Part shown: positions 1 to 43,974 of the stretch, one piece after another
Numbering within the stretch: the first letter of the stretch is position 1
How the letters are laid out: each line of letters opens with the position of its first letter
Assembly: GCA_937904325.1 (NCBI GenBank)
Contig: CALGTK010000469.1
Coordinates: 1 to 43,974 of the forward strand
Length of the DNA: 43,974 nucleotides
Direction of reading: 5' to 3'
Origin: an uncultured Planctomyces sp.
Lineage (GTDB): Bacteria > Planctomycetota > Planctomycetia > Planctomycetales > Planctomycetaceae
Made by a program: the position numbers and the translations under genes
The notes under the pieces: generated by a model
The model's database searches: none
What the model was told of the DNA's origin: nothing
The model's input: only the letters and a program-made list of their open reading frames with translations

Positions 1-96
1 GCACTGAACTTCGCCCTCAACGACGTGCCAAAAACCTCATCGGTCGATGAAGCCAGTAAAGAGCCAGCAGTGACGATTAACCACAAGGCGGCGTAA
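1..96 (+). CDS. 3' end of an unrecognised gene, cut by the window edge
   Basis: Reading frame 1 is open from the first base to a TAA at 94-96 and gives 31 residues. The peptide is hydrophilic, with no motif that identifies a family. It converges on the HEAT-repeat gene at 252-1643. An 11-bp inverted repeat follows about 47 bases after the stop. That the frame is coding is an inference from position and openness only. Confidence 0.45.
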   Translation, partial: ALNFALNDVPKTSSVDEASKEPAVTINHKAA

Positions 97-142
97 CATG
101 CCACAGCGACGAACCGAGCTTCGTCAATTAAATATTCAATCA

Positions 143-202
143 AACAATGAGCGCCAAGGCCGCAGGAGCAGTGTGATACTTCAGCTCTGGACGCTCATTG
201 TT
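143..202. repeat. 11-bp inverted repeat between convergent genes
   Basis: AACAATGAGCG at 143-153 is the exact reverse complement of CGCTCATTGTT at 192-202, with 38 bases between. It lies between the end of the left-edge gene and the end of the HEAT-repeat gene, where a bidirectional terminator or cruciform could sit. There is no T-run, and the loop is long for an intrinsic terminator, so the role is uncertain. Confidence 0.4.
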
Positions 203-251
203 CGAATCTGGACATTCAGCTCGGCCCGCAAACCGCATTCAAGACGACAGC

Positions 252-1643
252 CTACACTGATGGCGGCACAGCCATTGGCAGGCTGAGAGATTCTTCCTCG
301 GATTCAGGATGCAGATGACCGTTGACCATGTGCAGCACATCGCTGTCGTCGTTGAACCTGGCGGCGACGAGTGATTCAACATCGTCCGTCAGAAGTTTCA
401 GCAGGTCCAGAGCCATACTAACCACGTCGTCGTTCAACTTGGCAACGCTTCGACGCAGGAGCTTCAGTCCGGCATCCAACGATCCGTTGGGAAGATCGTC
501 AAACTGCGACAAAGCAACCGCGGCCTGCCCAGCGGTCGTCAAATGCGGATCGTTGATCAACTTCATGAGCGCTTCCAGAGCCAACTGCTCCTCTCCACAT
601 CCGGGACGCAGCGCGTAGGTCAAGGCACCTCGCACTGCCCCCTCGGAATCATCCATCAGGCGAAGCATTTCCAGGAACGTGTCAGACGTCAGCTTTGGCA
701 CGGAACTCAACGCAGCAGCAGCCTGTCGACGTACGCTGGTCTCACGTTGGCGAAGAAACGGTTCGATATCATTGGCCAGTTCCTCGGCTGCTTCGGAGTT
801 ACGAACGAGCTCGCGCAACGTCTCGAAGTGCTGAGTTTTCAACGGTGAATTCAAGATCGCTCTAAGGTCGCTGACCGACCGGTTTTCGAGGATCAATCCA
901 AAATCATCTTTGTTAAAAACACAGTCCCCCGTTTTCGTCAGATACTTCAGACTGGGAGCCATCGTATGCCCGACTTCGCGACTGATCGATGTCGCCCACT
1001 CGGGCGTCTCTTCATCGCGAACCCAGGCAAGCAAAGCGAGAACGTGCCCGTAATTGGTCGGGGTAAGCACCCCCTTTGTCGAAGTTTCATCCGGCCCGCA
1101 ACTACTGCAACCGCCTGTGCCGCAACCCGGTACTCCGCTACGACGGAGAGAATTTGCCGCAAAGACTCCCAGCCCGTAACAAGCCGGCACCAGATCGATG
1201 ACCCACGAAACATCCTGGGACCGAGCGATGTCGGGAAACTTTCGCCGCACAACTTCATGCCCGATCAGATAAGCCGACGTCGCCAGCAGTCTGTCCGGAT
1301 CCTGTGGCAGCGACTGAGCAAGAACAAGTCGAGGCCGCTCTTCCGGGGTCTGAGGACCGACATACGCACCAGACGCTCCGCCCAGGTTCGCATCCTCGGT
1401 CGTTTGCAACACAAAATCATCAATTGAAAGATCCATCCAGTAGCAGATCTGAGCAACAAACGCCGCCAGTTCCTGCTCACTACCCGAACCAATCTTCGGC
1501 ACGTCAGCATCGCCCGGCGTCAGAATTTTTGTCTGCCGGATTCGCTCCCCACCGACACCGGCCGCCAAATCACGAAACCGCCGCTCGATCCATGCTTTAA
1601 TCCCAATTTCAAGCGGACACTTCGGTGAAAACAAACCAAACAT
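252..1643 (-). CDS. HEAT-repeat protein with a cysteine cluster, function unknown
   Basis: A 463-residue protein with no signal peptide. The first 170 residues contain a helix with HEVVRRK (H129-E130), followed by IDLVPACYGLGVFAANS at about 149-165. This resembles the HE-helix plus GLGxFxANS segment of a group of uncharacterised bacterial proteins that look like degenerate metallopeptidases; that comparison is from memory. A glycine/cysteine-rich stretch follows (C174, C179, C182), which might bind a metal. Residues about 255-440 are paired amphipathic helices typical of HEAT/armadillo repeats, which usually mediate protein contacts. The ATG has GGAG six bases upstream, so the start is well supported. 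It could be a scaffold or regulator, but its substrate or partner cannot be read from the sequence. Confidence 0.75.
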   Translation of the reverse strand: MFGLFSPKCPLEIGIKAWIERRFRDLAAGVGGERIRQTKILTPGDADVPKIGSGSEQELAAFVAQICYWMDLSIDDFVLQTTEDANLGGASGAYVGPQTPEERPRLVLAQSLPQDPDRLLATSAYLIGHEVVRRKFPDIARSQDVSWVIDLVPACYGLGVFAANSLRRSGVPGCGTGGCSSCGPDETSTKGVLTPTNYGHVLALLAWVRDEETPEWATSISREVGHTMAPSLKYLTKTGDCVFNKDDFGLILENRSVSDLRAILNSPLKTQHFETLRELVRNSEAAEELANDIEPFLRQRETSVRRQAAAALSSVPKLTSDTFLEMLRLMDDSEGAVRGALTYALRPGCGEEQLALEALMKLINDPHLTTAGQAAVALSQFDDLPNGSLDAGLKLLRRSVAKLNDDVVSMALDLLKLLTDDVESLVAARFNDDSDVLHMVNGHLHPESEEESLSLPMAVPPSV

Positions 1644-2053
1644 AAACAGCTCCAGAACCCGAGCGATCGGGAAACAGCTAAATGAACAGGTACGGCAGGC
1701 GGGGATAAGGAATCTCCAGCAGCCCTATAATACGTCAAGGTATGCGACTGCAAGATGACTCATCAACGTCGTACATTTCCGTGCATCTGCCCCTGAAGTT
1801 ACAGCCGCCAACTTGCCGCCTCAATTCAACTTTCTCGCCAGTCATTTTCAATTTATGACCCAACTTTCGCACCACGACGGGTTCGCCCGAATAGCCAACC
1901 TCACACAGCATCTAAAAGCCGATCCAGATCACCGCCGCGCAGGATGAAACGAAACAAATCGTGGTCGCAATTAGCCCCGCAGCCATCCCTGAAGCTGCGA
2001 TTGAGAATCCGTCACTTCCACCTCACTCGGAAACGGTTGCCGGAAATGCAGCG
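1644..2053. other. Non-coding stretch upstream of the HEAT-repeat gene
   Basis: About 410 bases lie between the start of the HEAT-repeat gene and the end of the doubtful ORF at 2054-2635. The promoter of the HEAT-repeat gene should be here, but I see no convincing -35/-10 pair, repeat or RNA-like structure. Short ORFs on the plus strand from 1961 look like antisense shadows. Confidence 0.5.
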
Positions 2054-2635
2054 TTACTCCATCTCAGAGCCACGACGTTGACTGGCAACCTGAATACGGA
2101 AACTGCCGGGTTTCGCAAGCAGCTCGAACAGTATCGCAACTCGCCAGCCAAAGACTTCCCATTTGAAGACGCTCGAAAAGATGTCGCCGGGTTTGAAAAT
2201 GCTCTTATTGAGCTGCGACTCGGTTCGCGGCGGCAGACATGCGAATGGCAATTTCCGATTGAGGAAAGCCGTACGCAAATTTAATCCGTGCTGCTTCCTG
2301 AAGTGTCGGTCCAAGGTGACCTGTCGATAGTCTTCGCTGTACGGATCCGAATCAAGATTCGAGACGGAATGTTCATCCAGTCGTTCCTGGATTCTGGCCA
2401 GGCCCAGGCCGGCTTCGACGCGTAGAGGACAAAGTACAGTCAGAAGCAGAAAGCGGGCAAAAGCTTCCCATTGGTCGCATTGCTGCTGCCGGGAATCAAC
2501 CGCACCTGTGAGATGCGAGATCGACTGCAACCCAGAATCGCACAGCTTACGGACCATCGAGAGACTTCGAGCAGACGCGAAAGACGGAAAACTGCCGAAC
2601 TCATTAAGCGACCTCAACATTCCGGTTTCCAACAA
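2054..2635 (-). CDS. Unrecognised ORF, possibly a decayed or lineage-specific gene
   Basis: An open frame of 193 codons, starting with TTG at 2635 or ATG at 2620. The predicted protein contains runs that look like real protein, such as a hydrophobic segment near residues 55-70 followed by LARIQERLDEH, and several tryptophans in plausible contexts. I recognise no family, and no clear ribosome-binding site precedes either start. It lies on the same strand as its neighbours with no overlap. It may be a real orphan gene, the remains of one, or a chance frame. The competing plus-strand frame (1961-2284) looks worse. Confidence 0.35.
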   Translation of the reverse strand: MLETGMLRSLNEFGSFPSFASARSLSMVRKLCDSGLQSISHLTGAVDSRQQQCDQWEAFARFLLLTVLCPLRVEAGLGLARIQERLDEHSVSNLDSDPYSEDYRQVTLDRHFRKQHGLNLRTAFLNRKLPFACLPPRTESQLNKSIFKPGDIFSSVFKWEVFGWRVAILFELLAKPGSFRIQVASQRRGSEME

Positions 2636-2769
2636 TTCTGTCGACAGAAAATCGTTTGATTACGCTCTCAAAGCATAGACAAAGCGACGCTGCCAACCGA
2701 CGACGAAAAGCGATTCCAGATTCAATACCAAATCTGAATTGACCGCTCAGAATTCGTTATTCGCTGACT

Positions 2770-3594
2770 TCAGAAATCCGTGTTAGCCTTCAGTGTCAGC
2801 TCTTTGATCCAGGTATTCCGATAGCGAACATCGTGACCTTCGCATTGCAGCTTCAGGCCGCCTGGGACGTCAGTGATTCCTTTGCCGCCGTCGTTCCCGC
2901 CATCGATACCGGAATTGGGTCCGCCCCAGACTTTGTAAATCCTGACGTTGTCGTGGACCTTCCGTCCGTTGAAATACATCGAGACCAACGCATTTTCCGT
3001 TAGTTTTCCGTTGGTGAATCGTGCCGCTCGGAACTTGATGTCGTACGAATTCCATTTTCCGACACCGTTGTAAGCAAAGTAAGGCGACTCGGTTTCGTTG
3101 ATGACGGCCCCCATGCCATGTTTCGATTTGTCGCCGTCGAGCACCTGGATTTCGTACCGGTTCTGCAGGTAGACGCCGCTGTTGCCGCCGGATTTCATAA
3201 TCAGAAATTCGACGTGCAGCCTGAAATCACGATACTTCTTCTTCGTGACAATGTCAGCGGTCCCGTATTTGCCACCGGCAGCAACGGGATCATCGGTCAT
3301 CACGACTGACCCTTTATCAACCGGGTCGTTGACAATTTTCCATTTGATCGGCAGCGACGATGCAAAGCGAGGCCCTTCCCAATAGGTCCATCTGTCGTCA
3401 AGTCGTTTGCGCGAGCCGTCAATCAAAATCTCAGCGCCTTTAATTGGAGCCGCACCAACGCCGATGTGTCCCTGCCCAGCCGACTTTGGCACGTCTAACT
3501 TCACCTTAGAAGCTTTCTCTTCAGCCTGAACGACTCCGACACACAGTAATCCGACACACAGCTGAATCGTGAGTACATGGCAAACGTGTTTCAT
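2770..3594 (-). CDS. Secreted DUF1080 (3-keto-disaccharide hydrolase-type) protein
   Basis: A 274-residue protein. The frame is open further upstream, but the ATG at 3594 has AGGAAA eight bases before it and begins a clear signal peptide ending near VVQA-EE. The mature part is a single DUF1080 domain, a concanavalin-like beta-sandwich. Its hallmarks are GNSGVYLQNRYEIQVLDG in the middle and KLQCEGHDVRYRNTWIKEL near the C-terminus. Members of this family act on carbohydrates outside the cytoplasm; some are reported as 3-keto-glycoside hydrolases. Planctomycetes carry many copies. Substrate is unknown. It is transcribed divergently from the CheY-like gene. Confidence 0.92.
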   Translation of the reverse strand: MKHVCHVLTIQLCVGLLCVGVVQAEEKASKVKLDVPKSAGQGHIGVGAAPIKGAEILIDGSRKRLDDRWTYWEGPRFASSLPIKWKIVNDPVDKGSVVMTDDPVAAGGKYGTADIVTKKKYRDFRLHVEFLIMKSGGNSGVYLQNRYEIQVLDGDKSKHGMGAVINETESPYFAYNGVGKWNSYDIKFRAARFTNGKLTENALVSMYFNGRKVHDNVRIYKVWGGPNSGIDGGNDGGKGITDVPGGLKLQCEGHDVRYRNTWIKELTLKANTDF

Positions 3595-3930
3595 CGGATG
3601 TTTCCTGAAATAGTGACATCTGGGAACGAAGTTACTCAAGGTTAACGGGCGATCGACCTGTTGCGTAGACATCGGACTCACTTCTCCAGACGACTGAATC
3701 CTCGCGGGAGGTATTTCTCGGTAATTGAAATATTTCAACACGGGGAATCACCGAACCGGACGCCATACGTCAGGCAAAAGCTATGTTTCGAAGTATCCAC
3801 CCTTAGCATAAATTCGCCGCTCCGGGCGACACAGAGAGGTTGCGAGTGAATTTCTGACGCACGTCCTTCCGCAGGGGTGCCGCGTCCACATACCGAATGA
3901 TTCTCATAGGTTTTCTTAAGGGCATCAGAC
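3595..3930. other. Divergent intergenic region, DUF1080 gene / receiver gene
   Basis: About 336 bases separate the two divergent starts and must carry both promoters. The DUF1080 frame stays open to 3741, but the signal peptide and ribosome-binding site place its start at 3594. I see no convincing promoter motif, repeat or small gene here. Confidence 0.5.
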
Positions 3931-4302
3931 ATGAAGATCCTTCTCGTTGACGATTCGGGCACGATGCGAGCTATCCAGAAACGTTGCCTGCTAAAACTCG
4001 GAGTGTCTCCAGACGACGTTGTCGAGGCAGAAAATGGACAGGTCGCACTTGAAGCCTACCGCGCAGACACATTCGCCATCATTCTCACAGACCAGAACAT
4101 GCCTGTGATGGATGGCCTGACATTTGTGAAAGAAGTTCGCACAACGAATAAAGACATTCCGATCGTCATGATCACGACTGAGTCAGAACGCTCCCGAGTC
4201 ATCGTCGCCATCGAAGCTGGAGTTTCGGATTACCTCGTGAAACCGTTCACGGCGGACGACCTCAGCGCGAAACTGCGAAAGTGGATTCCGCTCAAAGTCT
4301 GA
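3931..4302 (+). CDS. Stand-alone CheY-like receiver
   Basis: A 123-residue single-domain response regulator. The acidic pair is D7-D8 in LLVDDSG, the phospho-acceptor is D54 in ILTDQNMPVMDG, the conserved Thr is in MITTES (82-83), and the conserved lysine is K104 in YLVKPF. No output domain follows, so it acts by binding a partner, as CheY does, or relays phosphate. There is no kinase, chemotaxis or flagellar gene next to it. AAGG precedes the ATG at about eight bases. It converges on the MFS gene with only 39 bases between the stops. Confidence 0.95.
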   Translation: MKILLVDDSGTMRAIQKRCLLKLGVSPDDVVEAENGQVALEAYRADTFAIILTDQNMPVMDGLTFVKEVRTTNKDIPIVMITTESERSRVIVAIEAGVSDYLVKPFTADDLSAKLRKWIPLKV

Positions 4303-4341
4303 TCCTGAATATTGGGCATCGCAAACGCGAGGACAGTCTGG

Positions 4342-5697
4342 TCATCGCATACGGTCAAGCGAAACGCTTCCCGTCTTTGATAGGCCGGCCAACAGAATCG
4401 CAAGCAGACAAGGCACGGCGGAGATACACCACACTCCCGACCAGCCTTGCAGCCAGCGTGCACTGTCAGGTGCATCAGCACTCGAAATGCCAATAAGCCC
4501 GGGCAGCTCATTAATTACAAAGCCGGGCGTTCCGGCCAGAATGTCATCCGCGATGACACCGCTGACCAGCATCCCGACAATTCCGCCAACGGAAACCAGC
4601 ATCATCTGATAACGACACGCCGAGACTCCGTGGTGCAACTTCAGGATTACGCCAAGCGTCCCAAAGAACGCGGCAATCGCGACACCCTGCAGGATCTGTG
4701 CCCCAAACAAACTCGCCATTGCGACCTGTCCAGATGGCGACGACTGCGACAACCAGGCCAGCAGAATCGCTCGACCGAGCCAGGCTGTCGCTCCAACAAT
4801 GAGCATCGTTCGCGTACCGAACCTCATCACACCCGTGCCAAGCAGAAACAGTCCGATCAACTCAAACACTTGATCAGACACCGTCAATCGATACACAAAC
4901 TGACGTTCCACAGCGTGGGCATTCAGAATCGACTGGAAGAACGGCGCGTTCCAAAAGTAATGGCATCGTTGAACGACAACGACCATCAGCACAGCCGCCG
5001 CCAGAAACACGCCAAGCCGGATCGTTGATACATCGTCCGTCTCCGGACCTACTCCGGCATGCTGGACAGGCTCCAGTTCGATCTCCGGTAGAAGAATCGC
5101 CGCAAATGCCGTCGCCAGCCCCGCCCAACCGGCAACCGGAATCAGGATTTCGTGCGACTCGATCATGGGCATAAGGTTTGGAAAGCGGATCAGCCCTGAC
5201 TCGCACAACCAGGCCGGAGCGATAAATCCAACTGTTCCCCAGACTCGCCACAGTCGAATCACCGAACGACCGGAAGACGTGGCCGCATCGCCCACGCGAG
5301 CAATCGATGACACTGATGGAGCGAGCAGCGAAAAATACAGAATCGTAAATCCGAAAACGTATCGCCAGTCACTGGTCGCATCCGCTGTTAGTTCTCCTCG
5401 AAAAGCTGCCGCCATCGCAACGCCAGCAGCCATCAGGTGACTCACAGCAAGTCCAAGCCGTACGTCGATTCCAAATCGACTCAGTGATCGCACGAAAATC
5501 TGAGCGATCAATAGTGAAAACGGAATCGCAGTGAGGATGACACCGCTTAACGTCCAGGAATACCCCAGAGTCCCCCTCAGATAGAGCGGCAACAACGGCA
5601 GTGCAGCCCCCAGCGTAAAGAAGTGCAGAAAGCCAACAAGTCCGGGCGCGACTCGCGCGAGACATGATGTTGTAGCTGGATGAGCAGTCGCATTCAC
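4342..5697 (-). CDS. Major facilitator superfamily transporter
   Basis: A 451-residue polytopic membrane protein with about 12 hydrophobic segments in two halves separated by a hydrophilic loop near residues 215-235 (LPEIELEPVQ). The first half has LPLLPLYLRGTLGYS after helix 1, the pattern of MFS_1-like and nucleoside:H+ symporter-like carriers. The family moves small solutes across the inner membrane using ion gradients. The substrate cannot be predicted. It stands alone: its end faces the receiver gene and its start faces the Dabb lipoprotein gene. Confidence 0.88.
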   Translation of the reverse strand: MNATAHPATTSCLARVAPGLVGFLHFFTLGAALPLLPLYLRGTLGYSWTLSGVILTAIPFSLLIAQIFVRSLSRFGIDVRLGLAVSHLMAAGVAMAAAFRGELTADATSDWRYVFGFTILYFSLLAPSVSSIARVGDAATSSGRSVIRLWRVWGTVGFIAPAWLCESGLIRFPNLMPMIESHEILIPVAGWAGLATAFAAILLPEIELEPVQHAGVGPETDDVSTIRLGVFLAAAVLMVVVVQRCHYFWNAPFFQSILNAHAVERQFVYRLTVSDQVFELIGLFLLGTGVMRFGTRTMLIVGATAWLGRAILLAWLSQSSPSGQVAMASLFGAQILQGVAIAAFFGTLGVILKLHHGVSACRYQMMLVSVGGIVGMLVSGVIADDILAGTPGFVINELPGLIGISSADAPDSARWLQGWSGVWCISAVPCLLAILLAGLSKTGSVSLDRMR

Positions 5698-5989
5698 AGG
5701 AATTCAGACTATTAGCTCTTGATGAAATTGGTTCTGGAGCCACCTTGTGAAATCGTGCGTCGGGCATACCAGCATCTTTTGCACAAAGTCGGTCTGTGAT
5801 TCTTGTCAGGTTCACGCACCAGATCAAGGAGTCGGTTGCGTACGAATTCCTGCCAGGTTCAGTTACCCTTAAGAGTTCGATTGAGCTCATCCCATCTGAA
5901 TCGAGACTCAATGGTCCTGTTGACGGGGCAAGCTGCAGGCATCTCGCAGAATCATGCCCTCACAAAGCTGCAGAAAAGGTCCACCTGAA

Positions 5990-6808
5990 ATGCGTCCAAT
6001 CCAACTGGCTTCCACTGTATTGTGCTGTCTGGCCATTGTTACCTGCGTATCCTGCGGTCCCGCCGCATCCCCCGAACCATCATCATTAACCGACCCTCAG
6101 GAAGAAACGACCGTGACCGACTTAATCGTTGAATCCATCGATGCAACGGAACCAGCCGAAGCGTCTGAGGAAGATCATTCCGGACAGGTCCTTCGCCACG
6201 CGGTCTTCTTCTCGTTCAAAGAAACAGCAACGGAAAATGACATCAAGGGGGTCATTGCCGCCTTTGCCGAATTGCCCTCAAAGATTGACTCAATCCTCAA
6301 CTTCCAGTGGGGAACCAACAACAGCCCGGAAGACCACGACGACGGATTCACACACTGCTTCCTCCTGACGTTCAAAGACGAAGCTGGTCGGGCCAAATAC
6401 CTGCCGCATCCCGATCACAAAGCTTTCGGCGACGTGCTGCAGCCTCACAAAGACAATGTCTTTGTCATCGACTACTGGGGAACTCCGCAGAAAACAATGG
6501 AGAATGAACTTAAGCACGCAGTCTTCTTCAAGTTCAAAGATGACGCGTCCCTTGAATCCGTCAAAAAAGTGGAAGAAGATTTCGCCGCCCTGCCATCAAA
6601 GATCGATACGATCAAAGCCTTCGAATGGGGTAAAAACAACAGTCCAGAAAGTCACAGCCACGAATTCACGCACTGCTTCATGGTGACGTTTGCAGACGCC
6701 GCCGGACGAGAGACATACCTTCCTCACGCAGACCACGAAGCATTCGTCGAAGTGCTGAAGCCGAGCCTCGACAAAGTCCGAGTTCTTGACTTCACTCCCG
6801 GAGAGTAG
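5990..6808 (+). CDS. Lipoprotein with two tandem Dabb domains
   Basis: A 272-residue protein. The frame is open from 5954, but the ATG at 5990 has AAAGGT eleven bases upstream and starts a lipoprotein-type signal (MRPIQLASTVLCCLAIVTC, then VSC). An acidic linker follows. Two homologous stress-responsive alpha/beta-barrel (Dabb, PF07876-like) domains come next, beginning LRHAVFFSFK and LKHAVFFKFK. Each contains a WGxNNSPE motif, FTHCF and YLPHxDHxAF. The repeats are close to identical in layout, so an internal duplication is likely. Dabb domains normally form dimeric barrels; two in tandem could make a complete barrel in one chain. No enzymatic role can be assigned. Confidence 0.9.
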   Translation: MRPIQLASTVLCCLAIVTCVSCGPAASPEPSSLTDPQEETTVTDLIVESIDATEPAEASEEDHSGQVLRHAVFFSFKETATENDIKGVIAAFAELPSKIDSILNFQWGTNNSPEDHDDGFTHCFLLTFKDEAGRAKYLPHPDHKAFGDVLQPHKDNVFVIDYWGTPQKTMENELKHAVFFKFKDDASLESVKKVEEDFAALPSKIDTIKAFEWGKNNSPESHSHEFTHCFMVTFADAAGRETYLPHADHEAFVEVLKPSLDKVRVLDFTPGE

Positions 6809-6959
6809 CCGTCCTGACCGACGCCGTTTATCTGCCATGTTTGAAGCTACAATGTCGGCGGCCTGTGATCCGAACCTAACTTCCAAATCCCACTGCCAAT
6901 GAACGTTATTTTCCCGAGCGTTCATCCATAACGAGTTCCATCCTGCTGCGGAGCCCTCA

Positions 6960-9152
6960 ATGCCCACCTCTTCTCACCTCGACACATCCGAAGCCGTTCG
7001 CCCACTCGACGAATCTGACGCATTTCAGCCTTCTCGAACATCGCAGATTCTCGTCGGAATCATTGTCGTCGCTCTGACAGTTTTTGGATTCGCAGTCGTC
7101 GGAACCAGCTTCGCCATCGGCGACGAGCAGCAGACCGAAAAAAAGAATGACGCTGCGAAGGCTCCCGACGAGACCACGTCGAAGAACACGGTCATCGGCC
7201 CGGATGGCAAGCCATTGGAGAATCCGTTTCCGAATCGGTTTCCAGCCCCCAGTCTCGATGGCGGAGAAGCATGGCTTAATACGTCAGGAGAAATATCACT
7301 CAAAGACCTGCGTGGTAAAGTCGTCCTGATCGACTTCTGGACTTACTGCTGTATCAACTGCATCCACGTTCTGCCGGACCTGAAGTATCTCGAGCAGAAG
7401 TATCCTGACGAACTAGTCGTCATCGGCTGCCACTCCGCAAAGTTCGACAACGAGAAAGACACTGAAGCAATCCGACGCGCGATTGTCAGGTACGAAATCG
7501 AGCATCCGGTCATTAACGATTCCGAGATGATCGTCTGGCGAAAAATGGGAGCCCGCTCGTGGCCGACACTCATTCTGATTGATCCGGAAGGAAACTACTG
7601 CGGATACGTTTCCGGCGAAGGCAATCGCGAACTGCTCGACGTGATCGTCGAAAAACTAATCGTCTGGCACAGTGCCAAGGGGACACTCGACAAAACGCCC
7701 GTGCGATTCGACCTCGAACGAGACCGTATGAAGTCCGGCCCGCTGAAGTTCCCGGGAAAACTCCTGGCTGACACAAATGGCGACAGACTTTTCATTTCCG
7801 ACAGCAATCACAATCGCATCGTTGTTTCAACACTCGGCGGCAAGCTGATCGATGTTATCGGCAACGGGCAGATCGGAGCCAAAGACGGCGGCTATACCGA
7901 AGCATCATTCGACCATCCGCAAGGAATGGCCCTGGACGGCGAAACCCTCTACGTCGCCGACACAGAAAACCATCTTCTGCGAACTATCGATCTGAAGACT
8001 AAAAAAGTGTCGACCCTCGCCGGAACAGGAATGCAGGATAGACGACGAACTCAAGGCGGCACTCTTAAGTCAACGGCCTTAAACAGTCCGTGGGACCTGG
8101 AAATCGTAGACGGTACTTTATTCATCGCGATGGCTGGGCCTCACCAGTTGTGGTCTCACGAAATCGGTACAAACGATATCGGAGCTTTCGCTGGCACCGG
8201 ACGCGAAGACATCATCGACGGACCACTTGACCAGTCAGCCCTTGCACAACCGTCAGGCATCTCCAGTGATGGCAAGTTCATCTACGTCGCTGACAGCGAA
8301 GGATCATCAATTCGCCAGGTTTCAGTCGACCCGAAAGGCAAGGTCACAACCATCGTCGGAGCCCACGACCTTCCCAACGGCCGCACTCTGTTTGAATTCG
8401 GCGATCGCGACGGCGTCGGTTCAGAAGCCCGACTGCAGCATCCGCTGGGGGTTCATTACTCAAACGGAAAGGTCTTTGTCGCTGACGCATACAATCATAA
8501 GATCAAAGTCATCGACGTCGCCAAGCGAGAAGTCACAACAATTTCAGGCACAGGTAAAACAGGAACCGACCTGGAACCGTTGCAACTTCACGAACCAGCT
8601 GGCATGACCATTTCAGGTGACACGCTTTATGTTGCCGACACAAACAACCATCGGCTCATTACCATCGACATGAAAACCCAGAAGGCGTCGAACTTCGAAA
8701 TCGTCGGTCTTTCGGAACCGACCAGGTCAGTCCGAATATCAGTGGGCGATAAGCCAGACAAAGCTCAACTTCTACAGGTAACGCCACAAAAGATTGCCGC
8801 CGGCGAGACAGTAATTCTGGCCGTCGATCTACAGATTCCTGATGGCTACAAACTGAACAACCTAGCGCCGCTGCGTGCAAAACTTTTCGCCAAAGGGAAA
8901 CAGCCCCTGATCGCAGAAGAACACCTCGGAAAGAGCATTAAGGGGAAAGTTGATGGCGAGACCGCTGTCTTTGCGATTCCGCTGGCTGCGTCTGAAGGTT
9001 CTGCCCAACTGCAACTGTCAGTGACTTACTCGTTCTGCCGCGGAGGTGTGGGTGGCCTTTGCAAGCTGCACACATCCCGATGGTTGCTACCGATTGCAAT
9101 CACGACTGACGGTGCCGCGACGATTAATCTTCAAACAGACCTGCCGAAGTAG
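6960..9152 (+). CDS. Membrane-anchored thioredoxin-like / NHL-repeat protein (NHLRC2-like)
   Basis: A 730-residue protein. GGAG six bases before the ATG supports the start. Residues about 28-52 form an uncleaved membrane anchor. A TlpA/AhpC-type thioredoxin domain follows, with WTYCCINCIH at about 127-136, so the redox pair is C131-C134. From about 230 to 570 there are NHL beta-propeller blades with recurring xxVADxxNHxL motifs (VADTENHLL, VADAYNHKI, VADTNNHRL). A C-terminal beta-sandwich of about 130 residues ends near CRGGVGGLCKLH. This domain order matches the NHLRC2 family, whose biochemical role is not settled. The active part probably lies outside the cytoplasm. birA begins two bases after its stop, so the two genes are probably co-transcribed. 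Confidence 0.92.
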   Translation: MPTSSHLDTSEAVRPLDESDAFQPSRTSQILVGIIVVALTVFGFAVVGTSFAIGDEQQTEKKNDAAKAPDETTSKNTVIGPDGKPLENPFPNRFPAPSLDGGEAWLNTSGEISLKDLRGKVVLIDFWTYCCINCIHVLPDLKYLEQKYPDELVVIGCHSAKFDNEKDTEAIRRAIVRYEIEHPVINDSEMIVWRKMGARSWPTLILIDPEGNYCGYVSGEGNRELLDVIVEKLIVWHSAKGTLDKTPVRFDLERDRMKSGPLKFPGKLLADTNGDRLFISDSNHNRIVVSTLGGKLIDVIGNGQIGAKDGGYTEASFDHPQGMALDGETLYVADTENHLLRTIDLKTKKVSTLAGTGMQDRRRTQGGTLKSTALNSPWDLEIVDGTLFIAMAGPHQLWSHEIGTNDIGAFAGTGREDIIDGPLDQSALAQPSGISSDGKFIYVADSEGSSIRQVSVDPKGKVTTIVGAHDLPNGRTLFEFGDRDGVGSEARLQHPLGVHYSNGKVFVADAYNHKIKVIDVAKREVTTISGTGKTGTDLEPLQLHEPAGMTISGDTLYVADTNNHRLITIDMKTQKASNFEIVGLSEPTRSVRISVGDKPDKAQLLQVTPQKIAAGETVILAVDLQIPDGYKLNNLAPLRAKLFAKGKQPLIAEEHLGKSIKGKVDGETAVFAIPLAASEGSAQLQLSVTYSFCRGGVGGLCKLHTSRWLLPIAITTDGAATINLQTDLPK

Positions 9153-9154
9153 CG

Positions 9155-9952
9155 ATGACGATTTCCGCCGACTTTACATCGCGGTGGTTTGACCTGGAAC
9201 GTCTGCGCGAGGATTCGTTCATTAACGAAGTCGAATTCCGTCGCGAATGTGTCTCGACAAACGACCTTGCGCTCTCGCTGACGGCTGACAATCAGTCTTC
9301 GACGCTGGTGCTCACTGATTCGCAAACCGGCGGTCGCGGTCGCGGCAACAATCAATGGTGGGCTCGCGACGGATCCTTGACGTTTTCACTTCGACTGATG
9401 CCGGCAGATTTTTCAGTCGTCCACAAAAAATGGCCTCTCGTTTCGCTGACAACCGCCATCGCAGTTGCCGACATGCTGGCAGAATTCGCACCGCATCAAA
9501 CGGTTGGCCTCAAATGGCCGAATGACGTTTTCATGAACGGTCGAAAAATCTGCGGCATCCTCGTAGAACCGCCGAAAGGCTCAACATCTGAACTAGTCAT
9601 CGGAGTCGGCATCAATGTTGCCAATTCACTCAGCAAGGCACCGCAAGAAGTACGAAAAATCGCCACTTCAATCGTTGACGAAACTGACAATGAATTCAGC
9701 CCGTCTGACGTGCTGCTGAAGTTCCTCCAGCATTTCGAAACACTGATCCGTCACCTCGGCAGCGAGTCACTGAATCTCAGCGAGCGCTGGCAGCAGCAAT
9801 GCACTTTGACCGGACATCAGATTTCGATCGAATCCGGCGACCGCCAGATCGCAGGCCTGTGTCGCGGAATTTCTGACACTGGCGCCATCAACGTCGAAAC
9901 TGACGGCGTCATCCGACCCTGGTATGGCGGAATCGTCCGACGGATTGAATAA
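9155..9952 (+). CDS. birA: Biotin-[acetyl-CoA-carboxylase] ligase, no DNA-binding domain
   Basis: A 265-residue enzyme that activates biotin with ATP and transfers it to the biotin carboxyl carrier protein. The biotinyl-AMP loop is GGRGRGNNQWWA (59-70), the core motif is LKWPNDVFMNGRKICGILVE (118-137), and a small C-terminal SH3-like domain follows. There is no N-terminal winged helix, so this is a monofunctional ligase rather than a biotin repressor. The first 20 residues are a short extension. The ATG is two bases after the stop of the thioredoxin-NHL gene; translation is probably coupled. Confidence 0.95.
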   Translation: MTISADFTSRWFDLERLREDSFINEVEFRRECVSTNDLALSLTADNQSSTLVLTDSQTGGRGRGNNQWWARDGSLTFSLRLMPADFSVVHKKWPLVSLTTAIAVADMLAEFAPHQTVGLKWPNDVFMNGRKICGILVEPPKGSTSELVIGVGINVANSLSKAPQEVRKIATSIVDETDNEFSPSDVLLKFLQHFETLIRHLGSESLNLSERWQQQCTLTGHQISIESGDRQIAGLCRGISDTGAINVETDGVIRPWYGGIVRRIE

Positions 9953-10020
9953 AGCCGCATCTGGATGAAATCGACCTTAGCAATCGGAAATAACAAACGT
10001 CTCCCGCCGCCTCTTAAAAC

Positions 10021-11070
10021 TCACAGCGACTTCAGCCAGGCAGTCAGCAGCGCCGGATACGCAGCCAGGTCATCCTTATGCGCCATCTCTGTAATCGTAT
10101 GGATATATTTTATCGGGCAGGCAAAGGCAACGGTTCGCACGCCTCGCCGAGTCCTCTGAATGGCAGCCCCGTCCTGGCCGCCTCGAGCAAGAATGCCCCG
10201 CTGAGTCTTAATGTTCTCGTCCCTGGCGACGGCTTCAATTTCCTCGATCAAGGCAATATCGCCGATCATCGATGAGTCCATGATGTGCAGGCACAGGCCA
10301 TCGCCGGCGACAGTGACTCGCTCTTCGTCAGGAACGCCCGGAATCTTGCAACACAGGGTCGTGTCACAGGCAATCGCATAGTCTGGTTCAATCTCGTAGG
10401 CGGCTGGAAACGCTCCTCTCAAGCCGACTTCTTCCTGAACCGTCCACGCGGCGTAGATATCGCAGTTATGATGCTCAAGGGCCTCGATCGCTCGAATCTG
10501 CGCCCAGCAACCAACTCGATTATCCAGGCACTGCGAAACAACGCTGTTCCCAACTTCCGAGAACGGACCATCCAGCACCACCATGTCGCCAACCTGAACT
10601 TTTTCCTTCACGGTGTCACCGGGAAGGCTGAGGTCGATAAAGAATTCCGAAATCTCCGGCACCTTCTTCTTTTCAGATTCCGAAGCGATGTGAATTGGTT
10701 TCCCTCCGGGATTCATCACACCGGGCAGTTCACCACCAGCCGTGCAGATTCGAACCCGTCGAGCGAAAAGGTTACGAGTGTCAAAACCACCGACCGGAAT
10801 CACTCGGACAAAACCGTCGTCGCTGATATGCCGAACGAGAAAGCCGATCTGGTCCATGTGAGCTGCCAGCATAACTCGCGGCGGCTTGTCGGGAGCATCT
10901 TCGCTGTCCTTTGGTCGAGCTTTCCGAACACCAATCAGCGAGCCCATTGCGTCAGTCGTCAGCTCGTCGAAAAGCTGCTTATCTTCAACATATGATTTGA
11001 TGACTTCACGAATGCGGGCCTCGCGACCAGGAACAGAAGGCGTCTGAGTCAATTGTTCAAGCAACTGCAT
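10021..11070 (-). CDS. M42-family metallo-aminopeptidase
   Basis: A 349-residue cytoplasmic peptidase of the M42 (glutamyl aminopeptidase/TET) family. The binuclear metal site is complete: H71 and D73 in AAHMDQIG, D183 in CLDNRVG, E213-E214 in VQEEVGLRG, D236 in ACDTT, and H324 in KYIHT. Members form dodecameric tetrahedral shells that trim peptides from the N-terminus. AAGGAG lies eight bases before the ATG. Proteins of this family are sometimes labelled endoglucanase, for which the sequence gives no support. It is downstream of nothing obvious and separate from the kinase/regulator operon, which ends 3' to 5' toward it. Confidence 0.94.
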   Translation of the reverse strand: MQLLEQLTQTPSVPGREARIREVIKSYVEDKQLFDELTTDAMGSLIGVRKARPKDSEDAPDKPPRVMLAAHMDQIGFLVRHISDDGFVRVIPVGGFDTRNLFARRVRICTAGGELPGVMNPGGKPIHIASESEKKKVPEISEFFIDLSLPGDTVKEKVQVGDMVVLDGPFSEVGNSVVSQCLDNRVGCWAQIRAIEALEHHNCDIYAAWTVQEEVGLRGAFPAAYEIEPDYAIACDTTLCCKIPGVPDEERVTVAGDGLCLHIMDSSMIGDIALIEEIEAVARDENIKTQRGILARGGQDGAAIQRTRRGVRTVAFACPIKYIHTITEMAHKDDLAAYPALLTAWLKSL

Positions 11071-11178
11071 CGTGATGCTCCTTCATCTGCATTGAGGATA
11101 TTTCATCGGTTGAAAGCAAACACTGCTCTCATCATACGACGAGAGCAGCAGTTTAAGCGTGACCCGTCATTCGCGTCA

Positions 11179-12603
11179 TCACGCATCATCTTCGCCGGTG
11201 ATTCCGTGATTCTTCAACTTCTGCCGGAGAGTTGCTCGATGCAGACCGAGCAGCCTCGCCGCCGCTGCCCGATTATTCCGGCAATGAGCGAGCACCGCGT
11301 TCAACAACGGCGGCTCGACCAATTGCAGCACGTCTTCGTAAAGAGCGGCCTCGGAATCGGCACCGTCCAACGGCTGAAGTTGCTCGGATGCCCACCGGAC
11401 AATCTCACGCTGCAGCACATCACTGCTCGATGCCGACCGCGTCGTTGTCGAGTCGGCGGGCGGAAGATGAGAAGCCTCAATCGTACCGCCACGCGACATG
11501 ATGGCCGCATGCTCGACCGCGTTCCGAAGCTCACGCACATTGCCCGGCCAGGGTCGACCACTAAGTTCCAGCAACGCCGACGACGACAGCGTGCCGTCCG
11601 TCGATTTTCCTGCCATGAGGCTCAAAAAATGCCGAGCAAGATCGGGGATATCTTCGGGACGTTCACGCAGCGGTGGTAACTCGATCTTCACTACGCCCAA
11701 TCGGAAGTAGAGGTCTTCTCGAAACAGCCCTTCTTCGATCAACCTCCCGAGGTCACGGTTCGTTGCGGCCACGACTCGAAATCCACACTGTCGAGGCTCT
11801 GCAGACCCAACTGGGACGATCTCCTGATGTTCAATCGTCCGAAGAAGTTTGAGCTGCACGGCGGTGGGCACATCGCCAATCTCATCAAGCAGGATCGTCC
11901 CACTTCCGGCGATCTCCAGAATCCCTTTCCGCTCGCCGGTCGCGCCGAGAAACGCACCTTTGACATGGCCGAACAACTCACTCTCCACCGATGCCTCATT
12001 CATCGCCGCGAGACTGACCGGCATAAATGGCTCGGAACTTCGAGGGCTGTGTCGATGAATGGCCCGCGCGACAAGTTCCTTCCCCGTTCCACTTTCACCT
12101 GTAATAAGAACTGGAGCGTCCGACTGAGCGACAAACGCAATCTGTTTGAACACGGCCTGCATCGCAGGTGAAGAACCAACAATCGTTTCTGCCAGTGCAG
12201 CGTCATCGGAATCGCCCTCGGGACTGGCAGTCCTCGTCGCGTGACGATGCTCCAGCGCCCGACGAACGACATCGTTGGCGTCCGACAACTCGAACGGTTT
12301 CGTGAGATAGTCAAACGCGCCTTCCTCGACCGCTCGAACAGCCGTTTCCAGGTTGCCAAACGCGGTCATCACCACGACCGGAGCATCGTTAGATTTCGCT
12401 TTAAGCTGCTTCAAAGCAGACAGTCCATCCATGCCAGGCAAACGAACATCCAGAACAATCGTGTCAGGCAAACACTTCGGAGCGACCTTCAGAGCCTCTT
12501 CGGCCGACGAAGCGATCGTCACCTCGTGACCTTCCCCACGAAGCAATTCGCGAAATCCCCAGCAGATCGCAGGTTCGTCATCGACGACCAGAACATGGCT
12601 CAT
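11179..12603 (-). CDS. NtrC-family sigma54-type response regulator with GAFLGA loop
   Basis: A 474-residue regulator in three domains. The receiver has D9, D52 (IVLDVRLPGMDG), T80 and K102. The AAA+ domain has Walker A GESGTGKE (169-176), Walker B GTILLDEIGD (235-244), sensor ATNRDL and arginine-finger segment FREDLYFRL. The C-terminal Fis-type helix-turn-helix is NRAAAARLLGLHRATLRQKL. The sigma54-contacting loop reads GAFLGA (216-221) where the family has GAFTGA; the codon at the variable position is CTC. The threonine is critical for sigma54 remodelling in studied members, so this protein may be impaired, compensated, or work differently. The gene begins three bases after the stop of the histidine kinase gene, and the pair forms an operon. 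Confidence 0.95.
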   Translation of the reverse strand: MSHVLVVDDEPAICWGFRELLRGEGHEVTIASSAEEALKVAPKCLPDTIVLDVRLPGMDGLSALKQLKAKSNDAPVVVMTAFGNLETAVRAVEEGAFDYLTKPFELSDANDVVRRALEHRHATRTASPEGDSDDAALAETIVGSSPAMQAVFKQIAFVAQSDAPVLITGESGTGKELVARAIHRHSPRSSEPFMPVSLAAMNEASVESELFGHVKGAFLGATGERKGILEIAGSGTILLDEIGDVPTAVQLKLLRTIEHQEIVPVGSAEPRQCGFRVVAATNRDLGRLIEEGLFREDLYFRLGVVKIELPPLRERPEDIPDLARHFLSLMAGKSTDGTLSSSALLELSGRPWPGNVRELRNAVEHAAIMSRGGTIEASHLPPADSTTTRSASSSDVLQREIVRWASEQLQPLDGADSEAALYEDVLQLVEPPLLNAVLAHCRNNRAAAARLLGLHRATLRQKLKNHGITGEDDA

Positions 12604-12606
12604 GAC

Positions 12607-14109
12607 TTACGAAACCTCTCGGCTGGAAAGTTCTAATTCAGCCGCAACACGCTGAGCCGGCACAGAAAACCGAAACACCGTCAATCCGTCGCGACGTTCC
12701 CACGACAATTTACCACCGGCGGTCTCCGCCGCGCTCTTCGCTAACGCCAAGCCAAGTCCAACACCTTCCGGTTTCGACGTTACAAACGGCTCGAACAGCG
12801 AATCGCTGATCTCAGACGCGGGGCCGTCACCTGAATCTCTGACTTCAACGGCAATCGCCCGCTGATACAAACGGTTGTCCGATGCGGACTCAGCCGGAAG
12901 CTCGTCCTCGTTGGATTCACGCTCAGGCAAAACGACGATCTCGACTCGACCACCTTCGCCCGCCGCTTCCAGTGCATTGAGTGAAAGATTCAAAACCGCG
13001 GTGCGAAATCCATCAGCATCCGCAATCTCCCGTGCAGCACCTTCCGGAACATCGACCAGAAGTGTCACTCGAAAATGCTCACACTGCACGGAGATCAATC
13101 GCTCAATTTCTCGAACGGCGTCGGTCAGCTTCGTCGATTGAACAGGCTCGACTTCCTGCCGGCTTAGCGACAGCAGGCCTCGAATTTGTTCTTCCGTCAG
13201 CGAGAGCTGATGCAGCGCAACGTTCAACGTGTCGTCGCTCTTCGCTTCTGCAGCGCCGGTTGCGACATCCGAACTAAGCAGACATCGCTTCTGATGAAGC
13301 TGCACTGCCATGCGTGCGCCGGCCACGGCGTTCCGCAACTGATGAGCAAGACCGCCGGCCAATTGAGCCAGCAAACGAACTCGTTCGGTGTGCTGGATTG
13401 TGTGCCGTAGTTCTTTGAGTTGCTCCGAAAGGCTGCCTGCTGAAGCAATCAGATCGTCGACCTCATCCAGCCGCTCACACTCGTCGGCCCCAACGTCCGG
13501 TTTGTCAGGAAAACGGCCAGCGGCAACTTCTTCCAGCAACGCTCGCACGCCGTTGATCCGACGAGAAATCCGATCCGCCAGCCAGGCAGAAATGCACGCC
13601 ATCACGATCACCGTCCCGCTCCCCACAACCAGCGGCGGCCAGATGGCCGTCCAGCGAGCTTCCTTCCAACTGGCTTCGGGATAAAGCACAAGCAACGTTG
13701 TCACCGGCCCGGCTCGTTCCGCTGCAACGCGAGCCGCAAAACACGCCCCCAACTCGGTATCAACCCGAGGAAGCTGGGTCATCGAACTCTCTGAAGAGAT
13801 CACAGGCGCAGATCTCGCAGCCTGTGCAATCTCCTCCGGACCGCCTAATGTCGACGCCACTGGTCGGTCGTCACGATCGAGTGCCAGGAACTCCGCCCCG
13901 GACAACCCGCTCATTTTTTCCAGAATCGCGTCTGTGTATGTCAGCCTGAAATCAGACAACGTCTCGACGACATTCTGAATCCTCAGCAGCGTCTGCTCTT
14001 CCGTCCGACGCACCGCCAACCAGGCCGAGGTCATCGCGATAATCGCAACGGCCGCAACCATCGTCGCCGAAAACGGCAGCAGAATCTGAATTCGAATAGG
14101 ACGCCGCAA
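12607..14109 (-). CDS. NtrB/AtoS-like sensor histidine kinase
   Basis: A 500-residue inner-membrane kinase and cognate partner of the downstream regulator. Transmembrane segments lie at about 8-33 and 155-178 and enclose a periplasmic sensor domain of about 120 residues. A HAMP-like linker (180-235) is followed by the H-box AGGLAHQLRNAVAGAR with H256; the usual Glu after His is Gln here. The ATPase domain has the N-box LNLSLNALEAAGEGG, G1 box VRDSGDG and G2 box GVGLGLALAKSAAE. The start is a TTG at 14109; the preceding bases carry only a weak ribosome-binding site, so the exact start is open. The ligand sensed is unknown. Confidence 0.93.
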   Translation of the reverse strand: MRRPIRIQILLPFSATMVAAVAIIAMTSAWLAVRRTEEQTLLRIQNVVETLSDFRLTYTDAILEKMSGLSGAEFLALDRDDRPVASTLGGPEEIAQAARSAPVISSESSMTQLPRVDTELGACFAARVAAERAGPVTTLLVLYPEASWKEARWTAIWPPLVVGSGTVIVMACISAWLADRISRRINGVRALLEEVAAGRFPDKPDVGADECERLDEVDDLIASAGSLSEQLKELRHTIQHTERVRLLAQLAGGLAHQLRNAVAGARMAVQLHQKRCLLSSDVATGAAEAKSDDTLNVALHQLSLTEEQIRGLLSLSRQEVEPVQSTKLTDAVREIERLISVQCEHFRVTLLVDVPEGAAREIADADGFRTAVLNLSLNALEAAGEGGRVEIVVLPERESNEDELPAESASDNRLYQRAIAVEVRDSGDGPASEISDSLFEPFVTSKPEGVGLGLALAKSAAETAGGKLSWERRDGLTVFRFSVPAQRVAAELELSSREVS

Positions 14110-14309
14110 TGGATTCGACTTTCAAAGGTTTCTGGCGGACAAATGTCGAGCGCATCAGACTTCACTAAATAATCGTCGGATGAGACCGAAACGCAGCTGA
14201 ATCAGCATCCGAATTGCGAAACAGCTTAACGGCACTTCCAGACGGTTTCCCCACACAAGCCACAAATCCAATGCCAAGAACCTGCACAAAATGTTGAAAG
14301 GCAGTCAGT

Positions 14310-14813
14310 ATTCGGCCCTTCCAACTCTGGAATGGGCGATGCTCATCGTGTGGGGCAGGCGTTTCTATCGGCGCGAGGATTGAAGATCTTGACCGCCCTG
14401 CCCCTACTTCCAAAGAGATCATTGACTTCCTTCGGCACATGGATGATCTCAACACGCTTCGAAAATCCCACGGGCTAACGATGCAATTGGGGGCACTTTT
14501 TCTCTTCGCGCACATGCTCTTCGGAATCGGAATGGGCAGTGGATTCATCGAGCCACACTTTGGAGTAATCTCCTGGGTCGTGATGACAATTCTGCTCGTC
14601 ACAATTGGCAACAAAGAATTCGAAACACGATGTCCGCAATGCAATCAACCATTCGCATACAGGACTGTACTCGGCTTCCGATTTCCATCTCGGGTCGCCG
14701 ATCGTTGTGCTCACTGTGGTTTGCGAGCTCTCTCTCAGGACGATATTCGGCGTGCAACCGAAGGCGAACGAGCGTGGGAACCACGTGATTCTGAGGTAGA
14801 CGATTCCGCATAA
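14310..14813 (+). CDS. Small membrane protein with zinc ribbons; start uncertain (ATT 14310 or ATG 14439)
   Basis: From the ATG at 14439 the product is 124 residues: two transmembrane helices (about 15-36 and 41-58), then a cytoplasmic zinc ribbon CPQC (66-69) and CAHC (90-93). That ATG has no Shine-Dalgarno site. The same frame is open for 47 codons upstream to a TGA at 14295-14297. This upstream part encodes plausible protein, including RPFQLWNGRCSSCGAG with another CxxC pair, but it contains no ATG, GTG or TTG. An ATT at 14310 lies eight bases after AAAGG and could serve as a rare start, giving about 167 residues. I therefore give the longer span. Function unknown; membrane zinc-ribbon proteins of this type are often uncharacterised. 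Confidence 0.65.
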   Translation: MRPFQLWNGRCSSCGAGVSIGARIEDLDRPAPTSKEIIDFLRHMDDLNTLRKSHGLTMQLGALFLFAHMLFGIGMGSGFIEPHFGVISWVVMTILLVTIGNKEFETRCPQCNQPFAYRTVLGFRFPSRVADRCAHCGLRALSQDDIRRATEGERAWEPRDSEVDDSA

Positions 14814-14929
14814 CGGATTAGAGATTCGGGTCGAAATCGATTGCCTCGAATGAGGAGCCATTCTGCCCGAACCCTGCTACGATCCTGCATATCACAACTT
14901 TTTGAACTACCACAGGAGAAGACAAACAG

Positions 14930-15214
14930 ATGATTACCGTTGGAATGAACTACCACGTCATCGAGGGAAAACAGCAGGACTTCGAAGACAAGTTTGCTGG
15001 CGTCATTGACGCTTTGAACGCTGCCGAAGGGCACACCGAATCCACCCTGTGGAAAGACGTCAAAGACAGCGCGTCTTACCTGATCACCAGCGAGTGGTCG
15101 GACGAAGCCGCTTTCTCTGCCTTCATCCAGAGCGACGCTTTCCGAGCAGTGACGAACTGGGGCAAGGAACAAATCCTCTCCGACCGTCCTCGTCACAAGA
15201 TTTACAAGACATAG
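14930..15214 (+). CDS. ABM-family (antibiotic biosynthesis monooxygenase-like) protein
   Basis: A 94-residue dimeric ferredoxin-like fold protein of the ABM family: MITVGMNYHVIEGKQQDFE at the start, then the helix around FEDKFAGVIDAL, and SEWSDEAAFSAFIQSDAF as the conserved core. AGGAG lies about ten bases before the ATG. Family members include haem-degrading and quinol-forming monooxygenases as well as proteins with no known activity. No haem- or substrate-binding signature is decisive here. It is monocistronic and converges on the RecQ-like gene. Confidence 0.9.
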   Translation: MITVGMNYHVIEGKQQDFEDKFAGVIDALNAAEGHTESTLWKDVKDSASYLITSEWSDEAAFSAFIQSDAFRAVTNWGKEQILSDRPRHKIYKT

Positions 15215-15245
15215 TGGATGCGATGGGCCATGCGGAGATCGCCTG

Positions 15246-15258
15246 AGCCTGTCAGGCT
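15246..15258. repeat. Short palindrome after the ABM gene
   Basis: AGCCTG (15246-15251) and CAGGCT (15253-15258) are perfect inverted copies around one base, followed on the plus strand by GACTTTTG. It lies 31 bases after the ABM stop and could be a weak intrinsic terminator, though the T-run is short and offset. Confidence 0.35.
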
Positions 15259-15266
15259 GACTTTTG

Positions 15267-15350
15267 AACGCAGAGATCGCAGAGGCAAAACACGCAGAGG
15301 AATGGGAGACATTTTCGTTTCCTCTGCGGGGCCTCAGCGATCTCTGCGTT
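15267..15350. repeat. 84-bp nested palindromic element between convergent genes
   Basis: The outer arms are 15267-15286 (AACGCAGAGATCGCAGAGGC) and 15331-15350, which match as inverted repeats over 20 bases with one mismatch. The inner arms are CGCAGAGGAA (15293-15302) and TTCCTCTGCG (15319-15328), a perfect 10-bp pair. The whole element folds into one long hairpin. It ends eight bases before the recQ stop codon and lies 52 bases after the ABM stop. From memory, imperfect GCAGAG-rich palindromes of this look recur in many environmental bacterial genomes as dispersed repeats. It may also terminate transcription from both sides. Confidence 0.75.
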
Positions 15351-15357
15351 GGTCTTG

Positions 15358-17289
15358 TCATTCGGCCGAGAATAGCTCGTCGGCACGTTCCAGAACTGCT
15401 CGGTACGACACGCTTTCGAATACGCCGAACAGTGGGTTCTTTGTCAGCTTTGCGCGGGTCAGTTTCGGCGAGCCGATGCCGCAGAGAAATCGAGTGAGAC
15501 GCGACGGCGAGCCGAGAGCATCCCGATTCTGGTCTCGAACCTCCTCGGCGTTTTGCCAGAGTGATTCCGACATCTCCGGCTGCGGACGTGAGACATCTTC
15601 CGTAACGGGCGCATCGGCAAGGCACTGCGAGCAGTGGCCGCAGTCGTGTTCCAGCGGTTCGCCGAAGTAGGCACCGAGTCTCGACACCTGACAGCCTGTG
15701 GCCGTTGCCTGGTCGATCACGTCGCCCAGTCGTTCCAGATCCCGTTTTTCTCGACGCTTCATCCGATCGCAAAGATCGTCGATCACCGGGGCGGGATTGT
15801 CCGTTTGTTTCAACCGTCGGTAGCGATGCATCAGGCCGCTCGGCTTCAGCTCGATCATGCCCTGCTCAGCTAGATAATCAAACGCCTTGACGACTCGCAT
15901 TCGGTCGGAGCCGGCCTCTCTCGCCGCCTGATCGATATCGACAGTGCACCATTTTCTTGACTTCGTAACCTGCTTGAAAACGGTCGTCAGGAACTGTCGA
16001 CGCTGGTCATCAAAGTTGGACAGAATCTGCTCAGACGTCTGTAACGGAATGAACTGGTACTGCGAATAAATTGGCGTCGTTTCTTCGATCCAGCCATCGA
16101 GTTCCAGGTAGGTGATCAGCGTGCGCATCACCAAAGGTCGCATGTCGATCGAATTCGAGAGTGCATACTGACTAACCGCGATTTCGTCATCGGACTCCAG
16201 CATTTTCCCAATAAGTCCAGCCACGCTTTCCCGTTCCGGAGTGTCTCCAAAAATGAAATTTTCCAGCGTGTTTAGATCAGCCGGGCAGAAGAGCAGTTCA
16301 CAAATGGACGTTTCACCGTCCCGTCCTGCTCTGCCAATTTCCTGAGAATAGTTTTCGAGACTCTTTGGCAGGTTGTAGTGGTAAACATAACGTATATCTG
16401 ATTTGTCGATTCCCATTCCAAACGCGATCGTCGCAACGATGATCGAATCGTCTGAAGACATGAACCAGTCCTGTCGAGCAACGCGTTCGTCATCCTTCAT
16501 GCCTGCGTGATAGGCTTTTGCCGAGAAACCTGCTTCCGCAAGCCTCACCGCCACTTCTTCGGCCGTCCGTTGCAGCGTGACGTAAACAATGGTCGGTCCT
16601 GCGTGCCTGACTTTCAGTTTTGAAATGAGAAGTCGATCGCGGTCGACTTCTTCGACAACCTCACTGAGCAACGTAAGATTCGAACGGTAGAACGGAATTC
16701 GTACGGCACATTCAGATTCGATCGTGAAGAACTTACAAATATCCGTCAGGACCTGCGGCGTTGCGGTCGCCGTGAGAGCCAGCACGGCATCGGCGTTGCA
16801 CTCGTCCGCGAACTTCGCCAGCTTGAGATAGTCCGGTCGAAAGTTGTGCCCCCACTCTGAAATGCAATGTGCCTCGTCGACCGCAAACAGAGACACATTA
16901 ACTTGCGATAGAAGTCCGCGGAATCGCTCGTTTGTAAAACGCTCCGGCGCAACGTACAGCAGTTTCAATTCACCGCTGCGCAGTCGCCGCGTCACGACTC
17001 GATACTCGTCAACGCTCAGCGTCGAATCCAGCCGCGCCGCTGAGATGTTTCGAGCCAGTAACGCGTCAATCTGATCCTTCATCAGAGCGATCAGCGGCGA
17101 GACAACAAGCGTCACGCCCGGCAGCAACAACGCCGGCAATTGATAGCAAAGCGACTTGCCACCACCAGTCGGAAAGACCGCGGCCGACGACCGCCCGGCA
17201 ACCAGATTCTCGATGATCTGCAATTGCCCCGGCCGAAACTCAGCAAACCCGAATTGCTCAAGCAGAGTACTCTGAATCTGATCGCTCAT
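15358..17289 (-). CDS. RecQ-like ATP-dependent DNA helicase
   Basis: A 643-residue superfamily-2 helicase taken from the ATG at 17289; an upstream ATG at 17349 would add 20 residues of unlike composition. The helicase core has FRPGQ, Walker A FPTGGGKS, DEAH box VDEAHCISEWGHNFRP, motif III LTATATP, motif V ATIAFGMGIDKSDIR and motif VI QEIGRAGRDG. After the core come about 200 residues with winged-helix character. Only then comes the RecQ-type zinc cluster, GCQVSRLGAYFGE followed by CGHCSQC. In canonical RecQ the zinc cluster directly follows the core. A C-terminal segment with GIGSPKLTRAKLTKNPLFG resembles the tail of RecQ-like proteins. RecQ unwinds DNA 3' to 5' in repair and recombination. 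The gene follows the sulfatase gene on the same strand. Confidence 0.93.
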   Translation of the reverse strand: MSDQIQSTLLEQFGFAEFRPGQLQIIENLVAGRSSAAVFPTGGGKSLCYQLPALLLPGVTLVVSPLIALMKDQIDALLARNISAARLDSTLSVDEYRVVTRRLRSGELKLLYVAPERFTNERFRGLLSQVNVSLFAVDEAHCISEWGHNFRPDYLKLAKFADECNADAVLALTATATPQVLTDICKFFTIESECAVRIPFYRSNLTLLSEVVEEVDRDRLLISKLKVRHAGPTIVYVTLQRTAEEVAVRLAEAGFSAKAYHAGMKDDERVARQDWFMSSDDSIIVATIAFGMGIDKSDIRYVYHYNLPKSLENYSQEIGRAGRDGETSICELLFCPADLNTLENFIFGDTPERESVAGLIGKMLESDDEIAVSQYALSNSIDMRPLVMRTLITYLELDGWIEETTPIYSQYQFIPLQTSEQILSNFDDQRRQFLTTVFKQVTKSRKWCTVDIDQAAREAGSDRMRVVKAFDYLAEQGMIELKPSGLMHRYRRLKQTDNPAPVIDDLCDRMKRREKRDLERLGDVIDQATATGCQVSRLGAYFGEPLEHDCGHCSQCLADAPVTEDVSRPQPEMSESLWQNAEEVRDQNRDALGSPSRLTRFLCGIGSPKLTRAKLTKNPLFGVFESVSYRAVLERADELFSAE

Positions 17290-17345
17290 GTTTTCTACCC
17301 AGCCACCCAATGAAAACATCAGTTTACACTGCTGGGCTGCCGGTG

Positions 17346-19274
17346 TCACTCGACTACCATTATCAGCGACATCAACAGACCTATAAACGGTTTCGTCGGT
17401 GACTCAGGATCGACCGGATTCCGATCGTCGTGGCCGATGCTCAAATCTTCCTGCGGATGATTCTTCAGCAGGCCCGGCGACTTTGCTTTCGCCGTCTCAC
17501 CCGCGTTGACAGCCAGACTCAGCGTGCCGTCTTTGCTCAGCCCGGCACGAATACTCATCGAGCCACCTTTGCCAACTGGTACTGCGACTCGGCTGACAGT
17601 GTCATTACCCTGCCGCGTGGCGAACACAACGAAATTGTCTTTCACGTAAAGCGAATACCCAATTGCCGAGCCTCCGTGTGCGACGATGACACCCTCGCCG
17701 GCTTTTCCATCCACAGGCACTACTGAGCAACTAATCGTGAATGCTTTCCGAGCGATCGCCGGCGCGGAACCGGATGAGTACACATCACCGAGTTTGACCT
17801 TGCTCCAATCGAGCGACTTGCCTGCCGCTTTCTTTGTCGGTCGCCCTCTTGGCTTCCGCGGTTGAGTTGGGTACAGCGTGACTGGATTTTCGACCTGTCC
17901 AGCAGGACGAACTCCGGGGCCGGGTTTTCCACTGCCAATGTCGGCGACCATTCCGTCGATCAGTTTCTGCAGACGGGCCACAACTTCCGGATGCTTGTCA
18001 GCCAGATTGCTGATCTCACCGATTTCCTCATCAAGGTTGTAAAGGCGAGGTTCTCGCGAATTCAGGTCTGCAGGTCGATCTTTCATCCCCATCCCGATGG
18101 ACTGCGGAGTGACCGCCAGCTTCCACGGACCGGACCGAACGGCCTGAAGCGTCGTTCCCTGATAGTAGAACCAGGCTTCGTGCGGTGAGTCTTTTGTCTT
18201 ACCCAGTAGAATTGGCGAGATATCCTTTCCGTCGATCTTCACCCCCGGCACTGGCTTGCCACTGTCCGAGCCCCCCAGCTTGACGAATGTCGGCAAAACG
18301 TCCGTCGTGCCGCAAACGGCGTCGCAACTGCTGCCCGCTGCAACCGTGCCTGGCCACCAGGCGATGGTTGGCTCGCGAACGCCGCCTTCCAGCGTGCAGC
18401 CTTTGCTGCCTCGCAGCGGACCGGCCACTCCACCTGCCGCCCCCTTCGATGCCCACGGCCCGTTGTCGCTTGTAAAGATGACGAGGGTATTTTCAAAGAT
18501 CTTCTTTCGTCGCAGAACGTCCAGAATCTGGCCGACGCTCCAATCGACTTCTTCGACCCAATCGCCGTACGTGCCGTTCTTCGACTTGCCGGCAAAGTCT
18601 TCGTGCGGAAACAGCGGGACGTGCATCGCCGTGTGAGGCAGATAAAGGAAGAACGGCTTGTCGGATGTCGCTTCGATGAAGTTCACCGCTTCTTCGGTGT
18701 ACTCACGAGTCACGCGACGCTGCCCATCATCTTCGAGCAACTCGGCGACCTTGTCATCGCGCAACAGCGGCGTGACGCGACGACCATCTTCCAGCGAGTT
18801 CCGCTGCATGTCGTTTGAGTAGGGAATTCCGAAATAATGATCGAATCCCTGGTTCGTCGGCAGGAATTCCGGCTGATCACCCAGGTGCCACTTGCCAATG
18901 CACGTCGTCGAGTAGCCAAGTTCTTTCAGATACTCAGCGACAGTCCGCTCCCGAGGACTCAACCCTTTCGGCCCGGCCGGGAAGAAGACACCCGGCACTG
19001 AAACTCGAGGTGCGTAGCAACCGGTCAACAACTGAGCCCGTGACGCCGAACAAACCGGCGCCGCATAAAAGCTGGTCAGTTTCATCCCTTCGGCAGCCAT
19101 CCGATCAAGATTCGGCGTCCGATTCAACTTTGAGCCATACGGACCGATGTCTCCGTACCCCATATCGTCGATGTAGATCAGCACAAAATTCGGTTTCGCA
19201 GATACGGCTTCCGCCTGCAAACAATTGGTCGCGGCGAAAACTCCAACGATAATAAAGCCAATCAGGTATCTCAT
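17346..19274 (-). CDS. Secreted Cys-type sulfatase
   Basis: A 642-residue enzyme with a signal peptide cleaved near LQAEA. The N-terminal metal ligands are D36-D37 in YIDDMGYGDIG. The formylglycine signature is CSASR (C75), with Ala in place of the common Pro, which the C/S-x-P/A-x-R consensus allows. GKWHLG (near 128) and FFLYLPHTAMHVP are further active-site segments, and SDNGPW marks the second metal region. The sulfatase domain ends near residue 465. A beta-sandwich of about 150 residues follows, ending FIGLLMSLIMVVE, as in many planctomycete sulfatases. It needs a formylglycine-generating enzyme, not present here. Substrate probably a sulfated polysaccharide. Divergent from the methyltransferase gene. 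Confidence 0.95.
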   Translation of the reverse strand: MRYLIGFIIVGVFAATNCLQAEAVSAKPNFVLIYIDDMGYGDIGPYGSKLNRTPNLDRMAAEGMKLTSFYAAPVCSASRAQLLTGCYAPRVSVPGVFFPAGPKGLSPRERTVAEYLKELGYSTTCIGKWHLGDQPEFLPTNQGFDHYFGIPYSNDMQRNSLEDGRRVTPLLRDDKVAELLEDDGQRRVTREYTEEAVNFIEATSDKPFFLYLPHTAMHVPLFPHEDFAGKSKNGTYGDWVEEVDWSVGQILDVLRRKKIFENTLVIFTSDNGPWASKGAAGGVAGPLRGSKGCTLEGGVREPTIAWWPGTVAAGSSCDAVCGTTDVLPTFVKLGGSDSGKPVPGVKIDGKDISPILLGKTKDSPHEAWFYYQGTTLQAVRSGPWKLAVTPQSIGMGMKDRPADLNSREPRLYNLDEEIGEISNLADKHPEVVARLQKLIDGMVADIGSGKPGPGVRPAGQVENPVTLYPTQPRKPRGRPTKKAAGKSLDWSKVKLGDVYSSGSAPAIARKAFTISCSVVPVDGKAGEGVIVAHGGSAIGYSLYVKDNFVVFATRQGNDTVSRVAVPVGKGGSMSIRAGLSKDGTLSLAVNAGETAKAKSPGLLKNHPQEDLSIGHDDRNPVDPESPTKPFIGLLMSLIMVVE

Positions 19275-19472
19275 ACGTGCAATTCCCCATTAAATTCTGG
19301 TCAATCAATTCAGTATTCTTTCGACAATCTCTGGCCGGGTCAAAGAACGTGGGTTCTCACATCGTAATGCCCCTGGATGCCGCGACCGGGTTTGCCCGCT
19401 CCTCGCCCTTCGATATCATTCCCGCGTCGTGTGACAAATTATCGTGGAGCGTTTCAACACGGAGTTTCTCTG

Positions 19473-21329
19473 ATGGATGCCAATCTGAACACAATCCAGT
19501 TGGGCGACTGTGTTCAGGCTATGAATGCTCTTGCTGAGGGCTCCGTCGACCTGGCCTTCGCCGACCCGCCTTTCAACATCGGCTACGAGTACGACGTCTA
19601 CGACGACAAACTGGAAAAGCAGCAGTACCTCGAATGGTCCGAGCAATGGATCAAAGCCGTTTCGCGAGTCCTGAAGCCCGACGGAACATTCTGGCTGGCA
19701 ATCGGCGATGAATACGCGGCGGAGTTGAAGCTCATCAGTCAGGAAATCGGCTTTCACTGCCGAAGCTGGGTCATCTGGTACTACACATTCGGAGTGAATT
19801 GCTCGCACAAATTCACACGATCGCACGCGCACTTGTTTCACTTCGTGAAGGATCCGGAAAACTTCACCTTCCTCAGCGACAACCTCGACAACCGAGTCCC
19901 ATCCGCACGAGAACTCGTTTACAACGACAAACGTGCCAACCCAAACGGTCGGCTGCCCGATGACACATGGATCATCCGCCCGGCTGACATCGTTGCCGAA
20001 CTGGTCAGCGACGATGATGGAACGTGGAGCCCCGATCAACTCACCCCGCCAGCCGATATCAACAACACGTTCACCCTGCGGCCTCAGGACATCGCACAAA
20101 GTTTTCAAAAGGACGAAGATACCTGGTACTTTCCGCGTGTCGCAGGAACCTTCAAGGAACGTGCCGGCTTTCACGGATGCCAGATGCCCGAACAACTTCT
20201 CGGACGCATCGTTCGGACATGCTCCAACGCCAGCGATCTTGTGATCGATCCATTCTCGGGCAGTGCGACAACTCTCGCGGTCGCTAAAAAGCTCGGGCGG
20301 AGCTATCTCGGCTTCGAGATTTCACAAGACTATGCCGACTACGGTCTGCGCAGGCTCGACTCGATCATGGTCGGTGACCGACTGGACGGCTCTGCCGAAC
20401 CTTTGAAAAGCGCCCCCAAAACGGCAAGGAAGGCTGCGACCAAAGGACGTTCAAAGAAAAGCAGGCAGGAGCAGGATCGCCTGATCAAAGAAGAACGTTA
20501 CGACCAGATTCAACTTGAACTGACGCTGCACGGCGTTGCCCAGGCTTATGCCGCAAGTAGTGATGGATACTCTGTAGATCGAGTCGTGATTGATCCGGAA
20601 TTGAATAGTGAATTCACCAGGCTCTGTGAGCGATTCAGTCTCGTCGGCGACACTCGCACGTGGAACACGCTTCTGTTCCGGCTTCGTAAGGCAGGAAAAC
20701 TATCACACACACCTGCCACTCGTCGGACCAGCTTTTCCTGGGCAGACTGCGACGAATTCATGTTTGCCAGCGAAGTCGCGTGGCAAAGCCTGCTGAATGA
20801 AAATGCCGCAACCAGCCTGGACGAAATCCTCTGTAATCCGTCACTGGCTCGAGAGCTTGACCGTCGAGCGGCTGATCTGGCTCCGGGCCGCACGCCTCTG
20901 GAATACCGCTGGGCCGCATTGAAGCTTCGCAAGGAAGCCCGGTTCGCACGAGGGCGAGCGGCAGTTCTGCGTCCCCCGCACATGATCGAAAAACCGACAC
21001 CGCTGTCCAGAACAACCAGCGACAATCTTAATAATATGCCCGGGCTCTACATCCTCAGCGACGATTCTCAGCAGGAGTTTTACGTCGGAGAAACACTCGA
21101 CCTGAATCGACAACTCAGCCAGATACGTGAACATTCCGAACAATGGGCCACCCACTGCCAGCCAATTCACGTCCAAACCCTACCGATGGATCATGCGAGC
21201 GCAGGCCGGCTTGCCTGGAAGAGTTGCCTGATCAGTAAGCTGCTTCAACAATGCCCTCGGCTGAATTACTTCGAACTATGCGAACGTTCCAACGCGAGCC
21301 AACCGGCCATGTTCAGCGGGAAGAAGTAA
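19473..21329 (+). CDS. DNA N6-adenine/N4-cytosine methyltransferase fused to a degenerate GIY-YIG domain
   Basis: A 618-residue protein. The frame opens at 19377, but the ATG at 19473 is preceded by GGAG and begins the conserved domain (MDANLNTIQLGDC). The catalytic motif IV is DPPF (31-34) and the S-adenosylmethionine motif I is DPFSGSATT (259-267), in the beta-class order. A Lys/Arg-rich linker (about 310-340) and a region of unknown fold (350-510) follow. The last 95 residues match a GIY-YIG fold: GLYIL (524-528), FYVGE (536-540), R546, and CLISKLLQQCPRLN. The catalytic Glu expected three residues before LI is Lys (K583). No separate restriction gene lies nearby, so this may be an orphan methyltransferase or a one-chain system with a non-cleaving tail. 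Confidence 0.9.
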   Translation: MDANLNTIQLGDCVQAMNALAEGSVDLAFADPPFNIGYEYDVYDDKLEKQQYLEWSEQWIKAVSRVLKPDGTFWLAIGDEYAAELKLISQEIGFHCRSWVIWYYTFGVNCSHKFTRSHAHLFHFVKDPENFTFLSDNLDNRVPSARELVYNDKRANPNGRLPDDTWIIRPADIVAELVSDDDGTWSPDQLTPPADINNTFTLRPQDIAQSFQKDEDTWYFPRVAGTFKERAGFHGCQMPEQLLGRIVRTCSNASDLVIDPFSGSATTLAVAKKLGRSYLGFEISQDYADYGLRRLDSIMVGDRLDGSAEPLKSAPKTARKAATKGRSKKSRQEQDRLIKEERYDQIQLELTLHGVAQAYAASSDGYSVDRVVIDPELNSEFTRLCERFSLVGDTRTWNTLLFRLRKAGKLSHTPATRRTSFSWADCDEFMFASEVAWQSLLNENAATSLDEILCNPSLARELDRRAADLAPGRTPLEYRWAALKLRKEARFARGRAAVLRPPHMIEKPTPLSRTTSDNLNNMPGLYILSDDSQQEFYVGETLDLNRQLSQIREHSEQWATHCQPIHVQTLPMDHASAGRLAWKSCLISKLLQQCPRLNYFELCERSNASQPAMFSGKK

Positions 21330-21330
21330 A

Positions 21331-21594
21331 GTAGACCGACTCAATCGCGTCGTATTCCAGGGAGACTGTGACCTGCCGGGCCTTGCGATGCGAGAAAGAA
21401 ACTGGAAACTGCTGTACGAGCACAATTGGAACGACGCCAGGCTCTTCGATCTCTCAGCCGATCCATCCAGAACAAAGAACATCGCGAACGATCATGCGGC
21501 GGTTGTTTATCGATTGACACAAGAGGTCGTCGCCTTGCACAAATCCATGCCACAAGACAACGAAGCAACATCCAAAGAGAAACGTCGAAAGTAA
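21331..21594 (+). pseudogene. 3' fragment of a sulfatase gene
   Basis: An open frame from just after the methyltransferase stop to a TAA at 21592-21594 encodes about 87 residues that match only the C-terminal end of sulfatases: LPGLAMRERNWKLL, then ARLFDLSADPSRTKNIAND, the usual pattern of W-K-L-L, x-L-x-D-L and D-P-x-x-x-x-N-I-A. The catalytic N-terminal and central parts are absent, and the upstream sequence belongs to the methyltransferase. It is most simply a remnant left when other DNA replaced the rest of a sulfatase gene. It is not the tail of the complete sulfatase at 17346-19274, which lies on the other strand and has a different C-terminal domain. Confidence 0.75.
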
Positions 21595-21642
21595 ATGATT
21601 AACTCCTGCAGGCCTTAATCATCTCCGACTTCGACAAAGACC

Positions 21643-23532
21643 TCAGTCGACGTAGAGAAACTCGTTCAGGTTGAAGACTGCCAGACAAAGGTCGACCAGC
21701 GCGGCGTGGTGACCGCCTGATGCTGAACATAGAAACTCGTCGGCCAACTCTAACTCAACTGCCGAAGGGCGACGGGACAGACATCTAAGATAAACCTGCT
21801 CGATCTGCTCCTGGTTTCCCGATGGAGAACTGTCGTCGACCAGGGCTTCGACAAGTTCTGCCAGAGCTTTCGCCGCATCGAGCGACAGCTTCGAATTAAG
21901 CAGCATCAAAGCCTGCGGCGCAATCGTTGACCGGTTGCGACGTGGACAACTGAAGTTGGTGTCAGGTTTGTCGAAGGCTTCAAAAAGCGGGTATCGCAGG
22001 TTTCTGCGAACAAACAGATAGATGCTCCGGCGTGTGTAGTCGGCTGGGTCTTTCGAAACCGGCCATTGGTTCTTCAGCAATGTGTGAACCAGTTCGCCCG
22101 GCAACGGTGGACGAATTCCCGGCCCTCCGCATCGATCTGAAAGTTGGCCGGCCGCGAGCAGCATGGCATCACGAATAGCTTCTCCTTCGAGCCGTCGCCG
22201 CGACATTCGTGACCACAGACGATTCTTCCCATCTGACTGCAATGATTGCTGCCATGCTGCCACCACTGCGGGCGAAGCATCGGCTGGCAACCGACTGGCC
22301 TGTCGATAAGTCGCCGACGTAACCATAAGTCGGTGCATACGCTTAAAACTGAATCCCTGGCGAGGAAACTCCGTCGCCAGCCAGTCGAGCAGTTCGTCAT
22401 ATTCGGGAGTATCACCCATCACTCCGAAATCACTGGGAGAATTGCTCAGACCTTCGCCGAAATGATGCTGCCACAGTCGATTCGCGATAGTTCTCATACT
22501 CAGAGGATTCTCTGAACTCGTCAGCCAGAGCGAAAACTGCGTTCTTAGGTCGCTACGATTCTTTGCCACGTTGAGAACGAAGTCAGACAAATTGGCGATG
22601 CGGGGAAAAGATGCCTCGACCCTGTCGCCAACTCGCCGAAAATCTCCTCGAACCATAAGATGACTAACGGTCTTAACGTCGTTGCCATCGGGCAAGTTGG
22701 CTAGTTTGTTTTTCCTGAATTGGAACGCAGGATCAAAAAAAGCTCGCAGTCGGTAAAAGTCGAGTTGGCTAATCGGGTCGTACTTGTGGTCGTGACACTG
22801 GGCACAACCGATCTGTAAACCGAGAAACACTGATCCAACCGTCGACGTCATTTCATTCATGAAACTGTGACGTCGCTCTTCCTGCAGATTTATATCTGGC
22901 ATGTCCTGACCGCACGTCAGAAATCCGGTTGCAACCCGATTTTCAGGTCCCGCCTCGTCGCCAGCAAGTTGCAGCCTGACAAACTTGTCGTAAGGCATGT
23001 CGTCATTAAACGCGTTGATCACCCAATCGCGATACTTCCAGGCATCAGGACGCAGTTTGTCGTGTTCGAATCCGTCGGTTTCGGCAAATCTTGCCAGATC
23101 CAGCCAATGCTGCGCCCAGCGTTCGCCGTACGCGCGGGATTCCAGAAGCCGATCTACCAACTTTCCATAAGCGTCTGACGAATCGTCTTTCAAAAACTCG
23201 TCGATCTGCTCAGGAGTTGGCGGCAAGCCAGTCAGATCAAAGCAAAGTCGGCGAAGCAGCACGACTCGCGTAGTATCCGGAGCTGGTGACAAGCCTGCAT
23301 CGGTCAGCTTCCTTAGAACGAATGCGTCAATCGAATTCCGCGGCCACTCATTGGTATTTTCCGGAATGTTTGGCTGGATGAGAGGCGTGAAAGACCAGTA
23401 CTCGCGATCTTCCTCAGTGATCTTTGGCTCGGACTCTCCAAACGCTGACGGCGGCAGGACCAGCAGCGCAAGACAGGAAATAATCTTCCCGAGTGCCGTC
23501 ACGCTGCGTGAAACGATCGATGAATGAATCAT
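21643..23532 (-). CDS. DUF1549/DUF1553 (PSCyt2-PSD1) secreted protein
   Basis: A 629-residue protein with a signal peptide (cleavage near SAFGESE). The PSCyt2/DUF1549 domain spans about 65-265 and has LDLARFAETDGFEHD and a single haem-attachment motif CAQCH (243-247) in GCAQCHDHKYDP. The PSD1/DUF1553 domain covers about 340-600, with RTIANRLWQHHFGEGL and FDKPDTNFSCPRRNRSTIAPQALMLLNS. The N-terminal cytochrome domain (PSCyt1) of longer relatives is absent. These proteins are exported and probably redox-active in carbohydrate use; activity is not established. Its ATG overlaps the stop of the DUF1501 gene as ATGA, so the two are translationally coupled. Confidence 0.95.
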   Translation of the reverse strand: MIHSSIVSRSVTALGKIISCLALLVLPPSAFGESEPKITEEDREYWSFTPLIQPNIPENTNEWPRNSIDAFVLRKLTDAGLSPAPDTTRVVLLRRLCFDLTGLPPTPEQIDEFLKDDSSDAYGKLVDRLLESRAYGERWAQHWLDLARFAETDGFEHDKLRPDAWKYRDWVINAFNDDMPYDKFVRLQLAGDEAGPENRVATGFLTCGQDMPDINLQEERRHSFMNEMTSTVGSVFLGLQIGCAQCHDHKYDPISQLDFYRLRAFFDPAFQFRKNKLANLPDGNDVKTVSHLMVRGDFRRVGDRVEASFPRIANLSDFVLNVAKNRSDLRTQFSLWLTSSENPLSMRTIANRLWQHHFGEGLSNSPSDFGVMGDTPEYDELLDWLATEFPRQGFSFKRMHRLMVTSATYRQASRLPADASPAVVAAWQQSLQSDGKNRLWSRMSRRRLEGEAIRDAMLLAAGQLSDRCGGPGIRPPLPGELVHTLLKNQWPVSKDPADYTRRSIYLFVRRNLRYPLFEAFDKPDTNFSCPRRNRSTIAPQALMLLNSKLSLDAAKALAELVEALVDDSSPSGNQEQIEQVYLRCLSRRPSAVELELADEFLCSASGGHHAALVDLCLAVFNLNEFLYVD

Positions 23533-24947
23533 GCAAGAATCTCGTGGACGACCTTTCCTGCGACATCAGTCAGTCTCTCGTCGCGGCCGTTGTGAAAGTA
23601 GGTCAGTTCTTCGTGGTTGATGCCAAGCATATGCAAAATGGTAGCGTGCAGGTCGTGGATGTGGACTGGCTTTTCGACGGCTCGTAGTCCAACCGGATCC
23701 GTCGCTCCGTATGCAAATCCTCCTTTGACGCCGGCCCCGGCGAACCAGACGGAGTATCCCCAGGGATTGTGATCCCTGCCTTTGCCCTGCTCGCTCATCG
23801 GCATCCGGCCAAACTCTCCGCCCCAGATGACCAGCGTGTCGTCAAGCAAGCCGCGTTCGCAAAGATCCTGCAGCAGGCCGGCGACTGGCAGGTCGGTGCG
23901 GCGGCAATACAAATCGTGGTTTGTCGTCACGTCTTTGTGAGCATCCCAGCCGCCGGTGTCGCCGGAGTAAAGCTGCACGAAGCGAACGCCACGTTCGACC
24001 ATGCGTCGAGCCAGCAGGCAACGTCTGCCGAATTCGTCGGTGTCCTTGCCGCCGATACCGTACATCTTGTGAGTCGCCGCCGACTCCTGAGAAATGGCGA
24101 CGACCTCGGGAGCTGTTGTCTGCATGCGGAAAGCAAGTTCGTAAGAATTCACTCGAGCCAGCAGCTCTTCGTCGAAATCACGTTGCTGAGCATGCTGATG
24201 GTTTAAATACCGAATCAGCGAAAAAGCTTTATGCTGCCGATCAGACGTCACTTCGGGCTGAGGGTTTAGATGAAGGATGGGATTCTTCCCGGCACGCATC
24301 GTCGTTCCCTGAAACGTCGCCGGCAGAAATCCACTGCCCCACGCGGGGGGGCCACCTTTCACGCCGTTTCCCGGATCCGGCAGGACGACAAACGCTGGCA
24401 TGTTGCCGTTTTCGGTGCCGAGACCATACGCCGACCAGCTACCAAGACTCGGCTTGCCCATCAAAATACTGCCGGTGTTCATCTGGTAGACCGACTGCGG
24501 ATGATTGACGCTATCTCCGTGGCAACTTCTCAGGACACATAATTTATCAGCATGCTTCGCAGTGTGCGGCAGAAAGTCGCTGATCTCCAGGCCGGATTCA
24601 CCCCGTGGCCGGAACGGACGAATCGGCCCTAAAAGTGGATTTCTCGCCACATTACGCCGTGTCATGACTGAACCAAAGCTGTCCGGCAGCGGCGTACCGT
24701 GAAGTCGAACCAGCTCCGGCTTTGGATCCAGCAGGTCGACGTGTGACGGTCCACCGTGCATGAACAGCCAGATTACCCGCCGGGCTCGTGGAGCAAAGTG
24801 CGTCTGACGTGGTGCCAGTGGATTATCAGCTACTCCACCTTTTGCAGACCGATCGCTGTGCAGAAGGCTGGAAAGGGCAATTGCCCCACAGCCCCCGCCA
24901 GCCTGTAAGAGAAACCGTCGTCGCGACGGCTGCAGATAATCAGTCAC
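23529..24947 (-). CDS. DUF1501 Tat-exported protein
   Basis: A 472-residue protein starting at GTG 24947, chosen because AGGAG sits eight bases upstream; a TTG/ATG 18 codons earlier lacks a site. The N-terminus is a twin-arginine signal, SRRRFLLQAGGGCGAIAL. The remainder is an alkaline-phosphatase-like fold of the DUF1501 type, with MHGGPSHVDLLDPKPEL near the start of the domain, LPHTAKHADKLCVLRS, and HNPWGYSVWFAGAGVKGG near the end. In planctomycetes DUF1501 and DUF1549/1553 genes are habitually paired, as here, and are thought to form one exported system of unknown substrate. Its 3' end overlaps the next gene by four bases. Confidence 0.94.
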   Translation of the reverse strand: MTDYLQPSRRRFLLQAGGGCGAIALSSLLHSDRSAKGGVADNPLAPRQTHFAPRARRVIWLFMHGGPSHVDLLDPKPELVRLHGTPLPDSFGSVMTRRNVARNPLLGPIRPFRPRGESGLEISDFLPHTAKHADKLCVLRSCHGDSVNHPQSVYQMNTGSILMGKPSLGSWSAYGLGTENGNMPAFVVLPDPGNGVKGGPPAWGSGFLPATFQGTTMRAGKNPILHLNPQPEVTSDRQHKAFSLIRYLNHQHAQQRDFDEELLARVNSYELAFRMQTTAPEVVAISQESAATHKMYGIGGKDTDEFGRRCLLARRMVERGVRFVQLYSGDTGGWDAHKDVTTNHDLYCRRTDLPVAGLLQDLCERGLLDDTLVIWGGEFGRMPMSEQGKGRDHNPWGYSVWFAGAGVKGGFAYGATDPVGLRAVEKPVHIHDLHATILHMLGINHEELTYFHNGRDERLTDVAGKVVHEILA

Positions 24948-24955
24948 TTGATACG

Positions 24956-24960
24956 CTCCT
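24956..24960 (-). promoter_or_regulatory. Ribosome-binding site that fixes the DUF1501 start
   Basis: AGGAG on the minus strand, eight bases before GTG 24947. It decides in favour of GTG over the longer frame from 25001. Confidence 0.75.
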
Positions 24961-25046
24961 GAACGATAAAAGCCCAAGACTGTTTCCAGCCCGGGCTTCA
25001 AATTGACCGATTGCGGGGCACTTCGTCAACCGCCAGTCACCGGAAC

Positions 25047-25259
25047 CTATCCTCGGTCTTTTTCAGAGAGGACTTCTTCCACTACATCTACAACGAAGTT
25101 GTCAGCGTCTTTCTTATCAGAATCCGGGGCTTCAGTTCTGGCATTCATCCCGACTCCGGGATTCTCAATTAAGAATGGAAGCATGTTCCAAACGGCCGCC
25201 GAGTACATTCGGAACATCGGATACTGCAACTCCGGATGCTGCTCAAGGTACTTATTCAT
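25047..25259 (-). CDS. Small unrecognised protein, coupled to an upstream mini-ORF
   Basis: From ATG 25259 this gives 70 residues: MNKYLEQHPELQYPMFRMYS, then a Trp/Leu/Phe-rich segment and a charged, acidic tail (VVDVVEEVLSEKDRG). Amino-acid composition looks like real protein, but I recognise no family. The ATG overlaps the stop of the 31-codon ORF at 25252-25347 as ATGAATAA, a typical coupling arrangement. The frame is also open to an ATG at 25328. It lies upstream of the DUF1501 operon on the same strand, about 100 bases away. It might belong to the same transcript. Confidence 0.5.
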   Translation of the reverse strand: MNKYLEQHPELQYPMFRMYSAAVWNMLPFLIENPGVGMNARTEAPDSDKKDADNFVVDVVEEVLSEKDRG

Positions 25260-25347
25260 CTTTTCTTTGAGTGTCCGATGCGGCACTCGCGGATGTCGAT
25301 GCCACTTCGTCCGGGTCCAGAACACCATCTGCTTTCGATTCCTGCAT
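25252..25347 (-). CDS. 31-codon ORF with strong ribosome-binding site inside a hairpin
   Basis: ATG 25347 is preceded by AGGAGG with six bases between. The 31-residue product begins MQESKADGVLDPDEV and is Ser/Ala/Asp-rich. It ends at a TAA that overlaps the ATG of the following 70-residue ORF. It may be a leader peptide, or the N-terminal part of one gene split by a frameshift, since joining the two would give a plausible 101-residue protein. Confidence 0.45.
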   Translation of the reverse strand: MQESKADGVLDPDEVASTSASAASDTQRKDE

Positions 25348-25368
25348 CAGGAGCCTCCTGCTCCTGAT
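25346..25368 (-). promoter_or_regulatory. Hairpin holding the Shine-Dalgarno sequence of the mini-ORF
   Basis: On the minus strand ATCAGGAGC and GCTCCTGAT pair perfectly over nine bases around a five-base loop AGGAG. The loop is the ribosome-binding site of the 31-codon ORF and the closing stem includes the first two bases of its ATG. Such a structure could limit translation initiation, but the repeat may also be incidental. Confidence 0.45.
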
Positions 25369-25542
25369 TCGTGAAGCTTGTAACCGACAGCGGCATGTGA
25401 ACTCAGATTGTCGCCGCCCGTCAGCTCGGGACGGCACAACCAATCGTGAGGTCCTTTATGTCGGAGCGAGCCATGACCGCCATCGTTTCCCAACAAAAAA
25501 CGACCTACCCCTTTTCTTTAAAAGACCTATCGGAGACTCAAA

Positions 25543-25722
25543 ATGGAATTAGTTCAAATGCCTTACACAACGGCCCGCAAAGCAGAGGTGCTGCTGCGAG
25601 AAGTCGCCGCCGCACTCGATGAACTGGCTGCGGCCCAGACCGATGAAGAAGAAGCTGACCGCATCCTTGAAATGAGGTCGGAACTGAATGAGTTCCGGGA
25701 AGTAGTTCGGTACGGGTTGTAA
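25543..25722 (+). CDS. Small helical protein, function unknown
   Basis: A 59-codon ORF with ATG at 25543, GGAG seven bases upstream and TAA at 25720-25722. The product (MELVQMPYTTARKAEVLLRE at the start) is almost entirely charged amphipathic helix, with ALDELAAAQTDEEEADRIL in the middle. Codon use resembles the surrounding genes. It stands alone between the small minus-strand ORFs and a minus-strand membrane protein. Not recognised; a short coiled coil is likely. It is not an exodeoxyribonuclease VII small subunit, the one helical protein of this size that I checked for. Confidence 0.55.
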   Translation: MELVQMPYTTARKAEVLLREVAAALDELAAAQTDEEEADRILEMRSELNEFREVVRYGL

Positions 25723-25849
25723 AGAATAGGCTTCCGCCGAAATCGCCCACAAAAGTGATCATTTTTCCTTGGTTTCAGTGACCCTGCTGATTCTAAAAAT
25801 GATCATAGATCGGGTAGCCAATATCCGAGGCCGTCCTGCCGGGCTAGCG

Positions 25850-26092
25850 TCATTTTCCCCTGCGATCCCAGCAATGGATAAGACCAATGACAAGACCGAT
25901 GAAGGTCCCAATGGGAACTGTGACCCACGCGATGCCCAGGACAATTATGGACCTAAATGCCAATACATCGTCCAGGGGATATGTAGTCGATTGGTTCAGC
26001 CACGCTTCGAAGAACATCAACAAGCCAAGGCCCCCTGACAAGCCCACTCCACAGGCTGCCCCCCAAAATAGATACTTTCCAATCAGTTCCAT
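25850..26092 (-). CDS. Small two-helix membrane protein
   Basis: An 80-residue protein from ATG 26092, which has GGGGAG eight bases upstream; the frame is open to 26179 but lacks such a site there. Two transmembrane helices: a glycine-rich first (LFWGAACGVGLSGGLGLLMF) and a second (IIVLGIAWVTVPIGTFIGLV), ending in IHCWDRRGK. The helices are separated by a loop of about 25 residues. No family recognised. Topology suggests both ends are on the same side of the membrane. Confidence 0.65.
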   Translation of the reverse strand: MELIGKYLFWGAACGVGLSGGLGLLMFFEAWLNQSTTYPLDDVLAFRSIIVLGIAWVTVPIGTFIGLVIGLIHCWDRRGK

Positions 26093-26439
26093 CGTCGTGC
26101 TCCCCTTTTCATTGTGTGATTCTTCGCGCAGGTCAGCATGCACACAAGGCGGAAATAAAGAGCGAATATAACGAGCCAATGCGTTTCAGCCGGAACGAAG
26201 AAGGGGAGTCACTTGGGAGCAACAGCGATAACATGACATACGCGGCTCACGCGATGTAGCTAACAATATGGCATGTCCATGCTTTGACTCGGCCATGGTC
26301 TCCCGCTTGTTGCCCCCCACGGTAACTCTTCGACCTGCATCTCCTGTTCCGTGATAAATCGTGGAAAATCGTTCTGCAACATGACTGGGAATCCTTCATC
26401 AAGGTAGTCAGAAACACTCGCAGGTTACCTGGTAAAACA
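26093..26439. other. Non-coding stretch upstream of the small membrane protein
   Basis: About 347 bases between the small membrane protein gene and the dehydratase stop. The promoter of the former must be within it. The minus-strand frame at 26247-26489 runs into the dehydratase gene and looks like chance. I see no repeat or RNA-like fold. Confidence 0.5.
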
Positions 26440-27420
26440 TCAGAAATTCGACATCCACGGCAGCCGATCCAGATCGACATTGCCACCACTCAGAATCACT
26501 CCGACAGCGTCCCCACTGCATTCAGAATCGAACGTGTCGCAGAGTACGGCAGCCAGAGCGACCGCGGAACTCGGCTCGACCAGCAGCTTTGCACGCTCCC
26601 AGAGCAACCGCATAGCGGAAACAATTTCGTCATCGCGCACCGTAACAATCTGCTCAACATTGTGCTGAATGATGGACCAGTTTCGCTGGCCGAGACTGGT
26701 GAGCAGGCCGTCTGCGATTGTCTTTGGGTCAGTTTGCAGAATCAACTCGCCCGCTTGAAATGACCGAGCCGCATCGTCGGCTCCAGTCGGCTCACCAGCA
26801 AAGACTCGGATCGCAGAATCAAGGCCCCTGGCAGCGATGCACGTTCCACTAAGCAACCCACCGCCTCCGACCGGCGTGATTACAGCGTCGAGTTTTGTGC
26901 CCAGTTCGGCAGCCTGCTCGAACAGTTCAAGCATTGCGGTACCCTGACCGGCGATCACGTCGTCGTTGTCGTACGGATGAATGAACGTTGCGCCGGTGCG
27001 GGCCTGCACTTCGCTCGCCGTCGATTCCCGAGCGGCCAGTGTGGGCTCACAGACGATGACTTCCGCACCATAGCCTTCAACTGCCACCTTCTTCACAGCC
27101 GGAGCGGTCGACGGCATGACGATGCAGGCTGGCACGCCTCGCATCTTCGCGGCTAAAGCCAAAGCCTGCGCGTGGTTCCCGGAACTATGAGTCACCACTC
27201 CGGCCGCGGCGGCTTTGTCAGAAAGCAGACTGACAGCGTTGAAAGCTCCGCGGAACTTGAACGCTCCCACCTTCTGAAAATTCTCGCACTTAAAAAAGAG
27301 CCTCCGCCCGGCGATTCGGTCAAGAGCCGAACACGTCATCAGTGGCGTTCGATGCGCGACTCCGAAGATCGTTTTTGCAGCCCCCAACACCTTATCGAAT
27401 GACACTTCGGCGACGTCCAT
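26440..27420 (-). CDS. PLP-dependent threonine/serine dehydratase (serine racemase-like)
   Basis: A 326-residue fold-type II pyridoxal-phosphate enzyme. The cofactor lysine is K55 in GAFKFRGA, the substrate loop is SSGNHAQ (79-85), the phosphate-binding glycine loop is VGGGGLLSG (near 182), and the C-terminal cofactor contact is SGGNVD. EPTGADDAARS resembles the metal-binding region of serine racemase. There is no C-terminal ACT regulatory domain, so it is catabolic or racemase type rather than the isoleucine-biosynthesis IlvA form. It probably deaminates threonine or serine to 2-oxobutyrate or pyruvate. It stands alone. Confidence 0.92.
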   Translation of the reverse strand: MDVAEVSFDKVLGAAKTIFGVAHRTPLMTCSALDRIAGRRLFFKCENFQKVGAFKFRGAFNAVSLLSDKAAAAGVVTHSSGNHAQALALAAKMRGVPACIVMPSTAPAVKKVAVEGYGAEVIVCEPTLAARESTASEVQARTGATFIHPYDNDDVIAGQGTAMLELFEQAAELGTKLDAVITPVGGGGLLSGTCIAARGLDSAIRVFAGEPTGADDAARSFQAGELILQTDPKTIADGLLTSLGQRNWSIIQHNVEQIVTVRDDEIVSAMRLLWERAKLLVEPSSAVALAAVLCDTFDSECSGDAVGVILSGGNVDLDRLPWMSNF

Positions 27421-27566
27421 TTCTTAATCCGTTTCCAGGCAACTAAGAACAATAGGATAATCACGGCGAAAGATAATCGACTGACGCGACCGGCCGAAGA
27501 ATCCGAAGCTGGGGCAAAAATTGCAACGGATCGGCTAACACAAGCAACCAACAGTGTAGAACACTA

Positions 27567-27608
27567 AAAGAGCCGAAGTGACTCTCGGTCAGAGAATCAA
27601 CTCGGCTC
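27567..27608 (-). terminator. Probable intrinsic terminator of the VWA gene
   Basis: GAGCCGA (27570-27576) and TCGGCTC (27602-27608) form a perfect 7-bp stem, with further pairing inside (TGACTCT with AGAG and TCA). Read on the minus strand the stem is followed by CTTTT. It begins 38 bases after the stop of the VWA protein gene at 27646. Confidence 0.65.
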
Positions 27609-27645
27609 ACACGATTTGGTTTACCGACTGCCAGAGTCAACGACG

Positions 27646-28830
27646 CTACTTCACCAGTTTCGGGCCATGATTTCCAATTCCGATCGTTCTGAAAACCTCG
27701 AGGAGATTCTCAGCATCTTCTCCACCGTCATCGACATGATGGTAATAGTTTACTCCGTCTTCATCGGTTGTCGCAGCATTGACCATCAGCGACGAATGGG
27801 CACTCGCCCCCAACGTCACAACATGAATTTTGATCCCCCTCGCCTTCGTTGTGTTTGCCCACTTCGTCACCGAAGTGCTGCTGCTGTACTTTGGATTTCC
27901 AGGATACGGGCCTGCCGGCAACGTTCCGGTCGGGCCGTCATCCGGAACGGGATACGGTTCCGGCTTATTTGTCTGCCCGTCAGTCATCAACACAATTATC
28001 TGCTCGGGCAACGGATCATCAGGCCCCAGGGGTGGACGCGGATCGGGATCAGCCAGCATCACGTCCAGTCCAGCTCGCAGGCCTCCGGCGACATTGGTTC
28101 CACTGGTGTAAAATCCGTCTTCCAGGTCATCGATGCGGTCGAGCGTGTCGGACTTGTCAAAGTCAAGATCGGTCTCCGGTCGACCAGTCTTCTGATAACG
28201 ATTTCGTGAATTGTCGTACCATGAAAACACAGCCAGACCAATCCGATCTTCCGGAAGTAATTCGTCAACCATCGCCGTGGCGGCATCTTTCGTATTTTCC
28301 ATCCGGGACTGACCATTCGACATACCCGCATCCATCGACGTCGAACAGTCGATCACGACAACAATGTCTCTCGGCACCATACTGGACAGAGTCGTCACAG
28401 CTTCCGCACTGACTGAGTATCCGTCTTCTCCGAACACGGGCCCAAAGAATGCTGAAATTCCGTTATCGACCACACTGATCCGGATTGCGTCGGCGGTGTT
28501 AAAAACCGAGCCCGCTGTGAAAACCCTGGTGTCAAGATCCCAGTTGCCATATTCGGTCGTGACAACAATATCAGAGCTAGTGGTGTCGTAGCCGTTGACA
28601 GAAAGTAGCTCCGTCACAGCCTGATGGACCGCGGCTTCGTCGTTGGCCAGCTCGTTAATTGCTGCCAGAGCTGCAGCATCAACGGCCGCTCGAAGGCGAG
28701 TTCCCGAAACCTGCATGTGGCCAAAATCAGCAGTAAAGGCCGCCATCCCAAGTACAAAGACAATTACTACCGCGGACAAAACCAGGATGGATCCACGCCG
28801 CATTTTTGAATGCTGGTTGATCAAGCTCAT
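27646..28830 (-). CDS. TadG-like protein: Flp-pilus-type anchor plus von Willebrand factor A domain
   Basis: A 394-residue protein from ATG 28830, preceded by GAGGATG; the frame extends to 28902 but without a comparable site. After a short basic head (MRRGS) comes a long hydrophobic helix (ILVLSAVVIVFVLGMAAFTAD). This is followed by the TadE/G-like sequence DAAALAAINELA, as in pilin-like proteins processed or anchored by Tad systems. The VWA domain begins IVVVIDCSTSMDAG with the metal-site DxSxS motif, then TSGTNVAGGLRAGL and VLMTDGQTN. Planctomycetes encode many of these outside complete tad operons; no other tad gene is here. Likely an envelope adhesion or assembly protein. Confidence 0.88.
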   Translation of the reverse strand: MSLINQHSKMRRGSILVLSAVVIVFVLGMAAFTADFGHMQVSGTRLRAAVDAAALAAINELANDEAAVHQAVTELLSVNGYDTTSSDIVVTTEYGNWDLDTRVFTAGSVFNTADAIRISVVDNGISAFFGPVFGEDGYSVSAEAVTTLSSMVPRDIVVVIDCSTSMDAGMSNGQSRMENTKDAATAMVDELLPEDRIGLAVFSWYDNSRNRYQKTGRPETDLDFDKSDTLDRIDDLEDGFYTSGTNVAGGLRAGLDVMLADPDPRPPLGPDDPLPEQIIVLMTDGQTNKPEPYPVPDDGPTGTLPAGPYPGNPKYSSSTSVTKWANTTKARGIKIHVVTLGASAHSSLMVNAATTDEDGVNYYHHVDDGGEDAENLLEVFRTIGIGNHGPKLVK

Positions 28831-29164
28831 TTTGCACATCCTCGTCAAAGCGATGGAACGCGAAGACACCGACTGCACGGCGGCCGGGACATAAAGCGAC
28901 ACTCCAACTGTAGGTCGACGTTCCGGACTCGACGGAGGAATTTACCTGACGGCGGCCATTCAAATCGCTCTAAGACCGAATCTTTGCTGAAAGTAGAGGA
29001 AGGATCGAACTGTCACTAAACTGATCTGCTCAGATCAGACCGCATCCCGTTGCCGAGCATGGTCATGATGCCTTGCTTCAACACTCGATGTGACCATTAC
29101 AAGCTGGACTGCATAGCAAACTGAATTCCGGTCGGGACCGCACATCAACATCAGGGTCACACGA
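28831..29164. other. Divergent promoter region, VWA gene / lipoprotein gene
   Basis: About 334 bases between the divergent starts. It contains the 18-bp palindrome at 29021-29038. No other structure seen; a longer N-terminal frame for the VWA gene (to 28902) is less likely. Confidence 0.5.
29021..29038. promoter_or_regulatory. 18-bp palindrome, possible operator
   Basis: CTGATCTG and CAGATCAG are exact inverted copies around a two-base centre. The site is 127 bases before the lipoprotein start and 191 before the VWA start, in the divergent intergenic region, so a dimeric regulator could bind it. No regulator gene is adjacent. Confidence 0.4.
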
Positions 29165-29989
29165 ATGTCCGATAAATCTTCAAACTTCTGGACTCGCGGA
29201 TTACTGGCAGTCCTCGCCGGGATAACTGGCAGTACGCTGGTCGGATGTGGTAGTCAGGCTTACGAGCAACGACTCGCCGAAACGGCAAAATACTACGCCT
29301 ACCGACAGCGGGTTGACTCTGCTCTCGAACTTCACGCGTGGCAGAAATACGGAATTCAAATGCGGCTACCAAAAGATTTCCAGGAAATTCCTGGCCCAGT
29401 CGAAGAAGACGAGCACGACGGACGCCAACCCGACTTTTTGTCACGGCCGCTGCCCGGCCTCATCGGAGCATGGCAGACTGAAGTCTATGTCGAAATCCCC
29501 GAACGGGAATCACCGTCCATGCCGGCATGGATCTTCCTCTGTACGAATCACGAGCGATTTCTGAATTTGCAGATAGATCCAACCGACACACCGGAACTTC
29601 TGCTCGAAGACTTGAGCAACGCTTTGGCAGCCGAACTTCGCTACGAACCAGACACGGCACTCAATCGTTGGACCTATGAAGAAACTCGAGCACCGGCTGG
29701 GACACCCTATGTCCCTAAAAAAACTTACGAATCGATCAAGCTCGAAGATGAGAATGAGCGGAACATCAACAAGGAACGAGTTCGTATGCAGTTCCGACTG
29801 ATCCGTTACTACGTGGATCAGATTCAGTTCTGCCTGCTGACCGTAGTACCTCACGACGAGATTCTGGATCGTCGAGACTGGCGTAAGGTCTACAACGGTA
29901 TCGATCTGATGATGGAGAATCTTGTAGTTTCTGGTGAAGTTCCTCGTAAGCAACTGTCAGGCCCAGCCACGAGCGGCGCCGGCATTTAA
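29165..29989 (+). CDS. Lipoprotein of unknown function
   Basis: A 274-residue protein with a lipoprotein signal: a basic head, a hydrophobic stretch and the lipobox TLVGC (C28). The mature protein starts GSQAYEQRLAETAKYYAYR and contains no motif that I can assign to an enzyme. It has the look of a planctomycete-specific envelope protein: AWQKYGIQMRLPKDFQEIPG, and PGLIGAWQTEV. A highly charged central segment (SIKLEDENERNINKERVRM) separates two beta-rich halves. It depends on Lgt, encoded at 41361-42449, for lipid attachment. Upstream of the EboF-like gene by 96 bases; they may be co-transcribed. Confidence 0.8.
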   Translation: MSDKSSNFWTRGLLAVLAGITGSTLVGCGSQAYEQRLAETAKYYAYRQRVDSALELHAWQKYGIQMRLPKDFQEIPGPVEEDEHDGRQPDFLSRPLPGLIGAWQTEVYVEIPERESPSMPAWIFLCTNHERFLNLQIDPTDTPELLLEDLSNALAAELRYEPDTALNRWTYEETRAPAGTPYVPKKTYESIKLEDENERNINKERVRMQFRLIRYYVDQIQFCLLTVVPHDEILDRRDWRKVYNGIDLMMENLVVSGEVPRKQLSGPATSGAGI

Positions 29990-30085
29990 ATTCTCCCACG
30001 AAGCACTTGCCCCTGAAGTCTGACGCAAATTGCGTAGGCAAATCCGTCTCTCCATCCTGCCACCTGAATTGTCACCGAGTCTCTC

Positions 30086-31474
30086 ATGACGCGTCCGCTG
30101 GTTGTGATCAATGTCGTTGGCCTGACTCACGAGATGCTCGGACCAGACACACCGAATATATCCAGACTGGCCGCTGACGGATTCTCGCGGCCGATGGGAA
30201 CGATCCTTCCCGCAGTCACATGCTCGGCACAGTCGACAATCCTGACCGGCACACTCCCACAAGAGCACGGAATTGTCGCCAACGGATGGTACTTCAGAGA
30301 CGTTTCGGAAGTTGCGTTGTGGAAGCAATCAAACCGGCTCGTCCAAGGTGAACGAGTCTACGATGCCGCTCGAAAACGAGACAAGGATTACACCGTCGCG
30401 AAGATGTTCTGGTGGTACAACATGTACGCCGAAGTCAACTGGTCGGTCACTCCCAGACCGTGCTACCCCGCCGACGGACGTAAGCTGTTCGACTCATACA
30501 GCCAGCCGGTCGGATTGAAAGATGACCTGCAGAACAAGCTCGGAATCTTTCCACTGCTGAAGTTCTGGGGCCCGGGAGCGAACATCGAAAGCTCGCGTTG
30601 GATCGCTGACGCTTCGATCGAAGTCATGCGTCAACAGACCCCTTCGCTGACTCTCGTCTACCTGCCACACCTTGACTACAACCTGCAACGACTCGGCCCA
30701 TCCGATCCAGCCATCTCCGACGACATCCGAGCCATCGATGTCGAAGCAGGAAAGCTGATCGTTGCGGCAAAAGCGAGCGGGGCGGACATCATTGTCCTTT
30801 CAGAATACGCCATCACCAACGTCGACCGACCAATCCACATTAATCGCATTCTGCGCGAACACGGTCTCGTCGACACGCGGATGGAAATCGGCGGCTGGGA
30901 AACACTCGACTTCGGTTCCTCGCGAGCGTTCGCTGTAGCGGATCACCAAGTGGCCCACATTTACATTCAACGTCCTGAAGACGTTCCGCACGTCGCCGAA
31001 ATCCTGCAACGAGTCGACGGCGTCGAACACATCCTCGACCGTGACGCTCAGAAAGAATTCGGAATCGATCACGAACGCTCCGGCGAACTGGTCGTTGCCA
31101 GCGACCGCCGATCGTGGTTCACTTACTACTTCTGGCAGGACGACGCCGTCGCGCCGGATTACGCCCGCTGCGTCGACATTCACCGCAAACCTGGTTACGA
31201 CCCAGCCGAACTGTTCGTCGATCCAACTCTGAAGTTTCCGAAACTGAAGGTCGCCCGGCAGCTTGCAAAAAAACTGCTCGGCTTCCGCTACTACATGGAC
31301 GTCATCGGCCTGGACCCAGGCATCGTGAAAGGCAGCCACGGCCGCTTGCCCGATCCCGGCACCGAAGAACGCGACGGCGCCGTCTTCATCAGCTCGTCCA
31401 GGTCGATTGAGCAGGATTCGATCGCGATGACCGACGTCAAACAGTTAATGCTGAACCTGCAGTTCAGTACCTGA
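30086..31474 (+). CDS. EboF-like alkaline-phosphatase-superfamily protein
   Basis: A 462-residue protein of the type I phosphodiesterase/nucleotide pyrophosphatase fold. The nucleophile region is present as LPAVTCSAQSTILTG, and GTLPQEHGIVANGWYFRD is highly characteristic. TPRPCYPADGRK and LVYLPHLDYNLQRLGP follow, and ADHQVAHIYI supplies a C-terminal His pair. Two places where standard members have metal ligands are different: the first Asp (DGL) is Val in INVVGLT, and the Asp-His pair is Glu-Tyr in LSEYAI. From memory this pattern is shared by the EboF subgroup of the ebo clusters. No other ebo gene is nearby. It has no signal peptide, so it acts in the cytoplasm. Confidence 0.85.
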   Translation: MTRPLVVINVVGLTHEMLGPDTPNISRLAADGFSRPMGTILPAVTCSAQSTILTGTLPQEHGIVANGWYFRDVSEVALWKQSNRLVQGERVYDAARKRDKDYTVAKMFWWYNMYAEVNWSVTPRPCYPADGRKLFDSYSQPVGLKDDLQNKLGIFPLLKFWGPGANIESSRWIADASIEVMRQQTPSLTLVYLPHLDYNLQRLGPSDPAISDDIRAIDVEAGKLIVAAKASGADIIVLSEYAITNVDRPIHINRILREHGLVDTRMEIGGWETLDFGSSRAFAVADHQVAHIYIQRPEDVPHVAEILQRVDGVEHILDRDAQKEFGIDHERSGELVVASDRRSWFTYYFWQDDAVAPDYARCVDIHRKPGYDPAELFVDPTLKFPKLKVARQLAKKLLGFRYYMDVIGLDPGIVKGSHGRLPDPGTEERDGAVFISSSRSIEQDSIAMTDVKQLMLNLQFST

Positions 31475-31609
31475 AATCAACTCCAGGTTGAGTAAACCGA
31501 AAGAAGCACGGCGCCGCTCAGGCATTCCAGAATTCAACCCAAACCAGTTTACATCGGAACAGCGTCGCTTCGCTTCCTCGGTCCGGCCTGATTACTGCAC
31601 GTTGAATCT

Positions 31610-32077
31610 TTAAACATCGACCTGAGCAGCCAGCATCTGGATATCTTCCAACGGGACGAAGTTACCATTTCCAGCGCCAGGGCAACCTGGCTGGATACTT
31701 TTCCAGTCGGCCTCACTGGTCAGATTTGATTTCCAGAAAGGCCACGTTCGACATTGCCGGGGACGAGCCGTGTATATCGTGCATTCGCGTTTTTGGGGGT
31801 CAAAGTAAACGCAATCACCGTTAGCATACTCGGTCAGTGAGACCCGACCTCTGGCCGGCCGAGTATTCATTAAACGGATTTCTCCGATCGGCTTATCCAG
31901 AAAATCGGCGATGGTCTGGATCTCGTCCTCTTCGACCCAAACGTGCCCCGGTGAACCCGTACAGCAATTTCCGCACCCGGTACATTCGAAGTTGAGTCCG
32001 TTGCGGTACCACGGTCCACCATGAACCGCGTCGCCAGACGGTATACCATCCGGATTATCGCCCGGCGTCGTGCTCAC
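31610..32077 (-). CDS. YkgJ-type cysteine-cluster protein
   Basis: A 155-residue protein with the CxxCxxCC family signature: C32-TG-C35-GN-C38-C39, then C in NGDCVYF, RECTIYTARPRQCRTWPFW and a final Cys in QPGCPG. The cysteines are thought to hold a zinc ion or iron-sulfur cluster; the function is not established. It starts with GTG 32077, which overlaps the stop of the methylene-H4MPT dehydrogenase gene as GTGA. The coupling argues for a shared transcript with the C1 genes. Confidence 0.92.
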   Translation of the reverse strand: MSTTPGDNPDGIPSGDAVHGGPWYRNGLNFECTGCGNCCTGSPGHVWVEEDEIQTIADFLDKPIGEIRLMNTRPARGRVSLTEYANGDCVYFDPQKRECTIYTARPRQCRTWPFWKSNLTSEADWKSIQPGCPGAGNGNFVPLEDIQMLAAQVDV

Positions 32078-32931
32078 TGGTTCTGCCCAATTTCAAAAAC
32101 AGCTGCCGTGTCAAGCAGTAGATCGTTTACGGTGAATAGTTTCTTAACTGCGGCTTTATGAATTTTCATTTTCGTAACGCCGACTCCGATCGCTCCGTAG
32201 CAGAACACCCCGTCCTGCTCCACAGCCTTGTCGAAGACTTCAACTCCTTCGATGCCAACTGGCGGGACAGCATTCAAATCGATCGCCACTTTCAACGAGC
32301 CGATTCGCGACCGCTGCTCAGCCGAGAGAAGCTGAATCCCTGCGGCCCCAGTCGCAATAATCACTTCAACACTATCCGCAGCCGCAGCCAATACGTCGAC
32401 TGTCCCCGTTTCGCAGGGCCAAATATTGGCACCTTCGACCTTCGACCGAACAGCCTCACACGTTGCTTCCGCTTTAGCCGCTGATCGAGTCCCGATCCGT
32501 ACCGTCGCTCCCAGGCTCGTCAGAATCTGAGCGGCCCGTTGCCCAACCGGCCCAGTTCCACCGAGCAGTAACGCGGTTGTGCGCGAAAGATCAACGTGCT
32601 TCCCCGCAGCGAGCACCGCAGCAGCGGCCGTCGTGTTCGAGCCGTTTGAATCAATCAGAATCGAAACACGGACTGGTCCGAAAAACAAAGACTGCACTTT
32701 TTCAAGGAGAGCTTCACCAGCAGCGACATTGCTGCCTCCGATGAAGATCGCCGTATTATTCAGGCCGTCTCCGCCGCGAGTAAACATCGCACCATGAACC
32801 AGCCCCGTGACATTGTCAGGAGTGACTCCACCGTAGGAGAACAACTCGTCGACATCCGAATCGACAGCGACGATCCGATCAAAAGTGCTCGGATGCGCGT
32901 CGGTGTCGAGCTGAATCAATATTTTCTTCAT
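32074..32931 (-). CDS. mtdB: NAD(P)-dependent methylene-tetrahydromethanopterin dehydrogenase
   Basis: A 285-residue cytoplasmic enzyme of the MtdA/MtdB family. The N-terminal domain has GLVHGAMFTRGG and DSNGSNTTAAAAVLAAGKH. The Rossmann domain carries the nucleotide loop LLGGTGPVGQRAAQIL and GTRSAAKAEA. The C-terminal helix KMKIHKAAVKKLF is typical. It oxidises methylene-H4MPT to methenyl-H4MPT in formaldehyde oxidation. I assign the MtdB type, rather than the tetrahydrofolate-linked MtdA, mostly because Fae and an Orf17-like gene lie next to it. Its stop overlaps the YkgJ-type gene by four bases. Confidence 0.9.
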   Translation of the reverse strand: MKKILIQLDTDAHPSTFDRIVAVDSDVDELFSYGGVTPDNVTGLVHGAMFTRGGDGLNNTAIFIGGSNVAAGEALLEKVQSLFFGPVRVSILIDSNGSNTTAAAAVLAAGKHVDLSRTTALLLGGTGPVGQRAAQILTSLGATVRIGTRSAAKAEATCEAVRSKVEGANIWPCETGTVDVLAAAADSVEVIIATGAAGIQLLSAEQRSRIGSLKVAIDLNAVPPVGIEGVEVFDKAVEQDGVFCYGAIGVGVTKMKIHKAAVKKLFTVNDLLLDTAAVFEIGQNQ

Positions 32932-33023
32932 GATGACTGAACTTGCCAGGTTAAGACCTGAAAATACTACGTCGGAGAGAATCCAACTGATGAACTCTGA
33001 GTATTGCCATGCAGACCGGATTC

Positions 33024-33521
33024 TTAGCAGGCTCTCAATCGATCTTGTAATTCCTGCCAGGCATCATCGATACGTCGTTGTTCGTTGACGTCTTCGCAGT
33101 AGCGTGGAAGGTTATCGCGGACGTGAGAAACAAGTTTCTCAACCCGATTACAAAAGTCTGCCGAAGGAAGCGGATCGGGTTCGGTGAATTGACTATTTAT
33201 ACAATGAGCAAGAATCCACATCGCTTCGACTTCAGAATCAAATTCACTTTCGGGAACGATTTGGGATTCATAGATGTAACGTTCAATGACCGGAAAGTAG
33301 TAGGAGAACGCAGCACTTCCCATAAACATGAAGTCTTCCTGATACATGTCAGGATCTTCACAGAATCTCGCAAAGGCTTCCGACAGGTCAAGGCCACCAA
33401 AATTCCCCCATGCCCAATCCGCATCCAGACAACAACCGGTTGGGTCAAAGTCATCTCGATTTGGAAGAGTTACGTCGGTTCCTGCCACTTGAACCCCTTC
33501 GGCAAGAATGTCGTCACACAA
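33024..33521 (-). CDS. Unknown protein inside the C1 cluster
   Basis: Up to 165 residues from a TTG at 33521; no ATG precedes in this frame and the first internal Met is near residue 80, so the start is uncertain. The protein is acidic, with aromatic-rich segments (FMFMGSAAFSYYFPVIERYI), an AMWILAHCINSQF stretch and a helical C-terminus (NRVEKLVSHVRDNLPRYC). No transmembrane segment or known motif is seen. It lies between fae and the mtdB-like gene on the same strand. It begins just after a strong terminator hairpin, so it may have its own promoter or rely on read-through. I cannot assign a role; an unrelated insertion in the cluster is possible. Confidence 0.65.
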   Translation of the reverse strand: MCDDILAEGVQVAGTDVTLPNRDDFDPTGCCLDADWAWGNFGGLDLSEAFARFCEDPDMYQEDFMFMGSAAFSYYFPVIERYIYESQIVPESEFDSEVEAMWILAHCINSQFTEPDPLPSADFCNRVEKLVSHVRDNLPRYCEDVNEQRRIDDAWQELQDRLRAC

Positions 33522-33525
33522 ACGA

Positions 33526-33558
33526 AGAAACCCGGCTTCATTGTGAAACCGGGTTTCT
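33526..33558 (-). terminator. Strong hairpin after fae
   Basis: AGAAACCCGG (33526-33535) and CCGGGTTTCT (33549-33558) form a perfect 10-bp stem. After one mismatch, TTCA pairs with TGAA around a three-base loop. Read on the minus strand it is followed by TCGTTTG, a modest T-rich tail. It is 24 bases downstream of the fae stop and immediately before the next gene, so it probably terminates or attenuates the fae transcript. Confidence 0.75.
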
Positions 33559-33582
33559 GCTGAGCTTATCTATCCGGACAAT

Positions 33583-34080
33583 TTAGCCAGCGTAGAATGG
33601 GTGCTTGGCTTCGTCCTTCTTGGCAACCATTTCGTCAACCGATGGCTCGTTCTTCATGGCGCGAGCGATCGAAAGCTTGGTGGCTTCCTTGTTGTATTCG
33701 TAGATTTTCTTGTCGTCTTCAGCGTCCCAGTGAATGAACACGCCGCAAACGATAACCAGGTTCTCGGCCTGATCCTTAGGGATGATTCCTTCAGCGACTG
33801 AATCAGCAACAGCGTCGGCGACCGCCTTCTGGGCTGGTCCGAACATCTGAACGGCCTGCTTGGCACCTTTGATGGTCACCTTGGTGATCATAACGGTAGC
33901 TGGCTTGACAGCCAGGTTCGGTTCAAGGACGGCCAGCAGGTTGCTGTGTCCAGCCTTTTGATCCGCCAATGAGTTGGCGAATGCGGTTCCGACAGGACCG
34001 TTCTTATCGCCGATCATCAGATCGATATGGGCAACTTCGTTTCCGTCTCCGACAAGCGCTTCACCGATACACAGCGACAT
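33583..34080 (-). CDS. fae: Formaldehyde-activating enzyme
   Basis: A 165-residue enzyme. ATG 34080 has AGGAG six bases upstream and begins the conserved sequence [20 protein letters not shown]; the longer frame to 34203 is not used. H18 is the catalytic histidine position. [20 protein letters not shown] and [18 protein letters not shown] are hallmarks, as are the [10 protein letters not shown] and [14 protein letters not shown] segments. Fae catalyses condensation of formaldehyde with H4MPT to methylene-H4MPT in the cytoplasm. The product is the substrate of the dehydrogenase at 32074-32931. Divergent from the ATP-grasp gene. Confidence 0.96.
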
Positions 34081-34351
34081 ACTCTTCTCCTGTTGTCTGA
34101 CTCTGGTTCCTGTAAAGTTCTCCCGGCAATGCCTGCTGAAGCAGAACGACCGACAAGAACATGACGGCGGACATCGCCATCTGAAAGTTTGTATTGAGGA
34201 CATAGCCCTGCTGGCCGCGAGTTCCCCGCTTAATGAGCGGTATCATTGAATCTGCCCCGTTCCCTGACAAGCCTCCCGCGAGTTTCGAATTCGAAATTTA
34301 CAAAGACCGCCGTGAGTCCATTCCACCCAATCCTCCTGTCGAATCAGCCAG

Positions 34352-35674
34352 ATGCTCGACCGTGAACCGTTAATTATTGTTGGATCGAGCGTCCGAGCCG
34401 CCGCTCAATCGGCACATCAAGCGGGTTTCGCCCCATGGTGCATCGACCAGTTTGCCGACCGAGATCTCGTGGAAGTCTCAAAGGAAGCGACGACGGTCGC
34501 CGACTGGCCCAACGGCATCGGGTCGGCATTCGAAACGACACCAGACGCCGCATGGCTCTACACCGGCGCCTTGGAGAACAGCCCGGCATTGATCGATCGT
34601 CTTGCCGAAATGCGTACGTTACTCGGTTGCGACAGCGAAACACTTATTCGCCTGAGAAATCCAGCCTGGCTCGCCCAAACACTCTCGAAAGCGTCGCTTC
34701 CGAACCTGCCAATATTCATGCCTAATTCATCTGACCAGTCGACGCTTCCTGTTTCCTCATCCGAAAACGGTCACCAGAATTTTGAGTGGATGGCGAAGCC
34801 GCTTGTAAGTGCCGGGGGGCTCGACGTTCGCGACTTTGACGGAACCGTGGCGAAATGGGACGATCGCGAAGGGAACTTTCTTCAGAAAAGGGTGTCAGGA
34901 CGAGTTGTCTCTGGCCTCTATTTCGGTTCCGGGTCGTCTGCTCGACTGCTTGGAATGAGCGAACAACTGTGCCGCGGCAGCGAAGCAGGCGAATTCTCAT
35001 ACGTTTACTCCGGTTCGCTGGGTCCACTTTCGGCTGACGATATGCCAGCCACCACCTTCCAACAGGCTCAGAAAGTTGGCTCGGCAATTATCAAAGCGAT
35101 CAACTCTGACGACCTTTCTATACGCGGCCTTTTTGGGATCGACTTTGTCCTCGACAACAAAACCGACGATCTTTGGACACTCGAAGTTAATCCTCGTTAC
35201 ACAGCATCCGCAGAACTCTACGAGCGCGAGTTCGGCTGGCCATTAGTTGCGTGGCACGTTGACGCGTGTAGACAAAACGGTATCCCGACGCGTGAGCAAA
35301 GGGGTGGTCCCTCGCTCACGCTTCGGGATACCAGCAGTCACGCAGTCGCAACCAAACCATCACACAAACACGGCAAGCTGATCGTTTATGCCAGGCAGAA
35401 TTTCACGGCACCAGACATCGTTCATCTTGTTGAGCAGTTTAAGTCCCCCAGCGTGCTTTCTGACGCACCATCGAGCATCAAAATGCGTCAAGACGCACCC
35501 GGCGACAACTCCAGAATCACCGTCGCCGATATTCCGAGAATCGGCATGGCAATTGGAAAGGACGAGCCGGTCTGCACTCTACTGACTAAGCAACAAAGCA
35601 GCACCAACTGCCACTCGCAACTGACTACCGCCGCTGATGCCCTGCTGACTTTGATCGATCGAACTTCCTGGTAA
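34352..35674 (+). CDS. ATP-grasp protein, Orf17-like of H4MPT clusters
   Basis: A 440-residue protein of the ATP-grasp superfamily. The N-terminal pre-grasp part is EPLIIVGSSVRAAAQSAHQAG. The ATP-binding part includes FEWMAKPLVSAGG and LQKRVSGRVVSG. The Mg-binding part has LFGIDFVLDNKTDDLWTLEVNPRYTAS. The C-terminal segment ITVADIPRIGMAIGKDEPVCTLL matches, from memory, the ATP-grasp protein (Orf17) that accompanies Fae and the H4MPT enzymes in methylotrophs and planctomycetes. There it is thought to join an amino acid or similar group to the cofactor. It is divergent from fae with 271 bases between. The exact reaction is inferred. Confidence 0.82.
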   Translation: MLDREPLIIVGSSVRAAAQSAHQAGFAPWCIDQFADRDLVEVSKEATTVADWPNGIGSAFETTPDAAWLYTGALENSPALIDRLAEMRTLLGCDSETLIRLRNPAWLAQTLSKASLPNLPIFMPNSSDQSTLPVSSSENGHQNFEWMAKPLVSAGGLDVRDFDGTVAKWDDREGNFLQKRVSGRVVSGLYFGSGSSARLLGMSEQLCRGSEAGEFSYVYSGSLGPLSADDMPATTFQQAQKVGSAIIKAINSDDLSIRGLFGIDFVLDNKTDDLWTLEVNPRYTASAELYEREFGWPLVAWHVDACRQNGIPTREQRGGPSLTLRDTSSHAVATKPSHKHGKLIVYARQNFTAPDIVHLVEQFKSPSVLSDAPSSIKMRQDAPGDNSRITVADIPRIGMAIGKDEPVCTLLTKQQSSTNCHSQLTTAADALLTLIDRTSW

Positions 35675-35747
35675 TTCAGCCTGTTAACGGCTAACGCCGA
35701 TAATCAGTCCAACCATCCGTATTGATCCTTACCGATCTGCGGCTCAG

Positions 35748-36092
35748 CTATTTAACAACTTCGCCCAGCGCCTCTTCGTTGAAGCCTACGATCAATTTTC
35801 TGCCGACTCGCAGAACGGGAGCTCGCAGCGTTCCCGAGCGGCCAAGAATCATCCCCGCGACTTCGTCCTCGTCGTAGTCATTTTCCAGATTGAAATGGAC
35901 GAGCTTCTTTCCTTTCCCTACATAAAGTTCCTTCATCCCGTCCAGCAGATTGAGCGCGTCATCGCGTTCGTAACTGACTTTGCGAGCGTTGATTTCCTCG
36001 ACAGTGTCGATGTTGTTTTCCGCAAGAAACTCCTGCGTTTTTTTGCAGGACGTTCAGCCGGGTCGGTGATAGCTCCAGTCAATCTTCAGCAT
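35748..36092 (-). CDS. Selenoprotein, Spx/ArsC-like thioredoxin fold with U-T-S-C active site
   Basis: The frame runs from ATG 36092 to TAG 35748 through an in-frame TGA at 36054-36056, giving 114 residues with selenocysteine at 13. AAGGAG (36100-36105) lies seven bases before the ATG. Around the TGA the protein reads RPG-U-TSCKKTQEFLAENNI. This matches the C-T-S-C-R-K plus LEEN(D/E)I start of the Spx/ArsC family, so U replaces the first, catalytic Cys (U13, C16). The C-terminal half has LRAPVLRVGRKLIVGFNEE, a hallmark of the same family. Without recoding, only a 62-residue ORF from Met 53 would be called. A bacterial SECIS-type hairpin lies 3' of the UGA. Likely a cytoplasmic thiol/selenol oxidoreductase; an arsenate-reductase role is possible but unproven. 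It is downstream of xseA on the same strand. Confidence 0.88.
36021..36037 (-). promoter_or_regulatory. Putative bacterial SECIS element
   Basis: On the mRNA CGCAGGA (36037-36031) pairs with TCTTGCG (36027-36021), one pair being G-U, around a three-base loop GUU (36030-36028). The loop G is 24 bases past the UGA. Bacterial SECIS elements have a small loop with a G in its first two positions about 16-37 bases downstream, so this fits. An alternative stem, TCCTGC with GCAGGA around an A-rich loop, sits too close to the UGA. Confidence 0.78.
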
Positions 36093-36099
36093 TTTCTTT

Positions 36100-36105
36100 C
36101 TCCTT
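36100..36105 (-). promoter_or_regulatory. Ribosome-binding site of the selenoprotein gene
   Basis: AAGGAG on the minus strand, seven bases before ATG 36092. It shows that translation starts upstream of the UGA and not at the internal ATG at 35936, which lacks such a site. The frame is open further up to 36251 but without a start signal. Confidence 0.85.
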
Positions 36106-36265
36106 GACAATCCCTCGATAACATTTATCGCAGTCATTTCTGTCGACCGCGACTTAACAAGAATCCTGATTCTGATTGGAAAATCTGGGTTCGTCTTTAT
36201 GCACCAGCCAACAATCATTCCGTCGTACGTGAAGCCGCACTCTGTCGGCAAGGTTGAATCGTGAA

Positions 36266-37591
36266 TCAGTCACATTCTGGCAGAACGTTCTCCACACGAC
36301 TGACAATCCGTCCTTGCTCAAGATAAGTCAGCAGCAAATCGCCAGTTTCAACGTCATCCGCTTTCTGGATCAATGGGCCACGTTTAACGCTCGATGAATC
36401 ATCGCCAATTCCACTGTCAGCCGAGCAACCATACGTGACCGAATAACCGCGTGCGAGGACTCCTAACGGACTCAGAGAATTAAGCGTTGCCGATAGTTGC
36501 GCAACGCCCTGCTTTGATCTCTCTACTCGACGACGAACGACGGCGTTTAATCGATCGCTCAAATCGTCGACACCTTCGACCAGTTGCCGAACTCGTTGAA
36601 GCGGATTTGTGAAAACTCTGCGCGACGCCAGCGACTCCAACTGCAAGCGTGCACTGACCGCTCGTTGAGTCAGTGATTTCTGTAATCGCTCGCGGAGTTC
36701 GTCCAACCCGGCCGCAAGTTCTGCTCGATGTGGCACGACCAGTTCGCCGGCTTCGCTGGGTGTCAATGCCCGTCGATCAGCAACGAGGTCCGCGATCGTG
36801 ACGTCGATTTCGTGCCCAACGGCACTGATCACTGGTACCTTACAGCTTGCAATGGCTCGGGCGACCATCTCTTCGTTAAATGCCCAAAGGTCTTCCAGAC
36901 TACCACCGCCACGTCCAGTAATCACAACGTCAACGCCAGGAATTAGATGTACGGCGTCGAGTGCATGCGCAATCTCGGGCGCCGCGTTCGGTCCCTGGAC
37001 AGCGACCGGCACAACCACGATGTCAGCACTCGGCCAGCGGCGTGTGATGACCTGAATCATGTCTTTGACGGCGGCGCTGGTCGGGCTGGTCACTAAAGCA
37101 ATGCGATTGGGAATCCGCGGAATCGGCCGTTTGCGATCCGGATCGAACAGCCCGGCCGCTTGCAGTTTTTCTTTGAGCTGTCGCAGAGCCAGTTCAAGCG
37201 CCCCCATGCCCTGTGGAAACGCCTTTTGAATGATCAGCTGATAACTGCCTCGAGCGGCGTAAACTTCCACTCTGCCGACAGCGACAATTTCCATTCCGTC
37301 GCGAAGCTCAAACCCAAGTCGAGCGGCCGTCGTTCGCCAGACCACAGCCGACATCTGAGCTTCGTCGTCTTTCAGCGTGAAGTAAACGTGCCCCGACCTC
37401 GCCGGGCGACAGTTCGACACTTCTCCGCCGACCCACTGAGTCCTCAGGTTTCCTTCAATCAGTTTCTTGACGTCGTGCGTGAGTTCAGAAACCGACTTCA
37501 CATTCTGAGTCGTACCCATCGGAGCTGTATCACCGGAAGCAGCACCGGCGTTGCCAGCATATTCATCGGCACGGGGATCACCGTTTGACAT
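36266..37591 (-). CDS. xseA: Exodeoxyribonuclease VII large subunit
   Basis: A 441-residue cytoplasmic nuclease subunit. The N-terminal OB fold is seen as WVGGEVSNCRPARSGHVYFTLKD. The catalytic domain has RIALVTSPTSAAVKDMIQ, DVVITGRGGGSLEDLWAFN, and VISAVGHEIDVTIADLVAD with the conserved RALTPSEAGE. A long coiled coil (about 290-385) and the C-terminal SPLGVLARGYSV complete it. It degrades single-stranded DNA together with XseB. No xseB gene follows in this window, although it usually does in other bacteria. It starts six bases after the stop of the TIM-barrel gene and is followed by the selenoprotein gene after 173 bases. Confidence 0.96.
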   Translation of the reverse strand: MSNGDPRADEYAGNAGAASGDTAPMGTTQNVKSVSELTHDVKKLIEGNLRTQWVGGEVSNCRPARSGHVYFTLKDDEAQMSAVVWRTTAARLGFELRDGMEIVAVGRVEVYAARGSYQLIIQKAFPQGMGALELALRQLKEKLQAAGLFDPDRKRPIPRIPNRIALVTSPTSAAVKDMIQVITRRWPSADIVVVPVAVQGPNAAPEIAHALDAVHLIPGVDVVITGRGGGSLEDLWAFNEEMVARAIASCKVPVISAVGHEIDVTIADLVADRRALTPSEAGELVVPHRAELAAGLDELRERLQKSLTQRAVSARLQLESLASRRVFTNPLQRVRQLVEGVDDLSDRLNAVVRRRVERSKQGVAQLSATLNSLSPLGVLARGYSVTYGCSADSGIGDDSSSVKRGPLIQKADDVETGDLLLTYLEQGRIVSRVENVLPECD

Positions 37592-37597
37592 GTCAGG

Positions 37598-38389
37598 TTA
37601 CTCTCCAGAGGCAACAGTGCGGATGAATCGGATGGCTCGAGCCATATCGCTGACCTTTTCCTCACCAGACGATCGAGCCGCGACCAGCCAGCCACGGAAC
37701 GAACCTTCTTCGAGCAATGACAGCAGTTCGTCCCACACGACTTCGCCTCGACCGAGCGGCACTTCGACTCCCTGTCCGTCAACATCCCGCAACCCGTCGC
37801 GAATCTGCACGGACAGGACACGGTCATAGAACGCGCGATAAGTTTCGACCGGATCGCAATCACTCATGATCAGTCCTGCCGGGTCGAGGTTCAGCCCGAT
37901 CGGTCCATCGGTCACATGCTCAAACAGACGCCGCAACCCGTCGACCGAATCGTTCGTCGGAGTGATCGCAAACGTCGCTCCAACCTTGTTCGAATATCGG
38001 GCGATGTCGTTCATCACTTCGCACAACAGATGAAAAGTCGGCAGTTCGGGGTCATCTGGAATCCGGCCAACTCGGCCGACAACCACGGTCACGCCCATCG
38101 AATAGGCAAATTCCAGTGCTCCTTTCAGGCCGGCAACTCGAGCATCAAGCTGCGCCTTATCATGAAAGGCTCTCCGAGTCGGATACTCGAACGACGCCAG
38201 TTCCAGCCGTTGCTCACCAAGTTGCCGTTTCAAATGGCGGCGGCCCGTCTCGGAAAGTTCGGACAGTTTCAGCTCGTTGCGAACGTCAAACTGAACGCCA
38301 GTCGCTCCAATGGCGGCGGCAGTATCGATCGATTGCCGAATCGGCTGGCCAAAATAACGAGTGGCGGCGGCAAATCTAAGTGCAGGCAT
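37598..38389 (-). CDS. Sugar-phosphate isomerase/epimerase-like TIM barrel
   Basis: A 263-residue protein of the xylose-isomerase-like TIM-barrel superfamily (AP endonuclease 2 family). The order of strands can be followed: FAAATRYFGQP at the start, ATGVQFDVR, LASFEYPTRR, VTVVVGRVGRIPDD, ATFAITP, IGLNLDPAGLIMS, VLSVQIRDG and VEVPLGRGEVVWDELLSLL. Several of the usual metal ligands (Glu, Asp-His, His, Glu) are not clear, for example Ala-Ile-Thr-Pro where an E is often found. It may therefore act on a different substrate or not be catalytic. It is the first gene of an operon with xseA, six bases apart. Confidence 0.82.
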   Translation of the reverse strand: MPALRFAAATRYFGQPIRQSIDTAAAIGATGVQFDVRNELKLSELSETGRRHLKRQLGEQRLELASFEYPTRRAFHDKAQLDARVAGLKGALEFAYSMGVTVVVGRVGRIPDDPELPTFHLLCEVMNDIARYSNKVGATFAITPTNDSVDGLRRLFEHVTDGPIGLNLDPAGLIMSDCDPVETYRAFYDRVLSVQIRDGLRDVDGQGVEVPLGRGEVVWDELLSLLEEGSFRGWLVAARSSGEEKVSDMARAIRFIRTVASGE

Positions 38390-38633
38390 TTTGGGCGGAT
38401 TATCCTTCGAAACGTGTGTCAGCGACTACTAACGCGTTGTTTATCGCTCTCGCAGAATGATTCAAGCCAGTTTCCCGCAAGGAACACTTCAGAACGCCCA
38501 GCCCCGGCACGGCAGCTCGACTTTTCCCCCTGGCAACAAGCTGGTAATTTGTAACAGTCTCGCCAGTCCACTCTGCCAGAATATTCAGAAACAACATTCC
38601 GAATTCCTTGTCATATCGGCTGAGAAACTCTCC

Positions 38634-38999
38634 ATGTTAGACTTCAGCGACAGCTTCGAACTTAAATGGCACGGCAACACGGTCCTGATCACCCCGGCCA
38701 GCGACATCGAAGATCTCAAATGGGATCTCGTCGAGCAGGCCGCCGAAATCGTCATGAGCCCCATCCGTGAACAGGAAGTTCCAATGGTCATTTTCGACCT
38801 GAGCGAGGTCAGTTACTTCGGCTCAGTCTTCCTGGCGTTGCTGCTGCGCTGCCACAAACTTGTCAAGAGTCGGGGCGGCGAACTCGTACTATGCGGAGCC
38901 AGCGCCCTGGCCGTCGAACTTCTGAGAATCACGGCACTTGACACACTGTGGGCCATTTATGACTCACGGGAAGAAGCACTCGAAGCCGTCGGAGCGTAG
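38634..38999 (+). CDS. STAS-domain protein (anti-sigma-factor antagonist type)
   Basis: A 121-residue single STAS domain, taken from ATG 38634; the frame is open to 38457 but that extra part is Pro/Gln-rich and unlike the family. The core is [25 protein letters not shown], where the usual phosphorylation-site motif D-S is G-S: the serine is kept. The later strand is [21 protein letters not shown] proteins of this type bind anti-sigma kinases of the SpoIIAB/RsbW type and are switched by serine phosphorylation. No kinase or phosphatase is next to it. It is transcribed divergently from the TIM-barrel gene. Confidence 0.88.
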
Positions 39000-39171
39000 G
39001 CCGAACCAGTGTAAAGATTCTGAAGTCGGACAACGTCAGGAATGACGAACAACGCCACATCTCCACTGGTTTCCTGATTTCTCTGCCAATCAACAAATTC
39101 AGCGATTAGCGAAGATCGGCGTTTGTAAGCGTTCCCGAATTTCTGACAACAAAAAATGAGTGAGATACTTC

Positions 39172-40260
39172 ATGGACGAGCCAAACAAACAAACTGACTC
39201 AGATGAGCAGCCTTCACCTGCTGATAATAAACCTCGCAAAGGTCCAGTCACAAGAGATCGACTTCTTGACGATATGCGTCGCACGATCGACAAACTTGAG
39301 GACGACAAGGCCGCCAAGGGCGACCTCAAGATTCTTAGTCGGACGTTGCGCGAGCTTCGGTACTCGTTCCGGGTTTTCTCGAAGTATCGCAAACACCGAA
39401 AAGTGACAGTCTTCGGCTCCGCCAGAACAAAGCCCGAAGAAGGCGCCTACCAGCACTCCGTCAGTTTCGGAAAGATCATGGCTGAATCCGGCTGGTACGT
39501 GCTGACCGGAGCCGGCGGCGGGATCATGGAAGGTGCTCACGTCGGAGCTGGCCGTGAAATGTCGATGGGGGTCAACATTATCCTCCCGTTCGAACAAAGT
39601 GCGAACCACATCATCGAAGGCGACCGTAAGCTCGTTAACCTGAAATACTTCTTCACCCGAAAGCTGCTCTTCGTCAAAGAAGTCCACGCCATCGCTTTGT
39701 TTGCCGGCGGTTTCGGAACTCAGGACGAAGGCTTCGAAGCGTTGACACTCATCCAGACCGGCAAGCGAGACATGATGCCAATTGTGTGCATTGACGAACC
39801 AGGTGGCACTTACTGGAAAGAGTGGAAACAGTTCATCGAGCGTCAGCTACTGGACAACGGCCTGATCTCACCGGCTGACTTGTCACTGTTTCTGGTGACC
39901 GAGGACCTCGGAGAAGCGTACGACGAGATCATGAACTTCTACACGGTCTACGACAGCATGCGTTACATCCGCGACCGTCTGGTTCTGCGCATCCGAGTTG
40001 AACCGACTGACGAATATGTCGAGCAACTTAACGATGAGTTCTCGGACCTGCTGAGCGAAGGTAAGATCGAAAAATCAGCCGCCCACCTGTTCGAACAAGA
40101 CGAGCGTCACATCCGACATCTGCCTCGCCTTAAAATGAGCTTCAACCGCCGAAGCATCGGTCGCCTGCGGCAGCTCATCAATAAGCTGAACAAGGATCTG
40201 GATCCGGGAGACGACTTCGCCGACGTGCCTGCTCACCCGAACCAGACCATTGGCCGGTAG
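39172..40260 (+). CDS. LOG-family (TIGR00730-type) Rossmann-fold protein
   Basis: A 362-residue protein from ATG 39172; a GTG at 39160 would add four residues. After a charged N-terminal extension of about 75 residues the Rossmann domain begins [11 protein letters not shown]. It carries [28 protein letters not shown], and [15 protein letters not shown], the nucleotide-binding and catalytic motifs of the LOG/lysine-decarboxylase-like family. The usual PGGxGTxxE is AGGFGTQDE here. Members release cytokinin bases or cleave purine ribotides (PpnN type). A C-terminal region of about 90 residues with basic helices follows. The long form with N- and C-terminal extensions is common in bacteria. Monocistronic. 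Confidence 0.92.
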
Positions 40261-40414
40261 GTAGATCCTGGTGCAGTCAGAAAGCTGGCCAGGAAAATGC
40301 CCGTTTTCGAATGACCAATGTCCACAGGAGAAGTCTTGCAAGTCTGACACTTCTCACCTGAACATTGAACAGCCAAAGCCACAGCGCTACCCGCAGGCAA
40401 CCCGAAATCATTAA

Positions 40415-41269
40415 ATGAAAACCGTCCAGACAATCGACGATCTCCGATCGCTGGTCCGATCCGCTCGCGCCGCTGAAAAAACCATCGGCTGCGTTCCGAC
40501 GATGGGAGCGTTGCATGACGGGCACATTTCGCTCGTCGAAGCCGCACGAAAGGAAACCGACTTCGTCGTCGTCACGATCTTCGTTAACCCGACGCAGTTC
40601 GCTCCAAACGAAGACCTGTCAAAGTACCCAAGGCCGCTCGAAAACGATCTCCGCAGGTGCGAAGACGCTGGAGTCGATCTGGTCTTCAATCCCGATGCCG
40701 GGACCGTCTACCCGGCAAACGACGCGGTGTTTGTGGAAGTTCCTGCGTGCTCAACAACCCTGGAAGGTGCGCATCGCACGAGCCATTTCCGAGGCGTCGC
40801 GACGATCGTGCTGAAGCTGTTCAACATGGTCCTGCCGGACATCGCTTTCTTCGGGCAGAAGGACTACCAGCAGCAACTGCTGATTCGACACATGGTCGAT
40901 GATCTGAACGTTCCGGTCGAAATCCGCACATGCCAGACCGTCCGGGAACCCGACGGCCTCGCGATGAGCAGCCGAAATACATACCTCAGCGACGCCGAAC
41001 GCCAATCTGCCCTCGCTTTGCCGCAGTCGTTGAAAATCGCCCATGACGCGTGCACAGCCGGCGGCAAATCACCATCCGACGCCCGACAGGCAATGCTCGA
41101 CCACCTTGTGCAATTCCCGGACGTAAAACTGGACTACGCCGTGATCGCCGACGCGAATACCCTTTCCAAAGTCGATGATGCCGTCCCGCAAATGGTCGCT
41201 CTGATAGCAGCCAAAGTCGGATCAACGCGGCTGATCGACAACATGCTGATCTCGCAATCCGAACCCTGA
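40415..41269 (+). CDS. panC: Pantothenate synthetase
   Basis: A 284-residue enzyme that condenses pantoate and beta-alanine with ATP in coenzyme A biosynthesis. The nucleotidyl-transferase HxGH motif is HDGH (34-37) in PTMGALHDGHISLV. FVNPTQFAPNEDLSKYPR binds pantoate. VLKLFNMVLPDIAFFGQKDYQQ and the KMSKS-like region GLAMSSRNTYLSDAER are canonical. Length is normal. It is followed within 92 bases by lgt, on the same strand, and probably shares its transcript. Confidence 0.97.
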   Translation: MKTVQTIDDLRSLVRSARAAEKTIGCVPTMGALHDGHISLVEAARKETDFVVVTIFVNPTQFAPNEDLSKYPRPLENDLRRCEDAGVDLVFNPDAGTVYPANDAVFVEVPACSTTLEGAHRTSHFRGVATIVLKLFNMVLPDIAFFGQKDYQQQLLIRHMVDDLNVPVEIRTCQTVREPDGLAMSSRNTYLSDAERQSALALPQSLKIAHDACTAGGKSPSDARQAMLDHLVQFPDVKLDYAVIADANTLSKVDDAVPQMVALIAAKVGSTRLIDNMLISQSEP

Positions 41270-41280
41270 ACCTGACGTGG

Positions 41281-41340
41281 AGCGCGTCCCGACGCACCCT
41301 GCGAAATCCGTATTCATCTGTGCCTCTCCGTGGCCCATTA
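41281..41340. repeat. Possible dispersed-repeat remnant between panC and lgt
   Basis: AAATCCGTATTCATCTGTGC and following CTCTCCGTGGCC resemble, from memory, a repeat of the form TTCATCTGTGtccATCTGTGG seen in many environmental genomes. Only one half of an arm is present here and no partner arm is visible. Confidence 0.25.
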
Positions 41341-41350
41341 GCTCATCGCT

Positions 41351-41354
41351 GGAG
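41351..41354 (+). promoter_or_regulatory. Ribosome-binding site that fixes the lgt start
   Basis: GGAG six bases before GTG 41361. It favours this start over the GTG at 41277, which would put a stretch of non-family sequence in front. Confidence 0.7.
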
Positions 41355-41360
41355 ACCAAC

Positions 41361-42449
41361 GTGCGACAAGTTCTTCTACGCATCCCAATTCGGGGCGACT
41401 GGTCACTTGGACCGCTCGGTGACGTTCCCGGTTTCGGGTTCGGCATAGTACTGCTGGCGTGGTGCCTCTTCGGAGCATTCTCGCTGCGGCGTCTGCTCAA
41501 ATCCGAAGGCGGCTTCACCAGCGAATTGAAAGTCGCCGCCGGATACTGGACGGCGTTTGCGGTCGGCATTGTGCTCATTCCGTCGATCGTCCCGCCTCAA
41601 ATCACTCATCTGCCGGTCTTTGGCTACGGAGCCATGCTCGTTGCTGGCGTCCTCGCCTGCGGATGGACCGCCGCCAGGCGAGCACCACTTGCCAGCGCCG
41701 ATCCGACCTTTGCACGGGAAATAGCCGTGTGGATCGTGCTGTCCGGCGTTGTCGGGGCGAGGCTCTTTCACCTCGTTCAATATCGAGAACGCGTCTTCGC
41801 AGGCTGCGAATCAGTTGCGGACTACGTTAAAGCATCGGTCAATCTACCGGACGGCGGCCTGGTCCTGTACGGCGGAATCATCCTCGCAACCATCACGTAC
41901 TTCGTCATGTGCCGCATGAACAAAGTCGACCCGCTGAAATTCGGCGACGCGATGATTCCGGCTGTCTTTGTCGGAATCGCGTTCGGTCGGCTCGGCTGCT
42001 TCCTCAACGGCTGCTGCTACGGAAACGCGTGTTCGCTTCCCTGGGCCGTTCAGTTTCCGAAAGACAGCGTGCCCTGGAACGCTCTTGTGCAGCGAGGATT
42101 CCTCATGCCGGACGCCCTTCAGACAATGTCACTGCACCCGACGCAAATCTACAGCTCGATTAACGGCGTGGTGCTGGCCGCGATCATGATCGCCTATTAT
42201 CGGTACCGGAAAGGCGACGGTTCGGTGATCGCACTGGCGATGATGCTCTACCCGATTTCCCGCATCAGCCTGGAAATCCTGCGGAACGACGAACTCGGCC
42301 AGCTCGGCACTGGCCTGACGATATCTCAGTTGGTTAGTCTGGGAGTGCTCTTAGCGGGGATGCTTCTGTCATGGTGGAGTTGGACTCGCCCGTCGTCGCA
42401 ATTATCATCAACGACGTCTCCTGGTGGTCAGGTTTCGCCAACCGTTTGA
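41361..42449 (+). CDS. lgt: Prolipoprotein diacylglyceryl transferase, Cys-variant
   Basis: A 362-residue inner-membrane enzyme that transfers diacylglycerol from phosphatidylglycerol to the lipobox cysteine. Several transmembrane helices are seen. The catalytic region reads GGLVLYGGI, where the family has GGLxxHGG, and GRLGCFLNGCCYG, where the family consensus is GRxGNFxNxExxG. The arginine and the final glycine are kept, while the Asn and Glu positions are both Cys. HPTQIYSSINGV is the conserved HPxQLYE-like motif. The start is GTG 41361, with the ribosome-binding site at 41351. The lipoproteins at 5990-6808 and 29165-29989 are likely substrates. Downstream of panC. Confidence 0.9.
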   Translation: MRQVLLRIPIRGDWSLGPLGDVPGFGFGIVLLAWCLFGAFSLRRLLKSEGGFTSELKVAAGYWTAFAVGIVLIPSIVPPQITHLPVFGYGAMLVAGVLACGWTAARRAPLASADPTFAREIAVWIVLSGVVGARLFHLVQYRERVFAGCESVADYVKASVNLPDGGLVLYGGIILATITYFVMCRMNKVDPLKFGDAMIPAVFVGIAFGRLGCFLNGCCYGNACSLPWAVQFPKDSVPWNALVQRGFLMPDALQTMSLHPTQIYSSINGVVLAAIMIAYYRYRKGDGSVIALAMMLYPISRISLEILRNDELGQLGTGLTISQLVSLGVLLAGMLLSWWSWTRPSSQLSSTTSPGGQVSPTV

Positions 42450-42476
42450 TTCATCGTTCAGAGTAGCCCGCATCCG

Positions 42477-43073
42477 TTGACTTCCGAAGACGACCAGAAA
42501 CTGATCCAGGCAACCCTCGCGGGCGATACGGACGCGTTCGGCCAACTCGTCGTGCGCTATCAGGATCGGCTGTACCACTCAATCATGCTGATGGTGAAGT
42601 CGCCGGAAGACGCCCGGGACCTCTCTCAGGAAGCCTTCATCCACGCCTTCCGCAAGCTGGATTCCTTCCGGGGCGACGCACAGTTCTATACGTGGCTGTT
42701 CCGCATCGCCGTCAACGCGACAATCAGCTTTCGCCGCAAAGCTACCCGACAGAAGACGACATCCGTCGAGACCGCCAGAGAAGCCGCCGGCATTGAACCC
42801 ATCGATGAACGAGGCGGCGCTCACCCGTCCGGTCGCATGGAAGTCCAGGAAGAACAAGCTTTGATTCGACGAGCCTTAAGCGAACTCTCCGAAGAGTTCC
42901 GTCAGGCAATCGTCCTGACAGAAATCGAGGGGCTGTCCTACGAGGACGCTGCCGAAGCCGTCGGCTGCCCGATCGGCACAATCCGCAGCCGCATCCATCG
43001 AGCCCGCAACGAACTCCGCGAAAAGCTCCGCATCCTGCTCAAAGAACCGCAGGCGGACGGTGAGCCTGGTTAA
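42477..43073 (+). CDS. ECF (RpoE-like) sigma factor
   Basis: A 198-residue extracytoplasmic-function sigma factor. Region 2 runs from VRYQDRLYHSIMLMVKSPED through DLSQEAFIHAFRKLDSFRGD and FYTWLFRIAVNATISF. A linker with RREAAGIEP-like charged sequence (85-120) follows. Region 4 has LSEEFRQAIVLTEIEGLSYE and AAEAVGCPIGTIRSRIHRAR. The start is a TTG at 42477, 27 bases after the lgt stop; a GAG box is weak. No anti-sigma gene follows: the next gene is on the opposite strand. It may therefore be controlled by another route or by a distant partner. Confidence 0.94.
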   Translation: MTSEDDQKLIQATLAGDTDAFGQLVVRYQDRLYHSIMLMVKSPEDARDLSQEAFIHAFRKLDSFRGDAQFYTWLFRIAVNATISFRRKATRQKTTSVETAREAAGIEPIDERGGAHPSGRMEVQEEQALIRRALSELSEEFRQAIVLTEIEGLSYEDAAEAVGCPIGTIRSRIHRARNELREKLRILLKEPQADGEPG

Positions 43074-43081
43074 TCGACAAA

Positions 43082-43091
43082 CCCCGGGGTG
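43082..43091. repeat. Ten-base palindrome between convergent genes
   Basis: ACCCCGGGGT is a perfect palindrome nine bases after the sigma-factor stop. It is too short, with no loop or T-run, to call a terminator. Confidence 0.3.
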
Positions 43092-43163
43092 ACACTGGTT
43101 CCTGCAACCTGATACGTACAGCGACTAGAGGCAATCATCAAGTCTGCAAATGACCCCTTGCGA

Positions 43164-43974
43164 CTACTCAGGAAGTCGCTTCCGTTCGACACGTGGGACT
43201 GAGCCAGTGCAGGCCTTCATGAAATTGACGAGGTCTTTTTTATTCTGTTCGGTCAGCTTGAGTGGTCGCATTTTGTCGCTGAGCAATTCGTTCTTTGTCC
43301 CTCCCTTGTTGTAGTGCTCAACAACTTCTTCAAGCGTCTTGAGGCTTCCATCGTGCATGTATGGTGCCGTGGAAGCTACATTGCGGATTGTCGGTGTTTT
43401 GAACGCTCCCTTGTCTTTGGACTCTTCAGTAACGGCGAAACGCCCCAGATCAGGCTTCTTTGCCCCCATCCCGATGCCAAGATTATGGTACTTTTCGTCG
43501 GCAAGATTGGCGCCGACGTGGCATGCACTGCAGTTGACGGCTTTGCCGAAGAAAAGCTCCTGGCCACGTCGGGCGCTTTCAGTCATTGGATTGGCAGCGG
43601 CCGCTCGTTTCGATTCAAGATACCGAGCGAAGATTTCTGGATTGTCCTCTCTCAACCCTTCCAGGGTGTCATCATCGAGATTCGCGAATCGCTTGAACGC
43701 TTCGCTGTAATCGTACGCGGATGGCCCGGTCACAAGAACACGCTCGAACGCCGCAATCGCTTTTCCAACGTTGTCGATATTGACCTGGTCCTCGCCAAAG
43801 ACGGTGTCAAACTGCAGAACGTATCCGGAAATATTTTTCAGAGTTGCAACAGCGTTGGCATGTGTGTTGCCCATCTCAATGGGATTAGCAATCGGACCGA
43901 CCGCCTGTGCTTCGAGCGAGCCTGCACGACCATCCCAGAACTGCGCGCCACTGAGAATCCGATTGTAGCTGACC
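43164..43974 (-). CDS. Di-heme cytochrome-c peroxidase, C-terminal part (cut by window edge)
   Basis: The frame is open from the right-hand edge to the stop at 43164, giving 269 residues; an ATG at 43874 is internal. The visible part begins VSYNRILSGAQFWDGRAGSL, then LEAQAVGPIANPIEMGN, both typical of MauG/CcpA-type peroxidases. The second haem motif is CSACH in AVNCSACHVGANL, and the distal part is APYMHDGSLKTLEEVVEHYN. The first haem motif and signal peptide lie outside the window. Such proteins reduce hydrogen peroxide in the periplasm or modify partner proteins. Converges on the sigma-factor gene. Confidence 0.95.
   Translation of the reverse strand, partial: VSYNRILSGAQFWDGRAGSLEAQAVGPIANPIEMGNTHANAVATLKNISGYVLQFDTVFGEDQVNIDNVGKAIAAFERVLVTGPSAYDYSEAFKRFANLDDDTLEGLREDNPEIFARYLESKRAAAANPMTESARRGQELFFGKAVNCSACHVGANLADEKYHNLGIGMGAKKPDLGRFAVTEESKDKGAFKTPTIRNVASTAPYMHDGSLKTLEEVVEHYNKGGTKNELLSDKMRPLKLTEQNKKDLVNFMKACTGSVPRVERKRLPE

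Follow-up and report, generated by a model that had tools for sequence, protein, structure and literature searches.

Several types of ArsC-like selenoprotein have been described. They were already included in a 2006 survey (PMC1794560, in its accessible text), and the accessible table passage of PMC1242214 is without ArsC. In the parts available of the Sargasso Sea study (PMC1088965) and of the 2008 marine Global Ocean Sampling (GOS) survey (PMC2398784), a selenoprotein arsenate reductase has a UxxS motif, and the table of the GOS survey also gives 'Arsenate reductase 2', assigned to cd03032, with a UxxC motif and 42 sequences. A 2026 review names an 'Arsenate reductase-like protein' with UxxC, equates it with the NCBIfam family NF041106 and cites the 2008 survey for it (PMC13188914, excerpt), and a 2022 review lists an entry with that name and motif in the corresponding excerpt (PMC9312934). 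From this citation, and not from a comparison with the 2008 sequences, we infer that NF041106 is 'Arsenate reductase 2'. Selenoproteins have also been reported in Planctomycetes (PMC4807772, accessible text). In its accessible passages, the 2026 review describes nearly all such selenoproteins as largely uncharacterised in function, and the literature searched, within the text it offers, gave no function for the NF041106 family.

The window analysed here is a 43,974-nt stretch of contig CALGTK010000469.1 from an uncultured Planctomyces sp. Its minus strand carries a frame (35748-36092) that runs from an ATG to a TAG (35750-35748) and comprises 114 residues when TGA is translated as selenocysteine. 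The sole in-frame stop between ATG and TAG is a TGA at codon 13 (36056-36054), and a Shine-Dalgarno sequence, AAGGAG (36105-36100), is located 7 nt before the ATG. The first-pass annotation had proposed a hidden selenoprotein from this 114-codon frame, its single TGA and its ribosome-binding site, and had noted that the standard code yields a fragment of 62 residues; the sequence bears out all of these points, the fragment starting at M53. The stretches flanking the TGA, which had been called family-like, belong to one and the same family, since NF041106 (ArsC_rel_Se_1, 'ArsC family (seleno)protein') spans residues 4-108, or model positions 1-106 of 107, with 129 bits against a cut-off of 85. 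The active site of this family is UxxC or CxxC, and that of the window protein is U13-T-S-C16, in which Cys16 (36047-36045) is the presumed resolving thiol. Pfam ArsC matched as well (33.5 bits; cut-off 24). The window protein thus resembles NF041106 in its full-length match, its motif and the presence of both Sec and Cys members, with no difference of substance. As far as the accessible sources go, it also shares the motif and the broad class of 'Arsenate reductase 2', and it has Sec in an ArsC-like protein as does the UxxS enzyme of the Sargasso Sea and GOS data, but with UxxC instead. The contigs closest to the window that bear names are from assemblies titled Planctomycetaceae, Planctomyces, Planctomycetota and Rhodopirellula. 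The gene is therefore a further member of a family catalogued since 2008, in NCBIfam and in print, and not a new family. Whether the family had been described was left undecided in the first-pass annotation; it is described as NF041106 and, by the citation in the review, in the GOS survey.

For the locus as a whole, the best explanation, to which we give a probability of about 0.85 on sequence evidence, is a stand-alone NF041106 selenoprotein with Sec at codon 13. SelB and tRNA-Sec (anticodon UCA) would insert selenocysteine at this codon, aided by a hairpin located a short way into the coding region. The product is predicted to adopt a thioredoxin-like fold of the Spx/ArsC type, in which Sec13 would attack as a selenolate and Cys16 would serve as the resolving thiol. 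The resulting selenenylsulfide would then be reduced by a thioredoxin or glutaredoxin system.

An AlphaFold2 model of the window protein had a mean pLDDT of 93.4 and a pTM of 0.85. When this model was compared with the PDB, Spx was the best match by fold (Foldseek E 5.2e-05, TM 0.55; Z 8.6, rmsd 5.3 Å over 95 residues), followed at comparable Z by YffB, ArsC-related proteins and glutaredoxins; these matches of a predicted structure are middling. In an alignment of 46 family members, W6, Y8, R10, U/C13, C16, G61, G84, G87, R90, P92 and G103 were invariant, and R90 and P92, identical in 46/46 rows, belong to the R90-A91-P92 (LRAP) motif at 35825-35817.

The family name raises the question of whether this is an ArsC-type arsenate reductase that depends on selenium. 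Besides the Pfam ArsC match, the stretch before the active-site residue is YH-x-P-like in both proteins (YHNPRCSKSR in the ArsC of the same genome and YHRPGUTSCK in the selenoprotein), and the His at -4 from residue 13, found in 75/86 copies of the family, is likewise present in that ArsC. In contrast, TIGR00014, the model for glutaredoxin-linked ArsC, found no match in the window protein even at E 10 and only weak ones in five of 46 family members, the best with E 0.0019. A separate Pfam-ArsC protein encoded in the same genome scored 124.8 bits against the TIGR00014 cut-off of 106.05. The window protein also has a second Cys three residues on from the active-site residue. When the two proteins were aligned (18% identity), A91 and F104 of the selenoprotein were found where ArsC has Arg, before the Pro and after the last conserved Gly, respectively; these Arg residues we take to be catalytic and among the three that bind the substrate, the third of which is ambiguous in an alignment of such low identity. 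Arsenate reduction by the window protein is therefore unlikely, and the hint of an arsenate-reductase-type enzyme was the weak part of the first-pass annotation.

A redox-sensing transcription regulator of the Spx type, with a selenolate switch, is quite improbable for different reasons. The Spx chains 1z3e, 3gfk and 6ghb were the best PDB matches by sequence (5.3e-06) as well as by fold, and these solved chains align through their CTSC exactly at UTSC, so that U replaces the first Cys of Spx, as the first-pass annotation had proposed. Yet the Spx/MgsR model TIGR01617 gave 40.8 bits, under its cut-off of 75.05, and three Spx models gave 24.8-33.7 bits, under cut-offs of 123-159; Spx chains comprise 131-132 residues compared with 114 in the window protein. 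A more specific and still less probable idea, which we regard as speculative, is a selenium-tuned redox switch rather than a plain reductase, in which a Sec13-Cys16 selenenylsulfide would gate partner binding in a Spx-like manner and lineages would set the response threshold by repeated exchanges between Sec and Cys. Because the protein fails the Spx/MgsR cut-off and has no TIGR00014 match, and because the genome encodes ArsC separately, it is most likely a UxxC oxidoreductase of the thioredoxin fold. We judge thiol-disulfide or peroxide-type reduction to be more likely than arsenate reduction.

To return to the selenoprotein reading, codon 13 was compared among 86 copies of the gene. It was TGA in 53, TGC in 31 and TGT in 2, that is, a Cys codon in all 33 copies without TGA, whereas Cys16, Arg10 and Trp6 were each found in 86/86 copies. 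The exchange between Sec and Cys that the first-pass annotation had suggested looking for at residue 13 is thus located precisely there, and U/C13 together with C16 is universal in the set. NF041106 matches were present in 61 of the 170 genomes of the window's order; of 61 places in 60 of these genomes, 31 (from 31 genomes) have TGA at codon 13 and 30 (from 29 genomes) have TGC or TGT. A sample of 392 genomes from the phylum yielded 81 places above the NF041106 cut-off, distributed over 80 genomes; counted by eye, 70 of them contain one in-frame TGA and the other 11 contain none. The 30 best-scoring of these 81 places were available as loci, of which the 23 new ones (20 TGA, 3 Cys) entered the analysis, the TGA being at codon 13 in all 20. 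The counts leave out G076 (two fragments), two fragmentary rows of G002 (contig C29), L002-L005 as duplicates of G049, G048, G047 and G045, and L008 as a 23-residue fragment.

The neighbouring residues differ between the two kinds of copy. Gly12 is present in 53/53 TGA copies and 22/33 Cys copies, and residue 14 is Thr in 46/53 TGA copies and Asn or Lys in 20/33 Cys copies; this bias may be tied either to chemistry or to the RNA context of the UGA. In the phylum sample, genome G213 carries two copies above the cut-off, on contigs C12 and C5, and an in-frame TGA is present in just one of them.

The first-pass annotation had made its reading depend on selB and tRNA-Sec being present in the genome, and both are. 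The assembly (7.97 Mb, 488 contigs, 99.87% complete) contains a tRNA-Sec of 70.3 bits (gathering score 47), which ARAGORN also reports as tRNA-SeC with anticodon tca, and SelB (341.4 bits), SelA (497.4 bits) and SelD (262.4 bits), each above its curated cut-off, so that the selC, selB, selA and selD set is complete. SelD makes up the C-terminal portion of a fusion protein (L028; contig C278, 1399-3636) whose N-terminal portion is a pyridine-nucleotide-disulfide oxidoreductase domain, and this protein scored 363.5 bits with TIGR03169 and 259.5 bits with TIGR00476. Mis-binning of the Sec genes is possible in principle, because the assembly is in 488 contigs and these genes are on contigs other than that of the window, but four sister genomes with TGA copies also carry both SelB and tRNA-Sec.

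Across the order, SelB or tRNA-Sec was detected at strict thresholds (E up to 1e-60 and 1e-9, respectively) in 30/31 TGA genomes compared with 8/29 Cys genomes, counts that are not independent because the species are related. At the same thresholds, SelB was found in two of 14 control genomes (E. coli and M. jannaschii) and tRNA-Sec in three (these two and Thermus composti). By part, 28/31 TGA genomes had SelB and 24/31 had tRNA-Sec. The three without strict SelB (G056, G058 and G085) contain SelB pieces of 190-208 bits covering the first 133-165 positions, and in G056 and G085 a second contig bears most of the remainder; the one TGA genome with neither strict SelB nor strict tRNA-Sec is among those with SelB in pieces. 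Strict tRNA-Sec was missing in 7/31 TGA genomes. A looser scan of nine TGA genomes found only sub-threshold matches in five of these seven, of a kind that also occurs in control genomes, and none in G056 and G105; the looser rescans covered only TGA genomes lacking strict hits.

Bacterial selenocysteine insertion elements (bSECIS) are expected as a hairpin soon after the UGA with a conserved G in the loop, and a candidate with these features was found in the window. It comprises a 7-bp stem and a 3-nt apical loop, GUU (36030-36028), 23 nt after the TGA (36037-36021, minus strand; CGCAGGA-GUU-UCUUGCG), and a 23-nt stretch cut around it folds in this manner with -8.7 kcal/mol. A stem of at least 6 bp with its loop 22-23 nt after the TGA was found in 31/31 TGA copies of the order and 46/53 overall, compared with 0/30 Cys copies of the order and 0/33 overall, and the loop letters GU are at this place in all 31 TGA copies of the order. 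Only 1/500 synonymous recodings of the window copy formed as good a stem, against a null whose codon usage was pooled from the genes of the family itself. In genus g48, whose loop is AGUU, and in family f20, 16-34% of recodings did so; codon choice adds little there because the encoded residues favor a stem. The stem-position and recoding tests used all 86 copies without selection.

Covariation was analyzed in 29 of the 53 TGA copies, picked by eye for the 3-nt-loop register, so that the pair counts lean towards structure: 96.6% of cells pair, changes occur on both sides at 4/7 pairs, the covariation score was reached by 0/500 shuffles, and RNAalifold recovered six of the seven pairs. The rows outside this selection are seven of genus g48 and nine of family f20, which have a 4-nt-loop register, seven copies with no hairpin here, and L102, overlooked although it has the 3-nt-loop register. 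The seven TGA copies without the hairpin at its usual place (L101, L109, L110, L111, L116, L117 and L007) are all from outside the order, and their bSECIS may be elsewhere or different in form. For the window copy, a free RNA of 45 nt folds at minimum energy (-13.0 kcal/mol) into a competing hairpin, UCCUGC/GCAGGA (36050-36031). This was rejected as a functional element, its covariation being no better than that of shuffles, and it requires nucleotides 4-9 after the TGA, which should be covered by the ribosome once the TGA occupies the A site. As a test, 48-nt folding energy performed poorly and hardly separates the groups (mean z -1.01 in 31 TGA copies and -0.60 in 30 Cys copies).

These data also bear on the idea that the TGA is read through as another amino acid such as Trp, or simply suppressed, with no selenocysteine involved. 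We consider this very improbable, since codon 13 is exchanged only with Cys codons, TGA copies track SelB or tRNA-Sec with SelB pieces in the exceptions, a tRNA-Sec with the tca anticodon is present, and a bSECIS-type hairpin accompanies the TGA copies. Selenocysteine recoding of codon 13 is instead strongly supported by the comparisons.

The whole frame also behaves as one coding unit, as differences among five species of the genus, which are all of its species with the gene, are mostly synonymous in each part. Summed over 10 pairs, which are not independent, we counted 16 synonymous and 4 nonsynonymous differences in codons 1-12, 72 and 36 in codons 14-52, between the TGA and M53, and 241 and 92 in codons 53-114. 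All five species have TGA at codon 13, and therefore a sequencing error is not credible; the NF041106 profile search gave no match in G046 (59% complete), the sixth genome of this genus. That a recent nonsense mutation or a sequencing error has left a mere remnant of a gene is scarcely conceivable and is contradicted by conservation, for although the TGA does break the frame in the standard code, TGA stands at this codon in 31 genomes of the order as well as in 22 further relatives, constraint extends to both of its sides, no further stop interrupts the frame, and the Sec machinery is present. By these sequence tests, this is a genuine selenoprotein gene, and the first-pass annotation was right in substance. 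Sixteen other frames of the window with an in-frame TGA passed a crude motif filter, and none of the five scanned against NCBIfam was above a cut-off.

The genes around the locus were compared using the two nearest frames on each side. Upstream and on the same strand is xseA (36266-37591), encoding the large subunit of exodeoxyribonuclease VII, and a gene for an ATP-grasp protein (34352-35674, plus strand) is the convergent neighbor. The xseA neighbor cluster is found only in the window's genus, in 5/5 copies there. Among the neighbor clusters with at least three members, the largest has 7 members from 4 genera in mixed positions, and the other 13 are within one or two genera. Since neighbors are not kept beyond one or two genera, they give no pointer to the substrate. 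A formaldehyde-activating enzyme, Fae (33583-34203), and a protein whose N-terminal domain is that of a methylene-tetrahydromethanopterin dehydrogenase (32074-32931) are also encoded near the selenoprotein gene, which, along with the ATP-grasp gene, suggests a one-carbon gene cluster; no such neighbor is widely recurrent beside the other copies of the family.

In a tree of the 86 copies built with residue 13 masked (115 columns, with many forks open and several long rows), 10 changes between U and C are needed, and the well-supported branches force at least six. The tree is unrooted and thus gives these changes no direction. Two species of genus g18, one with TGA (L061) and one with TGC (L047), have the same upstream neighbor at 5 and 8 nt, with SelB and tRNA-Sec still present in L047.

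Because the standard code trims this gene to a fragment without its active site, an annotation that does not read the UGA as Sec is wrong here. With one in-frame TGA in 70 of the 81 places of the 392-genome sample, the same error would be common in the phylum. The mixture of TGA and Cys codons at a single position, including the pair in genus g18, offers a natural experiment on the reasons for which bacteria retain selenium at a redox site.
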